From NCBI GenBank assembly GCA_016838895.1, contig JAEKNU010000008.1, positions 1 through 64,000 of the forward strand: a DNA stretch of 64,000 bases, given 5' to 3'. Under the pieces are notes generated by a model that made no database searches, was not told the DNA's origin, and saw only the letters and a list, made by a program, of their open reading frames with translations. Below, one piece after another: positions 1 through 64,000 of this stretch. Made by a program: the position numbers and the translations under genes. Position 1 is the stretch's first letter; the number at the start of each line of letters is the position of its first letter. The stretch is from Chloroflexota bacterium (GTDB lineage: Bacteria > Chloroflexota > Anaerolineae > Anaerolineales > Anaerolineaceae).

Positions 1-10
1 AAATTTTAAC

Positions 11-35
11 AGCCTATGATAAAAATTAATAGGCT
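11..35 (-). terminator. Possible terminator at the hsdS fragment end
   Basis: A 7-bp stem (AGCCTAT at 11-17 and ATAGGCT at 29-35) surrounds the stop codon of the truncated hsdS. On the minus strand it is followed by a short A/T-rich tract rather than a clean U-run, so termination is only a possibility. Confidence 0.3.
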
Positions 36-424
36 TCAGTTCTTTTTCGTTTGCCCCGCTTTATTGAGATGATACTGAAAACTGTCATAAATGCGCCAAA
101 CACCATTCCTTCAGCTTGCTTATTAATTTGTGCACATTTGCCAATAAGTTCTCTACTACCATTTCTGACACAAATAAGAATATCTCTTGATTTCACAAAT
201 AGTTTTCCAGGAATTTCCATTTGCACAAAAACATTGTCTTCAAAACGAAGTTGTTCTTCTTGAACATTTGAAGAGCGAAGCACTAAAATTCCGTCATAAT
301 GTACGTTTTTAGGGCTATAGGTCAAGCCAATGATAGACTCGCCTATTTCCCCAAGACTTTTTACACCCCAGTCTTCAGGAATTACCCCAACTTCGGTTTG
401 CTTATATCCCGCTTTCACTGCCAT
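26..424 (-). CDS. hsdS: Type I restriction specificity subunit HsdS, N-terminal fragment
   Basis: This 132-residue product matches the start of an HsdS subunit. It has the usual opening (GYKQTEVGVIPEDW) and the first part of a target-recognition domain (LVLRSSNVQ, then GAFMTVF near residue 110). After GAFMTVF it turns into a basic tail and stops, whereas complete HsdS proteins have about 400 residues with two recognition domains. It overlaps the end of hsdM by 10 bases, as expected for a co-transcribed hsdM-hsdS pair. The remaining 25 bases of the window cannot show whether the rest of hsdS follows in another frame. HsdS supplies DNA sequence specificity to the methylase and endonuclease, so a truncation would alter or abolish it. 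Confidence 0.75.
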   Translation of the reverse strand: MAVKAGYKQTEVGVIPEDWGVKSLGEIGESIIGLTYSPKNVHYDGILVLRSSNVQEEQLRFEDNVFVQMEIPGKLFVKSRDILICVRNGSRELIGKCAQINKQAEGMVFGAFMTVFSIISIKRGKRKRTEAY

Positions 425-2823
425 GAAAACCCCATCTTCTCAAGGTGCTGGTTTACTTTTTCTTCCAATTCAGCGACTTGCTCATTCATTTGGGGCAGCG
501 GGGTTTCGTAGCGTTCGGTGAGTTCCCTAAGGCGTTGGGTAAGGCGCTGGCTAATGCGTTCCATCTCAGCTTGCAAAGCGGCTTCCAAAGCAGCCAGCCA
601 TTTCTCATCCACGATCAGTATTTTGATCTCTTCTTCGCTCAATTTAGGATATTGGGCAACCACGGCGGCATCCAAATCAGCTTCGGCAGCTTTTATCTCA
701 TTCTTCAACGCACCTTCTTCGCTGTAGGCATCCAGCCAGGCTTGCAAAATTTCACTTTCTTCCTGCGCTTCAGGGTCGCCTTTCAATTCTTTCAGGCGGG
801 CTGTCACATTGGCTTTGTTGACCTTATCCAGCTCCGCAAAAGCGCCTTCCTCGCCGCCGTGCTCTTCTTCCAATTCCGTTTTGTGAGCACTTGCATTTTC
901 CAGCCTTTCGTTCAAAGCATCTATGGCCGCCTGTTCTGCGCCAAAATAATGCGCCACCACAAAAGGCTTCGGCAGCAGGTCGCAAGTCCAGCCCTTGTCC
1001 TTTTCCTTACCCTTCTTATCCACTTCAATAACTCGATATGTCTCAGCCTTCCAGCCATCTACAGCGATCAAATAGAGATCATCCCGCATCGTCTCATCCA
1101 GGTAATCCATCAGATGCTGATAGATGCCATACGCATCTACCAACGGCATGCCTTCATAATGGCGCAGCAGACCCGTGCCCAGGCTCTCGATCCGCTCCTT
1201 GGGCAGGAAGCCGGCTTGTAAATCCCGCAGCGAGGCGGCATTCTTCTTCTGCCACACGCCGAAATGCGCATTCATCTTCTCCATAAAACCGGAAAATTCC
1301 GGATGGGCGTAGATCGTCTCTTTTATTTTGGCTGGTGGGATCAAGAGTTCCACATAACCCGGACGCAAATCCCGGAACAAACGCGAGCGCAGAGCTGGAA
1401 AGCATTCCCAGTACTTCTGCATGGCGTCAACATCAGTCCTTGGAATCCCGCCCTGCAAATGGGCGGCGATATCCTGCATGTCATCAACCTCCTGGCTGTC
1501 GATATAACGCGGCAAATTTAAATTGAATTCGTTGCGTTCAATCTCATCCAAAGAGACCATGCGAGCGTACTTCGGCACATCCTGACCCTTGCTAAAAACA
1601 TCCACAATCTTATGCAGATCACGCTCCCGCAGCCGGTTCTTGGGACCATCCTTCATAAAACCCGCACTGGCATCAATCATAAAGATGCCTTTGCGAGTAT
1701 GGGCTTCTTCCTTGTCGATCACAATAATACAGGCAGGGATGCCCGTGCCAAAAAAGAGATTGGCAGGCAAACCGATAATGCCCTTGATATACCCCCGTCG
1801 CACCAAATTACGGCGAATCTGCGCTTCGGCATTCCCTCGAAAAAGAACGCCATGCGGCAAAATACAAGCGCCCTTGCCCGTGCTCTTCAACGAACGCACA
1901 ATATGCAGCAAATAAGCATAATCACCCTGTTTTCCGGGCGGCACACCAAAAGGGGTAAAGCGTTCATACGCATCGTTGAGCGGGTCCAGCCCCGTGCTCC
2001 AGCGTTTATCTGAAAAAGGTGGGTTGGCAACTACATAATCAAACTGCTTTAGCATGCCGTCGTCCTTGTATTTAGGATCGGTCAGCGTATTACCTTGCGT
2101 AATCATGGCAGTCGGATAATTGTGCAGGTACATATTCATGCGCGCCAAACCGCTGGTGGCTTCATCCTTCTCCTGCCCGTAAAGCGCGACCGGTGTCCCG
2201 GCTTCATCACCTACTTTCAGTAACAACGAGCCCGATCCACAGGTCGGATCGTAGACGGTCGTGTTGGCCCCCGTCTCTGCTTCACGAATGCCCAAAATCT
2301 GCGCCATGATACGGCTTACCTCAGCAGGGGTGTAAAACTGTCCCTTGCTCTTGCCACTCTCGGTCGCAAAGTGGCGCATCAGATACTCATAGGCATCCCC
2401 GAGAATATCATCCCCGCCGGCCAAATTCTTCGAGAAATCGAGCGCCTTATGCTCAAATATGGCAATCAAATTCGTCAGACGGTCGACCATCTCCTTACCC
2501 GTGCCAAGTTTGGTTGCATCATTGAAATCGGGGAAATCGGATACCGATAGCTGGTTATTCGCATTGGCCAACGGCGCAATGATCTTCTTGTTGATCTGGT
2601 CGCCGATGTCGCTTTTGCCCTTCAGGGCCACCATATCCTTGAAACTCGCCCCCTGCGGGATGGTGATCGGCGCATAGGGCACCCCTGCATACTTATCGCT
2701 GATGTACTTGATAAAGAGCAGCACCAGTACATAATCCTTGTATTGGGAAGCGTCCATGCCGCCGCGCAACTCGTCGCAGCTTGCCCAGAGAGAGCTGTAA
2801 AGTTCACTTTTCTTGATGGCCAT
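415..2823 (-). CDS. hsdM: Type I restriction-modification methyltransferase subunit HsdM
   Basis: This 802-residue protein is an N6-adenine DNA methyltransferase of a type I system. Residues 1-130 form the HsdM N-terminal helical domain. Residues 146-178 hold the family signature (GQFYTPAEVS). Residues 192-199 (DPTCGSGS) are the AdoMet-binding motif I, and NPPF at 267-270 is the catalytic motif IV. The C-terminal 300 residues are long, charged and partly coiled-coil, making the protein longer than the classical 500-residue HsdM but like the larger HsdM group. It works with HsdS, whose gene overlaps its 3' end. No hsdR nuclease gene is visible; it would have to lie left of the window or be absent. 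The start has a weak AGGA ribosome site about 9 bases upstream. Confidence 0.93.
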   Translation of the reverse strand: MAIKKSELYSSLWASCDELRGGMDASQYKDYVLVLLFIKYISDKYAGVPYAPITIPQGASFKDMVALKGKSDIGDQINKKIIAPLANANNQLSVSDFPDFNDATKLGTGKEMVDRLTNLIAIFEHKALDFSKNLAGGDDILGDAYEYLMRHFATESGKSKGQFYTPAEVSRIMAQILGIREAETGANTTVYDPTCGSGSLLLKVGDEAGTPVALYGQEKDEATSGLARMNMYLHNYPTAMITQGNTLTDPKYKDDGMLKQFDYVVANPPFSDKRWSTGLDPLNDAYERFTPFGVPPGKQGDYAYLLHIVRSLKSTGKGACILPHGVLFRGNAEAQIRRNLVRRGYIKGIIGLPANLFFGTGIPACIIVIDKEEAHTRKGIFMIDASAGFMKDGPKNRLRERDLHKIVDVFSKGQDVPKYARMVSLDEIERNEFNLNLPRYIDSQEVDDMQDIAAHLQGGIPRTDVDAMQKYWECFPALRSRLFRDLRPGYVELLIPPAKIKETIYAHPEFSGFMEKMNAHFGVWQKKNAASLRDLQAGFLPKERIESLGTGLLRHYEGMPLVDAYGIYQHLMDYLDETMRDDLYLIAVDGWKAETYRVIEVDKKGKEKDKGWTCDLLPKPFVVAHYFGAEQAAIDALNERLENASAHKTELEEEHGGEEGAFAELDKVNKANVTARLKELKGDPEAQEESEILQAWLDAYSEEGALKNEIKAAEADLDAAVVAQYPKLSEEEIKILIVDEKWLAALEAALQAEMERISQRLTQRLRELTERYETPLPQMNEQVAELEEKVNQHLEKMGFSWQ

Positions 2824-3243
2824 TGATTCGTGTCCTGTGTAAGGGGTGTGTGTCCGCGTGAACGGCTTTATGTATTATAGCCTGTTCCTGTTTCCAGGAA
2901 TAAGGGTTTGGGGCTGGATCCGATCTATTGGGGTTTAGCTAGCCATACCCGTTTGTTTTTCCAACCCCCTGTAACTTTGATCCCACTATCTTTGGACCAC
3001 ATTACTCATAAACCAAATAAAAAAATTACGGAATTTTATTGACGCTCGCCCCCCTCTCTAACCTGTTGCATGATTTCATAAGCATAGTATTTCGTATGAT
3101 AGGCAGCTTGCAGGGTTTCCGAGTTTAGTTCGACTTAATTCTTAGTTTTTTCCGAGTTTAAGGACTGATAATAAGAACCCATTATTTATATGACATTTCA
3201 ATAAACCTCTCGATTAACACAAATCTGGTTAGCCATCAAGAGT
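2824..3243. other. Intergenic gap without a supported gene
   Basis: This 420-base gap lies between hsdM and the downstream end of the HD-hydrolase gene. Apart from the hsdM promoter candidate at its left end I see no open frame with coding character, no RNA gene and no strong hairpin. Confidence 0.6.
2874..2902 (-). promoter_or_regulatory. Candidate hsdM promoter with palindrome in the -35 zone
   Basis: On the minus strand a perfect -10 box TATAAT lies at 2879-2874, about 50 bases upstream of hsdM. The -35 zone has no good match but contains the inverted repeat TTCCTG-GAAA-CAGGAA (2885-2900), a possible operator. Only the -10 box is strong. Confidence 0.4.
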
Positions 3244-3852
3244 TTATGAAAGATTTCCTGCTTGATTTAGAAGTTGATTGACCAGTTTGCGAAATTCTTC
3301 CAACAATGGTCCTTTAAAGCCAGTTTCTTTGAAGGCTTTGAGGCAATTCTCGTAATACCATAACTGATCTTCCTTGCCGGCATTGAATCGTTCCCAGATG
3401 TCATCCCCCAGTCTTTGGTGATCTGCCAGGATGGCACGGGCATTGTCGACCTTATCGGCAACTGTGACTCGCAGAAGAGATGGATCTGTCTTTTTAATAT
3501 GTTCGATATATGCCTCTTTGCGGACTTTCCAAGGTGGTTTTTCTCCTCCAGCATAATCGTGCGGTGTATCACTGGATATTTCAATAATATCAAGAACTTT
3601 CTTCCCGAATAGCTTATGGATCTCTTCCCGACTTATCTCCTCGGGTTTATCTTCGAGGGCATCATGCAGCAACGCCGCGATGGCTTCCTCTTCGCAACCT
3701 CCATCCAGTTGAACCATTGCACAGACTGAAAGCAAATGAGCCATGTAGGGTACTGGGCTTTCCTTGCGCGCATCCCGGCCGTGTAATCTGAAGGCTAATT
3801 CTAGTGCCATGTATAGTAGTGGCGTGAGCTTGTAATCTTTGTCCATCATCAT
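3244..3852 (-). CDS. HD-domain phosphohydrolase, SpoT/MESH1-like
   Basis: This 202-residue protein resembles the hydrolase domain of RelA/SpoT and the stand-alone MESH1-like enzymes. Visible metal-ligand motifs are H39 (YMAHL), the HD pair at residues 63-64 (LLHDALED) and the ED that follows, which is typical of (p)ppGpp 3'-pyrophosphohydrolases. There is no synthetase, TGS or ACT domain, so it would be a small alarmone synthetase-free hydrolase or a related nucleotide hydrolase. The start is the first of three consecutive Met codons, with AGGA about 6 bases upstream. It sits alone among accessory genes; alarmone hydrolases can act in phage defence or toxin modules, but nothing here proves that. 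The substrate is inferred from the family. Confidence 0.82.
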   Translation of the reverse strand: MMMDKDYKLTPLLYMALELAFRLHGRDARKESPVPYMAHLLSVCAMVQLDGGCEEEAIAALLHDALEDKPEEISREEIHKLFGKKVLDIIEISSDTPHDYAGGEKPPWKVRKEAYIEHIKKTDPSLLRVTVADKVDNARAILADHQRLGDDIWERFNAGKEDQLWYYENCLKAFKETGFKGPLLEEFRKLVNQLLNQAGNLS

Positions 3853-4743
3853 ATTGATCCTTATTCTAATAAATTTCTTCTCGTGTTAATCAATCTACAT
3901 GGCTACCTGTTTCTTCTCTCTTTTTTTCTTCTTACAGTCTGTCCAGGTTCCCCTCTCCCATCCGGTAAAGATCTGAATTTTGGGGAGGGAGGAATGGCGT
4001 TGGGATTTTATCCTACCAACGGCTATTGACATAAATACTTCTTAAATCTGATAAACAGGGCATTCTTTTGGAGATCTCACTGAGGTGGTTGATGGCATCC
4101 GGGAGGGGTAACTATTTGAGTAAGAGGGACCAGGAAGTTTGCTCGATGTAGTTGAGCTCTGTACTGCAGCCAGTATCTTTCCAGAAATGATCGTTGATGT
4201 TTTTTATAATTTAGGCAAACAATGAGCCGTGATCCTATAAGTTAGGGATGGCTATATTATAGACAAAAAATGGGGAGTACATGGTTTTTTTTCGCAATTG
4301 CAGGTGTGTAGGGCTAAAGGCCTTGCTGAGGACAGAGGGCAAAACGGCACGCATGGCTGTCAGTTTTTGGTAGCTATGAAAAATGAATGGATAATCATAG
4401 ATGTCACGTTGTAATTCATTTAATATCACAAAATGGATAAAATGATCATGCAAATCTATTGAGATTTTTGATCTCGATTCGAACGAAAAAAGGTACCGAG
4501 ATAATATCCGGTACCTTTTTTTGTTTTCAAGTTCAATACTAATTTCCAAAAATAATTATGCCCCCTAGGATAAGCCTGTTTCAATCTTTATTATAGAAAT
4601 GAACTATAGAGAGTAGGGATTTCATGTTTGTCCAAACAGTCTAGATGGAAATGGATCAGTTACCCATGCTTGTTTTATCTAAATTAATCGAAATAAACGG
4701 AGCAACAGTCTCTGAAAGAGGTTCATACTACCATAGGATTTTT
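3853..4743. other. Long intergenic region before the primase-like gene
   Basis: About 890 bases hold no convincing gene. The region contains a strong bidirectional terminator (4486-4522), a TTGACA box at 4026-4031 with only a poor -10 partner 17 bases later, the motif CCCCCTAGGAT at 4561-4571 (also found at 24768-24778), and a seven-codon start-stop frame (4624-4644) ending just before the first in-frame ATG of the primase-like gene at 4645. Confidence 0.5.
4486..4522. terminator. Strong bidirectional rho-independent terminator
   Basis: A perfect 13-bp stem (left arm 4486-4498 AAAAAAGGTACCG, right arm 4509-4521) encloses a 10-base loop, with A-runs on one side and T-runs on the other. It can stop transcription on both strands and insulates the primase-like gene from upstream DNA. 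Confidence 0.8.
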
Positions 4744-7386
4744 ATGATCAATCAAAAAATGCAATTATCGGATAGACACACAAAAATGCTCAAAGAAGAA
4801 TCAGGCATCTCAGATCAGGTGATTCTTGCACGCGGATACCGCACCATCACAAGTGAAGCGGATCTGGTACAATTCGGTTTTTCGCCGGCGCAGCGCAAAG
4901 TGCCTGGCTTATTAATGCCACTCCATACCACAGATGGAAAAATTGGTTTGTACGTCTACCGGCCGGATAATCCGCGTACTATAGAAGACCGTACAAAACG
5001 GGATCCGGATGGACTTCATCCGGTCAAAGTACTCAAATACGAGATTCCCAAAGACGCCGGCGTGCGGGTAGATTGTCCCCCACCCTGTTTGAAAAAGCTA
5101 CAAAACCCATCCATCCCTCTTTTTATCACCGAAGGACAAAAGAAAGCCGATGCATTAGTTTCTCGTGGTGCCTGTGCCATCGCTTTGCTGGGAGTCTGGA
5201 ATTTCAAAGGCAGAAATGAATTTGGCGGCACCACGATCTTGGCAGATTTTGACTTCATCGCCTGGGATAACCGTTCCGTTCATATTGTCTTCGATTCGGA
5301 TGTGATGTACAAACCAACTGTTCGTCTGGCTTTGGAACGCCTGACAGAAGTTTTGCAGCGTAAAGGAGCCAGTGTATCTGCCGTCTATTTACCCAATCAT
5401 CCCAGTGGATTGAAATGTGGGGTGGACGATTGGCTGGCAGATGGCCACACCCTGGATGAACTGCATGCAATGATTGAACAGCCGCGACCGATCGCCAAGG
5501 TGGCACAACCCACAATAGAGCTATTGGATGAACCCTCCCCAACCATTTCCCGTCCTCTCTGCCTGATTGGAAATTATGCTTATGCCGCTACCTGGCTGCC
5601 GATGCGTATCACCTCTCGTGAGACACTGGACAAACAAGGGAATCTCATCAGACAAAATCCACCCAAGGTGGAGGAGAGACTGGGATTGTTTATCATCCGT
5701 AATGATGGCCAAATTTATGGAGAATACAGCGATGAGCAATCCACTCATCATTTGCAAGACTTAGCATTGAACATCAAATTACAGGAAATGATACCGTCAT
5801 CCAAACGATGGTCTACCCATGGCGTTCGTGCCTTTGTAAATGGCAAGCGTCCTGACCCAATTCAAACTTTCCTCAAGCTCACGAAAATAGTCAACCGTTT
5901 TCTGGATTTTGATCGTTCCCTGGGAGATCAACAAACCATGGCAGAGCTTTTAGCCTGTTACATCCTGGCGACTTATTTTCTGGATGCCTTCAATGTGATC
6001 GGATTTTTATGGCCAAATGGCGGTGCGGGATCCGGGAAAACCAATCTTCTGATTGTAGTAACCGAGCTGGCTTATTTGGGCCAACTGATCCTGGCTGGTG
6101 GCAGTTTCGCAAGTCTGCGCGATTTGGCAGATTACGGCGCCACCCTGGCCTTCGATGACGCCGAGAATATTTCTGATTCAAGACAGACCGATCCCGATAA
6201 GCGCGCGCTGCTGTTGGCCGGAAACCGGCGGGGATCCAGTGTACCCCTCAAAGAACCAGATGGACCTGGCAAGTGGAAATTGCGGTATGTCAATGCATAC
6301 TGTCCGCGCTTATTCTCTGCGATCCGCTTACCAGAACCGGTACTGGCTTCCCGTACAATCATCATTCCACTGATCCGCACAACCGATCGGGAGAAAGCCA
6401 ATTATGATCCCCTTGACTATACGCTATGGCCGCATGATCGCAAAACCCTCCAGGATGAATTATGGGCATTGGGATTATCGCATTTACCCCATCTTCACGA
6501 ATATGGGAATTTTGTGGCGGAAAATGCCCGCCTGCGGGGACGCAATCTGCAGCCCTGGAAAGCCATTCTCTCAGTGGCTGCCTGGTTGGATGGTTTGGAT
6601 CATAAGCATGTTCTGCAACGTGGGGAGAGCCTGAGTGATCCCCACGTCGTGGTCAGAGGGTTATGGCAGCGGCTTGAGGAGATGTCCTGGCAATATCAGC
6701 AAGAGGAGACCGTCGATTTACAGTCGGGTGATCAGACCAACCTGGTCCTGAATGGAATTTGTTCGTTAATCCGTGACATGAGTGACATGAGCGACATCAG
6801 TGACATATCATCCATGACATGGACCTTCTCGACCGCGCAAATCTGTGAAGCAGCTCAATCCTTTGCTGAAAGTCATGAGGCTGATATTGATCCGCAATCC
6901 TTTACTTCCAGAAAAGTTGGCCGCCTGCTCGGAAAGCTACGCTTACACAAGAGCAGGAAAGCGGGGAAAGGTACCCGCCAATGGAAAATCACTGCCTCAA
7001 ATCTCGAAAACTGGGGAAGAGGATATGGCATAATGCTGCCTGAAATATTGACTGTGAAATCTAATGTCACTCATGTCACTGATGACCTAATGTCACAGAC
7101 AGAATCAACAGCCTGGGCTAATTGTGAAGTTATTCTACGTTTACCAGCAGATTGTGTGTTACCTACCATTGGGGGATGCTGGCGCACCATGTCCGATGGC
7201 CGTCTTGAGGCTGGATACACTTCAGAGCAACTGGCCATGGCATTGTCGATATTTCTCAACAAGGAAGTAGACGTTGACAAATTACTGGACACACAGCCAG
7301 AGCAATTGTGTCAACGATTAACCAAAGTCACTGGTGGAGAAGTGCTTCGTATTCATCTAAAAGAGAAAGGGCATACGGCTGGATGA
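4744..7386 (+). CDS. Primase/helicase-like replication protein of a mobile element (DUF3854-type Toprim plus AAA ATPase)
   Basis: The protein of about 880 residues has the layout of replication proteins from integrative elements and plasmids. Counted from ATG 4744, residues 125-235 form a DUF3854/Toprim-like domain (ITEGQKKADAL, then HIVFDSDV and GVDDWL). A P-loop ATPase follows, with Walker A (GGAGSGKTN) near 426-434 and Walker B (LAFDDAEN) near 468-475. A low-complexity Ser-Asp-Met/Ile linker near 679-690 is encoded by tandem 9-bp DNA repeats, and a basic winged-helix-like segment follows. An in-frame ATG exists at 4645, but it lacks a ribosome site, while 4744 has AGGA five bases upstream and starts at the usual LSDRHTKML opening. 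The protein probably primes or unwinds DNA at an element origin. Its family is recognised by motif only. Confidence 0.72.
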   Translation: MINQKMQLSDRHTKMLKEESGISDQVILARGYRTITSEADLVQFGFSPAQRKVPGLLMPLHTTDGKIGLYVYRPDNPRTIEDRTKRDPDGLHPVKVLKYEIPKDAGVRVDCPPPCLKKLQNPSIPLFITEGQKKADALVSRGACAIALLGVWNFKGRNEFGGTTILADFDFIAWDNRSVHIVFDSDVMYKPTVRLALERLTEVLQRKGASVSAVYLPNHPSGLKCGVDDWLADGHTLDELHAMIEQPRPIAKVAQPTIELLDEPSPTISRPLCLIGNYAYAATWLPMRITSRETLDKQGNLIRQNPPKVEERLGLFIIRNDGQIYGEYSDEQSTHHLQDLALNIKLQEMIPSSKRWSTHGVRAFVNGKRPDPIQTFLKLTKIVNRFLDFDRSLGDQQTMAELLACYILATYFLDAFNVIGFLWPNGGAGSGKTNLLIVVTELAYLGQLILAGGSFASLRDLADYGATLAFDDAENISDSRQTDPDKRALLLAGNRRGSSVPLKEPDGPGKWKLRYVNAYCPRLFSAIRLPEPVLASRTIIIPLIRTTDREKANYDPLDYTLWPHDRKTLQDELWALGLSHLPHLHEYGNFVAENARLRGRNLQPWKAILSVAAWLDGLDHKHVLQRGESLSDPHVVVRGLWQRLEEMSWQYQQEETVDLQSGDQTNLVLNGICSLIRDMSDMSDISDISSMTWTFSTAQICEAAQSFAESHEADIDPQSFTSRKVGRLLGKLRLHKSRKAGKGTRQWKITASNLENWGRGYGIMLPEILTVKSNVTHVTDDLMSQTESTAWANCEVILRLPADCVLPTIGGCWRTMSDGRLEAGYTSEQLAMALSIFLNKEVDVDKLLDTQPEQLCQRLTKVTGGEVLRIHLKEKGHTAG
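6773..7096. repeat. Iteron-like 9-bp tandem repeats in inverted arrangement inside the primase gene
   Basis: Four consecutive 9-bp units of consensus GTGACATGA occupy 6773-6808. Three units in the opposite orientation (TCATGTCAC or TAATGTCAC) occupy 7062-7079 and 7088-7096. The 16-mer GTGACATGAGTGACAT (6773-6788) recurs as its exact reverse complement at 7064-7079. They lie in frame in the coding sequence, giving Ser-Asp-Met repeats in one array and Asn-Val-Thr-His-Val-Thr in the other. Such arrays are typical of replication-initiator binding sites, which is an inference here. Confidence 0.7.
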
Positions 7387-7574
7387 TTTTTGTGATCCTA
7401 ATATCCTATTGGCATTGCCATCTTCTTCCAGGCAGCCATGGATCTGAAAGAGAAAAAAACAGATTCCGTTTGTGAGCCCCACGGATGAGTAGAAAAGGTA
7501 AAACAATTTCACGAAATCAATAACGACATGATTTTGCCGTCAAGTCGAAAACATCTTGTATCGAAAAGGAAAAT

Positions 7575-7603
7575 AAAAAATGCCTTTCAGGCATTTTTTA
7601 TTT
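7575..7603. terminator. Bidirectional terminator between primase and toxin genes
   Basis: An 11-bp stem (AAAAAATGCCT at 7575-7585, AGGCATTTTTT at 7589-7599) with a 3-base loop and flanking A/T runs. It overlaps the last codons of the convergent toxin gene and can serve both strands. Confidence 0.75.
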
Positions 7604-7918
7604 TCTAATCCTATCTTGGGCGATTTTATATACCATATCATCACTTCGGATTGAAATCACAATAACTCTCATAACATTGTTATTTCTAACTAGCCCGTAA
7701 ACAATCCGAATCCCCAGTTTTCTTAATTTTATTTTTAAAAAGCCCGCCAAATGGCTCGACTGCCGATTCCCAAGAGGTTTTCCATACCCCCCTTCTGCTG
7801 CGGGGAGCGGATTTCCAGAAACTTTTTTTATGGATTTTAATACCTGGATTCGTTGAGAATTATCAAGCGATGCCAAATCCTCTTCTGCTTCATAAGAGTA
7901 TTCAACGCACCAACTCAT
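7598..7918 (-). CDS. RelE/ParE-family toxin of a type II toxin-antitoxin pair
   Basis: This 106-residue basic protein has the RelE/ParE core. It shows an opening beta strand with SYEAEEDL, a helix with NSQRIQVLKSIKKV, the segment GNPLPAAEGGYGKPLG and a strand RKLGIRIVYGLVRNNNVMRVIVISIRSDD. RelE relatives cleave mRNA on the ribosome and ParE relatives poison gyrase; the sequence does not settle which. Its start codon touches the stop of the antitoxin gene, so the two are translated together. It is converged on by the primase-like gene, and its 3' end overlaps the shared terminator. Such pairs commonly stabilise mobile elements, which fits this neighbourhood. Confidence 0.83.
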   Translation of the reverse strand: MSWCVEYSYEAEEDLASLDNSQRIQVLKSIKKVSGNPLPAAEGGYGKPLGNRQSSHLAGFLKIKLRKLGIRIVYGLVRNNNVMRVIVISIRSDDMVYKIAQDRIRK

Positions 7919-8250
7919 TACTCAATGTCCACATCAGTGTCGTCGTCAAGTTCAGATTCATCAATGCCCAAATTTTTCAAAACTTGTTCTTGGGTCAAGA
8001 ATCCTGTTTGTTTGGCTCGTTCCATACGCTCCTCAGCTTCAAAAAACAGGGCATACTCCTCAAGCATATCAACCATTTCCTCGTAGCGAACAGGATCAAC
8101 GAGAACACATGCTGGGACATTGTTTTTTAGAACAATCTTTGAACCACTTGTCTTGACTTCTGCAAAAATTTTATTCGCTTCTCCACGGTTAAACCGGGTT
8201 ATTGGAACGATGGCATCAGTTACTGCTTTTAAAGAAAGCGTTGTTCTCAT
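7918..8250 (-). CDS. Phd/YefM-family antitoxin
   Basis: This 110-residue protein has the Phd/YefM fold signature: an N-terminal DNA-binding part (ITRFNRGEANKIFAEVKTSGSKIVLKNNV) followed by ACVLVDPVRYEEMVDMLEEY. The acidic C-terminal tail (ESELDDDTDVDIE) probably wraps the toxin. It is the first gene of a two-gene operon and overlaps the toxin start by one base. Antitoxins of this family repress their own promoter. A promoter with repeated GACTTATT elements lies directly upstream (8291-8319), consistent with autoregulation. Confidence 0.83.
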   Translation of the reverse strand: MRTTLSLKAVTDAIVPITRFNRGEANKIFAEVKTSGSKIVLKNNVPACVLVDPVRYEEMVDMLEEYALFFEAEERMERAKQTGFLTQEQVLKNLGIDESELDDDTDVDIE

Positions 8251-8290
8251 AAGTTACTTTAACCTCAAAATAGATATAAACCTTAATTCA

Positions 8291-8319
8291 ATTATACGAC
8301 TTATTGACTTATTAGTCTA
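8291..8319 (-). promoter_or_regulatory. Promoter and possible operator of the toxin-antitoxin operon
   Basis: On the minus strand TAGACT (8319-8314) and TATAAT (8296-8291) are separated by 17 bases. The spacer contains the repeated element GACTTATT on the plus strand and the imperfect palindrome GACTTATTAGTC at 8306-8317, a reasonable site for antitoxin autorepression. Confidence 0.5.
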
Positions 8320-8474
8320 TATAATCATCTATTTCTAATGCGATTATTTAAGCGCAGTAAGTGGAATTCCCCCAAAAACGACTGATTCATTAGGATTCGT
8401 GTTCAATGGGAATCCTTTTCTACACAGCCCACCTGTTTTTTATTGGACATAATAAAATTTTTGAATTCTCATTA

Positions 8475-9374
8475 TCAACTCAAATCTAAACCTACAGATT
8501 GGAGGACAGCTCGCGCAAGAATCATGTGACCAGGAATGGTGAGATGAACACCATCCCAAGTTAGTTCTTCAATCGACCCATGCTGCACAGCCATGTCGAA
8601 GATCGACTGGGTATCCACAAATAAAGTTTGATGTCTTTGAGCCAAACGGTTCACAGCTTCTCCAAATTTATCCATCATCACCCGCATAGGCTCGCTTTGC
8701 GGTAGGATTAAGTATGGCGTCATCAAAACCAATCCCTTGAGAATAGGTTTGATGGTTATCAGCAACTCATTCAGTGTTTTTTCATATTCATCCAACGTGA
8801 CATGGGGTTGCCCTTTATGATGACTATTGAATTGTTGCCAGACATCGTTAAAGCCAACACAAATTGAGAGCCAATCGGGTTGCAATTCAAGGACATCCTC
8901 TTGCCAGCGTGACTTCATCTCGCGAATAGTTCCTCCAGGAATACCCCGATTAAGAACGCAAACATGATTCGATGGCCAACAAGCAGTAATCAGCCCATCA
9001 ACAAAACTAACATATCCTTTGCCCAGATCAGCATGATTCATGGGATCCCGATCACAGGCTGTGATCGAATCTCCAATCATAACCCAGGTGCTGTTCTGTA
9101 AAACTTGCATTTTTAAGCTTTGATAACCTACCTCAACAGCACTATTCAACCAATCTACTTTTTGGATTCCTTTGTTTCTGCGGTGATTAACCAAACTGCG
9201 TGCCAGGAAAGAAGGCTGATAACCAGTTTCAGCGATAACGCGCTCAATTCTATTGCGCGTTTCTGGTGAAACATCACAACGCTGATTCAGCACCCTAGAC
9301 ACTGTCTGGGGAGAGACATTGCACATTTTGGCGATATCTTTAATCACTAACCGGTTTTTATGCTCGCTTACCAT
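8475..9374 (-). CDS. Fusion of a LacI-type DNA-binding domain with an SGNH/GDSL hydrolase
   Basis: This 299-residue protein joins two families. Residues 8-68 are a complete LacI-type helix-turn-helix with hinge helix (IKDIAKMCNVSPQTVSRVLN, then SFLARSL). Residues 95-299 are an SGNH hydrolase, not the usual periplasmic-binding-protein sensor. The hydrolase shows block I GDSIT with Ser103, a conserved-Gly block (NRGIPGGTIRE), block III GFNDVW with Asn176, and the Asp274/His277 pair (DGVHLT). All catalytic residues are present, so it could be an active carbohydrate esterase (acetyl-esterase-like), a ligand sensor, or both. No signal peptide is seen, fitting a cytoplasmic DNA-binding protein. It lies 194 bases downstream of araA on the same strand. 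One continuous frame with no homopolymer at the junction argues against an assembly artefact. Confidence 0.85.
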   Translation of the reverse strand: MVSEHKNRLVIKDIAKMCNVSPQTVSRVLNQRCDVSPETRNRIERVIAETGYQPSFLARSLVNHRRNKGIQKVDWLNSAVEVGYQSLKMQVLQNSTWVMIGDSITACDRDPMNHADLGKGYVSFVDGLITACWPSNHVCVLNRGIPGGTIREMKSRWQEDVLELQPDWLSICVGFNDVWQQFNSHHKGQPHVTLDEYEKTLNELLITIKPILKGLVLMTPYLILPQSEPMRVMMDKFGEAVNRLAQRHQTLFVDTQSIFDMAVQHGSIEELTWDGVHLTIPGHMILARAVLQSVGLDLS

Positions 9375-9498
9375 AATAGTAAATTCATTGGGATCAAGTT
9401 ACTTCCTAATAGTCTTACCTGCTCCAATCAAAGGTGTCTCTAAGCTGCAAGCATCAGCCACCATGAATGTCAGGTTTTGTCGTGTTAACGACCAATCG

Positions 9499-9521
9499 TT
9501 GAATTAATATAATCAATTCAA
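9499..9521. promoter_or_regulatory. Inverted repeat upstream of the LacI-SGNH fusion gene
   Basis: TTGAATT (9499-9505) and AATTCAA (9515-9521) form an inverted repeat with a 9-base AT-rich spacer, between araA and the fusion gene. It could be an operator for the fusion protein. It lacks the central CG of classical LacI operators, so the link is tentative. Confidence 0.3.
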
Positions 9522-9568
9522 GTTCATTGTTATATTTGTGTCTCGACCTTTGGCTCAATGAAGAAACA

Positions 9569-11080
9569 CTAAATACCTTTACTTATTTGGTAGGACATAT
9601 CATTCCAGCGTAATTTTTCCTTAAAGTTCTGTACTTGGGTATTCTCGTCTATCAACAGAAATTCAATACCAGCAATCTCCGCAAAATCATGCAACTGCTC
9701 TGCTGACACTGCATAACTAAAACTTGTATGATGGGCACCACCTGCATAAATCCAGGACGCAGCAGCGGTTTTTAGGTTCGGACGAGGCAGCCAAAGGGCG
9801 TGTGCCACCGGCAACTTAGGAAGCGGCTGTTCAATCTGGACAACATCAACAACATTTGCGACCATTCGGAAACGCTGGCCCATATCCATAATAGAAGTAA
9901 CGATCGCCTGACCAATGTTGGCATCAAAAATCAATCGTATCGGATCAGACTTTCCACCGATCGAGAGAGGTAGAATATCCAGCTTGGGCTTTACACCTGG
10001 TTTAGCAATCGATTCACAGACCTCCAGCATGTGAGCTCCAAGGACTCTGTCTCCGGTGGCGCTATAGTGATAGGTGTAGTCTTCCATAAAAGAAACCCCA
10101 CCCGGCATTCCGTCTGCCATGACTTTCATTGCGCGAACAAGTGCTGCCGTCTTCCAATCTCCTTCCGCGCCAAAACCGTAACCATCGCGCATAAGGCGCT
10201 GAACAGCCAGTCCGGGTAACTGTGTCAAGCCATGCAGATCTTCAAAAGTGGTTGTGAAAGCCTTGAAATTACCTGCAGTCAGGAAATTTCTCATGCCAAC
10301 CTCGATGCGCGCGCCTTCGCACAAAGAAGTGTTGCGTTCACCACCATGCCGTAATACCGCGGTGACATCATACTCGTCGAGATAAGCCTGCGTCATTTGG
10401 TTGATTTCAGCATCACTGGCATCATTTACTGCCTTGACTAAATCCCCCACGCCGTAACCGTAAACATCATATCCAAACTGGATCTGAGCTTGAACCTTAT
10501 CACCTTCAGTGACAGCAACATCACGCATGTTATCACCAAAGCGGGCTACTTTCGCACCCTGCCAATCAGCCCAGGCTGCCACAGCGCGTGCCCATCTCCC
10601 CAACTCACTTTGAACTTCAGCATCCTGCCAGTGACCGACAACGACCTTTCGCTCTAGGCGCAAACGGGAACAGATAAATCCAAACTCACGGTCACCGTGT
10701 GCTGCTTGGTTGAGGTTCATGAAGTTCATGTCAATTTCAGACCAAGGAATTTCGCGGTTGTACTGCGTGTGCAAATGCGCGAACGGTTTCTTGAGTGAGG
10801 TCAAGCCTGCGATCCACATTTTGGCAGGTGAGAATGTATGCATCCAGGTGATTAGCCCAATACAGTTCTTCGCAGAATTGGCTTCAAGACACAAATCACG
10901 GATCGCATCAGGTGTGGTCAATAAAGGTTTAAACACTACTTTGACCGGCATATACACCGAAGCACACAATGCCACCGCAATTTCACGCGAGTGAGCCGCG
11001 ACCTGTTCGAGGGTTTCTTGACCATAAAGGTGCTGACTGCCGGTCACAAACCAGATTTCGTATTGCTTTAAGTCAATCAT
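9569..11080 (-). CDS. araA: L-arabinose isomerase
   Basis: AraA converts L-arabinose to L-ribulose in the cytoplasm using Mn2+. The protein has about 503 residues, the usual family length. The conserved metal and catalytic segments are visible: [15 protein letters not shown], the GAHMLEVC His and the GGAHHTSF His, matching Glu306, Glu333, His350 and His450 of the E. coli enzyme. I place the start at ATG 11080 ([11 protein letters not shown]), which has GGAG eight bases upstream, rather than at an in-frame codon 17 residues earlier that lies inside araD. The araD stop overlaps this start region, showing translational coupling. It is the last enzyme gene of the araB-araD-araA series. Confidence 0.95.
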
Positions 11081-11793
11081 GAGTATGTCTCCCGAATTTT
11101 TTTTTCTGTCCATAATAGGCGTTTTCACCATGCTTTCTGAGATAATGCTTATCTAATAACTCTTGCTGCAAGGGTGGAATACTTGGCGTAAACTGCTGAG
11201 TGTGAAAATTCATAAATGCGACTTCCTCAAGCACTACGGCATTGTGGACAGCATCTAATTGGAGATACCCCCCAAACAAATGGACCATGGCTATAAACAA
11301 GCACAGCTGGAACGGCATCAGGGTCCTTGTCTATGAATGTTTCTTTTATGATCAACCCGGTCTCCTTTTCATATTCTCCTTGAATCTCAACAGGTGTCAT
11401 CATTCGGGTGCAGGGAATCTCACCATAGAAATAATCAGCATGGGTAGTGCCGAGTGCAACAAGTCCCTGTCCTGCCTGTGCAAAACTGGTTGCCCATCGA
11501 CTATGGGTATGAACAACGCCACCGATATTGGGAAACGCTTTGTATAATTCGATATGGGTCGGTGTGTCAGACGATGATTGTAAACCTCCATTCACTACCT
11601 TACTCGTTTCCAAATCCACGACCACCATGTCTTCAGCCTTCATCGTGCTATACGAAACACCAGATGGTTTTATTACCATTAAGGCTTGCTGACGATCAAT
11701 GCCAGAGACATTGCCCCAAGTGAAAGTGACCAATCCCTGTTTGGGCAACAACAGATTTGCTTGAAACACCTGTTCTTTTAATTCCTCCAACAT
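11073..11793 (-). pseudogene. araD: L-ribulose-5-phosphate 4-epimerase, frameshifted in a G6 tract
   Basis: AraD interconverts L-ribulose-5-phosphate and D-xylulose-5-phosphate. The first 172 residues are intact and include the class II aldolase fold with the zinc site HTHS near residue 95 and THADYF. The reading frame then breaks within a run of six G on the coding strand (C6 at 11268-11273). One G fewer would give GPFVWG followed by [17 protein letters not shown], exactly matching the family, and would run on to the conserved C-terminal NAYYGQ. As written, the product ends in an unrelated tail ([13 protein letters not shown]), losing the C-terminal helices. It may be a sequencing error, slippage-based expression or a true mutation. 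The remaining frame stops at 11073, overlapping the araA start. Confidence 0.85.
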
Positions 11794-11796
11794 TGT

Positions 11797-13398
11797 TCAC
11801 CTCAATTCCTCAATTGCGACTCTTTCAATGGAAAGTCCTTTTTTATATAGCTTCATGAAAGTCGCAAAACCAGCTACATCCGCGGGGTCGGGCTCAATTG
11901 TCAAGACATTTTCTCTGGCAAAAACATTCTTGGTGAGATAGACCTCGAGTGGCTCATTCCCAGAATTTTTCAGCATGTACATTGCCAGTAAAGCGATTCC
12001 CCAAGCGCCGCCATCGCCCGCAGTTTTCATCACTGAGACGGGGACATTCATCGCTGCCGCCATCATCTTTTGCCCAACATCCTTAGTTTTAAAATAACCA
12101 CCGTGACCGAGGAGTTGGTCGAGTTTTACTTTTTCCTGAACAAAAAGAGTGTCCATTCCGATCTTCAGTGCACCAAGCGACGTATACAAATGTGTACGCA
12201 TAAAATTTGCCAGCGTGAATCGGCTGCCAGGTGTGCGGGTGAAAATCGGGCGTCCTTGTTCAAAACCAGTGATATGCTCACCCGAAACGTAGTTGTAAGC
12301 TAGTAGCCCTCCCCCGTCGGTATTGCCCTTAAGTCCCTGCCGATATAGTATTTCGAATAATTTGGAATGATCAACCTCAATTTTTAATAATTGCGTGAAT
12401 TCATGGAACAATTCCACCCATGCATTCAGGTCTGATGTACAGTTGTTGCTATGCACCATGGCAACTGGCTTCCCAGTAGGTGTAGTTACCATATCGATTT
12501 CGGGATAAAGTTTTGATAATGGTTTCTCGAGAACAATCATGGCAAAAACAGAAGTACCTGCAGAAACGTTACCTGTACGGATGGCAACACTGTTTGTAGC
12601 TACCATCCCTGTACCTGCATCGCCTTCTGGAGGACAGAGGGGGACCCCCGCATGGAAATCGCTTGTCGGGTCGAGTAGTTTTGCACCGTTTTCGGTCAGT
12701 ATTCCAGCTCTGTCTCCCGCAACCAGCACTTTTGGCAAAATGTCCTGCAGTCTCCAGACAATATGTGAAACTTTAAGTTGATCGTTAAACTGCTCAATCC
12801 TGCGGATATCATAATCATTAGTATTGCTGTCAACAGGGAACATGCCCGAGGCATCACAAATACCTAATACTTTTTGACCTGTAAATTGCCAATGGACGTA
12901 GCCCGCCAACGTAGTGAGATATGCCACATCTTTGACATGCGGCTCATTATTTAGGATCGCTTGGTAGAGATGGGCGATGCTCCAGCGCTGGGGAATGTTG
13001 AACTGAAATAACCCTGTTAGTTTCTCAGCTGCCTGTCCAGTCATGGTATTCCGCCAGGTACGGAATGGAACAAGCAAGTTGTCATCTTTATCAAATGCCA
13101 TATAACCATGCATCATGGCGCTCAAACCAAGTGAACCGATACTTTGGAGAGGGATTTCGAATTTATTTTGCACATCAGTGCGTAAACTGTAAAAAGCCTC
13201 CTGCAAACCCAACCAGACATCTTCCAGATGGTAAGTCCAAATGCCGTTATTATAGCAATTCTCCCACTCATAACTCCCTGAAGCAATTGGGCTATGATCT
13301 TCATCAATCAAGACAGCTTTAATTCGGGTTGAACCAAGTTCTATGCCCAGAGCAGTTCTTCCACTGGTGATTGCTTTTTGGAGCTCATTTTCTCGCAT
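11797..13398 (-). CDS. araB: FGGY-family carbohydrate kinase, probable ribulokinase
   Basis: This 533-residue protein is an FGGY kinase. It has the N-terminal phosphate-1 motif [16 protein letters not shown], the substrate region MMHGYMAFD and WRNTMT, and the C-terminal ATP site (GHGGYFKT, then [15 protein letters not shown]). It belongs to the xylulokinase-like subgroup that replaces classical AraB in many anaerobes. Its place directly before araD and araA points to L-ribulose phosphorylation. Translation probably begins at ATG 13398, six bases after AGGAG. The upstream ATG at 13404 overlaps that ribosome site too closely. A 187-base gap separates it from the upstream PfkB gene, leaving room for a separate promoter. 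Confidence 0.85.
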
Positions 13399-13585
13399 GA
13401 TCATCTCCTGGCTAATTAAATTCGTTACATATAATTCTTATCTTGACATAAATTGTGGAAGTCTTGTTTGTTTGAAGAAAAATTTCAAGCTCCAAAAATG
13501 GTAAGAATAAATCCTTGTCTCCTTGTTCCATATCAACAATGCGATGGGATGTTGCCAGCAGAAAGGAGAGAAAGTACATGAAAAA

Positions 13586-14464
13586 TTAAGTTCTCATCCG
13601 GGCAAACACATCGTGTAATGTTCCATGGAATGGACCATTACTTTCCATCTTGATTGATACGAGTGCCGCAGCAAAATCCAGTGCCTCTTGAACAGTATGA
13701 TCTGGACGCCAGGCAAGATAGGCGCCAAAGGTGGTATCGCCTCGCCCAGTGCGTCCGATGATGCTGCGATTGGTGAAAGAGCTGAAGAATGCTGTACCAT
13801 CCACCAGTGCCAGAACACCATCGGCGCGAGTGATAACAACTTCTCCGGCACCCCAAGAAGCAAACTGTCGAGCAGCCTGCTCGAGGTCACGTGTACCGGT
13901 CATGATTTCGGCCTCGACAACATCCAGTTTTACGTAATCGAGTTCAGACACAATTGCCTGCTTCTCTGGTACATCTCGAAAAATAATCTCGCCGGTTTCG
14001 GGATCGCCCTGACGCACAAAACCTTGCATATCAGCAGAAAGGCGCAGTCCGCGCGCCTTAATTGTGCGAATAAAGGGTAGGTCAAATTCCTGGTCAGAGA
14101 TCCCCGCCAGATGACATACTCCTGTTTGAAGTGCAGGAAAGTCAGCAGGCTGGAAAAATCCTGCACTACGTACACGAATAATCTGGCGAATATCCACATC
14201 CTCGGATGGATGGATGACCTTCATGTAGGTGGTTGCGGGTGCGGGGATAAGCAGCACATCCACCCCAGCCTCGTGCAAGGATTCAACCAATTCCTCATCT
14301 ATGGGCGCCATACGTGTCACAACCGCAACCTTGCAGCCCACCCGTGCAGCTGCGAGGGCACCGCAAAGCACAGCGCTACCCGCATTGATCGAAACTTCGC
14401 CATTGAAATGACGAACTTCATCAATCGCCATGTGACCAATGAAAACAATGTCATACGTATTCAT
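13586..14464 (-). CDS. PfkB-family sugar kinase
   Basis: This 292-residue protein is a ribokinase-like PfkB kinase. It has an N-terminal GHMAIDE segment, the glycine-rich substrate part SINAGSAVLCGALAAARVG and the C-terminal PfkB signature GRTGRGDTTFGAYLA near residue 245, whose Asp is the catalytic base. Its start overlaps the GH65 stop by one base (ATGA type), so the two are translationally coupled. The kinase may phosphorylate the sugar released by GH38 or GH65, for example a hexose or a sugar alcohol; the sequence does not define the substrate. The active-site core is complete and the length is normal. Confidence 0.85.
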   Translation of the reverse strand: MNTYDIVFIGHMAIDEVRHFNGEVSINAGSAVLCGALAAARVGCKVAVVTRMAPIDEELVESLHEAGVDVLLIPAPATTYMKVIHPSEDVDIRQIIRVRSAGFFQPADFPALQTGVCHLAGISDQEFDLPFIRTIKARGLRLSADMQGFVRQGDPETGEIIFRDVPEKQAIVSELDYVKLDVVEAEIMTGTRDLEQAARQFASWGAGEVVITRADGVLALVDGTAFFSSFTNRSIIGRTGRGDTTFGAYLAWRPDHTVQEALDFAAALVSIKMESNGPFHGTLHDVFARMRT

Positions 14465-16788
14465 TAAAACTCTGCCTTTGCTCTTTGACCGGCTTCCACC
14501 TTATACAACTGTCCGCTAACCCAGAATTCAAGATCAGTTTGACTAAGATTCTCGACCTGCAAAGTTTTCTGTGAAACGGTCACGCGCAGTACTTGGCCTT
14601 TCCAGATCAGTGGGAACATGATGGACTGGATTTGCTTCGGTAGACAGGGTTTGAACATTAGGCTTTTTTCATTCAGGGCACTTGCCAATCCCGCAAAACC
14701 AAAGACCACCTGTTGCCACATTCCACCCACGTTAGCATAGTGCAGGCCATCATTGGAACGAGGAAGTGAGCCAAAATCAATATCTATTGCCTTCAGCCAA
14801 GATTCGTAAGCCACATCCGCCCATCCCAGATCTGCCGCAACCATCTGCCGGTGGGTTATTGAGTTAGATGAGTCGTGAATGGTAAAGGGTTCATAATAAT
14901 TGAATGAAGCTGCTTTCTGTTCAGGTGTAAATTGATACGGAAAGACGCCCAACAAAGCCAGCACATCTGCCTGCTTTATTACCTTGGAGCGATATCGCTT
15001 TTCCTGCGAAACATAAAACCCGAAAAGGCGTGTGCGGTCTGTCCATATTCCGTTTATATCAATCTCGGCAAAAGAAGTGTCGAAATCGTCGCATTGCCAG
15101 ATGATATGACGATCGTCATCCTGCGGCACAGCAATGAGTGCCGCTACTCTCCCAAATTCTGTTAATTCACAATCTCGCAGGCCAATTTTCCTACACAAGC
15201 GAACATACTGCTCTGGATCATTTTGTTTTAATTCAGCTGCAACATCTGCTGCCAGCTGTATATTCAGTCTTGCCACGAAATTTGTATAAGCATTATTGTT
15301 AGTCATCGGCTTGTACTCATCGGGACCCATTACACCCAAAATATGCAGCCCTGGCTTACCAGTTAAACTATCCACCCTCTCCAACCAATACCTGGCAGTC
15401 TCAATTAAAATCTCCGCACCTTTTTCATACAGGAATTTCTTGTCGTTTGTAGCGCTGACATAATGCCAGACGCCCAACGCCACATCAGCTGCGATATGCA
15501 CCTGATGATCAGCATACTGCCAGGGAACACATGTTTCATTCCCAGTGCAATCCGATTGCCAAGGATATTTTGCCCCACCATAGCCATAGGCCCGCGCCAA
15601 TTTTCTGGCAGGATCCAATCCGTTATACCGGAAGGCAGGCGCTGTTCGAGCCAGTTCCGGATGGGTATAGATGAAAAAAGGCAGTATAAAAATCTCGAAA
15701 TCCCAAAAGACCGAGCCGTAGTACATCTCCGTCGTACTTCCTTTCGGACACAATAAAGCACGATCCTCCAGACCTTTGGCCTTCAGTAGGTGGAAAATAG
15801 CCGCGCGAATTGCAAGCTGACTATTATAGCCATGTGTATCCTTTGCCAAAATCTGTATATCCGATGTACGCCATAGCTCTGCCCAGGCCGCTGTGTGATC
15901 TTTGTGTAGAATTTCAGAGCCCTCACAGCCCTTCTTTTGAATATTTGAGCATGCAATTTCTAGCAATTGATTGGCAGGAAAATAGGTGTCAGCTGCAGTG
16001 AATGAAATTTTACATATCTCAAGCATTTCATTTTTACCCAGATAAAACGATGTGTTACTCGTCGCTTTACGTGTTGTTAATGATACTTTTTGCTTATTCT
16101 GAAGGTTGTAAAAACACTGGCTGGCTGTAACAATGCGATTCTCAAGATTGGTCTGTACATCAGAGTAGATCAATTCTCCTTCAGCACCCACAGAATAACG
16201 AATGAATTTATCGAATCCGTTGGTACGTACGTTGCTGTCCAGGTAACTTTCTACAATCACATTGGCGGGCTGGTCTACTATCAGGTTGACATCCTGCACA
16301 CAAGCGAAGCGATCCTTTGGATTCATATAGCGCCGCCAGGCAATTTTCACTTGTTTGCCAGAATGCGTTTTCCAGGTAATTCGACGATAAAGCGTTCCTG
16401 TCTGTAAATCGAGCCAACGACAGTAATCATGAATATTACTATGTTCTAAATCCAGTTTTTCATCATCTACCACAATTATTAAACCCAAATAGAAAGGTAA
16501 ATTGACAATTCCCTTGTTAAGATTGGGGTGATTGGCTTGTATTACTGGCATGAATGTCCCCCAACGGCTCTTACTTTCTCTCGTTTTTTCGAGTGTCGTG
16601 TTATCCATGCGGCGATCATATTCAATTGATTGGTCATCGCTTTGAAAACCTTCCTCGATACTGGCCCTGGTGGTCATATAACCAGTACCTAATGAAAAGA
16701 CAGACTCATAATGACGGTTCTTGGTTATATCGAAAACATCTTCAATAATGCACCAATTGTGATCTATTTTGGGGATTGAAAATTTCAT
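14464..16788 (-). CDS. Glycoside hydrolase family 65 protein (disaccharide phosphorylase-like)
   Basis: This 774-residue protein has the GH65 organisation: an N-terminal beta-sandwich (1-270), an (alpha/alpha)6 barrel (about 320-690) and a small C-terminal beta domain. Family motifs include FWDFEIFILP at 361-370 and VMGPDEYKP with the general-acid Glu491, followed by NNNAYTNF and GGMWQQVVFGFAGL. Members are mostly phosphorylases for maltose, trehalose, kojibiose, nigerose or glucosyl-rhamnose, releasing beta-glucose-1-phosphate; a few are hydrolases. No beta-phosphoglucomutase gene, the usual partner, is present in this locus. No signal peptide is evident, so it acts in the cytoplasm on imported sugars. 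Substrate specificity cannot be read from the sequence. Confidence 0.88.
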   Translation of the reverse strand: MKFSIPKIDHNWCIIEDVFDITKNRHYESVFSLGTGYMTTRASIEEGFQSDDQSIEYDRRMDNTTLEKTRESKSRWGTFMPVIQANHPNLNKGIVNLPFYLGLIIVVDDEKLDLEHSNIHDYCRWLDLQTGTLYRRITWKTHSGKQVKIAWRRYMNPKDRFACVQDVNLIVDQPANVIVESYLDSNVRTNGFDKFIRYSVGAEGELIYSDVQTNLENRIVTASQCFYNLQNKQKVSLTTRKATSNTSFYLGKNEMLEICKISFTAADTYFPANQLLEIACSNIQKKGCEGSEILHKDHTAAWAELWRTSDIQILAKDTHGYNSQLAIRAAIFHLLKAKGLEDRALLCPKGSTTEMYYGSVFWDFEIFILPFFIYTHPELARTAPAFRYNGLDPARKLARAYGYGGAKYPWQSDCTGNETCVPWQYADHQVHIAADVALGVWHYVSATNDKKFLYEKGAEILIETARYWLERVDSLTGKPGLHILGVMGPDEYKPMTNNNAYTNFVARLNIQLAADVAAELKQNDPEQYVRLCRKIGLRDCELTEFGRVAALIAVPQDDDRHIIWQCDDFDTSFAEIDINGIWTDRTRLFGFYVSQEKRYRSKVIKQADVLALLGVFPYQFTPEQKAASFNYYEPFTIHDSSNSITHRQMVAADLGWADVAYESWLKAIDIDFGSLPRSNDGLHYANVGGMWQQVVFGFAGLASALNEKSLMFKPCLPKQIQSIMFPLIWKGQVLRVTVSQKTLQVENLSQTDLEFWVSGQLYKVEAGQRAKAEF

Positions 16789-16823
16789 TGTTTACCTTCC
16801 ATTAAATAAATATTATTTCAAAT

Positions 16824-19800
16824 TTAGGTTTCAGCAATTAACCGCAAGGTTATGATTTCAAAAGGGTTAATCTGTAGTTCTATAAATTGATCCTTATTTT
16901 CAACTGGAGTCTGGTTTTGCTCAAGCAGGTTAGTGCGCCAGGATTGTGCCAGCTGAAAACCAACCTTGAGCAAGATGACTCCGCGCTTACGATGACTTTC
17001 AAACAAACGAACAATTAATCCATTACCATCATCAGCGGCTTTGACGGTCTCAATTATGACATTTGGGGAATCACAAACAATTAGGGATGAGAGATGAGAA
17101 TCGTGTGACCTTCGCTTTTTTTCCTGTGACCTGTAACAAACAATCTGGTCATTCAACGCATAAGCCTGCGCGGATGTTTCGGATTCCCAACCTCCTGCGT
17201 GTGGCAATATACTGTAAACAAAATGATGTTCCCCTTGATCTGCCTGCGGGTCAGGAAAAGTACTTCCCCTAAGCAGGCTAATCCTTAGGACATTGTCATG
17301 TATATCATGCCCATATTTACAATCGTTAATGAGGCTGACACCATAACCACCTTCGCTTAGATCCACCCATTTATGTCCACAAACCTCGAATCTTGCCTGA
17401 TCCCAACTGGTATTCCGGTGAGTTGATCGCTGGATACTTCCCCATTGAATTTCATACGTTGCAACCGGTGCTAAAATCTCCACCGGAAAGGCCACCTTGA
17501 GCAAAACATGACGCTCATGCCAATCAATATAAGTGTCAAAATCAAGACGGGAACTGTTATAAGCGAGTGAAATTCGTTGAATGATTTCACTATGCAAGAT
17601 TTTCCGTCGAAATTCGACCATTGCACGTAGAGGACCATTTTCCTTCACAGTGATCGAAGCATTTCCGCATAAAGCTAGTGGCTTATTTTCGTAAAACGAA
17701 TCAATATCCCAGGCATCCGAATCAATTGGGCGGTCCTCAAAGGCCTGCAATTTATTTCCTACTTGCTTTGATGAGAGGACCTCGCGCCTATTGCTTTTAT
17801 CATAAATACGTGTAATCTCTCCATATGAATTAATCTCTACACTCAAATAATCATTTTCAAGCGAGCCTGTGGTGGCAAATAAAGAAGTTTTTGGTTGAGC
17901 TGGCAGACCAATTGTTTGATAAAGTGGGGTAATGCTATATGGGGGTAATTGCCCTGCAGCTATCAATGTGCCTTCCAGAATAGACTGCATAAAGACAGGT
18001 TTACCATCCTGATGTTTTAGAGAATGTCCTTCCGCAAGCTGATCGGTCATGTAAGCTAGGTCAGACCGATTGAAACCAATCGGATTTGCGATCAACCAAT
18101 CACCGTCAATTTTGGCAGAAATTGAAGACAAAGCTCCCTGACAAATTTCCAATCCAGAATGTTCGATTTTTGCATAGTCTTGTTTTGCATCGGAGTAGAC
18201 TTCACTAATGCTACTTCCAGGCAAGATATCATGGAATTGGTTCAGGCAGATCAATTTCCAGGTTTGACGCAAAACATCTACTGGGTATTGATATTCAGGA
18301 TCAAGCAAGCTGGCAAAGCTGGCCAGGAATTCTGCATTGTGCAACAAGAATTCGCTCTTGCGGTTTGCACGTTTTATCTCCGCATGGGTAGTGTAAACTC
18401 CACGATGTTTTTCAAGATAAAGTTCACCATTCCAGCAGGGTAGATTGCCAATGCCTTTATTTTCAAGACGCTCAAAGAAATCTTTAATCTTCCCGGGACG
18501 CACACGGGGTGCTGCTGGGAAATTTTCTAGTTCACGGAGGTTTTCAAGCATTTCACGCGTTGGACCACCTCCACCATCGCCCCAGCCATATAGTATGGCA
18601 ATCTCATTGTGGGTTTCTTTTTGTGGATATTTTTCCCAAGCTTTAATGACATTTTCTGGCGAAAGAAAAACATTGCATTCATTACTTGCAAAATGCGACA
18701 ATATTTTTGTTCCATCAAGACCTTGCCACCAGAAACTGTCGATGGGCATACAGTTGGTATCGTTCCAAGCCATCTTAATTGTATGAAAATAGCGGATACC
18801 AGCCTGAGAAATTAATTGTGGCAATGACCATGGAAAACCAAAAGAGTCAGGCAGCCAGAGTACTGGAGATTCTGACTCAAGGCCGAAATGTTCCTGGTAG
18901 TAAGTACGTCCAAGTAATAATTGGCGGACCAATGCTTCAGCACCACTCAGATTACAGTCTGCTTCAACCCACATTCCACCCAATATTTCCCAACGTCCAT
19001 CTTTGACCTGACGCTGAATAGCGGTAAATAGTTCGGGGTAATCCTGTTGGATATATTCATACAATTGAGGCTGACTTTGGGTAAAAATGTATTCAGGGAA
19101 TTTCTCCATCAGACTTAAAACCGTATAAAATGAGCGTCCAGCCTTATGCCGAGTTTGTGACAAAGTCCAAAGCCAGGCCAAATCAATATGACTTTGCCCA
19201 ATCGCGCATATTTCCGCTCCAAGGCTGGTACCGGCTCCCCGAATTCCAAAATGCAGTCTTGCATGGGCCACAGGAATGGACGCATAGAAATCCTCTCCAA
19301 AAGGCTCAAGTAAATTCAAAAGGTTAAATGATTCATCCAATGCTTCTAACAAATCAGGGAATGCAGGATGGTTATTATCAATATTTTTGGCAACATCAAA
19401 AACCACTCGTGAAGTTGCTAAAAAATCCCGTGTCGTTTGATCAATCTGGACAATTTCGCATTGTCTCATAAATGGTCGCATCCCTGGCTCAGAACTATCC
19501 CAACTCTGCATACCTGTCCAACCATGCAAAGTCAGGGAATGCAATTTTCCATCCAGACAACTATGAGGTAATTGGATTTCCTGATGATATCGGTCGCATG
19601 CTGCCTGGGGAACCTGGTCAATATAAACTAATGCTTCAGGGTAGCCAGAATCATCACCTGTTCCAATTGGCAAGTACAAGGCAGTTGGATCGATGGTCTG
19701 CCAATCAGAAGGTAAACATATGTGGCAGTGTAAAATAAAATTTCTCTGCCATTCTCCCCAATACGAATTTGGGAGAATGATTTCATTCTTGAAGTTATTT

Positions 19801-19940
19801 GGTAGATGAAAATGGTTTGTTCCTGGTTTTTCTAATGCTTGATAGCTAAAAGGTGCCAACTCAACACGCCTGCGATAAACAAGATTATTGACTAGTTTTA
19901 ATCTTTGTTGGATTTTCTGGAGAGTGAGTTTGGCTTTCAA
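16824..19940 (-). CDS. Alpha-mannosidase, glycoside hydrolase family 38
   Basis: This 1038-residue protein is a full-length GH38 enzyme. The catalytic domain begins with GQSHIDLAWLW at 248-258 (zinc ligands His251 and Asp253), continues with GGMWVEADCN, and contains the nucleophile Asp365 in VLWLPDSFGFP. The C-terminal half is the conserved beta-sandwich domain. Retaining alpha-mannosidases of this family remove alpha-linked mannose from oligosaccharides. No signal peptide is visible, so it would act inside the cell on material brought in by the neighbouring ABC transporter. It is spaced 35 bases from the GH65 gene and is likely in the same transcript. The family covers several linkages, so exact specificity is open. 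Confidence 0.93.
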   Translation of the reverse strand: MKAKLTLQKIQQRLKLVNNLVYRRRVELAPFSYQALEKPGTNHFHLPNNFKNEIILPNSYWGEWQRNFILHCHICLPSDWQTIDPTALYLPIGTGDDSGYPEALVYIDQVPQAACDRYHQEIQLPHSCLDGKLHSLTLHGWTGMQSWDSSEPGMRPFMRQCEIVQIDQTTRDFLATSRVVFDVAKNIDNNHPAFPDLLEALDESFNLLNLLEPFGEDFYASIPVAHARLHFGIRGAGTSLGAEICAIGQSHIDLAWLWTLSQTRHKAGRSFYTVLSLMEKFPEYIFTQSQPQLYEYIQQDYPELFTAIQRQVKDGRWEILGGMWVEADCNLSGAEALVRQLLLGRTYYQEHFGLESESPVLWLPDSFGFPWSLPQLISQAGIRYFHTIKMAWNDTNCMPIDSFWWQGLDGTKILSHFASNECNVFLSPENVIKAWEKYPQKETHNEIAILYGWGDGGGGPTREMLENLRELENFPAAPRVRPGKIKDFFERLENKGIGNLPCWNGELYLEKHRGVYTTHAEIKRANRKSEFLLHNAEFLASFASLLDPEYQYPVDVLRQTWKLICLNQFHDILPGSSISEVYSDAKQDYAKIEHSGLEICQGALSSISAKIDGDWLIANPIGFNRSDLAYMTDQLAEGHSLKHQDGKPVFMQSILEGTLIAAGQLPPYSITPLYQTIGLPAQPKTSLFATTGSLENDYLSVEINSYGEITRIYDKSNRREVLSSKQVGNKLQAFEDRPIDSDAWDIDSFYENKPLALCGNASITVKENGPLRAMVEFRRKILHSEIIQRISLAYNSSRLDFDTYIDWHERHVLLKVAFPVEILAPVATYEIQWGSIQRSTHRNTSWDQARFEVCGHKWVDLSEGGYGVSLINDCKYGHDIHDNVLRISLLRGSTFPDPQADQGEHHFVYSILPHAGGWESETSAQAYALNDQIVCYRSQEKKRRSHDSHLSSLIVCDSPNVIIETVKAADDGNGLIVRLFESHRKRGVILLKVGFQLAQSWRTNLLEQNQTPVENKDQFIELQINPFEIITLRLIAET

Positions 19941-20022
19941 TCTTCCTTACTCCTGTGAATAGATAAAGTAAAACAGGCATTGCCAGGTTTTAGCAACACA
20001 CAGCGCCCAAATCAGGCATGAT

Positions 20023-20859
20023 TCATCCTTTCAGACCTGTAGTAGAAAAACCCTGGATGATGTATCTTTGAAGGAAGACATACAAAATAATTGGTGGAAT
20101 CGCTGAAATTAGATAGGTCGCCATGGCAAAATCCACTGTGGTCCAACTGCGTTGTCCCACTTGTGCTGCTGCCACCAGACTCACAGTGAACATATCCGGC
20201 TTGGTGATTATCACCAATGGCCAGATATAATTTGCCCAAGCATTGACGAATGCCCAAACTGTTACTGTCAAAATAGCATTCTGACAAAGAGGTAGGATAA
20301 TCAGCCGGTATATGCCAAAATGGGAGGCTCCATCAACTCTTCCTGCGTCAACCAATTCGCGTGATAGACTTTCCATGAACTGTCGAAAAATAAATAAAGC
20401 CAGGGCAGAAGCCATCCCAGGAATAGCGAGGCCTTGTAGCGTATTCAGCCATTTAAGTTTGATGGCCACTTGGAAGAGTGGAATTAAAGTGACCACAGTT
20501 GGCATCATCAACGAGGAAAGTGCCAGGATGAAAAGAAAGTTTTTGCCAGGGAAATCAAACAAAGCAAATTCATAAGCAGCAAGCGAAGTTACAATTACCA
20601 TACCGACCACTTGGAATGCTGCAAATAAAAAGGTAACCATACTTGCCTTGAGGATATTCAAGTTGGTTTCCGTTAAGACAGCACTAATTTTCTCAATGCC
20701 TGCACTGAATGAACTAGGATATAATTGCTGAGTGACCGGTGTTCCCGGGGGTGAAAAAACAACACTGAAAGTGTACCAGAGCGGAAAAACAGCCACAACT
20801 ACACATAGCAAAGCCACAAGCCAGCGTGAGATATTCTGGAATAAATGAATCATTTTCAT
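20023..20859 (-). CDS. Carbohydrate ABC transporter permease (MalG-like)
   Basis: This 278-residue inner-membrane protein has six predicted membrane segments. It carries the EAA loop of MalG-type permeases (DAGRVDGASHFGIYRLIILPL) that docks with the ATPase, and it ends with a cytoplasmic basic stretch (RYIIQGFSTTGLKG) typical of the family. It is the second permease of the importer, 17 bases after the first permease gene. No ATPase gene follows, so it presumably shares a multi-task MsmK-like ATPase encoded elsewhere. Confidence 0.92.
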   Translation of the reverse strand: MKMIHLFQNISRWLVALLCVVVAVFPLWYTFSVVFSPPGTPVTQQLYPSSFSAGIEKISAVLTETNLNILKASMVTFLFAAFQVVGMVIVTSLAAYEFALFDFPGKNFLFILALSSLMMPTVVTLIPLFQVAIKLKWLNTLQGLAIPGMASALALFIFRQFMESLSRELVDAGRVDGASHFGIYRLIILPLCQNAILTVTVWAFVNAWANYIWPLVIITKPDMFTVSLVAAAQVGQRSWTTVDFAMATYLISAIPPIILYVFLQRYIIQGFSTTGLKG

Positions 20860-20875
20860 AGATGCTACCCTTTCC

Positions 20876-21778
20876 TTAATTTCCCAATCGATGTTTTCGC
20901 CATGCGAATTGTATGACTGTTATAACCAGTGTGATCGTTAGCAAAATAACGGCAAAAGCAGAAGCACCACCAAAATCTTGACGACCCCATGCTGCCATAT
21001 AGATTTCCATAACCGGGAAGAGCATTCCATTTCGGGTACCGCCATAATTTACGAATGTGGAAAGACTCAGAAGCCAAGGAATATCAAAAGCCTGCAGTGC
21101 GCCGATAAAGCCATTTACAATTACCAGGAAAAGCACTGGCTCCAATTGTGGAATTGTTATGTGAAAAATTTCCTGCCAACGATTAGCACCATCTACACGA
21201 GCAGCTTCGAAATATTCTTTTGGGATTGCTTTAAGACCAGCGAACAATAGTAGAAAATTAAAACCGATAGCACGCCACATATCTACAAGTGCCACTGCCG
21301 CAACCATGTAACTGGGATCACTCAACCAATTGATTCCGGTAATTCCAAATGCTTCGAGGGCGAGAGGAAGAATACCCACCTTCGGTGAAAGCAAGTAACG
21401 AAAAATAGCTGCTGATAAAAACATAGGAATGATAACTGGAAAGAAGTACATACCTCTGAAAAATTTTTCCCAACGCGGAGTAAATGTGTCAACGAGCAAA
21501 GCTAGGGCAAGCGCAATGGTGATACCCACAGGCACGGTTACCAGTACAAATCGTCCCAAATTTAGCATGGAAATAGAAAAGCGAGGTTGGTTTACAATTC
21601 GGACGTAGTTCTGTATGTCTACAAAAACTGGCGCATGAATACCATCCCATTTCATAAGGCTGATAACAACGCTATACACCAGTGGATAAAAATAGAAAAT
21701 TGTAAATAAGACAAAGAAAGGCATAAGAAGTACATAATGTTTTGCGTAATTTCGAAAAAACTTGGTGAGAGATCTCAT
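20876..21778 (-). CDS. Carbohydrate ABC transporter permease (MalF/UgpA-like)
   Basis: This 300-residue protein has six predicted membrane helices. Its EAA-type loop (EAARVDGANRWQEIFHITIPQL near residue 200) identifies a MalF/UgpA-type permease of the CUT1 class, which imports di- and oligosaccharides or glycerol-phosphates. It lies between the binding-protein gene and the second permease gene. Together the two permeases form the membrane channel. Its clustering with GH38 and GH65 suggests oligosaccharide uptake. Confidence 0.92.
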   Translation of the reverse strand: MRSLTKFFRNYAKHYVLLMPFFVLFTIFYFYPLVYSVVISLMKWDGIHAPVFVDIQNYVRIVNQPRFSISMLNLGRFVLVTVPVGITIALALALLVDTFTPRWEKFFRGMYFFPVIIPMFLSAAIFRYLLSPKVGILPLALEAFGITGINWLSDPSYMVAAVALVDMWRAIGFNFLLLFAGLKAIPKEYFEAARVDGANRWQEIFHITIPQLEPVLFLVIVNGFIGALQAFDIPWLLSLSTFVNYGGTRNGMLFPVMEIYMAAWGRQDFGGASAFAVILLTITLVITVIQFAWRKHRLGN

Positions 21779-21912
21779 TGCGCACCTGTCGATTGAAAAA
21801 GGGATGAACAGCTGTATTAATATTATTGAATTGGATGCGCCCTATGCCCCAAAAGGCATAGGGCGCTGTGGTTTTCTCTGTCAAATGAGAAAAGGGTGGA
21901 GAATCAAGGTAA

Positions 21913-23208
21913 TTATTCGCTTGCTAAGATTTCATTGAGTGCTTCTATGGCTGATTGAGCAGCCTTTGCAGGATCTTCACCACCCCATACTGCTGCTGCA
22001 GCATCTTTGAAGGGAGTTCGGGCATCAAGAGGCCAGAAAGTGAAGTATGCTGCATCAGCAAAACCGTAGTTCGTGGCTTTTGCCGTCAACACATTTAGGT
22101 CATTCTTTTGCACTTCTGTGTCAGCCATGGCAACATCGTTGAGCACGGTACGGCCAAGGATAGAGGCAAAACGTGTAGTTTGGGCAGAATCAGCCAAGAA
22201 AGCAGCCCATTTGAAGGCGGCTTCGGAACGAGGACCTTTTGTCACACCTATCCACTCGCCTCCGTTGGTTCCACCGAATTGTGTTTCGGTTGCACCGGGT
22301 ACGAGGCAATAGTCATAATCAAAATCGGGATTAGCATTCTTAGCGTCAATGAGACCTGGATTAGCCCATGGTCCCATGATGTAAAAGGCCACTTCATTAG
22401 TCGTGAAAAGGTCAACATTAGCTTGGTCGCCGTTGCCGATTTCGGAGGAATATGGCTGAACGTTCTTGAAGAAATTCAGCGCTTGGGTCAATGAGTCGGC
22501 TGAAACGGTTGTTTTGCCATCAGATACGCCGTTTTTGCCACCTGCCGCACCAACAAATCCCATCACGAACCAGCCATCTACGGTCAGGTCGCCAATCGGT
22601 GTCAAACCGGCATTCTGGACTTTTTCCATCTGGGAAAGCCAGTCGTTCCAATCCTTGGGGCAAACAGCCGTATCAACACCAGCTTTGCTGAGGACGGTCT
22701 TATTTCGATAAAGCACCTGAGCATAGGCAGTGAATGGTAAACCCCAGACATGTCCATCGGGAGAGAGAGCTTGCATCCAACCGGGATTGAACTGCTTTCC
22801 AAACTCCGCAGGCATGGCATTATAATATTTCGAAACATCCTCTACGATGTCGGTCTTCAGAAAGGTATCGCCCTGGTTGAAGGCTACGGTGAAAGCGTCA
22901 GGATAAACTCCCGATCCAGCCCCAGCAATGATGGATTGTTCCAGGTCTGCTTTTGGGACAAAGTTGATTAAAATGCCCGGGTTGGCAGCTTCGAAATCAG
23001 CAACAAAGGTTTTGAACAAATCACCAGCCTCACCAGTACCCCAGTCTGGGAATGTCCAAAACTCTACAGTTACAACTTCGGCAGCTGGGGCTTCGGCGAC
23101 AGGGGCTTCAGCAACAGGGGCTGTCGCAGGTTGAGCACCACAGGCTGAAAGGATGATAGAGAGGACGAGCAAAACAACTGGCACAGTGTAAAATAACTTA
23201 CTTCTCAT
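21913..23208 (-). CDS. Sugar-binding lipoprotein of an ABC importer
   Basis: This 431-residue protein has a signal peptide with lipobox LSAC (residues 20-23), so Cys23 would be lipidated and the protein anchored outside the membrane. An Ala/Pro/Val/Glu-rich linker (to about residue 47) precedes the binding fold. The mature part resembles family 1 extracellular solute-binding proteins (VEFWTFPDWG near 48-57, FTAYAQVLYRNKTVL, AAFKWAAFLAD). It captures the substrate for the two permeases encoded downstream. A good ribosome site (AAGGAG) precedes the start. A 150-base gap from the regulator gene may hold a promoter, though I could not define one. Confidence 0.92.
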   Translation of the reverse strand: MRSKLFYTVPVVLLVLSIILSACGAQPATAPVAEAPVAEAPAAEVVTVEFWTFPDWGTGEAGDLFKTFVADFEAANPGILINFVPKADLEQSIIAGAGSGVYPDAFTVAFNQGDTFLKTDIVEDVSKYYNAMPAEFGKQFNPGWMQALSPDGHVWGLPFTAYAQVLYRNKTVLSKAGVDTAVCPKDWNDWLSQMEKVQNAGLTPIGDLTVDGWFVMGFVGAAGGKNGVSDGKTTVSADSLTQALNFFKNVQPYSSEIGNGDQANVDLFTTNEVAFYIMGPWANPGLIDAKNANPDFDYDYCLVPGATETQFGGTNGGEWIGVTKGPRSEAAFKWAAFLADSAQTTRFASILGRTVLNDVAMADTEVQKNDLNVLTAKATNYGFADAAYFTFWPLDARTPFKDAAAAVWGGEDPAKAAQSAIEALNEILASE

Positions 23209-23358
23209 TAGAAAATCTCCTTCTTAATTTGAATGCATTGTTTTTGTTCTGGAGCATGGTCCGAACTAATCAGTTTTTAACAACACCTCCTTGATTTTGG
23301 AAGAATATCCCAAAAGGCTAAAAAATCAGTTCCATACTTTGCATATAGGCAATGTCGG

Positions 23359-24372
23359 TTATTTAACCGGCGGTGGGCCAGAGCTTTGTCTAATGGATAA
23401 TTTGGATTTTAAAATTTTTTGGGCGGGTGCCATATTTTTTTGGCGTAAGAATTTGATCAATATTTCAACCCCAACTTTTCCCATTTCATCAGTTGGAAAG
23501 TCCATAGTGGTCAGGGTAGGCAACAATCGTTCTGCTCGTAGTGGGGATGCTAAAGAAACAACTGAAAAATCTGCCGGAATGTCTCTTCCATCATCCCGGA
23601 TGGCTTGATATAAACCAGGTAATCCGGCTTCATTAGGTGTTACCAGAGCAGTCAAATCTGAATGATCAGATAGTAGTTTTTGCAATAGGTGATATGCGTC
23701 TTTGGTTGTAGGCTCACATTCACCATAAATAATAGGGAGGTCATATTTACGAATTGCTTTTTGGTACCCCTCACTACAAAAAACAGCAGGGCCATAACCT
23801 GAATTGACAAGTTTCGGAGAGTAGTTGATATATGCTATCTTTTTATGCCCCATGCCAACCAGATAATCAAAAGCTTCTTCAATTGCTGTAGTGTGATCAA
23901 GATCAACAAATCCAATATCAGTGTTATCCTCCGTTCGCCCAATCATGGCAAAAGGAAAGCCTGATTCACGCAAACGGATCATCCAAGGATCATTGATACG
24001 TACTTCCATAAAGATGACGCCATCCACTAAACCTTGTTGGGTCAGATTGACCAATGCTTCAACATCTTTAGGAGAACGCCATAATAAGATTGCATATCCT
24101 TCTTTTTCAGCAGCATCGATTGCAGCTGAAACAAACTCAAATTGCATTTCCGAAAGCCCTGTTTTGTACTTTGGAAAAAACAAACCTAGAATTTTGCTTT
24201 CCTTATTAGCTAAACGTCTTGCCAATTCATTTGGATGATAACCTAGTTCATCAATCGCTTGTTGGATACGCGCACGGGTCTCCTCAGAAATAGGCCGCTT
24301 TCCGCTTAGAGCGTGAGAGACTGTACTAAGTGTTACTCCGGCTTTATTAGCTACATCTTGCATGGTTGGCAT
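23359..24372 (-). CDS. LacI-family transcriptional regulator
   Basis: This 337-residue regulator has the standard LacI architecture. The N-terminal helix-turn-helix (MQDVANKAGVTLSTVSHAL, residues 4-22) and hinge helix (PNELARRLANK, near 52-62) are followed by the periplasmic-binding-protein-like ligand domain. It heads the sugar locus and is preceded by two abutting operator palindromes overlapping its own -10 box, so it is very likely autoregulated. It may also repress the transport and hydrolase genes by read-through, or through operators I did not recognise in the 150-base gap. The inducer is probably a sugar from the imported oligosaccharide. Confidence 0.92.
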   Translation of the reverse strand: MPTMQDVANKAGVTLSTVSHALSGKRPISEETRARIQQAIDELGYHPNELARRLANKESKILGLFFPKYKTGLSEMQFEFVSAAIDAAEKEGYAILLWRSPKDVEALVNLTQQGLVDGVIFMEVRINDPWMIRLRESGFPFAMIGRTEDNTDIGFVDLDHTTAIEEAFDYLVGMGHKKIAYINYSPKLVNSGYGPAVFCSEGYQKAIRKYDLPIIYGECEPTTKDAYHLLQKLLSDHSDLTALVTPNEAGLPGLYQAIRDDGRDIPADFSVVSLASPLRAERLLPTLTTMDFPTDEMGKVGVEILIKFLRQKNMAPAQKILKSKLSIRQSSGPPPVK

Positions 24373-24387
24373 AATAGTCTCCTAAAT

Positions 24388-24445
24388 TATCAAAGCGCTT
24401 TGTCAAACCGCTTTGATAATAGCACATTTTTTGTTTACTTGTCAA
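24388..24445 (-). promoter_or_regulatory. Promoter and tandem operators of the LacI regulator
   Basis: On the minus strand TTGACA (24445-24440) and TATTAT (24421-24416) are 18 bases apart. Directly downstream and touching the -10 box are two LacI-type palindromes: TCAAAGCGGTTTGA (24416-24403) and CAAAGCGCTTTG (24402-24391). The whole block is flanked by TATCAAAGCG arms. This arrangement would block RNA polymerase when the repressor binds. Confidence 0.75.
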
Positions 24446-24829
24446 TAGGTTTTAATAACCGTATTTATTACTAGTCTTTAAAGAAGGGGAAATGCCTGAT
24501 AAATGAAACACAAAGGATGTTCCTGTTTTGTATCGCACAGACAAAATGATTTGCCAAGCTTTTCTAACCAATATGCAGAAACAGCGAGTTGACCAGATTA
24601 TCGATGATAGCCAGTTGTATTGTTTATGTGCTCATCACACGTGCAGCATACTCCCGCATGATTAACATCACCCCAATAATTGCGCATAAAAACTGATGAT
24701 TGGACTTGAAGGTTTCTAAATTATTCATAGATGCGATTTATATATTGCATCATGGTGAAGTCTAATCCCCCCTAGGATGATCCAATTTTTTTTCATACAC
24801 TTAGACTAAATAAACAATATAGATCAAAA

Positions 24830-24911
24830 GTCGCCAATATCGTCGGAATACCTATAAATCGTTGGAGCGACCGTGCCATGGATCTTTCCTTGGCTGGTCG
24901 TCTTTTTATTT
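24830..24911 (+). promoter_or_regulatory. Attenuator-like pair of mutually exclusive hairpins
   Basis: A terminator hairpin pairs CGACC (24868-24872) with GGTCG (24896-24900) and GCCA (24875-24878) with TGGC (24891-24894), then runs into TCTTTTTATTT. An earlier stem pairs GTCGC plus CAA (24830-24837) with TTG (24862-24864) and GCGAC (24867-24871). The bases 24868-24871 belong to both, so only one hairpin can form. This layout suggests transcription attenuation before the excisionase and integrase genes. Confidence 0.45.
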
Positions 24912-25028
24912 AATGAAAAAAAGGAGGTGGTAAAAAAACATAGTAAAGAATAAATATCCGCTTATCTAGCCAATTGTCTATGGATTTAACTTAGCAGACA
25001 AATCATTTATTGAATTAAAGGAGAAAAT

Positions 25029-25253
25029 ATGCACAACAATATAACAGAATTTTCATCCCTACTGACCGGCGAGGAAATCGCAGAAATCCTGCATGTCTCT
25101 CGGGCTTATGCCTACCAGCTCATGCGCCAAAAACATATCACAACCGTCAAAATCGGACGCAGCGTACGGGTCAGGCCAGAGGATCTGGAGCAATTTATCG
25201 CCATGAATCTGGCACAAAACAGCTTAACAGCTGGACACAATACACAGAACTAA
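25029..25253 (+). CDS. Excisionase-like helix-turn-helix protein
   Basis: This 74-residue protein is a MerR/excisionase-type DNA-binding domain. It has LTGEEIAEILHVSRAYAYQL, then a wing with VKIGRSVRVRPEDLEQFI. The start has a clear ribosome site (AAAGGAG). It lies 112 bases before the integrase coding start on the same strand, the common xis-int arrangement of integrative elements. It probably steers the recombination direction or represses element genes. It could also be a general helix-turn-helix regulator. Confidence 0.8.
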   Translation: MHNNITEFSSLLTGEEIAEILHVSRAYAYQLMRQKHITTVKIGRSVRVRPEDLEQFIAMNLAQNSLTAGHNTQN

Positions 25254-25365
25254 TGTTCCATTTTCATTGGGAAAATGCTACAATGATTTGTAACAACCGC
25301 ACTTTAATAATCGAATATTGGGAAAATTTTGGATTGCTCACAGACGTTTTTCACAGGAGGAAACG

Positions 25366-26571
25366 ATGACACAGCAATCCAAGGAAAGTAAAACAAAGCG
25401 ACGCGGCAACAATGAGGGAAGTATTCAACCAACTCAAAATGGAACATGGCGAGCTTGGGTGACATTGAGTTCAGGTAGGCGTATCAGCAAAACACACTCT
25501 ACAAAAACTGAAGCACGTAAATGGTTGCAGCAAAAACTGTCAGAAGAGGAACAACCTCCACAGGCTGAGCTGACATTTGGAGAATACCTATTGGAATGGT
25601 TTGAGAACCATTCCTCCCAGATCAAAGAATCCACGCAGTGTGATTACGAAATCATCATCCACAAGTACATCCTGCCAGAATTAAGGGGTGTGGTTCTCAA
25701 TACACTTCACCGGTCCGTGTTTGATAAGTACTATACAAACTTGCGAAAAATTCCAGTAGGGGACACACAAATCCGGTATATTCATCGGATTATCCACAAG
25801 GCACTGCAAGATGCCGTGAACGACCGGATTTTGTCATACAATCCCAGTGATGGTGCAAAAGCCCCGAAAAAGCAAAAATTGCAGCGAATCAACTGTCCGC
25901 TAAATGAAGAGCAATGTGACTTGCTGTTATCTACTACCATGCAGAATCCAATTGGACCGATAATCTACCTGGCCCTCAAAACAGGCATGCGACAAGGTGA
26001 GTTGTTTGCCCTGAAATGGGAAGATATCAATTGGCAAAATCAGCAGATTCACATCAAACGTAATATGCAGCGTGTCTTACGCGGAGGAAAACAAGTACGC
26101 GATTTCAGCACACCAAAAACGGCTTCAAGCAATCGAGTAATTGTTATTGGAGATAAAACCATTGAGGTCTTACGATTTCAACAGAGGGAAGTTGAACTGA
26201 AAAAGATGCTGGCAAAGAAACGCTGGCGGGAAAATGATCTTGTGTTTCCGTCAAGCATCGGTACCCCGCTAAGTCAAGGCAATTTCACAAGACAATTTGC
26301 AATGACCCTCAAGGAAGCCGGACTGCGACATATCCGTTTTCATGACCTTCGGCACATTGCCGCTTCAATCATGCTCAATCATGGCATTCCCCTCTTGACG
26401 GTCTCTCATATTCTGGGACACGCGCAGCCATCCACCACATTGAACATGTATGGTCACCAATTCAGCGCCATGGAAGTGCAAGCCGCTTGTCTGATGGATG
26501 ATATTTTCTTCAAATCGCAACCCAGTTCACTACCAGCAGAGTTTCTCAGCCCGTCGAATCTTAAAAAATGA
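25366..26571 (+). CDS. Tyrosine recombinase/integrase
   Basis: This 401-residue phage-type integrase has three parts. An arm-binding N-terminal domain has NEGSIQPTQNGTWRAWVTL. A SAM-like core-binding domain spans about 65-160. The catalytic domain has the Arg in LKTGMRQGELFALKW, the HDLRH box, LGHAQPSTTLNMYGH and the tyrosine nucleophile in the last of these. I chose ATG 25366 because AGGAGG lies five bases upstream; an in-frame codon at 25318 lacks one. It points toward tRNA-Lys, whose 3' end is 150 bases away, so the tRNA is the probable attachment site. The protein is full length and looks active. Confidence 0.92.
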   Translation: MTQQSKESKTKRRGNNEGSIQPTQNGTWRAWVTLSSGRRISKTHSTKTEARKWLQQKLSEEEQPPQAELTFGEYLLEWFENHSSQIKESTQCDYEIIIHKYILPELRGVVLNTLHRSVFDKYYTNLRKIPVGDTQIRYIHRIIHKALQDAVNDRILSYNPSDGAKAPKKQKLQRINCPLNEEQCDLLLSTTMQNPIGPIIYLALKTGMRQGELFALKWEDINWQNQQIHIKRNMQRVLRGGKQVRDFSTPKTASSNRVIVIGDKTIEVLRFQQREVELKKMLAKKRWRENDLVFPSSIGTPLSQGNFTRQFAMTLKEAGLRHIRFHDLRHIAASIMLNHGIPLLTVSHILGHAQPSTTLNMYGHQFSAMEVQAACLMDDIFFKSQPSSLPAEFLSPSNLKK

Positions 26572-26620
26572 TATTGAAACCTTAACAAATATTGAGGTTT
26601 ATTATTATGTTTTATAAGAG

Positions 26621-26642
26621 TTTTGCACGTTTTTTGCACGTT
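26621..26642. repeat. Two tandem 11-bp TTTTGCACGTT repeats
   Basis: TTTTGCACG occurs at 26621-26629 and again at 26632-26640, one helical turn apart, between the integrase stop and the tRNA. Short direct repeats at this place are often integrase arm-binding sites. That role is inferred. Confidence 0.45.
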
Positions 26643-26660
26643 TTTTTAGGATTAAAGAAA

Positions 26661-26696
26661 TCAGACGGCACATATACCCGTATATGTGCCGTCTGA
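26661..26696 (-). terminator. Perfect 17-bp-arm hairpin downstream of tRNA-Lys
   Basis: The arms TCAGACGGCACATATAC (26661-26677) and its exact complement (26680-26696) are separated by only CC. On the minus strand the hairpin follows the tRNA 3' end by 25 bases and is succeeded by TTTCTTTAATCC, so it can terminate tRNA transcription. It could also be a recombination or binding site near the att locus. Confidence 0.6.
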
Positions 26697-26721
26697 CATC
26701 GTAGAAACCCCCGTATATAGG

Positions 26722-26795
26722 TGACCCATCTGGGACTCGAACCCAGAACAAACTGATTAAGAGTCAGCTGCTCTGCCAAATTGAGCTAATGGGCC
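26722..26795 (-). tRNA. tRNA-Lys (anticodon CTT)
   Basis: The 74-base gene folds into a full cloverleaf. The acceptor arm is GGCCCAT with ATGGGTC, the D arm is GCTC with GAGC, and the anticodon arm GCTGA-CTCTTAA-TCAGT gives anticodon CTT. The T arm is CTGGG-TTCGAGT-CCCAG and the discriminator base is A. The terminal CCA is not fully encoded (CC then T). The 3' end faces the integrase gene. Confidence 0.95.
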
Positions 26796-26865
26796 AGTAG
26801 GCGTCCCTATTATAAAAGAAAACGGAATACCGGTCAATGATGACCCAATCAGCTAATAATGCATA

Positions 26866-27078
26866 TTAAATCTTTTCCATTGTGGCAATTCGCTGAAACA
26901 AAGCGCCTCGCGCTTCAGGAAAACTGACCATGGCGCTTTGTAGTATCTGTTCTGCGACTTTCATCTCTTTAGGGGAAACAGCATTTCTGGCAATGCTTTC
27001 CATCTCGCTGACATATTTCAATAATTTTCGTAAACCAAATGTATTGGCAGCCATTTCGTCGGGCGCATCTACAGGCAA
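26866..27078 (-). CDS. Small hypothetical protein, TTG start, possibly a gene remnant
   Basis: This frame of 70 residues reads like a real protein (VDAPDEMAANTFGLRKLLKYVSEMESIARNAV, then PEARGALFQRIATM) and is mostly helical. It must use TTG, with AAGGG about six bases before it. The frame stays open for 12 more codons upstream (up to a stop), and these also look protein-like, so it may be the end of a decayed larger gene. I recognise no family. It sits just beyond tRNA-Lys on the same strand. Confidence 0.45.
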   Translation of the reverse strand: MPVDAPDEMAANTFGLRKLLKYVSEMESIARNAVSPKEMKVAEQILQSAMVSFPEARGALFQRIATMEKI

Positions 27079-27362
27079 ATACAGCCCTTGTAAGGGAAGA
27101 TCCGCAACTGTCTATTATGCGATAAATTCGTATTCATAGGATTATCCAATCTAAAAAATGTTTTCTTCCTTATCCTATCAATATTACACCAACAATCGAT
27201 TAAATAGCATAAGCACATTTTTAACATCAGCTTAATAACTTGTTATAATATGGAGTAAGTCGGCAGATTTCCTGTCAGGTGGGATTAAGCAAAAAAAGAT
27301 TTGACAGATACACAATATAAAACTATAATAATGAATAATCTCACCCAATATTTTGGTGCTAT

Positions 27363-28043
27363 ATGACTGAAAAACAAAATGAACACGCAGATAATGCGCT
27401 CCCTATTGTGGAGAGCGACAACGACATAAACCCATTTCGCCATCCATTCAACCGTTGCGCCGATTTTGATGTTGGCAGACGGTTAAATGCATTGCGTCTG
27501 GAAAGAGGCTTTTCCATTCGAACCTTGGCTGCAAAAAGTGGATTAGCAGTCAACACATTGAGTTTGATTGAAAATGGCAAAACCTCCCCCAGTGTCAGTA
27601 CACTGCATCAATTAGCAATAGCCATGCAGATTCCCATTACCAGTTTTTTTGAACCGCCTATTGAAAAAGAAAAAGTCCTTTTCAGCAAACCTGATCAACG
27701 CCGCAAAATGCAATTCAATGAAACCCTACTCGAAGATCTAGGTACATGCTTACCTAATTGGGCTGTGCAACCCATGTTGGTTACGTTAAAACCAGGTGCG
27801 GGCAGCGGCGATCCTGTAATTGTGCATACAGGATACGAATTTGCATACTGCCTCGAAGGGACGATTCAATATGAGGTCCACAACGAAGGATACATATTAA
27901 CCCCGGGATGCAGTTTGCTTTTTGAGGCACATTTACCCCACCAATGGAAAAATATCTCTGAAGTGCTAGCCAAATTATTGTTAATTGTTTATGCTGCTTC
28001 AGAATTTGAAAAACCAGCCGAAAGGCATTTTGGTTTTGATTAG
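27363..28043 (+). CDS. XRE-family regulator with C-terminal cupin domain
   Basis: This 226-residue protein has an XRE/Cro-type helix-turn-helix at about 37-96 (LNALRLERGFSIRTLAAKSG, then NTLSLIENGKTSPSVSTLHQLA) and a cupin domain at about 135-212 (HTGYEFAYCLEGTIQYEV, LLFEAHLPHQWKN). Such regulators sense a small ligand or metal through the cupin and often control redox or amino-acid genes. The next gene, a thioredoxin/DsbD-like protein, begins 52 bases after its stop on the same strand, so it may regulate that gene. The 39-residue N-terminal extension is polar and not assigned. Confidence 0.88.
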   Translation: MTEKQNEHADNALPIVESDNDINPFRHPFNRCADFDVGRRLNALRLERGFSIRTLAAKSGLAVNTLSLIENGKTSPSVSTLHQLAIAMQIPITSFFEPPIEKEKVLFSKPDQRRKMQFNETLLEDLGTCLPNWAVQPMLVTLKPGAGSGDPVIVHTGYEFAYCLEGTIQYEVHNEGYILTPGCSLLFEAHLPHQWKNISEVLAKLLLIVYAASEFEKPAERHFGFD

Positions 28044-28095
28044 TCAAAACCGAAGTAAATCAATATTCCAAAACATATTTCAGGAAAAGAAAGCT

Positions 28096-29751
28096 ATGAA
28101 ATCTCTTTCAAAACTCTTTCTGTATCTGTGCCTAAGTATCGCCTTGATCATTCCGCTAATTTCCGGTTTTGATCAATCACCCATTTCGCCAGATCAAAAC
28201 CCAATTCAACCCCAAATTAACCTTACCCCCATGGCTCCGGCTTGTCCTCAGAGTGAACAAATTTTCGATGACACCAAAAACCATGTGCTATTCTTTTACT
28301 CAAAAGACTGCTCACATTGCCAGCTGATATTTGAAACCATTTTGACTCCCTTCATAGATGAACACAAGGCTCAGGTTCAACTCTGGACTTTGGCGATTGA
28401 CAATCCATCGAACTATGAAACCTTGATGATGATTGAAAGTTATTATGAAGTACAACCTTCCGAGCGTGCTTTACCAACTCTTCTGATCGGTGACACCCTG
28501 ATCTTGGGCGAAGAAATGGCACAAGAATTGTTGGCAAGCACACTCGATGATTTATTAATTCAAGACAATATTGCACTTCCCTGTATCCCCGGATTAGAAG
28601 CATCTCAACTTGACACAAATGATGTGGATTTTTCTGAGGATATTGGGGTTTGCTCAGAAGAAGATCCATCCGCCTGTGAAACTGGCGAACCCATTTATGC
28701 AGCTTATTTTTATCAGGTAGGCTGTAAATCCTGTAGCCGGGCCGAGGCCGATCTGGTTTATTTACGGAGCAAATACCCTAACCTTATTATTGAAGAATTT
28801 AATATCTATGATGAAGCAGCCATGGGAGATTGGTTAGCCAGGCAGGCTGGCAGAGCCGAGGATTTTCATTCACCTGCCGTCTTCATCGACAATCATGTCT
28901 GGATTGGAGAAGAGGAAATTACCCCACAAACCTTGGATAATGTGTTGGCAACTTATAATGAGAGTGGTGCCGAACGTTACTGGGAATCCTTTGATCCTAA
29001 TGAAGATAATAGTTCGATTCTGGAACGCTTTAAATCGATGGGTTGGTTCACAGTTGTGGCTGCCGGCTTGATTGATGGACTTAATCCCTGTGCTTTTGCT
29101 ACGCTGATCTTTTTTATCTCATACCTCACCATGAGCGGCCGAAAAGGCAAGGATATTATTTTTGTCGGGATTAGTTTCACATTAGGTGTATTTGTTGCAT
29201 ATCTGGCAATCGGTATGGGCTTTTACAAAGTATTGGATGTGTTAGGAACCTGGCTAAAAATCGTTGCTCAATGGGTAATCGGCTTAACCGGTGTCCTTTG
29301 CCTTACGCTGGCATTTTTTGCCCTGAAAGATTACTTTAAAGCCCGAAAAGGGGATATTGGCGATATGAGCCTCAATTTACCCCATGCCTTACGTATGCGC
29401 ATTAATAAAGTGATTCGTCAGGGAAAATCTAATCGATACTATGTAGGGGGCGCCTTTGTTACCGGATTGATTATTTCAGTTTTGGAATTGGCCTGCACAG
29501 GGCAGATTTACTTACCAACGATTATCTTTGTCAGCAGTATACCTGAATTAAAATTGCAGGCGTTTTTCTACTTATTGCTATACAATTTGCTTTTTATCAC
29601 CCCTTTGATTGTCGTATTTGTTATGGCATATTATGGAACAACATCCAAAGATTTGACCAATTTCATGCAGAAAAAAGCTGCTAAAGTAAAACTGGGGATG
29701 GTTTTCCTTTTCCTTGCATTAGGCAGCTGGATGATTTATTCCTTGTTTTAG
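28096..29751 (+). CDS. Membrane thiol-disulfide protein with two thioredoxin-like domains and a DsbD/CcdA core
   Basis: This protein of 551 residues starts with a signal peptide (KLFLYLCLSIALIIPLISG). Two thioredoxin-like domains follow: one with Cys72-Ser-His-Cys75 (YSKDCSHCQLIF) and one with Cys210-Lys-Ser-Cys213 (QVGCKSCSRAEADL). From residue 317 to the end lies a six-helix CcdA/DsbD-type membrane domain with GLNPCAFATLIFF and ELACTGQIYLP, whose two Cys correspond to the DsbD-beta pair. It would pass electrons from cytoplasmic thioredoxin through the membrane to external thiols. The unusual point is that both soluble domains precede the membrane domain. ATG 28096 is preferred over an upstream in-frame codon at 27985 that lies within the regulator gene. 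A terminator follows. Confidence 0.82.
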   Translation: MKSLSKLFLYLCLSIALIIPLISGFDQSPISPDQNPIQPQINLTPMAPACPQSEQIFDDTKNHVLFFYSKDCSHCQLIFETILTPFIDEHKAQVQLWTLAIDNPSNYETLMMIESYYEVQPSERALPTLLIGDTLILGEEMAQELLASTLDDLLIQDNIALPCIPGLEASQLDTNDVDFSEDIGVCSEEDPSACETGEPIYAAYFYQVGCKSCSRAEADLVYLRSKYPNLIIEEFNIYDEAAMGDWLARQAGRAEDFHSPAVFIDNHVWIGEEEITPQTLDNVLATYNESGAERYWESFDPNEDNSSILERFKSMGWFTVVAAGLIDGLNPCAFATLIFFISYLTMSGRKGKDIIFVGISFTLGVFVAYLAIGMGFYKVLDVLGTWLKIVAQWVIGLTGVLCLTLAFFALKDYFKARKGDIGDMSLNLPHALRMRINKVIRQGKSNRYYVGGAFVTGLIISVLELACTGQIYLPTIIFVSSIPELKLQAFFYLLLYNLLFITPLIVVFVMAYYGTTSKDLTNFMQKKAAKVKLGMVFLFLALGSWMIYSLF

Positions 29752-29767
29752 ATGATAGCTAATAAAT

Positions 29768-29808
29768 AAAAAATCCCCATCGAATTTGTGATGGGGATTT
29801 TCATTTTT
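29768..29808. terminator. Bidirectional terminator between the thioredoxin/DsbD and OsmC genes
   Basis: The stem AAAATCCCCATC with GATGGGGATTTT (29771-29801) has an 8-base loop and flanking A- and T-rich tracts (including CATTTTT). It sits between convergent genes and can serve both. Confidence 0.8.
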
Positions 29809-29817
29809 AGGTAACTG

Positions 29818-30255
29818 TTATTTTACAACAAACTTAAGTGGGGAAACATTTGCAAATGTATCTGAAACAGGGCAGCGCTTATCCACTTCATGGATGAAGG
29901 CTTCTTTTTGCTCCTGTGTCATATCAGCATCAACATTTACAACCAGACTCATATCCTGGAAACCTGCACGGTCACCATTGCTTTTGCCCATGAAAACCTC
30001 AGAATTTAAGCCACCCTCAACTGAACATGTCAAACCGCGCAATATAATCTTCTGTTGTTTGGCAACAATTTTGCCAATGGTGCAAATACAACCGGCTAAA
30101 GAAAATAATTGATATTCCAAAGGATTCGGTCCAATATTTTTGCCGCCCATTGATTCAGGTTGATCAATATACATGGTGAAATTTCGTGCTTTTAATTCAA
30201 TTTGAAAGCCCTCTTGCAAGCTCGCTTCAACTTTAATGGTTTTATTGATTGCCAT
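29818..30255 (-). CDS. OsmC/YhfA-family protein
   Basis: This 145-residue protein belongs to the OsmC/Ohr superfamily of thiol peroxidase-like proteins. It shows the core GPNPLEYQLFSLAGCICTIG with Cys56 and Cys58, and a second conserved Cys in KRCPVSDTFANVSPL. Classical OsmC and Ohr have one Cys in each of these two regions, and this pattern fits the YhfA-type subgroup. It would reduce organic peroxides or bind sulfane sulfur in the cytoplasm. It is a single-gene unit convergent with the thiol-disulfide gene. The physiological substrate is inferred from the superfamily. Confidence 0.88.
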   Translation of the reverse strand: MAINKTIKVEASLQEGFQIELKARNFTMYIDQPESMGGKNIGPNPLEYQLFSLAGCICTIGKIVAKQQKIILRGLTCSVEGGLNSEVFMGKSNGDRAGFQDMSLVVNVDADMTQEQKEAFIHEVDKRCPVSDTFANVSPLKFVVK

Positions 30256-30373
30256 TTTGTGCTCCTATGTGCTCATCATTGTATCCAATGAATGATGTAA
30301 GATTTAATCTTTGTGAATTGTATCACAACCTTTCTAAAACACAAGGAAAACAAACAATATTATGATACATTTA

Positions 30374-31366
30374 TTACGTTTTTGTATCATTTAGTTGTAT
30401 CTTTTTGCTTTCAGACAGAAAGGCCTGCTGTATTGCATTTCTTTGTGCCTGTTCAACCTGTTGATGGCTCAAACCGACCTGATTGACAGCAAACTTATAT
30501 TCATCCAGCAAGGTGATTGCACTGATCCCGGGATCATCTGTATTAATCGTTGCTTGAATATTTTCTTCCAAAAACCGCTTCAGTGGATGCAAGGCATAAT
30601 CAGCGACTGTGCTGGTTTGTACATTGGAAGTTAAATTGCTCTCCACCCCGATTTGATGGTCTCGCATGTATTCAATTAATTTTGGATCTTGAAAGGCACT
30701 TACCCCATGTCCTATCCGACTTGCCCCCAATTCATCAATCGCCTGCCAGATACTTTCCGGCCCACTGGCTTCTCCGGCATGCACCGTCACCTGCCAACCG
30801 TTTGACCTGGCACATTTGAAATGCGGTACGTACCACTCACCAGGGAAATTATATTCATCTCCAGCCAGGTCAAGGGCAATAATATCTTCTTTGCAGGTTT
30901 CCAACGCTTCCAATTCTTTCCAGGCTAACTCTGGGCCATACGTACGGCTGATGATCCCAATCAGTCCTACAGGTATATTCAGTGCCTTACTGGCATCTTT
31001 TGTACCTGCCACCACTGCCTTTACAATCACGCCAGCATCTATTTTATTGGCATCTGCCATAAACCAGGGGCTAAAACGCAGCTCTGCATAATCAATGCTT
31101 TCTTTTTTTAAATCCTCCACTGCTTCATAAGCAATGCGATAACAGCTTTCTTCATCCACCATTATCGCTATCATATACTTGAATTTTTCAATAAACGCCA
31201 TAACCCCTGGTTGTTTTTCCATGATTTGCACATAGGGGCGTAGACTGCTTTCTGTCCAGGCCGGCAATTTGATTTTATGTTGCTTTGCAATATCAATGAT
31301 GGTGCTCAAGCGCACACTACCGTCCAAATGACGGTGTAAATCAATTAATGGCAAACCATTCAGCAT
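30374..31366 (-). CDS. add: Adenosine deaminase family protein
   Basis: This 330-residue TIM-barrel amidohydrolase has the metal-binding opening PLIDLHRHLDGS, then HAGEASG, RIGHGVSA and NTDDPGIS, all hallmarks of adenosine/AMP deaminases. It converts adenosine to inosine in purine salvage. I chose ATG 31366 (MLNGLPLIDLHRHLDG), which follows GGTGAGG, over ATG 31393 nine residues earlier. The neighbour on the other strand is a diguanylate cyclase with a divergent promoter region between them. Related adenine or 6-amino-deoxyfutalosine deaminases share these motifs, so the exact substrate is not certain. Confidence 0.88.
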   Translation of the reverse strand: MLNGLPLIDLHRHLDGSVRLSTIIDIAKQHKIKLPAWTESSLRPYVQIMEKQPGVMAFIEKFKYMIAIMVDEESCYRIAYEAVEDLKKESIDYAELRFSPWFMADANKIDAGVIVKAVVAGTKDASKALNIPVGLIGIISRTYGPELAWKELEALETCKEDIIALDLAGDEYNFPGEWYVPHFKCARSNGWQVTVHAGEASGPESIWQAIDELGASRIGHGVSAFQDPKLIEYMRDHQIGVESNLTSNVQTSTVADYALHPLKRFLEENIQATINTDDPGISAITLLDEYKFAVNQVGLSHQQVEQAQRNAIQQAFLSESKKIQLNDTKT

Positions 31367-31414
31367 ATGTACCTCACCTAACATAGATTTCATCCAATTG
31401 TAATTAATAATAAC

Positions 31415-31467
31415 TTGACAATCACAATATTTTTTATATACAATACCAGATATACGGGGTATATAAT
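31415..31467 (+). promoter_or_regulatory. Candidate promoter upstream of the diguanylate cyclase gene
   Basis: TTGACA at 31415-31420 is followed after 16 bases by TATACA (31437-31442), and a second perfect TATAAT lies at 31462-31467. Both are within the AT-rich divergent region. Which -10 is used cannot be decided from sequence. Confidence 0.4.
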
Positions 31468-31538
31468 AAGTATAGTATTAGAAAATTATTTTTCGCAATG
31501 CAATTTTTAGCCGTATTTTACTAATAGGATTTCGGTAC

Positions 31539-34403
31539 ATGAAGCATAGAACGAACGGATTATCAGTATTCCTTCTGATTGTTTTTGTTCTTCTTGGGCT
31601 GTTAACGGCTGCTGCAATCAACATCTGGAATATTCCCGCTGGGTATTCCTTTTTGTTGATCCTGCCGTTATTGCCCCTCCTGTATTTTTCCAAATGGTGG
31701 GCAGGGCTCGCGGGAACAGCAACTTTCATATGTCTTTGTATGTGCGTTTCTTACCCAGTATGTTCAAATTTACATCTGGAAAAAAATTCGCTAATAATAA
31801 TTGCACTTCTCATCTTGATCATTCTCCCGTTTATATCTATCATTATTCTGCAATATGTACGCAATGGCGATAATAACCATAATTTTGATCTTGCTCTGGA
31901 ACTACAAGCTGCATTGTCAAACTATATGCTATCTTTTGAAATATGGAAACTCAAGAATGAAGATATTTTTCACTTTTCTGCTTCCTGCATGGATGTAACA
32001 GGGTATTCAGCCGAAGAGTTTGAACAACAACCCAACCTGTTCGAAAAAATACTCCATCCTGATGACCTTCCCACCTATCACAATAATCTGACCGGACAGA
32101 ATAAATTATCAGGAAAACAAACTCCGATCCACATATTCCACAAAAATGGATCAACACGCAAAATTCAACCCATTAATTTCCCCTTACCAGTCAAAAACGA
32201 AAAAAAAATTACGCTGCATCTTCTTTTTCTGGATATAACAGAACAGGAACAAACTCAACTGACTACAGTACAGATTGCCAGAATTTTTAATCAGATCAAT
32301 CAGAACGTCGTTGAAATGGTTTGGATACAGGATCGAAACCCGGATCGAATTATCTTTGCAAATCAGCCTTTTCGAAATTTTTTTCAATACTCCACCCAAA
32401 GGCAACATCAAAATCCATATGTCTATTTGGAGAATATCCATCCTGAAGATACGGATCAAGTCTTTGAAAAGTTGAATTTTTTAAAAGTGGAACACAAACC
32501 GGTTGAATTTGAATTTCGAGTGATTCAGAAAAAAGGCAAACGTTTTTGGATTTCCGTAAGAATGATCCCCATTCTTGATAGCAATGGAACTCATATCCAT
32601 GATGTAGGTATCGCAACTGATATTTCACTACAAAAGAAAATGGCTACGGATTTAAATTTTTCAAATGAGACCCTGACTCAATTAGCTAATAATATTCAGG
32701 AGTTATTCTGGATTCGAGAACGCCACAGTCGGGATTTTATATTTGTTAATCCACTATTCGAAAAATATTTCTCTGCATCGGCCGCTGAGTTTCACAATAA
32801 TCTATCTTTATATTATGAATTGATTTACGAGGATGACCGAATCTGGGTGCAAAAAGCTGAGGATAATCTTTTCAGAAATGGCAAGAAATTTATTGGTGAA
32901 TATCGATTAATGCTTCCGGATCAAAGTATCCGCTGGGTCCATACCCAGGCATATCCAATTACCAATAACGATGGTGAATTTTATCGGGTTGTTGGTATTA
33001 CCGAAGATATTACATCATGGAAACACAATGAAAACGAAATTAAAGAATTCGCCCATCAGCAAAATGTGGTAGCGAATTTACAGAAATCTGCCATTAAACA
33101 TAATGAAATAAATTCATTTTTAAAGGATGTGTTTCTTGCACTAAACCAGTTATTTAAAATTAGATCATGTATATTGTTCGAGCTGGATCAAAATAACAAG
33201 CATTTTATCGTACGTAATCCAATTGGATTATCTAAGATTAGCCTTCCTGAAACCTTTTCCGTGAACAATTCATTCCTTCCTGGGTATACACTGCTCGTTC
33301 AGGATCTGATTATCTCTGAGGATATACAAAATGAACAACGTTTCCGCATACCTAATTTCCTTGAGGGTCTCCCCATCCAATGTTGCATCAGTGTAAACAT
33401 TCCTACTGCTGAAAATACATTTGGTGTATTATGCTTTTTTTGTGAACAAAAGCAGCGTTTCACAGAAACACAAATTAATTTTATTCATTCTATTACCAGT
33501 CTAATTTCCGAATTTGTTTTACGTTATCAAACAGAAAAGGCATTAATTGCCAGCGAAAAACAATATCGAGAATTAATTGAGTTACAAAATACCGCGATCT
33601 TTATCCTCAATCCTGATGGCCTAATTAAGTATGTCAATCCGGCGGCTGAAGAGTTGTTTGATACGCCGAAAGATTTCCTGATTGGATATACCATTTGGAA
33701 ACTGTTAGATCCTGAATATCTACACATCTACCGAAACCAGCATGAAAAAATTCTTCTGGGTGGAGAAACAACCTTCGAAATCAGCTTCAATAAAATCCCC
33801 GATTTTCCAAAAGAAGTAATGATTACTTCCATTGCCAGGCAAAATGAAAAACAGGAGATATATGAAATCATTAACCTCATGCGTGATATTACCCAACAAA
33901 AAAAAGAGGAAGATGAATTAGTACAACTTACTATGTACGATCCATTAACTGGAATATTTAATCGCAATTATTATGAAAACGAAATATTCCGCTTAGAAAT
34001 TACTGATTACTATCCTATCAGTATTATCATCGGCGATGTTGATCGATTAAAAGACACGAATGATAAATTTGGTCATAGCCTGGGGGATCAGCTATTGATT
34101 CAAGTGAGCACTTTACTAAAAAGTGCTTTCCGCCCCGGCGATGTTATTGCTCGAATCGGTGGTGATGAATTTGCTGTCATCATGACAAACACAAACCATC
34201 AGATGATGAAACAAATGATGGATCGAATCAATATCAAGATCGAACAGGCGAATAAACAACTCGGCTTTCCATTTGAAATTAGTATTTCATTAGGCGGCGC
34301 TACCAGCTTGAAAAAAAACACCTTGCGAAACGCGATCCAAAAAGCTGACATGCGTATGTATGATCAGAAAAAAAAGAAAAAAGCCCGTAACACATCTTCC
34401 TGA
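31539..34403 (+). CDS. Membrane-bound multi-PAS/GAF diguanylate cyclase
   Basis: This 954-residue signalling protein has membrane segments in residues 5-110. Three PAS domains follow (about 125-245, 248-368 and 375-495, with motifs such as GYSAEEF and HPDDLP, and VGIATDIS and VGITEDITS at the domain ends). Next come a GAF domain (about 515-665), a fourth PAS (about 670-790) and a GGDEF domain at the end. GGDEF sits at 874-878 within RIGGDEFAVIM, with the RxxD inhibitory site (RPGD) five residues before it, so it should make cyclic di-GMP under feedback control. No EAL domain is present. It stands alone, divergent from the adenosine deaminase gene. Confidence 0.93.
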   Translation: MKHRTNGLSVFLLIVFVLLGLLTAAAINIWNIPAGYSFLLILPLLPLLYFSKWWAGLAGTATFICLCMCVSYPVCSNLHLEKNSLIIIALLILIILPFISIIILQYVRNGDNNHNFDLALELQAALSNYMLSFEIWKLKNEDIFHFSASCMDVTGYSAEEFEQQPNLFEKILHPDDLPTYHNNLTGQNKLSGKQTPIHIFHKNGSTRKIQPINFPLPVKNEKKITLHLLFLDITEQEQTQLTTVQIARIFNQINQNVVEMVWIQDRNPDRIIFANQPFRNFFQYSTQRQHQNPYVYLENIHPEDTDQVFEKLNFLKVEHKPVEFEFRVIQKKGKRFWISVRMIPILDSNGTHIHDVGIATDISLQKKMATDLNFSNETLTQLANNIQELFWIRERHSRDFIFVNPLFEKYFSASAAEFHNNLSLYYELIYEDDRIWVQKAEDNLFRNGKKFIGEYRLMLPDQSIRWVHTQAYPITNNDGEFYRVVGITEDITSWKHNENEIKEFAHQQNVVANLQKSAIKHNEINSFLKDVFLALNQLFKIRSCILFELDQNNKHFIVRNPIGLSKISLPETFSVNNSFLPGYTLLVQDLIISEDIQNEQRFRIPNFLEGLPIQCCISVNIPTAENTFGVLCFFCEQKQRFTETQINFIHSITSLISEFVLRYQTEKALIASEKQYRELIELQNTAIFILNPDGLIKYVNPAAEELFDTPKDFLIGYTIWKLLDPEYLHIYRNQHEKILLGGETTFEISFNKIPDFPKEVMITSIARQNEKQEIYEIINLMRDITQQKKEEDELVQLTMYDPLTGIFNRNYYENEIFRLEITDYYPISIIIGDVDRLKDTNDKFGHSLGDQLLIQVSTLLKSAFRPGDVIARIGGDEFAVIMTNTNHQMMKQMMDRINIKIEQANKQLGFPFEISISLGGATSLKKNTLRNAIQKADMRMYDQKKKKKARNTSS

Positions 34404-34416
34404 TGCATACGGGCTT
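34373..34416 (-). terminator. Terminator between the convergent cyclase and permease genes
   Basis: AAGCCCGT (34381-34388) pairs with ACGGGCTT (34409-34416). On the minus strand the stem is followed by TTTTTTCTTTTTTTT, so it best terminates the permease transcript. It overlaps the last codons of the cyclase gene. Confidence 0.65.
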
Positions 34417-34435
34417 AATTGATGATGTGCTTTTC

Positions 34436-35728
34436 CTACCAGCCAATCGTTAAGGATACCAATGCATACAGACCACTGGCAACCAGGCAGGTAGCAAACA
34501 TGACAGGCAAACCATGCTTAAGCCATACGCCCGGTGTAATAGGCGTTCGTGTGCGTTCTGAAAGTGAAGTAACCACGACATTCGCCGTCGATCCAATAAT
34601 GGTACCATTGCCACCAAAACCAGCCCCAAATGCCAATGCCCACCATAAATGGCTGACATCCATACCCGCAGTTTCCAATCCATGAATTACTGGAATCAGT
34701 GCAATCGTGATCGGTATATTATCTACAATCGCAGACAATATCGCCACAATCCACAAAAGAATGATCCCCTGCCAAACAGTTGGTAAAATGCTACCCTTTG
34801 CAATGACATCAGCTAATAATTGTAATACACCGGCTTCTTCAAGACCGCCAACCATCACAAACAATGCCCCGAAGAAAATCAGGATATCCCACTCTACATG
34901 GTGTAACACATCCCGAATATCCGGTTGTACCCACAATAGGCCAATACCTGCTGCTGCTAATGCTACAAAAGCCGGCGATACATGCAGTAGATCCTCTAAC
35001 AAGAAGCTAACCACTGCTAGACCGATAACAATAAGAACCTTTTTTGTTGTTTTGCGGTCTTTTAATGCCCCTGAAGGATTCAATTTTGCTAATGCTTCCG
35101 GATCATTGACAAATTCCTTTGTAAACGTGGGTAAAAAAGAACGCCACAGAATTAATAAAGCAACAAACCAAACTACCAAAACAATAGGAAAAGAATGTGC
35201 CAAAAAATCATTAAAAGACAACCCGGCTGCAGAACCGATCAAAATATTGGGCGGATCACCAACCAGCGTTGCCACACCACCGGTGTTTGATAACATAGCT
35301 TCAGCCATCAGAAATGGCATCGCGCTTAAACCTAAAATTTCACAAATCAGAATCGTTACGGGGGCTATCAAAACAACAGTAGTTACGTTATCCAAAAACA
35401 TGGATAAAATAGTGGTTGCTGTACCAAGTAAAACCATCAAACGTACTGGACGCCCCTTTGAGAGCTTCCCTACCAAAATGGCAATATATTGAAAAAATCC
35501 AGTGGGTTGTAATAAGGCGACAAGAATCATCATGCCCATCAGCAATCCTAACGTATTGACATCTATGGTTTCGATCGCCTGTTCTTCTGAATAGAAATTA
35601 AACACCATGCCGAATCCAATCATGGCTGAAGCGCCGAAGATTGCGATAATTGTCCTGTTTACTTTTTCAGAAAAAATTAAACCAAGCGTACCGAAAAATA
35701 TTACCGAAGAAACAACTGCTGCCGTCAT
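34436..35728 (-). CDS. ArsB/NhaD-family ion transporter
   Basis: This 430-residue protein has about 11 membrane helices and belongs to the ArsB/NhaD permease group of the ion-transporter superfamily. The conserved block DNVTTVVLIAPVTILICEI followed by GGVATLVGDPPNILIGSAAGLSF is diagnostic, and repeats in the second half as DNIPITIALIPVIHGL and GNGTIIGSTANVVVTSL. Members export arsenite or exchange Na+ for H+; no arsR or arsC genes are near, so an anion or Na+/H+ function is as likely. A CBS-domain gene lies 30 bases upstream in the same direction and may regulate it. Helices are mutually balanced and the protein is complete. Confidence 0.88.
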   Translation of the reverse strand: MTAAVVSSVIFFGTLGLIFSEKVNRTIIAIFGASAMIGFGMVFNFYSEEQAIETIDVNTLGLLMGMMILVALLQPTGFFQYIAILVGKLSKGRPVRLMVLLGTATTILSMFLDNVTTVVLIAPVTILICEILGLSAMPFLMAEAMLSNTGGVATLVGDPPNILIGSAAGLSFNDFLAHSFPIVLVVWFVALLILWRSFLPTFTKEFVNDPEALAKLNPSGALKDRKTTKKVLIVIGLAVVSFLLEDLLHVSPAFVALAAAGIGLLWVQPDIRDVLHHVEWDILIFFGALFVMVGGLEEAGVLQLLADVIAKGSILPTVWQGIILLWIVAILSAIVDNIPITIALIPVIHGLETAGMDVSHLWWALAFGAGFGGNGTIIGSTANVVVTSLSERTRTPITPGVWLKHGLPVMFATCLVASGLYALVSLTIGW

Positions 35729-35758
35729 TAACCTACCATCCTTCTTATTACCATAATG

Positions 35759-36214
35759 CTATACCAGCTTCCAAGTCTCCATCAATGCTGTACCGATATC
35801 AACGTGAGATACCAAACCAATTAATATACCGTCTTCTGTTATTACTGGGATATCTTTCAATATATGCTTGCTTAACATTGCTGCTGCATGAAGCAAACTG
35901 GAATTTTCTTTCACACAAATTGGTTTTTCCATGATGTCGTGCACAATATGATGCAAATCTTCGTCACTAGGCCTTCGTTTTTCGACCGCCCCAAAATCCG
36001 ACAAGAAATCTATATTGTCAATGAGTTGCACAAAATCAGGCATAACCAGGGAGAGCAATCCTTTAAGATTTACAATACCCAACAGTTTTCCTTCTTTATC
36101 AACAACGGGCAAAGTGCCAATATGATATTTAACCGCAAGTTCAACCGCATGTTGAACTGTGGCATTTGCCGGAATCGAAACGACATTTCTCTTCATACAA
36201 CTGCTGACATTCAT
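35759..36214 (-). CDS. Tandem CBS-domain protein
   Basis: This protein of about 151 residues contains two CBS motifs (VNLKGLLSLV and GLVSHVDIG define the ends of each) that typically bind adenine nucleotides. It lacks a catalytic domain. ATG 36214 (MNVSSCM) lies six bases after AGGAGG and is preferred over two ATGs that overlap that ribosome site. It is the first gene of a two-gene unit with the ArsB/NhaD-type permease, 30 bases apart, so it may act as an energy- or ion-sensing regulator of the transporter. That role is an inference from the pairing. Confidence 0.85.
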   Translation of the reverse strand: MNVSSCMKRNVVSIPANATVQHAVELAVKYHIGTLPVVDKEGKLLGIVNLKGLLSLVMPDFVQLIDNIDFLSDFGAVEKRRPSDEDLHHIVHDIMEKPICVKENSSLLHAAAMLSKHILKDIPVITEDGILIGLVSHVDIGTALMETWKLV

Positions 36215-36481
36215 GCTCATCCTCCTCATCCAATTTGGTATTTTGCTTTATAAGATTATACCCCTCAATTTTTTTGATCATTAACTCGATTTACTCATTA
36301 ACAGGAAAACCATTCCAAAGTTTATTTATTTTCAATAGGCCATATTATAGCTTATTTTATTATCAGACTATGAATACCCAAATGGGTCATATATAATATA
36401 ATAAAATTAATTAAATTCCATATCGAAAAATGATATTGTTCACCTGAAACAAGGTCACTCATCAGAAAAGGATTATTCCAT

Positions 36482-37279
36482 ATGAAAATATACACCGTTG
36501 ATGCATTCACCAATCGACCATTTCGCGGCAACCCAGCTGCTGTTTGCCCATTATCCAAAATGCTGCCTGATGACACACTTCAGGATATTGCATGTGAGAT
36601 GAATTTATCTGAAACCGCTTTTTTTGTGCCGGTTGATGATGGTTATCATTTGCGCTGGTTTACCCCGCTCCAAGAAGTTGATTTATGTGGTCACGCCACT
36701 TTAGCAACCGCTCATATCTTATGGCAGAAACAATATTTATCAGAAGAAAAAATCGCGGTCTTTTCGACATTGTCCGGCACATTGACTGCCAAAAAGCAAG
36801 GGGATTGGATAGCCATGCAATTTCCCAGAGGAGAAACCAGGCCAATTACCTCATCAATTTCAGAAATTCTGCAGGCACTTGGGATTGAAAATCCAGTATT
36901 CATTGGCCAATACCGTCCCGATCGTTATCTGATTGAACTTAAGAACGAGGAACAAATTCGCCAGGTTATTCCCAATTTCAGCAAATTAAAAGAGATTGGG
37001 GCTAACCGGATCATGATTACCGCGGCTGGCAATGGCGAACCGTATGATTTCATCTCCCGTTATTTTGCTCCAGGAGCAGGTATTAATGAAGATCCGGTAA
37101 CAGGTTCTGCTCATTGTTATTTAACGCCCTACTGGGCAAAAAAAACAGGTAAAAATGAATTTTCAGCCCATCAGGCATCCGCACGAGGTGGTGATTTACA
37201 ATTGAAACTCACAGATGATCATGTAATCATTCGAGGACAGGCGATTACCATGTTAAGTGCGGCATTGAATTTGATATAA
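36482..37279 (+). CDS. PhzF-family isomerase/epimerase
   Basis: This 265-residue protein has the PhzF diaminopimelate-epimerase-like fold, opening with YTVDAFTNRPFRGNPAAVCPL and continuing with NLSETAFF (catalytic Glu), LRWFTPLQEVDLCGHATLA and DPVTGSAHC. Most members are isomerases of unknown substrate; PhzF itself works in phenazine synthesis, but no other phenazine genes are present. It is a single gene with a strong palindromic terminator downstream and is likely cytoplasmic. The assignment to the family is firm and the substrate unknown. Confidence 0.92.
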   Translation: MKIYTVDAFTNRPFRGNPAAVCPLSKMLPDDTLQDIACEMNLSETAFFVPVDDGYHLRWFTPLQEVDLCGHATLATAHILWQKQYLSEEKIAVFSTLSGTLTAKKQGDWIAMQFPRGETRPITSSISEILQALGIENPVFIGQYRPDRYLIELKNEEQIRQVIPNFSKLKEIGANRIMITAAGNGEPYDFISRYFAPGAGINEDPVTGSAHCYLTPYWAKKTGKNEFSAHQASARGGDLQLKLTDDHVIIRGQAITMLSAALNLI

Positions 37280-37296
37280 AATGAACCCATTTCAAT

Positions 37297-37333
37297 AAAG
37301 TAGTGGCAATTCATGAATTGCCACTACTTTTTT
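37297..37333. terminator. Palindromic terminator after the PhzF gene
   Basis: A 34-base perfect palindrome with 17-base arms (AAAGTAGTGGCAATTCA at 37297-37313) is followed by TTTTTT. It forms a long bidirectional hairpin. Its ATTCATGAAT core is the same as in the repeats at 42.97-43.43 kb. Confidence 0.75.
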
Positions 37334-37349
37334 CTATAAAAACAAACAT

Positions 37350-37378
37350 AAAGGGCTGCTTTTCTATCAGCCCTTTTT
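37350..37378 (-). terminator. Terminator of the rubrerythrin gene
   Basis: AAAGGGCTG (37350-37358) and CAGCCCTTT (37369-37377) form a 9-bp stem with a 10-base loop. It is downstream of rubrerythrin on the minus strand, with flanking T tracts weaker than on the plus strand. Confidence 0.6.
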
Positions 37379-37403
37379 GATATATAACATTTTCTCTTGA
37401 AAC

Positions 37404-37898
37404 CTAGTATTGCATATATTCTGCACCAGAAATACCACAAACCGGGCATCGTTCCGGACGGGTTCGGGGATGCGTATGTCCACATTTTGGGCAGACATAG
37501 TAATCAAATGCTTTTATTTCTTTGTCCAATGAAGCCAAGGCTTCTTTATATATTTCCTCATGCACAACTTCAACCTTTTGTGCCCAACGGAAACTTAATT
37601 TAGCCTTTTTATGATCTTCAGCCTTTGCATCTTCAATAAATGCCGGGTACATTTCCGAATGCTCGTAATTTTCACCTGCAATCGCGGTTTTTAAATTTTC
37701 TACTGTATCTTTGATATACCCTGATGCGACCATATGATTATAACTATGGATTTCTTCTGCTTTTGCTACAGCGCGAAACAGTTTTGCTATTTGCGTATAT
37801 CCTTCTTCCGCTGCTTTGCGTGCAAAAGCTAAATAGTGCTGATTAGCTTGAGATTCACCGGAAATTGCTTCGTTCAAATCATCGATTACTTTGCTCAT
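37404..37898 (-). CDS. rbr: Rubrerythrin
   Basis: This 164-residue protein has the rubrerythrin layout: a four-helix ferritin-like diiron domain (residues 1-130; SGESQANQHYLAFARKA, AEEIHSYNHM and VEVVHEEIYKEAL carry the Glu and His ligands) and a C-terminal rubredoxin-like FeS4 domain (CPKCGHTH, then CPVCG). It reduces hydrogen peroxide in anaerobes. It has its own strong promoter 33-61 bases upstream and faces away from the epimerase gene. It is complete and typical in length. Confidence 0.95.
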   Translation of the reverse strand: MSKVIDDLNEAISGESQANQHYLAFARKAAEEGYTQIAKLFRAVAKAEEIHSYNHMVASGYIKDTVENLKTAIAGENYEHSEMYPAFIEDAKAEDHKKAKLSFRWAQKVEVVHEEIYKEALASLDKEIKAFDYYVCPKCGHTHPRTRPERCPVCGISGAEYMQY

Positions 37899-37930
37899 TG
37901 TTTCCTCCAGAGTTCACTTTTATCGATTTG

Positions 37931-37959
37931 ATTATTAACGATGAATCAAAAGTTGTCAA
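37931..37959 (-). promoter_or_regulatory. Rubrerythrin promoter
   Basis: On the minus strand TTGACA (37959-37954) is followed after exactly 17 bases by AATAAT (37936-37931). A good AGGAGG-like ribosome site (GGAGG) precedes the rbr start. Confidence 0.7.
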
Positions 37960-37979
37960 CCTGTTTTATATCACCTCCC

Positions 37980-38010
37980 TTACAGGTAGAATTTTGTTTT
38001 ATGCTATAAT
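37980..38010 (+). promoter_or_regulatory. Promoter of the epimerase gene with extended -10
   Basis: The perfect -10 box TATAAT at 38005-38010 is preceded by TGC, making an extended -10. A weak TTACAG lies at 37980-37985 with a 19-base spacer. It is back-to-back with the rubrerythrin promoter. Confidence 0.55.
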
Positions 38011-38057
38011 GGCAGTCATAATCTTATTTATTTCACACGGATAGAGAAAATAAAACA

Positions 38058-38990
38058 ATGCAATTTCTAATTACCGGCGCTGCCGGTTTCCTTGGTTCTG
38101 CCCTCGCAAACCGATTAATTAAAGAAGGTCACGATGTCCGCGGATTGGATGATCTGTCTGCTGGCAATCCTGATTCCCTTCACCCGGATGTGCATTTTAC
38201 CCGTGGTGACATCAATGACCGGCCAAAACTTTGGACATTACTGCAAGAAGTCGATTGTGTATACCATCTGGCAGCCCGTGTTTTAGTTCCCGAATCAGTA
38301 CTCTACCCGCGCGAATATAATCTGGTCAATGTTGGCGGTACGGTAACCTTGATGGAAGCCATGCGGGATGTTGGCGTGGGTCGGGTTGTTTTTATTTCTT
38401 CCGGCACGATATATGGCAATCAGGAAAATCAGCCTGTTACCGAAGTCGTACAGGACCGTCCAACCTCACCGTACGCTGTTTCAAAATTATCAGCCGAATA
38501 TTACATCAATACCATTGGAAAGCTCTGGGGCATTGAAACAGTATGCTTGCGCGTTTTTAATGCTTATGGTCCGGGTCAACAAATGCCACCGGTGCATACC
38601 CCGGTAGTGCCCAACTTCATCAAACAAACCCTGACTGGCGGTACCATTGTGGTTCAGGGAGATGGCAACCAGACCCGTGATTTTGTCTTTCTGGATGATG
38701 TAGTACGCTCCATGATCAAAGCCTCTACTGCACCCAACATCAATCAACAAATTATCAACGTTGGCAGCGGTGTGGAAACCAGTATTCGCAGGGTATCCGA
38801 ATTGGTTTCTGAAATCACCGGGAAAAAAGCTGATGTAATTTATAACCATACCAGCGACAACGGCGTAAAACGCATGTGTGCTGACTTAAAGAAATCTCGC
38901 GAGTTGCTGGGAATTTTACCGGTAACCCCGCTCGAAATCGGTATTCAGCTCACCCTGGAACGCGATCCCCGCTTTAATTTCACCCCTTAA
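38058..38990 (+). CDS. NAD-dependent sugar-nucleotide epimerase/dehydratase
   Basis: This 310-residue extended-SDR enzyme has the N-terminal Rossmann motif TGAAGFLGS at residues 6-14, the catalytic YxxxK as YAVSK near 144-148 and the substrate-region hallmark RVFNAYGPGQ. This pattern is that of UDP-glucose 4-epimerases and related sugar-nucleotide enzymes, acting on NDP-sugars for polysaccharide or glycan synthesis. The downstream genes are a DNA glycosylase and a bactofilin, so the neighbourhood does not reveal a pathway. It is complete and has its own promoter. Confidence 0.9.
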   Translation: MQFLITGAAGFLGSALANRLIKEGHDVRGLDDLSAGNPDSLHPDVHFTRGDINDRPKLWTLLQEVDCVYHLAARVLVPESVLYPREYNLVNVGGTVTLMEAMRDVGVGRVVFISSGTIYGNQENQPVTEVVQDRPTSPYAVSKLSAEYYINTIGKLWGIETVCLRVFNAYGPGQQMPPVHTPVVPNFIKQTLTGGTIVVQGDGNQTRDFVFLDDVVRSMIKASTAPNINQQIINVGSGVETSIRRVSELVSEITGKKADVIYNHTSDNGVKRMCADLKKSRELLGILPVTPLEIGIQLTLERDPRFNFTP

Positions 38991-39007
38991 CCCAATAGCC
39001 AGGCAAC

Positions 39008-39610
39008 ATGTTCACCCCTTTGCCGAGAATTTTCTTTCAAAAATCCGCTGTGGAAGTGGCACCTGCCCTGCTAGGTAAAACCCTCTATATGCAAGAAGGC
39101 AACCAGCAGATAGCTGGCATCATCAGCGAATGTGAAGCATATCAGGGAGAGCGCGATCTGGCCTGCCATGCACGCGCTGGAAAAACAGCTCGTACACTGC
39201 CAATGTACGGCAAAGCTGGTCATGCCTATATATACTTTACCTACGGCATACATTGGATGTTTAATATTGTTACAGATTGTATTAATGAACCGGCCGCTGT
39301 ACTCATCAGGGCAATTGTGCCGATATTGGGGTTTGAAATCATCGCTGAACGCCGCGCACCTCAACCAAAAGAAGTCTGGACAAATGGCCCGGCAAAAGTA
39401 TGTCAGGCATTCAATATTGATAAACGCTTTAATCAATTGGATATGTGTCAACCTGATTCACCAATACGCATTTGTAAAGGTATTGCAATACCCCCTGAAG
39501 AGATATTGCAATCAGCCCGCATCGGTATTAATCAGACACCCGAACCCTGGTTAAGCATACCCTGGCGTTTTTATCTGGCAGAAAATAGTCCCTGTTTATC
39601 AGTAATCTGA
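39008..39610 (+). CDS. 3-methyladenine DNA glycosylase (AAG/MPG family)
   Basis: This 200-residue protein belongs to the alkyladenine DNA glycosylase family. It opens with FFQKSAVEVAPALLGKTL, has the catalytic region IISECEAYQGERDLACHARAGKT (Glu in ECEAY) and PMYGKAGHAYIYFTYGIHWMFNIVT, the typical core. It excises alkylated purines to start base-excision repair. It begins 17 bases after the epimerase stop and may be co-transcribed with it. The length and motifs are normal. Confidence 0.93.
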   Translation: MFTPLPRIFFQKSAVEVAPALLGKTLYMQEGNQQIAGIISECEAYQGERDLACHARAGKTARTLPMYGKAGHAYIYFTYGIHWMFNIVTDCINEPAAVLIRAIVPILGFEIIAERRAPQPKEVWTNGPAKVCQAFNIDKRFNQLDMCQPDSPIRICKGIAIPPEEILQSARIGINQTPEPWLSIPWRFYLAENSPCLSVI

Positions 39611-39866
39611 AACATCGTCTTTCATAGCATGTATGAATATGGGTTTGCTTATCCATCTGAGGAGCACCTTGGTTAGATTTTTCCCCCATAATCTGCAAGA
39701 ATGTATGGCACTGTAAGGGGCCCTTTTCATACAAGTTCCGCATATCAACAAGTATTAACGAGATGATATATCCATTAATCCGATCATCCGCCATAAGGTA
39801 TAATTCACATAGCTTGTTTTTATGTTTTATCTGAAAACATGGCTAGATTTATTTTGGAGAAATATT

Positions 39867-40319
39867 ATGTTCCGAAAACAAACCCCAGAACCAGTAAAAC
39901 CGCCCAGCATGGAACGGGTTACTTCTGTATTAGGCCCCGGTATCATCTGGAAAGGGAACTTACGCGGCAGCGGTGGTATTCGGATTGAAGGGACATTTGA
40001 AGGGGAAATCACCATACGGGGTCTGGTAGTCATCGGAGAAACCGGACGAGTGACCTGCGAGAATTTACAGGCCAATACGGTCATCGTGGCCGGTTTATTA
40101 AAAGGCAATGTTACCGCCGAAAAGCTTGAAATCCGCAGTACGGGCAGAATTTGGGGTGATGTCCTGACTGGTGCCTTTGCCACAGAGGAAGGCGGCTTTT
40201 TACGCGGCCAGATACGCATGGAAGAGCAAATGGCATTGACCTTTGAGCAGGAAAAAAGCCAAACCGAACCCGACAATACTGAGAATACCAAACCGAACCT
40301 GATCACAAAGGAATCCTGA
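39867..40319 (+). CDS. Bactofilin (polymer-forming cytoskeletal protein)
   Basis: This protein of about 150 residues is a bactofilin. The beta-helical core runs over LGPGIIWKGNLRGSGGIRIEGTFEGEI, GLVVIGETGRVTCENLQ, ANTVIVAGLLKGNVTAEKLEI and GRIWGDVLTGAFATEEGG, with short basic and acidic tails. Bactofilins assemble into filaments on the inner membrane without nucleotides and guide cell shape or envelope synthesis. ATG 39867 (MFRKQTPEP) has GGAG eight bases upstream and is preferred over an in-frame codon 15 residues earlier. It abuts the next membrane-protein gene by one base. Confidence 0.88.
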   Translation: MFRKQTPEPVKPPSMERVTSVLGPGIIWKGNLRGSGGIRIEGTFEGEITIRGLVVIGETGRVTCENLQANTVIVAGLLKGNVTAEKLEIRSTGRIWGDVLTGAFATEEGGFLRGQIRMEEQMALTFEQEKSQTEPDNTENTKPNLITKES

Positions 40320-40320
40320 T

Positions 40321-41055
40321 ATGTCATTCACATCCATGATACTGACCTTCAGCGCCTGGCTGGGTGCCATGGCAGTTGTTATGATTGCCGGCATTAGTCC
40401 CGCAATGAAAGCCCGACCACCATTGATCTTCAAATATCCAGACCGCGAGCGTAAAGCTGCCTTAATTACCGCCAGTATATTTCTGGCACTATCCTTTGCT
40501 CTGACTTTCTTAACCCCGGATTGGCTGAAGGATATGCCTGATCGTTTTGATTTATTACACTGGACCTGGGGCGCATTATGCATCCTTCTGGTCATTATTG
40601 CATTTCTGGTTTTGCGCTATCGTAAACAACCCCTATTATCCTTCGGTTGGAATAAAAAAATATGGCGATTAGCCAGTCGTGTAGGTCTGTCATTGGTTTT
40701 CCTGGCTTTCTTCCTCAGCGGATCCATTTCCAGATTAGTAGAATATTTCTCAGCTGAATCCTTAACCATTTTTACTTTCTTGATTGTATTCAACCTTGCC
40801 TGGGAAACTGCGCTGCGTGGATTCATCCAACCACGCATCAGTGCCTGGTTAGGTGACTCATGGGGTTGGTTGGCAACCTCTGTATTCGCTATTATTCTCA
40901 TGTTACCCTTAGCACTATCATTTGGTGCTTCTTTTGAATTTATCTTCCGCTTCGCCGGAAATCAAATCCTGCTGGGCTGGATCATGAAACGCTGCGGGCA
41001 CATTTTCCCTGGTGCCGTCTGGGCTGCTGCATCCGCCTGGTTTTTAACCCTATAG
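40321..41055 (+). CDS. Membrane protein resembling a degenerate CPBP/CAAX-type intramembrane protease
   Basis: This 244-residue protein has about seven membrane helices. The segment NLAWETALRGFIQPRISAWLG resembles the CPBP glutamic protease block but has a single Glu rather than the usual Glu-Glu before the Arg. A later His (KRCGHIFPGAVWAAAS) fits the second motif. The fold assignment is plausible, but catalysis is doubtful. It follows bactofilin with a one-base gap and precedes proS by 13 bases, so the three form one transcript. It may process or anchor a membrane protein. Confidence 0.6.
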   Translation: MSFTSMILTFSAWLGAMAVVMIAGISPAMKARPPLIFKYPDRERKAALITASIFLALSFALTFLTPDWLKDMPDRFDLLHWTWGALCILLVIIAFLVLRYRKQPLLSFGWNKKIWRLASRVGLSLVFLAFFLSGSISRLVEYFSAESLTIFTFLIVFNLAWETALRGFIQPRISAWLGDSWGWLATSVFAIILMLPLALSFGASFEFIFRFAGNQILLGWIMKRCGHIFPGAVWAAASAWFLTL

Positions 41056-41068
41056 GACTGTAATCATT

Positions 41069-42793
41069 ATGTATTTAAGCAAATTATTCACCAGTATCAA
41101 ACGTGAAACCCCCGCTAACGCTGAAATCGCCAGTCATCAATTATTATTGCGCGCCGGATTCATACATCAACAGGCTGCTGGTATCTTCTCATACTTGCCG
41201 CTTGCGCGTCGATCCATGAACAAAATTGAGAATATCCTGCATGAAGAAATTCAAGGCATTGGCGGACAGGAAATCACCATGCCGGTTATTCACTCAGCCG
41301 ATATCTGGAAGAAAACCGGACGCTGGTATCAGGTTGGCAGCGAGATGGGACGTTTCAAGGACAAAAACGATCATGATATGGTTTTAGCCATGACCCATGA
41401 GGAGATCGTTGCCGAATTGACCGGTGATATCATCCGATCCTATCGTCAATTGCCCGCGCTGGTCTATCACATCCAAACCAAATGGCGTGATGATCCACGT
41501 CCACGTGCCGGTTTGATTCGCGTACGCGAATTCACCATGCTCGACAGTTACTCTCTGGATACAAACCCAGAAGGACTGGAAGAGCAATATCAGGCGCATT
41601 ACGATGCATACTTCCGCATTTTTGAACGTTGTGGACTACCAGTCATCTCTGTGCTGTCCGATACGGGCATGATGGGCGGAAAAAAAGCCCATGAGTATAT
41701 GTATCTCACCCCGGTTGGCGAAGATACGTTGATTCTATGTGATGAGTGTGCTTATGCTGCCAATCGACAGATTGCAAAATTCAGCAAGGAACTCTTCCCA
41801 AAAGAAGATTTATTGCCTATGGAAGAGGTCGCCACACCTAATGCCAGTAGCATTGAAGAATTAGCAGCATTTCTGGATATTCCCAAACATAAAACGGCCA
41901 AAGCCGTTTTCTTTATGGCTCTAATTGACAATCCCGACGATAATACCGCTTCGGAGAAATTTGTTTTCACCGTCATCCGCGGCGATATGGATATCAACGA
42001 AACCAAAGTCGCTCAGGTAATCAAAGCCAAAGAGCTGCGCCCTGCCACCGATGAAGAAATTAAGGCGATTGGCGCGATACCAGGATATGCCTCACCCTTA
42101 GGCATCAAAGAGGCCATGGTTATTGTTGATGATTCAATTCCCGAATCCTGCAACCTGGTTGCTGGTGCGAACAAGCCTGGTTATCATATGCGCAATGTCA
42201 ATTACGGAAGAGATTTTCAGGCTGTGCAAATCGCTGATATTGCAGCCGCTGATGAAGGTCACAAGTGCCCCAATTGCGGTAATGCATTGACGACCAGCCG
42301 CGGCGTGGAAGTTGGAAATATTTTCCAATTAGGCACCAAATATACCAATGCAGTAGGAGCCAGCTACCTGGACATTAATGGCCGCGAAAATGATATTTAC
42401 ATGGGATCATACGGCATTGGTGTCGGACGTTTATTAGCTTGTCTGGCTGAAGAGCATCATGATGATTACGGATTGATTTGGCCTGGCAATGTTGCCCCTT
42501 ATGCGGTACATTTGGTCCTTTTGCAGGATAAAGAGGGTAAATGCGAAACACTGGCAAATGAGCTTTACCAAACATTGAAAGAGAATAAATTGGAAGCCCT
42601 CTACGATAATCAGAAGGATAGTGCCGGTGTGAAGTTCAACTCTGCTGACCTGATTGGTATTCCTGTACGCATAACCGTCAGCCAGCGAGCCCTGAATGAA
42701 GGCGGTGTGGAACTGAAATTGCGCAATCAAAAAGAAAAACAGATCGTTCCGGCAGATCAGTTGGTGGAAACCATCAAAGGATTATTGAAATAA
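41069..42793 (+). CDS. proS: Prolyl-tRNA synthetase
   Basis: This 574-residue class II enzyme attaches proline to tRNA-Pro. It is the bacterial type with an insertion editing domain. Motif 1 lies near EEIQGIGGQEITMPVI, motif 2 near QTKWRDDPRPRAGLIRVREF and motif 3 near GSYGIGVGRLLACLAEEH. The YbaK-like editing insertion lies at about 225-400, ending before KCPNCGNALTTSRGVEVGNIFQLG. The C-terminal anticodon-binding domain follows. A strong terminator lies after the stop. The length and motifs are complete. Confidence 0.97.
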   Translation: MYLSKLFTSIKRETPANAEIASHQLLLRAGFIHQQAAGIFSYLPLARRSMNKIENILHEEIQGIGGQEITMPVIHSADIWKKTGRWYQVGSEMGRFKDKNDHDMVLAMTHEEIVAELTGDIIRSYRQLPALVYHIQTKWRDDPRPRAGLIRVREFTMLDSYSLDTNPEGLEEQYQAHYDAYFRIFERCGLPVISVLSDTGMMGGKKAHEYMYLTPVGEDTLILCDECAYAANRQIAKFSKELFPKEDLLPMEEVATPNASSIEELAAFLDIPKHKTAKAVFFMALIDNPDDNTASEKFVFTVIRGDMDINETKVAQVIKAKELRPATDEEIKAIGAIPGYASPLGIKEAMVIVDDSIPESCNLVAGANKPGYHMRNVNYGRDFQAVQIADIAAADEGHKCPNCGNALTTSRGVEVGNIFQLGTKYTNAVGASYLDINGRENDIYMGSYGIGVGRLLACLAEEHHDDYGLIWPGNVAPYAVHLVLLQDKEGKCETLANELYQTLKENKLEALYDNQKDSAGVKFNSADLIGIPVRITVSQRALNEGGVELKLRNQKEKQIVPADQLVETIKGLLK

Positions 42794-42818
42794 CCGGACC
42801 ACATATTTTATTAGCTAT

Positions 42819-42853
42819 AAGACCCAAAGGATTTCATCCTTTGGGTCTTTTTT
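42819..42853 (+). terminator. Terminator of proS
   Basis: A 14-bp stem (AAGACCCAAAGGAT at 42819-42832 with its complement at 42836-42849), a 3-base loop and a T-run form a classical rho-independent terminator directly after proS. Confidence 0.9.
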
Positions 42854-42957
42854 CTCTACTATGCTTGCCGTTTTGTTGGGTTTGCGTAAATAAATAGATA
42901 ATACAAACGATCATTTGTGAGCGAATTTTATCAAGCATGCCAACACTCCCCAACATA

Positions 42958-43600
42958 CTGAATTCCATCCGCCGTAGGGATAATTCATGAATTATCCCTA
43001 CGTTATATCAAACAGACTACTATCTCATATTCCATCACGCTAAATTAATGGATAGAAACCATTCGTAGGGCAGGATGCTTTCCCGCCGTTTTTGGCAATT
43101 ATCCAAAAACACTCATATACTGGAAATTCTCTCAATTCAAACGTCATTTTCCGGCGGGGTCTTTCGACCACCGCTGAATTCCATCCACCGTAGGGATAAT
43201 TCATGAATTATCCCTACGTTATATCAAACAGACTACTATCTCATATTCCATCACGCTAAATTAATGGATAGAAACCATTCGTAGGGCAGGATGCTTTCCC
43301 GCCGTTTTTGGCAATTATCCAAAAACACTCATATACTGGAAATTCTCTCAATTCAAACGTCATTTTCCGGCGGGGTCTTTCGACCACCGCTGAATTCCAT
43401 CCACCGTAGGGATAATTCATGAATTATCCCTACGTTATATCAAACAGACTACTATCTCATATTCCATCACGCTAAATTAATGGATAGAAACCATTCGTAG
43501 GGCAGGATGCTTTCCCGCCGTTTTTGGCAATTATCCAAAAACACTCATATACTGGAAATTTTCTCAATTCAAACGTCATTATCCGGCGGGGTCTTTCGCA
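42958..43600. repeat. Three tandem 216-bp palindrome-rich repeats
   Basis: Units begin at 42958, 43174 and 43390 and are nearly identical; only a few substitutions and the end of the third unit differ. Each contains a 30-base perfect palindrome (42973-43002, 43189-43218 and 43405-43434), a GTTTTTGG/CCAAAAAC hairpin, and paired CCCGCCG/CGGCGGG segments. They hold no gene. The structure resembles stacked MITE-like elements rather than a CRISPR array. The gap 42854-42957 before them shows nothing. Confidence 0.9.
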
Positions 43601-43629
43601 CCCTATCGGGCACATACTACCGCCCTACG
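43496..43629. mobile_element. MITE-like element with CGTAGGGC inverted ends
   Basis: CGTAGGGC at 43496-43503 (in the third 216-bp unit) recurs as its complement GCCCTACG at 43622-43629, with GGCGGG-type segments just inside both ends. The 134-base element holds no gene and appears to be the complete form of a sequence whose left part is repeated in the upstream units. It is a non-autonomous element by appearance only. Confidence 0.45.
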
Positions 43630-43667
43630 TTGGCTCAAGCCACCCATGAATTCGCTAAGCCACTCTC

Positions 43668-44528
43668 TCAAAGATTATCACGTAGAACTTCTTTAATCGC
43701 TACGGCTACACCAGTCGAATCCGGGTAAATCATGCCATGCCAGATATTGAACTTTTCACGCAATATCTTGCGAACTGCCATTTTGTCTTCCTCTTGAATA
43801 CGGTAACGCTGAAAATATTTCGCATCTTTCAGCATGTCCTGAATAATGACCGCATGATCAACATTGAATTGCGAATAAAACGTAAACAAACCATCTTGAG
43901 CAAGAATTCTCGGAAATTGGATTTGATACAAAAACTGACAAACAAACCACTCCCCTTCATAATTTTCTAAAAAAGCTGGTTTATAGGTCTGCATATGATT
44001 CTTTTCTAACATCTCTTTATGATTTTCCCATTGCCTATCACTTTGTTTTAAGTATTCATCATAATCAAATCCCCAAATAAAACCATCATGCCCATTTCCC
44101 TTTTGTTCATATTTACCATCGTCACTGTACACGGCAAAGTATGCGGCAATATATGGGGAATAGGACCAATCCAATAAACGAGTGGGGGTACCATAATGCT
44201 GCATCAGCATTAATGAGGTGATATCGGATTTCAGTAAATCGCTTTCTTCTGAAGTCGCCAATAATTTATAGGTTGAACGGAACAACTCAATACTTTGACG
44301 TTCCATCGCAATTTTTGTTTTGCGATCACATTTTTGGTTAAACGGTGGACGATCAATGGATGGAAACAATTCGTTCTGGTATTCTTTCGATTCTCCACGA
44401 TAAACCCATTGGCTGGAAGTTAACCTCATTTTTTGCAGTGCCTGAAAAACTTCATCCACCGAGTTTAGTTCAATTTCATTTCCGATCCATTTACTTTTCA
44501 TTTCGCCCTCGTATTGATCTACAGACAT
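43668..44528 (-). CDS. FRG-domain protein
   Basis: This 286-residue protein contains the FRG domain, named for its Phe-Arg-Gly-like signature, here WVYRGESKEYQNELFPSIDR at about 42-61, followed by LMLMQHYGTPTRLLDWSYSPYIAAYFAV, its second conserved block. FRG proteins are common in defence islands and mobile DNA, and their biochemical role is unknown. It stands alone beside the tandem repeats, divergent from the DegT gene. The start could be ATG 44528 or ATG 44501, the latter with GAGGG nearby. I cannot assign a function beyond the family. Confidence 0.8.
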   Translation of the reverse strand: MSVDQYEGEMKSKWIGNEIELNSVDEVFQALQKMRLTSSQWVYRGESKEYQNELFPSIDRPPFNQKCDRKTKIAMERQSIELFRSTYKLLATSEESDLLKSDITSLMLMQHYGTPTRLLDWSYSPYIAAYFAVYSDDGKYEQKGNGHDGFIWGFDYDEYLKQSDRQWENHKEMLEKNHMQTYKPAFLENYEGEWFVCQFLYQIQFPRILAQDGLFTFYSQFNVDHAVIIQDMLKDAKYFQRYRIQEEDKMAVRKILREKFNIWHGMIYPDSTGVAVAIKEVLRDNL

Positions 44529-44683
44529 ATCTTCATTATAATTTTTTGTGCCATATTATTACAAACAAAAATCCTTTTGACTTGAAAAAATCAAACCTAT
44601 TACCCTCAAAATCTCCTCTCCAACTCATCAATAGCAATGTCAAAAGCAGGTAAATTTTCCATGCACGTAGTAAAATCAATACT

Positions 44684-45871
44684 ATGAAAACCAATAAATC
44701 ATCCATCACTATCTCCATGTCTTCTCCGGATCTAACCGAACTGGAGCGCCAGGCTGTTCTGGATGTTGTACAGACCCGTCATCTCAGTATGGGTCCAAAA
44801 ATAAAAGAATTCGAGGTGGCTGTCTCCGGTTTTGTAGGCAGTAAATACGGTATCGGTGTAAATTCCGGTACGTCCGGATTGCATTTATGTCTGTTAGCAG
44901 CCGGTATTCAACCCGGAGATCTTGTCCTGACAACTTCTTTTTCCTTTATCTCATCCTCCAATGTGATACTGTATTGCGGTGCCATTCCCATCTTTGTGGA
45001 TGTTGACCCGCGTACCGGCAATATTGATCCAGTTCAACTGGAACAGGCTGCCGCGGATATCAGTGCAGGCGGTGAGCAAGCGCGCAAATGGCTGCCCCGT
45101 AAAGGCGCTGAAAACGCAGGTGAATTAAAAGCCATTCTCTCCGTGGATGTCTTTGGTCAGCCCGCTGATCATGATGAAATTAATCGTATTGCCAAAAAAT
45201 ACAATTTAATACACATTGAGGATTCCTGTGAAGCCTTAGGTTCTACCTATAAAAATAAAAAAGCCGGAACAGTAGCAGATTTTGGTGTTTTCGCTTTTTA
45301 CCCAAACAAACAGGTTACCACAGGTGAAGGTGGTATGATCGTTACAGACAATGAAGAGGCTGCTGTTTATATGACGTCCCTACGCAATTTGGGGCGATCC
45401 GTTGGAGATACCTGGTTATCCCACACGCATCTTGGATATAACTATCGCTTGAATGAAATGAGTGCCGCCCTTGGTGTAGCCCAAATGTCGCGAATTGAGC
45501 AGTTGTTAGCATCGCGGGCACAGGTTGCGAAATGGTATTTCGAGCGTATGAGTGACATACCCTCGCTCTCTTTGCCTCACATAACCGATACGACCAGTTT
45601 TATGAGCTGGTTTGTATTCGTAGTCCACTTGAATAATCTCACGGAACGGGAGCGTCTGGCAGAGGCATTATCGCTGGTAAACATTCCGGTGCGCCCATAT
45701 TTCATCCCGATTCATATTCAGCCCTATTTTGTGAAGTTATTTGGCTACATTGCAGAGGATTTTCCCAACACGCTCTCCTTGGGTCAACGCGGTTTGGCAC
45801 TGCCATTCTCAGGTGTGATGACGGAAGAACAGGTCGATTATGTAGCCCAACAGATCAAACAGAGTCTTTAA
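44684..45871 (+). CDS. DegT/DnrJ/EryC1/StrS-family sugar aminotransferase
   Basis: This 395-residue PLP enzyme has the DegT family core. It begins TELERQAVLDVVQTRHLSMGPKIKEFE, has the GVNSGTSGLHLCLLAAGIQPGD PLP-phosphate region, the EDSCEALGS loop and the PLP lysine Lys209 in FYPNKQVTTGEGGMIV. It transfers amino groups to NDP-keto-sugars in envelope glycan synthesis. The next gene starts by overlapping its stop (TAATG), so they are coupled. The sugar product cannot be deduced. Confidence 0.92.
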   Translation: MKTNKSSITISMSSPDLTELERQAVLDVVQTRHLSMGPKIKEFEVAVSGFVGSKYGIGVNSGTSGLHLCLLAAGIQPGDLVLTTSFSFISSSNVILYCGAIPIFVDVDPRTGNIDPVQLEQAAADISAGGEQARKWLPRKGAENAGELKAILSVDVFGQPADHDEINRIAKKYNLIHIEDSCEALGSTYKNKKAGTVADFGVFAFYPNKQVTTGEGGMIVTDNEEAAVYMTSLRNLGRSVGDTWLSHTHLGYNYRLNEMSAALGVAQMSRIEQLLASRAQVAKWYFERMSDIPSLSLPHITDTTSFMSWFVFVVHLNNLTERERLAEALSLVNIPVRPYFIPIHIQPYFVKLFGYIAEDFPNTLSLGQRGLALPFSGVMTEEQVDYVAQQIKQSL

Positions 45872-46791
45872 TGCTTATGGCAAACGAACAACAGGTTTTC
45901 CAACCCACCCGAAGAAGAGGCCTGATATTACAGGCAGGCTTTGTGCTGTTTATTGGTTCCGCAGCAACCGGTGCAATTGCCGGGGCAATCTCTGTAGGTG
46001 CAGGAACCGGTTTTGTTCTCTTATTGTTAGTATTTCTGATACTAATCGCCATGCTGCCGGTGTTTATATACCGTTTCATGGCCTTACAAAGTGCTCAATA
46101 TATCCTTGAACGGGATGGCTTGCGTATCCATTGGGGATTACGCCTGGAGCACATCCCCCTGACAGAAATTGAATGGATTCGCTCGGTTAATGAAACAGGC
46201 TTTAACTTGCGTAAACCACCCTTCGCCTTCCCGGGTTCGATACTTGGAAAGCTCAATCATCCTGATCTCGGAAATGTTGAATTCCTTGCATCAGATGACG
46301 AAAACTGGATCATGATAGCCACACAATCCAAAATTTTGATTATTTCGCCTGAAAACAAAAATCAATTTCTGGTGGCATTCCAACGTATGATGGAAATGGG
46401 CAGTCTGACCCCCATTCAATCTGAATCACGTATGCCGATCGCCTTTGTGGAAGAAGTATTTCGTAGCCGTGCGGCACGGATTTTGTTAATTAGTGGGTTT
46501 TTCCTGGCCATTATGGGTTTTGTCAGTACGGCGCTATTTATCCCAACGGCACCGCTCATTCCGCTGGGATATAACAACCTTGGGCAACCCCTGGAAGCTG
46601 TACCTGCTGAACAACTATTCTTTTTACCGATTGTCACTTCGCTCATCTTTGCGTTTAATATGCTCTTGGGATTTTATTTTTATCGCAAAGAAGAATTTCG
46701 TATTCTTTCTCATATGCTGTGGATTACCAGTAATCTGGTGTCCTTTCTATTTATTCTGGCAACAATTTTATTAGGCCAAACAACGCTATAA
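45871..46791 (+). CDS. Membrane protein with PH-like domain, hypothetical
   Basis: This 306-residue protein has two membrane segments near 18-70, a soluble beta-rich part resembling bacterial PH domains (QYILERDGLRIHWGLRLEHIPLTEIEWIRSV, then WIMIATQSKILIISPENKNQFLVAFQRMM) and three more helices at about 208-305. Its start overlaps the DegT stop, and the DUF92-PEBP gene follows after 15 bases, so the three form one operon. The function is unknown. A protein of this type could sense or stabilise the membrane. Confidence 0.7.
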   Translation: MLMANEQQVFQPTRRRGLILQAGFVLFIGSAATGAIAGAISVGAGTGFVLLLLVFLILIAMLPVFIYRFMALQSAQYILERDGLRIHWGLRLEHIPLTEIEWIRSVNETGFNLRKPPFAFPGSILGKLNHPDLGNVEFLASDDENWIMIATQSKILIISPENKNQFLVAFQRMMEMGSLTPIQSESRMPIAFVEEVFRSRAARILLISGFFLAIMGFVSTALFIPTAPLIPLGYNNLGQPLEAVPAEQLFFLPIVTSLIFAFNMLLGFYFYRKEEFRILSHMLWITSNLVSFLFILATILLGQTTL

Positions 46792-46806
46792 GAGGTTCGT
46801 TTTCAA

Positions 46807-48105
46807 ATGTCAATCATTCTTGGATTTACACTCGCGTTGATCATCGCCTGGGTTGCAAAATGGAAAAAGAGCCTCAATCGCAGTGGTGCGATTGCCGCAA
46901 CAATCATGGGCACGATTATTTTCGGCCTGGGTGGGCTAAGCTGGGCTTTTATACTGCTAATTTTTTTTCTTTCCTCCAGTTTACTTTCCCGTTTCAAAAA
47001 GCACAGCAAGCTGATCTACGATGAAAAGTTTTCCAAAACAGCAGAAAGGGACGCGGTTCAGGTCTTAGCAAATGGCGGATTGGCCATGATGCTGGTGCTG
47101 ATTCATTATCTGCATCCCGATAATAATTGGACCTGGCTGTTATTTGCAGCCAGCCTGGCAGCAGCCAATGCAGATACATGGGCAACCGAATTGGGTGTTC
47201 TTTCAAAGAAAGCGCCTCATCTAATTACCAACGGAAAATCCGTTGAACCGGGCACATCCGGTGCAATATCTTTTGCCGGTAAGCTGGCATCCTGTGCAGG
47301 CGCTGCTATGGTCGCTTTACCCGCTGTGTTCCTCTGGCAGGGAAACTTGCCACCTGCTGGACCATGGGGACAACTCGGCGTCATGCTGATTATTACACTG
47401 GCCGGTTTGATTGCCAGTTTACTGGATTCCTTGCTGGGTGCAACGGTGCAGGCAATTTACTACTGTCCCAAATGCCAAAAAGAGACTGAACGACATCCAT
47501 TGCATACCTGCCAAACACCTACTAAAATTCAGCGCGGTTGGCCCTGGCTTAACAACGATTTGGTAAATTTTTCTGCAACAGTTACCGGCGCATGTAGTGC
47601 GCTGCTGTTGGCAATACTATTTAGTTTTACATCATTGTTTCAGATAGATGGTAATTTTTCTGATCAAACAATTTCAATCAACAGTCCAGCCTTTAATGAC
47701 AGTAGTTTTTTTACTGATGAATATACCTGTCAAGGTGAAAATCGACCCATAGAAATTCAATGGACAAGTCTGCCGAAGAACACCCGGGCTGTATTCATCG
47801 CCATGCATGATCTTGACACGCCCATGGGACGTATCCCCCATTGGTTGGCAACAGCATCTCTTTCGCCGGATATTCTTTCCACCACCTCAATTGGCTCCTG
47901 GATCATGGGAAATAACTATGCTGGTGAAACACAGTACGCAGGTCCTTGTCCACCCTTTGATCCACCTCATCGCTATGTTGTGCATGTTTATGCACTCAAT
48001 CAGCCACTGGATCTATCAAACGGTTTTGCATGGCAAGATGCGGTAAATCAACTACCTGGCACGGTCATCGCAGAAAATCAAATAACTGGCAAATATAGCA
48101 GATAA
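46807..48105 (+). CDS. Fusion of a DUF92 membrane domain with a PEBP (YbhB/YbcL-like) domain
   Basis: This 432-residue protein has an N-terminal DUF92/TIGR00297 integral membrane domain (about 1-280; RFKKHSKLIYDEKFSKTAERDAVQVLANGG and DTWATELGVLSKKAPHLI are family signatures, with a CPKCQKETERHPLHTC cysteine-rich loop). A C-terminal PEBP domain (about 290-432) has SPAFNDSSFFTDEYTCQGEN, AVFIAMHDLDTPMGRIPHWL and GPCPPFDPPHRYVVHVYALN. DUF92 members include phytyl-phosphate-kinase-like proteins, and PEBP proteins bind anionic ligands such as phospholipid head groups. Both domains are complete with a single linker helix (ALLLAILFSFTSLF) between them. It suggests a membrane lipid function with the ligand domain outside. 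Confidence 0.85.
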   Translation: MSIILGFTLALIIAWVAKWKKSLNRSGAIAATIMGTIIFGLGGLSWAFILLIFFLSSSLLSRFKKHSKLIYDEKFSKTAERDAVQVLANGGLAMMLVLIHYLHPDNNWTWLLFAASLAAANADTWATELGVLSKKAPHLITNGKSVEPGTSGAISFAGKLASCAGAAMVALPAVFLWQGNLPPAGPWGQLGVMLIITLAGLIASLLDSLLGATVQAIYYCPKCQKETERHPLHTCQTPTKIQRGWPWLNNDLVNFSATVTGACSALLLAILFSFTSLFQIDGNFSDQTISINSPAFNDSSFFTDEYTCQGENRPIEIQWTSLPKNTRAVFIAMHDLDTPMGRIPHWLATASLSPDILSTTSIGSWIMGNNYAGETQYAGPCPPFDPPHRYVVHVYALNQPLDLSNGFAWQDAVNQLPGTVIAENQITGKYSR

Positions 48106-48134
48106 AAAAAGAGGGCGAACATATGTTCGCCCTC
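48103..48134 (-). terminator. Terminator of the GNAT-YkgJ unit
   Basis: GAGGGCGAAC (48111-48120) and GTTCGCCCTC (48125-48134) pair around ATAT. On the minus strand the stem runs into CTTTTTTTATC, marking the end of the GNAT-YkgJ transcript; it can also serve the convergent plus-strand gene. Confidence 0.75.
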
Positions 48135-48155
48135 ACTCATCTATCGCAATTCAAT

Positions 48156-48605
48156 TCAAGCTTCATTCCAGATAAAAATAATATGTTCCTCAAGGCGGCT
48201 CTCCGGTATGCGTACCTCGGAAATAACTCTTCCCTTTACCGAATTCCCTCTCGAATGCATCAGTTCAGTTGAACCTGCCACTAAAGGATGCCACGCTGGC
48301 AATGGCTTGCCTTCAGCCAGCAAACGGTAAGCGCAAGTCTCTGGAATCCACTCCACACTGTCAGCAATATCCGGCGTAACTACCAGACAGGTCGGCACCA
48401 ATTTAGTACGCTCCCCATAAACAGTACATCGGCATTCCTGCGAATCGTGATAACGGCAAACAACGTCTGTATAAAAAACTTCTTCACCGCCTTCATCCAT
48501 AATTTTTATCAGGCAGCATAAACCACAGCCATCGCATAAAGCTTCCCATTCTTCATGGGTAAACGCATCCAATGATTTATTTTTCCAGAATTCTTTTTCC
48601 AGCAA
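48156..48605 (-). CDS. YcgN/UPF0260-type cysteine-cluster protein
   Basis: This 149-residue protein has a row of Cys residues (WEALCDGCGLCCLIKIM, VVCRYHDSQECRCTVYGERTKLVPTCL) typical of the UPF0260/YcgN and YkgJ families, which bind zinc or an iron-sulfur cluster. The function is unknown. It lies 22 bases after the GNAT gene on the same strand, so both are probably one transcript, followed by the terminator. Confidence 0.85.
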   Translation of the reverse strand: MLEKEFWKNKSLDAFTHEEWEALCDGCGLCCLIKIMDEGGEEVFYTDVVCRYHDSQECRCTVYGERTKLVPTCLVVTPDIADSVEWIPETCAYRLLAEGKPLPAWHPLVAGSTELMHSRGNSVKGRVISEVRIPESRLEEHIIFIWNEA

Positions 48606-48627
48606 TACAACCTCGTGATATTTATTA

Positions 48628-49410
48628 TTAATTCTGGTTTACCCGCCATACGCAGCGCCAGGCATGTGTAATACATTGAAAGCCAAAGTTTTCCAAAATT
48701 GGACGACTCATCGGGCTGGCATCCACAGTCAGATAGCGTACCCCGCGCTGCATGGCTTCCTGCATGCGAATCTTCAACAAGCTTGAATAATACCCTTGTT
48801 TACGGAAATCTGGCAGGGTACTCCCCCCCCATAAACCAGCAAACTGACTGCCGGGGTAATACGTTGTCCAGGCAGAGGAAACCGGTGTTTTGTTATCGTA
48901 TGCTGCAAAAATACTAATCAAATCCGGGTACTGATTTAATTGCAAACGCAAGTACGAAACCAGATTTGGCAATTCTTCATCCCATACTTTTCGTTGTACC
49001 GTTAATACGCGTTCTACTTCTTCCGATGAAGTAATACGGCGGATGCCAGGAGAAATATCCTCATGTACCCAGGCAGGGGCTTCAGCCAAATCATATACCA
49101 TCACCGAATCTGGTGTTTCAACTTCAAACCCCATATTCGCTAATAACGCATTCAGTCCTTCAGGTTGATCATGACGATACGCTTTCCACTCAAAATCCAT
49201 CCCTAATTTGGAAAAATATCCAATTTCACTTAAGATAACATCTTCTATTTTTTTGTTTGGTAAATGGGAATATATGATCATTCCTTCATTCTTTTTATCC
49301 GGAATCATACGGATTACATTTGCAGTTTCTTCCCTGCGCATACCCGGAAGCATAACTTCCTTACGCTGTTCTCGATCGAATATTTCCAGTACATCTTGAA
49401 TGTCCATCAC
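48628..49410 (-). CDS. GNAT-family N-acetyltransferase
   Basis: This 260-residue protein is a GNAT acetyltransferase. The acetyl-CoA pocket motif is LPDFRKQGYYSSLLKIRMQEAMQRG near 200-225, followed by LTVDASPMSRPILENFGF, the usual C-terminal strand and helix. The N-terminal half is a degenerate second GNAT-like fold (about 1-120). The acceptor is unknown. It is the first gene of a two-gene unit with the YcgN-like gene. Confidence 0.85.
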   Translation of the reverse strand: MMDIQDVLEIFDREQRKEVMLPGMRREETANVIRMIPDKKNEGMIIYSHLPNKKIEDVILSEIGYFSKLGMDFEWKAYRHDQPEGLNALLANMGFEVETPDSVMVYDLAEAPAWVHEDISPGIRRITSSEEVERVLTVQRKVWDEELPNLVSYLRLQLNQYPDLISIFAAYDNKTPVSSAWTTYYPGSQFAGLWGGSTLPDFRKQGYYSSLLKIRMQEAMQRGVRYLTVDASPMSRPILENFGFQCITHAWRCVWRVNQN

Positions 49411-49462
49411 ATTCCTCCTGGTCCAACTTGGATTGATGCGTAGAACGATTTTGGCCTACAGA

Positions 49463-49490
49463 TAAAAAAATCGGATGTATCCATCCGATA
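49463..49490 (-). terminator. Terminator of the DUF4203 gene
   Basis: ATCGGATG (49470-49477) and CATCCGAT (49482-49489) form an 8-bp stem with a 4-base loop. On the minus strand it is followed by TTTTTTT, ending the transcript of the membrane-protein gene at 49641-50141. Confidence 0.8.
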
Positions 49491-49640
49491 GGTATCGTTA
49501 ATTATTTTTCTGTACAACAGAAATAAAAAATAAAATCTTACTATTCTCACCTGCGCTGTCAGTCCAATGATCTAACATTAATTTTTTGTCTCTCTACTTT
49601 TATTATACTCAAATCTGCCATGATTTCTACGATATTTACG

Positions 49641-50141
49641 TCAATTTTCTGACTTTTTCATGCGAAATTGTATGATAATCCCAATGAGCAATAAGCCCAA
49701 AAACAATCCCAACTTCACCATGGAATCCAATGTAAATGCCTCAGAGATCATCCAGGCACCAGCAGTAGCTGAAATCAGAATTAAAGACCACTCAAAGATG
49801 GCAAACGTCAAAACAATGCCTATAATACCGCCAATTACAAAAAATATCCAACCCGGAACGTCCAAAAATAAATTGGATGCAATTCCGGATAATGCCATGC
49901 CGCCAATAATAAATCCGGCTATACTGATACCGATTTTCTGTACCAGCATGACCAAAAGGACACCCAGGCCGCCTACAATCAAAGCAAAAATCAGGCTGAC
50001 CCATTCAGATGCATTTGGCAGAAGCAAGGTGGAAAGATAAGTGCCTGCCAAAAATCCTGCTCCACCAACCAACAGCCAGAATAATTTTCGCCCTAAAATC
50101 AATAATAGTACGCCAATTACAATCTTTACCAAGAGCATCAT
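49641..50141 (-). CDS. Multi-helix membrane protein (DUF4203-like)
   Basis: This 166-residue protein consists almost wholly of six to seven membrane helices with glycine-rich turns (GGAGFLAGTYLSTLLL, IAGFIIGGMALSGIAS) and a basic C-terminus (QFRMKKSEN). It resembles the DUF4203/TM7S3 type of small membrane proteins of unknown function. It stands alone with its own terminator. Confidence 0.7.
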   Translation of the reverse strand: MMLLVKIVIGVLLLILGRKLFWLLVGGAGFLAGTYLSTLLLPNASEWVSLIFALIVGGLGVLLVMLVQKIGISIAGFIIGGMALSGIASNLFLDVPGWIFFVIGGIIGIVLTFAIFEWSLILISATAGAWMISEAFTLDSMVKLGLFLGLLLIGIIIQFRMKKSEN

Positions 50142-50436
50142 AGCAATTCTCCTGTATACCCCTACTATAAATCATTTTTTCATAGAACGACTTTACAAAT
50201 TTGTCATTCACCATCAGTAAATCAGAACTGCTATTGTACCACCACAGTTCATTTCCGCCAGGTTCTCGAAAATATTTTTCCAATCAATAATGTGAAAACC
50301 GTTACCTCGCTGAAAAAAAACGTGATTAATACTATACCGTCACAAACTGAAGAGTGCTTAATCCATGACTTGACGCACATTGCGAATGATCCCCCTCGCG
50401 ATACACTGATAGAAATAAATATAACTGAGGGAAATC

Positions 50437-51069
50437 ATGCAACCAAGTGCTTATCAAAAAATTCGACCAATCATCGGGGCAATTATCTCACATGTATTAA
50501 ATGTACCGGTGTTAACTGGCATCTTACTGATCGTATTCTACTTAAATTTACCCGAACCGACGATTAATCGCAATCAGGGTTTTCTGTGGAGCATGCTGCT
50601 GCTTTCAATCATTCCACTCAGCAGTTATTTCTTTTATATTCCGGGAAAAGAGAAAAACCACGATAAGGTTCTTCACCGACAGCGCATGGCCAGTTTTGTC
50701 ATTATGATGTTGAGTTATCCCATTGGCTGGCTTGTATTACATCTGATTGATGCCCCTGGTATTTTTATTACTGCGGCAATTAATTACACATGCATCACAC
50801 TTGGATTACTCATAATGAACGTAATCCTCAAATATAAAGCCAGTGGACATGCAGCTGGCGTAGCAGGACCAATCGGAGCTATGCTATATCTATTTGGTTT
50901 ACCTGCAGTACCAATGATTGCACTGCTGCCCATTATTAGTTGGGCACGTGTTCGTGCAAAAGGACATGACTTTATGCAAACTGTGGTTGGTTCTGCCCTA
51001 TCCATTGGCATTACCATACTGACATTTTGGATTACTGGATATCAGCCCTTTAGCGGGCTGATAAAATAA
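50437..51069 (+). CDS. PAP2-superfamily membrane phosphatase-like protein
   Basis: This 210-residue protein has six membrane helices. The central SGHAAGVAGPIGAML and the later ARVRAKGHDFMQTVVGSAL correspond to motifs 2 and 3 of PAP2 phosphatases (the SGH and RxxxxxH catalytic His residues). The first motif is partly degenerate (KEKNHDKVLHRQR). Members dephosphorylate lipid phosphates such as undecaprenyl pyrophosphate or phosphatidic acid. A terminator follows. The assignment is good for the family and open for the substrate. Confidence 0.75.
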   Translation: MQPSAYQKIRPIIGAIISHVLNVPVLTGILLIVFYLNLPEPTINRNQGFLWSMLLLSIIPLSSYFFYIPGKEKNHDKVLHRQRMASFVIMMLSYPIGWLVLHLIDAPGIFITAAINYTCITLGLLIMNVILKYKASGHAAGVAGPIGAMLYLFGLPAVPMIALLPIISWARVRAKGHDFMQTVVGSALSIGITILTFWITGYQPFSGLIK

Positions 51070-51109
51070 AAAAACTCCCCGGATTCAAAATTGAACCCGG
51101 GGAGTTTTT
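51067..51109. terminator. Bidirectional terminator after the PAP2 gene
   Basis: AAAAACTCCCCGG and CCGGGGAGTTTTT (51070-51109) form a 13-bp stem with A- and T-runs on either side, separating two convergent genes. Confidence 0.88.
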
Positions 51110-51110
51110 G

Positions 51111-51767
51111 TTAATCATCTGAAGGTATTGGTGTTGGCATTGGTTTTCCATACCATGCATCCCATGGATGTTGATCCTGCTGTCGCTCACACAAATAAGT
51201 AACAGGATTAGGCATTTTACCATTCCAGCAAAGCTTGGCTCGCCAATTACGTTGATATATTAACGGAGCGCTGAATAATGCTTCCCCGTTATCATCCTGC
51301 AATTCTATTCGATAATTTAATTGCCAATGGGGTGGATCCACAATGTAGCTGTGTTTTAATTCCGCTACGAGTCCATCTTCACTTTGATAAAATTTACGTA
51401 CATACCAGGCAGCACTGTTGCTGTTGTCATAAATGGCAACTAAATTATCTGCATTTTGTCCCTCATCAGGGATTTGCACATAGCACACACTAAATGGTCC
51501 CGTGATGGTGAAGCCATTTTCATCATATACAGCTTCAATGGCATCATCCCCTTTTTGAACAAGAGCCGTATCCTTTGGAAACACGGTGCCGGCTTCCAGA
51601 CACCAGAACTCAAACCCATCAGGTAATGGTTCAATCTCTGGTTCAGACGCAGTCATCGTCGGTGTGGGTGTTGCGCGAATCATATTCACCCCAACTTGAC
51701 TTTTTGGTGTAAACGCCACAACAATAAACATACCAATAAAGAGAAAAATCGCAATTGCTTTTTTCAT
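51111..51767 (-). CDS. Secreted hypothetical protein
   Basis: This 218-residue protein starts with a signal peptide (KKAIAIFLFIGMFIVVAFT) and a Thr/Pro-rich linker (RATPTPTMTASEPEIEPL), typical of surface proteins in this group of bacteria. The rest is a beta-rich domain with several Cys (FEFWCLEAGT, FSVCYVQIP, AKLCWNGK, TYLCERQQD). I recognise no family. It probably sits outside the membrane. It follows the convergent terminator. Confidence 0.6.
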   Translation of the reverse strand: MKKAIAIFLFIGMFIVVAFTPKSQVGVNMIRATPTPTMTASEPEIEPLPDGFEFWCLEAGTVFPKDTALVQKGDDAIEAVYDENGFTITGPFSVCYVQIPDEGQNADNLVAIYDNSNSAAWYVRKFYQSEDGLVAELKHSYIVDPPHWQLNYRIELQDDNGEALFSAPLIYQRNWRAKLCWNGKMPNPVTYLCERQQDQHPWDAWYGKPMPTPIPSDD

Positions 51768-51831
51768 TTTTTCCCTCCCCGATAAATTCGGTTTTATAAT
51801 TTTTTGGCATGTTAAATATACACCTTTTTTG

Positions 51832-52758
51832 TCAATTTAGCACTTCAATATTCGGCAGCATAGGGATTTTATCTAATACTTCAATAAAATCCTGTGGTTG
51901 CACTTCCGCCTGCGATTTATCCATCAACGCCAGAAGTGTGGCTTCCATAACATTTGTGCCAAAACTACGCCCTTGTAAGCGCGGTGTGGTGGTCACCAGA
52001 ATATGCAATCCACGTGCTTTAAGTTCCTCAACATTTTTTGCTGTGGTTGTATTGGTAACAATGATTTTGCCGCTTAAATCCTGCGGCATAGATTGACGTA
52101 TTTGTACAAAATCGCCGGCAATTAAAGTAGCTTCCGTAAAATACTTTTGCCATTTGGTTTTGGGATCTTTGTCTTGTTCAGAACCTAGTGGATAAAACCA
52201 AATGAAAGGCAGCTGAATAATAATAGGTAGCAAGGCAGCCGCTACAAACCGCACAGTAGATAGTTTCCGTATTGGAAAAGGCAATCCCAGTGTAAACATC
52301 AAGTCGCCAAAGGTGGTATCACAACCTGCTTCAACTAATGCATATGCCATACCATATCGGTCAACTGCATTGGTTTTCAGGGCTTTCATCCCTCGCAACG
52401 TTTTACCTTCTGTTTGCAAGTGAGCTTCCAGTGCTGTCAGGGCGCGCTTTGCCATGATGCTCTTGATGCCATTACCATCCCCTACTTTGCTTTTGGTGAT
52501 TGCCTTACGTATGGCTTTTCCATCACGGAAATAGTATTTGCGATCCCCGACCAGCAAATAGAATTCTGTGCCCCCCACGCCAAAAGCGTCTACTTTGCCA
52601 TCATATTTTTTATATAACTCAATTGCTTTCTTGAAATCACCATTGGTTCCCTGCCGGGATATTTCAATCTCCTGACCCAAAAAATTAACCACGGTGGTAT
52701 GGTCACGTGAAGGTGACCCGACACTGATCGAAAGTACCTTCTTCACTTTACACTCCAT
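51832..52758 (-). CDS. Conserved protein often annotated as quinate 5-dehydrogenase-like
   Basis: This 308-residue protein opens with ISVGSPSRDHTTVVNFLGQEIEI, then DGKVDAFGVGGTEFYLLVGDRKYYFRDGKAI and GDLMFTLGLPFPI, a pattern found in proteins of anaerobes labelled quinate 5-dehydrogenase-like, though such labels are not proven. Residues 170-215 hold a hydrophobic stretch (FVAAALLPIIIQLPFIWFYPLG). I could not connect it to a pathway from its neighbours, which are a secreted protein and the nuo operon. Treat the function as unknown. Confidence 0.6.
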   Translation of the reverse strand: MECKVKKVLSISVGSPSRDHTTVVNFLGQEIEISRQGTNGDFKKAIELYKKYDGKVDAFGVGGTEFYLLVGDRKYYFRDGKAIRKAITKSKVGDGNGIKSIMAKRALTALEAHLQTEGKTLRGMKALKTNAVDRYGMAYALVEAGCDTTFGDLMFTLGLPFPIRKLSTVRFVAAALLPIIIQLPFIWFYPLGSEQDKDPKTKWQKYFTEATLIAGDFVQIRQSMPQDLSGKIIVTNTTTAKNVEELKARGLHILVTTTPRLQGRSFGTNVMEATLLALMDKSQAEVQPQDFIEVLDKIPMLPNIEVLN

Positions 52759-52884
52759 TCAAATTGGTTTTGAGCGAGGAAAGAATCGAAAAACAGAAAT
52801 AATAGCTATCAGATTATTCGCTCATTGTGCTTAATATATAACACAGGAATCACCAGCTGGGTACTATATATTTAACTTTTTAAT

Positions 52885-52919
52885 AAAAAAAGCAGAAAAT
52901 GGGAACTCATTTCCTGCTT
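52885..52919 (-). terminator. Terminator of the nuo operon
   Basis: On the minus strand AAGCAGGAAATG pairs with CATTTTCTGCTT (one G-T pair) around a 5-base loop, followed by TTTTTTATTA. It lies 23 bases after the nuoN stop. Confidence 0.8.
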
Positions 52920-52941
52920 CTTACTTGGAAATTATTTGCTT

Positions 52942-54369
52942 TTACAAACCCGATAAATTAATTAGGTACTGTGGGAAAATACTCAACCCACCAATCAGCA
53001 GAGCCGCAACCAGAGCAATCAATTTCGGCCATATATCCACGGAAAGTTTGGGTTCCCCAGGCTGCATGAACATGATCATCACCACTCGCATATAATAAAA
53101 TGCGGATACCAACGATGCCAGCGCGCCAATGACTGCCAATACACCGAAACCTCCGGCGATAGCTGTACGGAAGAGGAATAATTTACCAACCAACCCGATT
53201 GTCAACGGCATACCGGTGAAGGAAAGCATGAAAAATAACATGGCAAGTGCCATAGCAGGCGCCGTTTTCCATAAACCAGCATAATCCTCAAGCATTAAGC
53301 CTTCGTCGTTTTTCCTTTCCAATTGAGCCACTACTGACCATGTGCCAAAACTGGCAATACCATAAACCATCAAATATACGACAATGGAGCTGATACCATC
53401 CTGAATTAAATTCGGTTGGCTAAAAACTGTTAACACCATCAGCATGTATCCTGCATGTGCAATACTGGAATAAGCCAACATACGCTTGATATTCTTTTGC
53501 AACAAGGCTAAAACGTTACCCACGACCATGGTCAATGCCGATAGCACCCAGAAAACGGTGCTGAATTGTAAAATATCCAGGGGGAATACACTGCTGAATA
53601 AACGAATTAAAACTACAAACCCGGCTGCTTTTGTGCCCACAGCCATAAACGCCACTGTAGGTGTGGGTGCACCCTCATATACATCAGGAACCCACATATG
53701 AAAAGGCACTACCGCGATCTTGAACGCCAGACCAATCATCATCAGGGCGCCGCCCAACAGCAAATACACATCATTGGCCGCACCTGTTTTGATGATATTG
53801 GCAATCTCTGTGAATTGCATGGTGCCTGTTGCCCCGAAGGTTAAGGCAATGCCAAACAATAAGAATCCAGAGGCAAAAGCGCCTAACAGGAAGTATTTTA
53901 ATCCAGCTTCAGCTGAACTGCTCTTGCGAATATTAAAAGCAGACAAAACATACAACGGAATAGAAAACATCTCTAATGCCAGAAATACCATCAGTAAATG
54001 AGAAGCAGACGCCATCAGCATCATGCCGCTGACGCTGATCAACAATAGTGGATAAAATTCTGTGTGATTATTCTCTGTTCGTTTTAAATAATCAAAAGCC
54101 AAACCAACACTCAATAGTCCGGCTGCAGCAAAGAAGGCATTAAAAAATACCGCCAACTGATCAGCCATAACCATTCCCTGAAAGGCAGGTTCAACCTGAA
54201 CGCGTTGGGAGATACTAACACCCAAGGATATCGCCAGACCAACCGCAGCTAATAAAACCGTAATGGATTTCCTTTTTTCAGGAATCCATAAGTCGACCAG
54301 CACGATAACCACAGCCCATAATGCCAGAAATGCCGCGGGAAGAATTTGTAGTAAATCAATCATACTCAT
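52942..54369 (-). CDS. nuoN: NADH-quinone oxidoreductase subunit N
   Basis: This 475-residue protein has about 14 membrane helices and is one of the three antiporter-like proton-pumping subunits of complex I. It carries the MrpD-like core with the conserved Lys in KIAVVPFHMWVPDVYEGAPTPTVAF, and the helix KRMLAYSSIAHAGYMLM. It is the last gene of the nuo run and is 12 bases after nuoM. A terminator follows. Confidence 0.95.
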   Translation of the reverse strand: MSMIDLLQILPAAFLALWAVVIVLVDLWIPEKRKSITVLLAAVGLAISLGVSISQRVQVEPAFQGMVMADQLAVFFNAFFAAAGLLSVGLAFDYLKRTENNHTEFYPLLLISVSGMMLMASASHLLMVFLALEMFSIPLYVLSAFNIRKSSSAEAGLKYFLLGAFASGFLLFGIALTFGATGTMQFTEIANIIKTGAANDVYLLLGGALMMIGLAFKIAVVPFHMWVPDVYEGAPTPTVAFMAVGTKAAGFVVLIRLFSSVFPLDILQFSTVFWVLSALTMVVGNVLALLQKNIKRMLAYSSIAHAGYMLMVLTVFSQPNLIQDGISSIVVYLMVYGIASFGTWSVVAQLERKNDEGLMLEDYAGLWKTAPAMALAMLFFMLSFTGMPLTIGLVGKLFLFRTAIAGGFGVLAVIGALASLVSAFYYMRVVMIMFMQPGEPKLSVDIWPKLIALVAALLIGGLSIFPQYLINLSGL

Positions 54370-54381
54370 GATTCATCTCCA

Positions 54382-55890
54382 TCAATGGACTGTAAGGGCG
54401 ACCTGCTGTAACATGTCGCTCAATTGATGCATGGATGGATTGATCAGATCCAGGAAAAACTGTGGATATAAGCCAATCCAGAACATCAGAATAATTAAAG
54501 GAATCAAAATAATCATTTCCCGTGTGCTGATAGGGGTCAATGCCTTCTTGGTTTCATCAGCAAGCGGTCCCAGGAACACTTTCTCAAACAGCTTCAATAG
54601 ATACAACGCTGCTAAAATGACACCCAACGCAGCCAGTACTGTAAACCAGATACTGCCCAACACCTCTGACCCAAAACTGCCCACAAGAATTGTAAATTCA
54701 CCCACAAAACCGTTTAACCCAGGCAAGCCCATGGAGGATAGAATACTGATCAATGCTATACCGCCAAAAATTGGATAAATTTTCCAAACCCCGCCAAAAT
54801 CACTCATTAAACGCGAATGACGCCGTTCATACAGCATCCCAACAATCAGGAATAATGCGCCGGTACTGATGCCGTGATTGACCATCTGCAATACTGCACC
54901 GGAAAGTCCCAGATCAGTAAAGGCGAAAATACCCAGAACCACGAATCCGAGATGACTTACAGAAGAGTACGCTACCAGCTTCTTCATATCCTTTTGGGCA
55001 AAGGCCACGGCTGCACCATATAAAATGCCTACCACAGCCAATCCAGCCAGCCAGGGGGCAAAACGCACACTGGCCTCGGGAAATAGCCCCAAATTGAAGC
55101 GAATCAGGCCATAGGCACCCATCTTCAATAAAACACCCGCCAGGATCACCGACCCGGCCGTAGGTGCCTCAACATGTGCATCCGGCAGCCAGGTATGTAA
55201 AGGCCACATGGGTACTTTAATCGCAAAAGCCAGGGCAAATGCCATGAATAACCAGACCTGTACATCGCGGAACAAGGCACTGGATGTCATCACATCCGCT
55301 AATGCGAACGAACCTACTTGATTACCCATATACAACATTGCCAGGAGCATTAACAATGAGCCTGCCAAGGTGAAGATGAAAAACTTCACCGCAGCATAAC
55401 GGCGATTTTCTCCACCCCAAATGCCAATCAGGAATATCATCGGGATCAGTGTAAATTCCCAGAATAAATAAAACAGGATCATATCCTGTGCCAGGAAAAC
55501 GCCATTCATGCCAACTTCCAGCAGCAGGAAGACAATCATAAATGATTTCACCTGCGTCTGTACTGCACTCCAGGTGGAAAGCAGCGCGATAGGCACCAGA
55601 AAACTGGTTAATAAAACCATTAATAATGCCAGTCCATCAACACCTAATGCATAATGTATGTCCAATCCCAGTATGGAAAACCAGAGAACATCTTCAGATA
55701 ATTGATAACCCACAGCAGATGGATAAAACTGGACGACGACCCAAATCGTCAGCGCCAATGTTAGCAATGAAGCAAACAAAGCTGTCCAACGGATCGCCTT
55801 TAATTGGCTTTTGCGTAAAAACAGCAAGATCAGGGCGCCAATAAGTGGCGAGAAGATCACCCAGGTAAGTGGATTGATTCCAATGCTCAT
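54382..55890 (-). CDS. nuoM: NADH-quinone oxidoreductase subunit M
   Basis: This 502-residue membrane subunit has the antiporter-like fold. Family markers are VDGLALLMVLLTSF, the helix FAIKVPMWPLHTWLPDAHVEAPTAGSVI with its proton-channel Lys, and KKLVAYSSVSHLGFVVLG. It pumps protons in complex I. It lies between nuoL and nuoN, 26 and 12 bases from its neighbours. Confidence 0.96.
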   Translation of the reverse strand: MSIGINPLTWVIFSPLIGALILLFLRKSQLKAIRWTALFASLLTLALTIWVVVQFYPSAVGYQLSEDVLWFSILGLDIHYALGVDGLALLMVLLTSFLVPIALLSTWSAVQTQVKSFMIVFLLLEVGMNGVFLAQDMILFYLFWEFTLIPMIFLIGIWGGENRRYAAVKFFIFTLAGSLLMLLAMLYMGNQVGSFALADVMTSSALFRDVQVWLFMAFALAFAIKVPMWPLHTWLPDAHVEAPTAGSVILAGVLLKMGAYGLIRFNLGLFPEASVRFAPWLAGLAVVGILYGAAVAFAQKDMKKLVAYSSVSHLGFVVLGIFAFTDLGLSGAVLQMVNHGISTGALFLIVGMLYERRHSRLMSDFGGVWKIYPIFGGIALISILSSMGLPGLNGFVGEFTILVGSFGSEVLGSIWFTVLAALGVILAALYLLKLFEKVFLGPLADETKKALTPISTREMIILIPLIILMFWIGLYPQFFLDLINPSMHQLSDMLQQVALTVH

Positions 55891-55916
55891 AATCGATCCT
55901 TTCGTATGAATTCAAC

Positions 55917-57899
55917 TCAACGTAAAAATAAATAAGCAAATAGTACAACCACACCAAAGAAAAATACCATAGCGTAGGTACGTATAAAACCATTTTGCAA
56001 GCGTGCCAGAAAAGCAGAGAACAAGCGTGTGCTGTGACCCAGGCCAACCATCGATTGATCAATTCCTTGTTGGTCAAACTGTTCTGCCAGCCAACCGGAT
56101 AGTCTTTTGAATGGAGAAACAATCAATACTTGATATAGCTCATCCACGCGCCATTTATCAGCCAGCAGCGTGTAAAGACCAGCTAACGGCCTGGCTAATG
56201 GATCCGGTCGATCCGGGCTGCCAAGGGAACGTTGACCATAAAAATTCCAGGCAACCACCAAACCGATCAGGGCCACCACAAAAGCAGTAGCAGCCAAAGG
56301 AATAGAAAATCCTACTTCCAGCATTTCAACAAGGCTGTGTTCCAACCAATGGCCCAGAGTATGTAATTCAGGCAACTGCATGACACCGCCACCAAAAGCA
56401 AGGATCGCCAGAATGATCAATGGAATCAACATAACAGGCGGACTTTCTTTTGCATTTTCTGCGGCCTTTGTGCGTGCTTTACCAAAAAAGACCATCAACA
56501 ATTGTCTGGTGATATAAAAAGCAGTCAGGAACGCCGCCAGAATGAGCACTACCAAAATACCCATGGATTGCTCAGACGCAGCCGCCAGGATTTCGTCCTT
56601 GGAAAAGAAACCTGAAAGTGGTGGTATACCGGCCAATGCCAGTGAACCAATCAAATAAACCCAGAACGTGGCTGGCATTTTCTTTTTTAAACCGCCCATA
56701 TTGCGCATGTCTTGTGCATCAAAATCATGCTCACCATATTCGCTGCTAGCCTCGTGTCCGCGTTCCACACCTAAAACAACTGATCCAGCGGCCAGGAACA
56801 ATAAAGCCTTGAAAAAGGCATGTGTGGCTAAATGGAAAATCCCGGCTACGTATGCTCCCATTCCTACCGCTGCCACCATAAACCCTAATTGACTGATCGT
56901 GGAATAAGCCAGCACTTTCTTGATATCGGTCTGCGCTACCGCGATTGTCGCGGAAAATAAAGCAGTAGCCGCCCCCACCCAAGCAACCGTTTGTTGTGCT
57001 GCTGGAACTGCATTAAACAAAACCGAGGAACGTGCAATCAGATATACACCCGCAGTTACCATGGTTGCCGCGTGAATCAAGGCAGAAACAGGCGTCGGGC
57101 CTGCCATCGCATCCGGCAGCCAGACAAACAGCGGAATCTGTGCCGATTTACCGGTTACACCCAGAAGCATCAATAGGGTAATCGCCAGCAATACACCGGG
57201 AATAGCATTCGCCATTGCAGGCACCTGACTGAATACTACATCAAAATCCAGACTGCCAAAATGCCAGAACATGAGGAACATTGCCACCAGCAAGCCAAAA
57301 TCACCGATACGATTAACGATAAAGGCTTTCTTGCCGGCTTTGGCGTTGCCCCAACCATCCTGGCCTTTCTCAAACCAGAATCCGATCAGAAGGAAGGAGC
57401 ATAAACCAACGCCTTCCCAGCCAACAAAGAGCATTAAAAAGTTGTTGGCAGTGACCAAAATCATCATTGCCGCTACAAACAAATTCATATAGATGAAGAA
57501 GCGTGTAAATCGGGTGGGATCATTCTGATGCCGCACATCATGGTGCATGTATCCAATGGAATAAACATGAATCAGGGCTGCTACACCACTGACCACCAGC
57601 ACCATCACCATGGACAAGGTATCCACCCTGAAATCCCAACTGAGATGCAACGTACCAATGCGAATCCAATCTGCAAGATGCACAATGGCTGGTTCGGGGT
57701 GTTTTAACAACTGCATAAAAACAATGATGCCAGTGCCAAAGGATGCCAATACAGCCAGGCTGCCAATCCAGCCCGAGGCTTTCTCCCCGATCTTTTTCCC
57801 GATCAATAAATTTATTAGTAACCCAATCAGCGGGGAAAATACCACCCAGGGTATCAATCTGAGTATCGGATCACTTGTGTATTCAACCAGTGGTGTCAT
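55917..57899 (-). CDS. nuoL: NADH-quinone oxidoreductase subunit L
   Basis: This 660-residue subunit is the largest antiporter-like component of complex I. It has the GWEGVGLCSFLLIGFW and SAQIPLFVWLPDAMAGPTPVSALIHAATMV blocks and KKVLAYSTISQLGFMV, with a long C-terminal region (from about 520) that forms the lateral helix and extra transmembrane helix. It lies between nuoK (17 bases) and nuoM. It is complete. Confidence 0.96.
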   Translation of the reverse strand: MTPLVEYTSDPILRLIPWVVFSPLIGLLINLLIGKKIGEKASGWIGSLAVLASFGTGIIVFMQLLKHPEPAIVHLADWIRIGTLHLSWDFRVDTLSMVMVLVVSGVAALIHVYSIGYMHHDVRHQNDPTRFTRFFIYMNLFVAAMMILVTANNFLMLFVGWEGVGLCSFLLIGFWFEKGQDGWGNAKAGKKAFIVNRIGDFGLLVAMFLMFWHFGSLDFDVVFSQVPAMANAIPGVLLAITLLMLLGVTGKSAQIPLFVWLPDAMAGPTPVSALIHAATMVTAGVYLIARSSVLFNAVPAAQQTVAWVGAATALFSATIAVAQTDIKKVLAYSTISQLGFMVAAVGMGAYVAGIFHLATHAFFKALLFLAAGSVVLGVERGHEASSEYGEHDFDAQDMRNMGGLKKKMPATFWVYLIGSLALAGIPPLSGFFSKDEILAAASEQSMGILVVLILAAFLTAFYITRQLLMVFFGKARTKAAENAKESPPVMLIPLIILAILAFGGGVMQLPELHTLGHWLEHSLVEMLEVGFSIPLAATAFVVALIGLVVAWNFYGQRSLGSPDRPDPLARPLAGLYTLLADKWRVDELYQVLIVSPFKRLSGWLAEQFDQQGIDQSMVGLGHSTRLFSAFLARLQNGFIRTYAMVFFFGVVVLFAYLFLR

Positions 57900-57916
57900 A
57901 AGCTACTCCATCCCGC

Positions 57917-58216
57917 TTAATCTTTTAATTCATTCATATCATCGATATTAATCGATTGTTTCTGCCGGAAAATTGCAACCATCAATGCCAGGCCAATGGC
58001 GACTTCAGCAGCGGCTACAGTCATGACGAAAAAAACAAAGATCTGACCGGAAAGCACATTATATTGCGCCGCAAAAGTTACAAAAGCCAGATTGGCCGCA
58101 TTGAACATCAATTCCAATGACATAAATATCACGATGGCATTTCGTCGCAGCAGAACCCCTATCACGCCAGTCAGAAACATCATCCCTGCCAGTAAAATCA
58201 GACCATCAACTGTCAT
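57917..58216 (-). CDS. nuoK: NADH-quinone oxidoreductase subunit K
   Basis: This 99-residue protein has three membrane helices and the conserved membrane Glu residues (IFMSLELMFNAANLAF, then TVAAAEVAIGLALMVAIFR) used in proton translocation. It overlaps the nuoJ end by four bases (ATGA type), so translation is coupled. It is of normal length. Confidence 0.97.
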   Translation of the reverse strand: MTVDGLILLAGMMFLTGVIGVLLRRNAIVIFMSLELMFNAANLAFVTFAAQYNVLSGQIFVFFVMTVAAAEVAIGLALMVAIFRQKQSINIDDMNELKD

Positions 58217-58764
58217 ATGATCTCCTCGGCATGCTCAACCGGATTCTTTTCAATACTCGCACGTTGCTTTTTATCCTTATGGGTTATCAGTACTGCGCCA
58301 ATCGTCGCGGCTAACAGTATTGCAGCCGTCATTTCAAAGGGTAGTGCATATTCAGTAAACAATGCCTTCCCAATCTGCGCTGGGGAGACAAACACCACAG
58401 TAGATAATTTGCCGCTGCCCAACCCATTGCGCTGGGTAAAGACCAATACCATTTCAACAATGAAAAGCGCTGCCAGGAAAAACGAAAAAAAACGTTGTCC
58501 ACGCAGCGGTTCCTTTTGAGATACGGATTCGGCGCCCAAAAGCATGATTACAAACAGGAACAACACCATAATCGCACCGGCATACACGGTAATTTGCGTT
58601 AGTGCAATGAAAGGAGCGCCCAGAAACAGATAAATCAAGGCTACATTCAAAAAGTTAAAAACCAGCAGCAAGGCAGAGTAAACTGTATTCTTTACCAGCA
58701 GCATACCGATGCCGCTGCCAAGAACCAATACAGCAATGCCAATAAATAAAATCTGATCCGGCAT
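58213..58764 (-). CDS. nuoJ: NADH-quinone oxidoreductase subunit J
   Basis: This 183-residue subunit has five membrane helices and the conserved segment FIALTQITVYAGAIMVLFLFVIMLL typical of NuoJ. The tail (KDKKQRASIEKNPVEHAEEII) is polar. It is 12 bases after nuoI and overlaps nuoK. It belongs to the membrane arm near the quinone site. Confidence 0.96.
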   Translation of the reverse strand: MPDQILFIGIAVLVLGSGIGMLLVKNTVYSALLLVFNFLNVALIYLFLGAPFIALTQITVYAGAIMVLFLFVIMLLGAESVSQKEPLRGQRFFSFFLAALFIVEMVLVFTQRNGLGSGKLSTVVFVSPAQIGKALFTEYALPFEMTAAILLAATIGAVLITHKDKKQRASIEKNPVEHAEEII

Positions 58765-58776
58765 ATTACCTTCCTC

Positions 58777-59268
58777 CTAGTCCTGTGGGTCCTGCATTTC
58801 GGGCACAGCGCGGTTATACAGACCCGGTTCGGTTACCTGCGGTGTAGGCCGCCCACCCACTGGTACTGGTACGATCAAACGTTCCTTTGTGTAGATGGAA
58901 TCCTCGCGTTTCTCAAAGGATAACTCATACTGATCACCCAGTACAATTGCTTCTGTTGGGCAGGCATCTTCACAAAATCCACAATAAATGCAACGCAGCA
59001 TATTAATTTCATAAGTACTCGCATAGCGTTCCCCGGGTGAATAACGCTCGTTATCCGTATTTTCAGAGGATTCTACAAATATTGCGTCAGCCGGACAGGC
59101 AGCCGCACACAAGGCACATCCGATACATTTTTCGAGACCATTCTCATAGCGTTCCAGGACATGTCGGCCGCGGAATCGTTTGCTGACCGGCCGTTTCTCT
59201 TCCGGATACTGCACCGTTACCGGTTTACGAAACATTTCCTTGAACGTTGTTTTTAACCCTTGAAACAT
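58777..59268 (-). CDS. nuoI: NADH-quinone oxidoreductase subunit I
   Basis: This 163-residue subunit holds two [4Fe-4S] clusters, seen as CIGCALCAAACPADAI and CIYCGFCEDACPTEAI, which pass electrons toward the quinone. It starts with a basic helix (FQGLKTTFKEMFRKP) and its C-terminus is slightly longer than the E. coli protein. It lies four bases from nuoH. Confidence 0.97.
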   Translation of the reverse strand: MFQGLKTTFKEMFRKPVTVQYPEEKRPVSKRFRGRHVLERYENGLEKCIGCALCAAACPADAIFVESSENTDNERYSPGERYASTYEINMLRCIYCGFCEDACPTEAIVLGDQYELSFEKREDSIYTKERLIVPVPVGGRPTPQVTEPGLYNRAVPEMQDPQD

Positions 59269-59272
59269 GGCT

Positions 59273-60280
59273 TCACGCTCCTATTAATAAAACAATTGCC
59301 GCAGTGACAAGCACATTTAACAAGGCAATCGGAAATAGAATTTTCCAACCAAATGCCATTAATCGATCATAGCGGATACGCGGCAGCGTTGCCCGAATCC
59401 AGATCATGGTAAACAACCATGCGACAACCTTTACAAATAACCATATCGGACCCAACCAGGGCAACTGCTTCACAAAGGGTCCCTGGAAACCGCCCAGAAA
59501 AAGAGAGGAACCAATCATGGCGATGGCGATCATTTTGATATATTCCGCCATGAAAAACAGCGCGAATTTCATCCCGGAATACTCGGAGTGATAGCCTGCA
59601 ACAAGTTCCTGCTCGGCTTCCGGCATATCAAACGGGGCGCGATTTACTTCGGCCAAGCTGACAATATAAAAGATCACAAAAGCCACTGGCTGCAGTACAA
59701 TGTACCACATCGGTTTTTGTGCTCGCACAATATCCAGCATACCCATTGAACCTGCCATCATGATCGGCCCCATCACGGAAAAACCCATAGCCAATTCATA
59801 ACTGATCATCTGAGCAGTCGCTCGTAAACCACCCATGGTGGCATACTTGTTATTGGATGCCCAGCCTGCCAGCGCAATACCATAAATCGATATGGAAGTC
59901 ACCGATAAAATATACAAAACACCCACATTGACATTTGCCAGATGCAAGCTGATTTGCTGCTCGCCAATCGGGAAAGAGAAATCACCCCATGGAATCACGG
60001 CCGTGATAATGAGTGCCGGGATAACCGTCATCACTGGTGCCAGGACGAACATCAATTTATCCGCATTACCAGGAATTAACTCCTCTTTGAAGATTAATTT
60101 AATGCCATCCGCAACAGGTTGAAATAATCCAAAAGGACCCGCCCGGTTGGGACCATAGCGTGATTGCATTCTCGCCAATACTTTCCGTTCCATCCAGGTC
60201 AGGTAGGCAAATCCACCGGTCATGGCAAGAATGATAATTAATGATTTAACGAGCCATTCTATAATCAAACCAATTTCCAT
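59273..60280 (-). CDS. nuoH: NADH-quinone oxidoreductase subunit H
   Basis: This 335-residue membrane subunit has eight helices. The signature MERKVLARMQSRYGPNRAGPFGLFQPVADGIKLIFKE at the N-terminus and the quinone-site segment EVNRAPFDMPEAEQELVAGYHSEYSG are intact. It links the peripheral arm to the membrane arm and forms part of the quinone channel. It is 9 bases after nuoG. Confidence 0.97.
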   Translation of the reverse strand: MEIGLIIEWLVKSLIIILAMTGGFAYLTWMERKVLARMQSRYGPNRAGPFGLFQPVADGIKLIFKEELIPGNADKLMFVLAPVMTVIPALIITAVIPWGDFSFPIGEQQISLHLANVNVGVLYILSVTSISIYGIALAGWASNNKYATMGGLRATAQMISYELAMGFSVMGPIMMAGSMGMLDIVRAQKPMWYIVLQPVAFVIFYIVSLAEVNRAPFDMPEAEQELVAGYHSEYSGMKFALFFMAEYIKMIAIAMIGSSLFLGGFQGPFVKQLPWLGPIWLFVKVVAWLFTMIWIRATLPRIRYDRLMAFGWKILFPIALLNVLVTAAIVLLIGA

Positions 60281-60289
60281 TAATCTACC

Positions 60290-62788
60290 TCATTTATCCA
60301 TTTCTGGTTTTAACGCCTGGATTTTTACAGCCACAGGTCCAAATAAGGGGATCCCCATACTGCGCGGGATGACCACACAATCTTCGGGAAGTTCTGCTTC
60401 CAAACGCAGGTTTACTTGAATCTTCTGTTCAAATACAATCAATTGGGCAGGATGATCATGGGAGAGGCTTAATTGTTCAGCCGTCTTGGGATTCATCCAA
60501 ACCGCTTTGGATTCCAATCTATTTTTTAGTAAAGGGGTGTCTATAAGCATGGCACCCAGATCATATAACACTGTGGTGGGATACGCTACCAGATACCCTG
60601 CTGGAACGGTTAAGGGCAAAGGTGTATTCGGTAAGACAACATTCAAGGCGGCTTTCCTGTCAGCAAATGTTTCCAACTGCATGCCTAAACCCTGATTGTT
60701 TTCATACATGGTGCCGCCATAATACAGATCGCTGCGTCCAATAATCGGCCATTGCTGTTCTGTATTCGCCAGTTTTGGATAACTAATGACCTCATAGCGC
60801 TCAATCTGCCGTGAAATCTGCTTCATGATCACCGAGGCGGATGTGTCAATCAGTTCCAGTCCCATTTGCAGGCCTATTTGTGCTGCTACAGCAAAATCAG
60901 GTCGGGTACCCTGCGTAGCATCCACAGCCGGATAATAGCGCTGTACACGTCGCTCTCCGCTGGTATAAGTACCTTCTCGTTCGGCTTTCGCCTGCACCGG
61001 GAAAACCACATTTGCCAGTTTAGCCGTTTCTGTCAGGAATAACTCCTGAACAACCACAAAGGCACGCTCCTTCAATACTGCCGCCAATTGTGGGTCATCT
61101 CCTGCCGGATCTGCTCCGGCGATATATATAACTTCACCTTTTTCTACTGCAGCGCTGAGGTTCTCTACAGGTTTGAAACCCATATCCCAGGCACCCTGAG
61201 TATTGGCGTGCGGCCAAACCATCACCAATCCGTTATTGGGTTTGCCAGTATGATGGGCATCTAGCAAATATTCTGCCAAGTAATGTGCCACCACATTGGA
61301 TTGGGCAATGCCCATACCTTCACCGCCCAGAAAGATAATTACATTCTCAGCTTCATTCAAAAGTGCCTGAGCAGCCTGTACATCAGTTGCTGCATTGACA
61401 CCGTCTTTCTTGAGTAATCCTTTTACCGCATCAATTTCTTTACCATAGGCATAGCGCAAGGAAAGTGTTGCAAATTCATCCGAACGCGTAGAGCGGGGAT
61501 GCCAGGAAATGACCTTTGCACCGCGTTCAGCGGCTTGTTTAATCCGCAGCCACCAAACCGGCGCTTCATTGTGCAGGTCACTGGCAGCAATTAAAATGAC
61601 TGTTTCAGGACCGATATCTTTTAGATTGGTGCCTTTCCCAACACCAACCTGATTGGTCAAGTCGCCACCGCCAAATGTATTGTATAAAATACCCTGCCAG
61701 CCGTTATTGAACTGCCGAATATTAAATAAATCCTCATTGGATAAGCGTCCGCTTACCAGGCTGATCAAGCGTTCCTTATGCTTTGAAAACTGTTTCGCCG
61801 CCAAAGCCAATGCTTCTTCCCATGTAGCTTCTTGTAGCTGGCCATTTTTACGAATCATAGGCATCGTCAAGCGCTGCGGCTGCTCGGCATAATGATAGCC
61901 AAAGCGTCCTTTATCACACATCCAGATTTCGTTTACCGCTTCATTCTGCCGCGGCATGACCCGTTTGATTACATTTCGTCCGCCAGATTTGGCTTCACGA
62001 CGCACATTATTTACCGTGTTGCAACCTACCGGGCAATGCTCACAAATCGAAGCGGCCTTGTTCATTTCCCAGGGGCGTGCCCCAAAACGGAAATCGGCGG
62101 TGGTTAACGCACCCACCGGACAAATATCGGTCGTATTGCCGGAAAAGATCGAATCAAATCCGGGTTCGGATGAGGTGATGATTTCCAACTTGCGCCCGCG
62201 TTGATGAAACGCCAATACCGGATCAGCCACGACATCATGTTGGAACCGTACACAGCGCCCACATTGAATACAACGTTCACGATCCAGATAGATCAAGTCA
62301 CCCAATGATACATGCTTTTGAGAATGCATCTTCTCACTGAAATCAAAACGAGAGGTGGCTGAACCATGCGCCATGGTCAGGTTTTGTAGTGGGCATTCAC
62401 CACCCTTATCGCAAATCGGACAATCCAATGGATGCGAGGTAAGGATAAATTCCAACACATTGTTACGTGCTTGCTGTACCGCATCTGTTGTAGTGCGTAC
62501 AACCATGCCATCCGCAACAGGTGTCGTACAGGCCGTTTCCAGTTTTGGTCCAAAGCGAATTTCAGGGTTGCCGTCAGCACGAATTACCGGTTGGCCGGTT
62601 TCGCGGTTAATCAATGGCCTGCCAATTTCCACCAGACACATACGACACATACCCACCGGTTCCATCTTGGGATGATAACAAAATACGGGAATATCAATAC
62701 CGGCCTGTTTGGCGGCATCCACGATCAACATTCCTTTGGGAACGGAGAGTACATGATGATCAATCGTCAGGGTAACTTGCTCTGACAT
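60290..62788 (-). CDS. nuoG: NADH-quinone oxidoreductase subunit G
   Basis: This 832-residue iron-sulfur subunit begins with the [2Fe-2S] ferredoxin-like domain (FCYHPKMEPVGMCRMCLVEIG), then the Cys-rich HPLDCPICDKGGECPLQNL, the RERCIQCGRCVRFQ cluster site and CEHCPVGCN, before a molybdopterin-oxidoreductase-like fold without molybdenum (about 240-830). It passes electrons from NuoF toward NuoI. Only two bases separate it from the upstream nuoF stop. The protein is complete. Confidence 0.96.
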   Translation of the reverse strand: MSEQVTLTIDHHVLSVPKGMLIVDAAKQAGIDIPVFCYHPKMEPVGMCRMCLVEIGRPLINRETGQPVIRADGNPEIRFGPKLETACTTPVADGMVVRTTTDAVQQARNNVLEFILTSHPLDCPICDKGGECPLQNLTMAHGSATSRFDFSEKMHSQKHVSLGDLIYLDRERCIQCGRCVRFQHDVVADPVLAFHQRGRKLEIITSSEPGFDSIFSGNTTDICPVGALTTADFRFGARPWEMNKAASICEHCPVGCNTVNNVRREAKSGGRNVIKRVMPRQNEAVNEIWMCDKGRFGYHYAEQPQRLTMPMIRKNGQLQEATWEEALALAAKQFSKHKERLISLVSGRLSNEDLFNIRQFNNGWQGILYNTFGGGDLTNQVGVGKGTNLKDIGPETVILIAASDLHNEAPVWWLRIKQAAERGAKVISWHPRSTRSDEFATLSLRYAYGKEIDAVKGLLKKDGVNAATDVQAAQALLNEAENVIIFLGGEGMGIAQSNVVAHYLAEYLLDAHHTGKPNNGLVMVWPHANTQGAWDMGFKPVENLSAAVEKGEVIYIAGADPAGDDPQLAAVLKERAFVVVQELFLTETAKLANVVFPVQAKAEREGTYTSGERRVQRYYPAVDATQGTRPDFAVAAQIGLQMGLELIDTSASVIMKQISRQIERYEVISYPKLANTEQQWPIIGRSDLYYGGTMYENNQGLGMQLETFADRKAALNVVLPNTPLPLTVPAGYLVAYPTTVLYDLGAMLIDTPLLKNRLESKAVWMNPKTAEQLSLSHDHPAQLIVFEQKIQVNLRLEAELPEDCVVIPRSMGIPLFGPVAVKIQALKPEMDK

Positions 62789-62790
62789 AG

Positions 62791-64000
62791 CTAGCTCCTC
62801 CCCTGTTTATCTGCAGAGATCGCAGTTTCAAAATCAGCTCTATAATGCTCAATCCCGGATCGAACAGCCATCACAGAAAATTCACCCAACGCACACAGAC
62901 ATTTGCCCTGAATCTGTTCAGCGACAGTATCCAATAAATCAATATCTGTTTGTGTAGCGCGACCTTCGTTTATGCGTTTTGTCAATTTGGACATCCAGTA
63001 GGTTCCTTCACGACAGGGTGTGCATTTTCCGCAGGATTCATGTTTGAAGAAATCCGTTGTCCGTTCAGTCAGCCAGGCAATATTGATGGAATCATCCACA
63101 ATAATGACCGATGCCGAACCCAGCGGACAGTTCAACGTTTTCTGTACAGCCTCATAATCCATAGGTGTATCCAATGCTTCCTCGGTTGCCGGAATTAAAC
63201 TGGATGATGCACCAGCTGGCATTATTGCTTTAATATTTTTACCATCCGGAATACCGCCACCGTGCGTATAAATTAGCTCACGGAAGGTTGTCCCTAAAGG
63301 CAGTTCATAATTGCCAGGGTTAACCACATTGCCCGATAAGCTAAATATCTTCATCCCGGGACTTTGCTCAGATCCGACACTGCGGAACCACTGCACACCA
63401 TGATTAATAATATTGGGTATGTTGGTCAGAGTTTCTACATTGTTAATCACTGTTGGCGAATCAAACAAGCCCTGAACAGCCGGGAACGGCGGACGTAAAC
63501 GAGGTTGGCCTAATTTGCCTTCAAGAGAATCCAGCAGGGCTGTTTCTTCACCACAGATATATGCTCCTGCCCCTAAGTGAGTGTATAGTTCCAGCTCATA
63601 TTTGGTACCGAATATTTTCTTTCCCAATAAACCGGCATCTTTCAGCTCGGCAATTTTCTGGTCCAGTTTTTGAGCAATTTCCCAAAATTCGCCGCGCAAA
63701 TAAATATAGGCCACGTTAGCCTTGACCGCATAAGCAGTTAGCATCAAACCTTCCAAAAACTGGAAGGGATTGCTTTCCAAAATTTCGCGATCTTTAAAAG
63801 TGCCCGGCTCTGATTCATCTGCATTGGCCACCACATAATGCGGCCAGCGATTATCAGGAATATAGGACCATTTTGTTCCGGTGGGGAATCCAGCCCCCCC
63901 GCGTCCACGCAGCCCGGATTCTTTAACAGTTTGTACTATTTCTTCTGGTTTCTGTTTTGTGACAGCTTTCTTAAAAGCCGAGAAGCCATCATTTTTCTGG
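62791..64000 (-). CDS. nuoF: NADH-quinone oxidoreductase subunit F, 5' end off the window
   Basis: About 403 residues of NuoF are seen; the start lies right of 64000. The FMN- and NADH-binding region is intact: RGRGGAGFPTGTKWSYIP at about 63885-63938, ANADESEPGTFKDREIL, then LHLGAGAYICGEETALLDSLEG and ESCGKCTPCREGTYW, whose three Cys together with a fourth (CLCALGEF) bind the N3 [4Fe-4S] cluster. It oxidises NADH and passes electrons to NuoG. The frame reads through to the right edge without a stop. Upstream genes nuoA-E are presumably beyond it. Confidence 0.96.
   Translation of the reverse strand, partial: QKNDGFSAFKKAVTKQKPEEIVQTVKESGLRGRGGAGFPTGTKWSYIPDNRWPHYVVANADESEPGTFKDREILESNPFQFLEGLMLTAYAVKANVAYIYLRGEFWEIAQKLDQKIAELKDAGLLGKKIFGTKYELELYTHLGAGAYICGEETALLDSLEGKLGQPRLRPPFPAVQGLFDSPTVINNVETLTNIPNIINHGVQWFRSVGSEQSPGMKIFSLSGNVVNPGNYELPLGTTFRELIYTHGGGIPDGKNIKAIMPAGASSSLIPATEEALDTPMDYEAVQKTLNCPLGSASVIIVDDSINIAWLTERTTDFFKHESCGKCTPCREGTYWMSKLTKRINEGRATQTDIDLLDTVAEQIQGKCLCALGEFSVMAVRSGIEHYRADFETAISADKQGRS

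Follow-up and report, generated by a model that had tools for sequence, protein, structure and literature searches.

The DNA examined here, referred to as the window, is a stretch of 64,000 nucleotides from a member of the Anaerolineaceae (Chloroflexota). An uninterrupted open reading frame on its minus strand (9374 to 8475, beginning with ATG) encodes a 299-residue protein in which a LacI-type DNA-binding headpiece is fused to an SGNH/GDSL esterase. A reading of the letters alone had claimed a LacI helix-turn-helix (HTH) and hinge (residues 8-68) and a complete SGNH esterase in one gene, and the two parts were confirmed by separate matches. Pfam placed LacI (PF00356) at residues 11-55 (E 1.3e-16) and Lipase_GDSL_2 at residues 100-284 (E 5.5e-18), both passing the curated gathering cut-offs, and a search of PDB sequences matched residues ~10-66 to the headpieces of PurR, LacI, and CcpA and residues 96-297 to the acetyl xylan esterase Axe2 (E 6e-57). 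From the N terminus, the gene encodes the HTH (residues 8-55; 9210-9353), a hinge helix region (residues 56-68, LARSLVN..; 9171-9209) with the LacI-family motif ARSL that aligns with ordinary LacI regulators of relatives, a linker (residues 69-88; 9111-9170), and the Axe2-like esterase domain (residues 89-297; 8484-9110), all on the minus strand. The AlphaFold model, for which the protein was aligned with proteins from the fetched loci, had a mean pLDDT of 90.7; the HTH and SGNH domains were mostly above 95, residues 54-68 formed the hinge helix, and residues 69-88 were disordered (pLDDT about 48-59). An N-terminal HTH and a hinge helix with an ARSL-type motif (GYQPSFLARSL), both hallmarks of the LacI/GalR family, are thus present, whereas Pfam detected no Peripla_BP domain and an SGNH hydrolase occupies residues 98-290 instead of the periplasmic-binding-protein (PBP) sensor core. 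Judged by that core, the protein is not a canonical LacI-family regulator, and it probably binds DNA in the manner of that family.

The fusion gene forms the 3' end of a block of arabinose genes that lie on the same strand in the order araB, araD, araA, fusion. The L-arabinose isomerase gene araA (9569-11131, identified by its Pfam AraA domains) is directly upstream of the fusion and is preceded by a gene for an araD-like epimerase (11132-11793; Aldolase_II) and one for an araB-type FGGY kinase (11797-13404; Pfam). The araD-like gene is frameshifted around codon 175 (an open reading frame at 11227-11793 plus a remnant), as seen from the two frames returned by tblastn against the araD of a relative; this may be a real lesion or an assembly error, and an intact araD is present in the second ara operon of the same genome. 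Just downstream of the fusion, two small overlapping genes (7598-8250, minus strand) are likely to form a toxin-antitoxin pair, judging from a weak, sub-cut-off Phd/YefM antitoxin match in the first. Elsewhere in the window, a tyrosine integrase gene (25318-26571, plus strand) lies ~1 kb from an ordinary LacI regulator gene on the opposite strand, and a mobile element may adjoin the sugar cluster.

A search of 147 genomes of the family yielded a second fusion gene, in a different genus (genome G138, contig C18, 61659-62528). Over residues 7-296 the two proteins share 66% identity, the junction is free of gaps and stop codons, and the linkers are of equal length. The gene order there is araB, aldo/keto reductase, araD, araA, fusion, and the araA and araB of that locus are 85% and 72% identical, respectively, to those of the window. 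The arabinose context noted in the sequence-only reading is kept across two genera, with araA adjoining the fusion on the same strand, and the relative carries the same architecture directly downstream of araA. Each of the two genomes has, besides, a second ara operon whose regulator is an ordinary LacI-PBP protein (contig C157, locus L104, in the window genome, G000; contig C11, locus L114, in G138), so that the operon linked to the fusion is an extra, separately wired copy.

Comparison of the two fusions showed sharply different rates of change along the protein. The HTH was the slowest-evolving part (90% identity, dN 0.067, dS about 1.8), followed by the SGNH domain (66% identity, dN 0.227), whereas the linker had a dN of 0.94 over residues 69-88, about equal to its dS, and was aligned without gaps at 25% identity over residues 69-92. 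The low dN values of the HTH and SGNH domains relative to the linker, where dN approximates dS, indicate that each domain is under purifying selection, with both ends maintained and the linker acting as a drifting spacer. These comparisons bear on the suggestion that the fusion arose by faulty assembly or annotation, or that it is translated as two proteins by way of an internal start. The fusion is known from two genomes, both of them drafts, and stand-alone esterases start at the position that corresponds to Met89 of the window protein. However, the second genome carries the fusion as well, 66% identical and with a linker of equal length; CTG stands at the position of Met89 in the G138 gene, and no Shine-Dalgarno-like sequence before Met89 was evident by eye. 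An internal translation start at Met89 was rejected on the latter two grounds. Separate genes in close relatives, or a break near residues 70-95, had been put forward as the mark of an artefact; the closest relative is likewise fused and unbroken, and we consider that explanation, already largely refuted, to be very improbable.

The distribution of the fusion was surveyed in overlapping samples of the family (147 genomes), order (400), class (396), and phylum (400), about 1,200 genomes in all. No third fusion was found in these samples at the thresholds used, the esterases other than the two fusions being stand-alone proteins, nor was one found in plasmids or in a peptide-pattern scan of genome contigs that reaches close relatives only. 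The start Met of the stand-alone esterases aligns with residue 89 of the fusion, which locates the fusion junction at that residue. Of the stand-alone genes inspected, several have glycoside hydrolase genes (GH3, GH35) as neighbors, and others have housekeeping genes. In a phylogenetic tree, the two fused esterases formed a single clade (support 100/100) on a long stem, closest to stand-alone esterases of the Axe2 type from the same class. Among ordinary HTHs of the family, the best matches to the fusion (about 51-63% identity, and 55-63% for the nearest) come from LacI-PBP regulators some 340-390 residues long, and three of the four closest such regulators (in G057, G050, and G038) are encoded divergently from araA. 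These relationships suggest as the simplest history that an ara-type LacI regulator probably lost its PBP core and that its headpiece was joined to an Axe2-like esterase gene.

The esterase domain closely resembles Axe2 in both fold and active site. Foldseek matched the C-terminal domain to Axe2 (4jko) with an E value of 6.6e-24 and a TM score of 0.91 normalised to the target, identifying the SGNH fold, and the structural alignment showed 42% identity. In the PDB alignment, Ser103, Asp274, and His277 correspond to Ser15, Asp191, and His194 of Axe2, the residues changed in its catalytic-mutant PDB entries (S15A, D191A, and H194A). The catalytic motifs named by the earlier reading are all present, encoded on the minus strand by the codons for Ser103 (in GDSIT; 9066-9068), the oxyanion residue Asn176 (in GFND; 8847-8849), and Asp274-x-x-His277 (8544-8555). 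These four residues and a further oxyanion residue, Gly147, are invariant in 25 stand-alone relatives and retained in both fusions, which therefore possess the full Axe2-like catalytic set. Of 62 esterase positions that are near-invariant in the same 25 relatives, 51 are retained in both fusions. Two replacements close to the catalytic motifs in sequence (Asp106 to Ala and Ser146 to Pro) are common to both, as is a loop near residues 111-118 that is ~5 residues shorter than in the stand-alone esterases; these shared changes fit an altered role of the fused enzymes. The window protein lacks equivalents of Axe2 Arg55 and Trp215, both of which are present in the G138 protein. Axe2 PDB entries bear titles that identify these as positions probed by mutation, and on account of their loss the quaternary structure of the window protein may differ from that of Axe2.

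The altered role could be that of an esterase-derived sensor without turnover, which would bind a sugar or acetyl ligand but have lost its enzymatic function in the cell, like the kinase-like domain of BzdR, a natural regulator that has lost catalysis (PMC3602430). The long stem leading to the two fused esterases, the two shared replacements, and the shortened loop near the active-site motifs are consistent with such a protein. A pure ligand-binder would, however, be expected to lose some of its catalytic residues, whereas Ser, Gly, Asn, Asp, and His have all been kept after divergence to 66% identity. We consider loss of turnover rather unlikely and the sensor to be probably still catalytic.

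LacI-family operators are mostly even palindromes with a central CG (PMC4052901). The ordinary LacI-PBP relatives have AACGWTANCG/CGNTAWCGTT sites upstream of their own genes or between these and araA, often overlapping, and sites of the AACGWTANCG type were also present in the second ara operons of both fusion genomes (L104 and L114). When the motif of the relatives, AACGWTANCGNTAWCGTT, was searched for, strong sites were found upstream of most LacI-PBP relatives, and neither fusion locus scored above chance. The spacers between araA and the fusion in the two genomes aligned no better than shuffled sequences, comparison of the araA-fusion and araB-upstream regions by footprinting between the two genomes exceeded shuffles marginally at best, and no conserved central-CG palindrome was found around the fusion or araB in these genomes. 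A CGATT-NN-TCGTT element common to both araA-fusion spacers was dropped, as by our estimate two 200-base stretches would share about one such match by chance. The AT-rich palindrome TTGAATT-N9-AATTCAA at 9499-9521, which the sequence-only reading had offered as the operator of the fusion, does exist and is the sole exact copy in the genome. It was not accepted as an operator, having AT-rich arms, no central CG, and no counterpart that could be found at the G138 fusion locus; an imperfect copy with one mismatch (8461-8483) flanks the same gene and spans the stop codon of the fusion. The recognition helices of both fusions contain Pro (SPQTVSRVLN) where relatives usually have Thr or Val (S[T/V]QT[V/I]SRV), a substitution that suggests a DNA target probably shifted relative to that of the LacI-PBP proteins.

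Two further observations concern the ordinary regulators. Upstream of the LacI-PBP sugar regulators of the family, the AACGWTANCG half-sites are arranged as overlapping arrays in 6- and 12-base register (L104:195-260, L103:6285-6350, L097:7060-7110, and L114:14425-14485); with this register each half-site could serve two dimers, and binding is possibly cooperative or competing. In the window, two central-CG palindromes of the type ATCAAAGCGNTTTGA (24389-24417) lie just upstream of an ordinary LacI regulator gene (23359-24372) and are likely to be operators of that regulator itself.

The results of the operator searches at the ara genes can also be read as pointing to an enzyme first and foremost, namely a bifunctional, sugar-catabolic esterase that carries a headpiece whose DNA binding is vestigial or only autoregulatory. 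The intact Axe2-like catalytic machinery and the location at the 3' end of the araB-D-A block agree with this account. A vestigial HTH would nevertheless drift as the linker does, whereas the HTH evolves most slowly of all parts (the dN and dS values being those given above) and has kept its recognition helix and hinge, and we regard a mainly enzymatic role as distinctly unlikely.

On balance, we think it probable that the fusion regulates transcription, most likely by locally repressing the araB-D-A block, its own gene, or both, with an esterase-derived sensor in place of the PBP core. A strongly constrained HTH speaks for DNA binding, an intact catalytic set for a working pocket, and a conserved place in the arabinose operon for control of, or by, pentose metabolism. 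A regulator is further supported by the retained ARSL hinge, the LacI-PBP affiliation of the nearest HTHs, the separate clade of the fused esterases with its long stem and shared changes near the active site, and the precedent of the Q1 chimera (PMC3602430). Against it we count the operator searches, which found none, the loss of the Axe2 Arg55 and Trp215 equivalents from the window protein, the blocking of in vivo induction by catalysis in Q1, and the restriction to two draft genomes.

For such a regulator we propose that an arabinose-type LacI protein exchanged its PBP core for an intracellular, Axe2-like acetyl-sugar esterase, which would serve as its dimerisation and sensor domain. Oligomerisation of the esterase domain would pair two HTH-hinge units on a palindromic operator; occupation of the esterase pocket by an acetylated pentose or oligosaccharide would then alter the packing or oligomeric state, so that the hinge helices release the DNA. 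As the catalytic residues are intact, hydrolysis of the bound ligand could reset the sensor. A rigid allosteric path of the LacI type is unlikely given the disordered 20-residue linker that the model places between the two parts, and a ligand-dependent change in oligomeric state or hinge-helix packing is more plausible. The synthetic Q1 chimera, which joins the XRE-type HTH of BzdR to an active shikimate kinase, binds operators, represses, and stays catalytic; its response to substrate in vitro requires the linker, and in vivo its catalysis prevented induction (PMC3602430). By the logic of BzdR and Q1, the fusion would be either a transient, self-resetting sensor or a responder to a product or poor substrate. 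That it is a natural catalytic self-resetting sensor, a LacI-type repressor released by an acetylated sugar and destroying that signal through deacetylation, is a possibility that we advance tentatively.

The earlier reading had named no described example and allowed that rare ones may exist. In the literature searched, which omits most subscription papers, we found no description of a LacI headpiece on an SGNH hydrolase, and this pairing appears to be new; an enzyme-derived sensor on an HTH, in contrast, was known before from BzdR (PMC3602430) and MocR (PMC5320631). BzdR and Q1 likewise link an HTH to an enzyme domain as sensor, and Q1 keeps its active site, as does the fusion judged by its residues, but their HTH and enzyme families are unrelated to those described here, and natural BzdR differs from the fusion in its lost catalysis. 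MocR regulators also carry an enzyme-fold effector domain, aminotransferase-like, on a DNA-binding domain, a GntR HTH; their folds, ligands, and families are different, and they are broadly distributed, whereas the fusion is found in two genomes so far. The acetyl esterase Aes of Escherichia coli, an inhibitor of the activator MalT (PMC10427625), ties an acetyl esterase to sugar-gene control, as proposed for the fusion, but is a separate protein that contacts MalT rather than being joined to a DNA-binding domain. Axe2 from Geobacillus stearothermophilus (PDB 3W7V and 4JKO), an acetyl-xylooligosaccharide esterase, has the fold and full catalytic set in common with the fusion but is a stand-alone, octameric enzyme (PMC6281622); the fusion has an HTH in front and a shorter loop after block I. 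The canonical LacI/GalR regulators divergent from araA in the same bacterial family share the HTH, hinge helix, and arabinose context, but have a PBP core and AACGWTANCG operators where the fusion has an SGNH esterase and loci devoid of those operators.

LacI headpieces almost always occur with a sugar-binding-protein core. Here that core has been swapped for an enzyme with an intact active site and a substrate class that fits the neighboring pathway. The evolution of regulators by recruitment of DNA-binding domains to enzymes has been modelled with built chimeras (BzdR/Q1; PMC3602430); the fusion is a natural case, apparently caught before the loss of catalysis, for which the stand-alone esterases and ordinary LacI-PBP regulators of relatives serve as comparison. 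If the self-resetting mechanism is true, the protein would be nature's equivalent of the synthetic Q1 chimera as a "missing link" between enzymes and regulators. The fusion also makes it possible to test whether a single protein can sense a signal and remove it as well.
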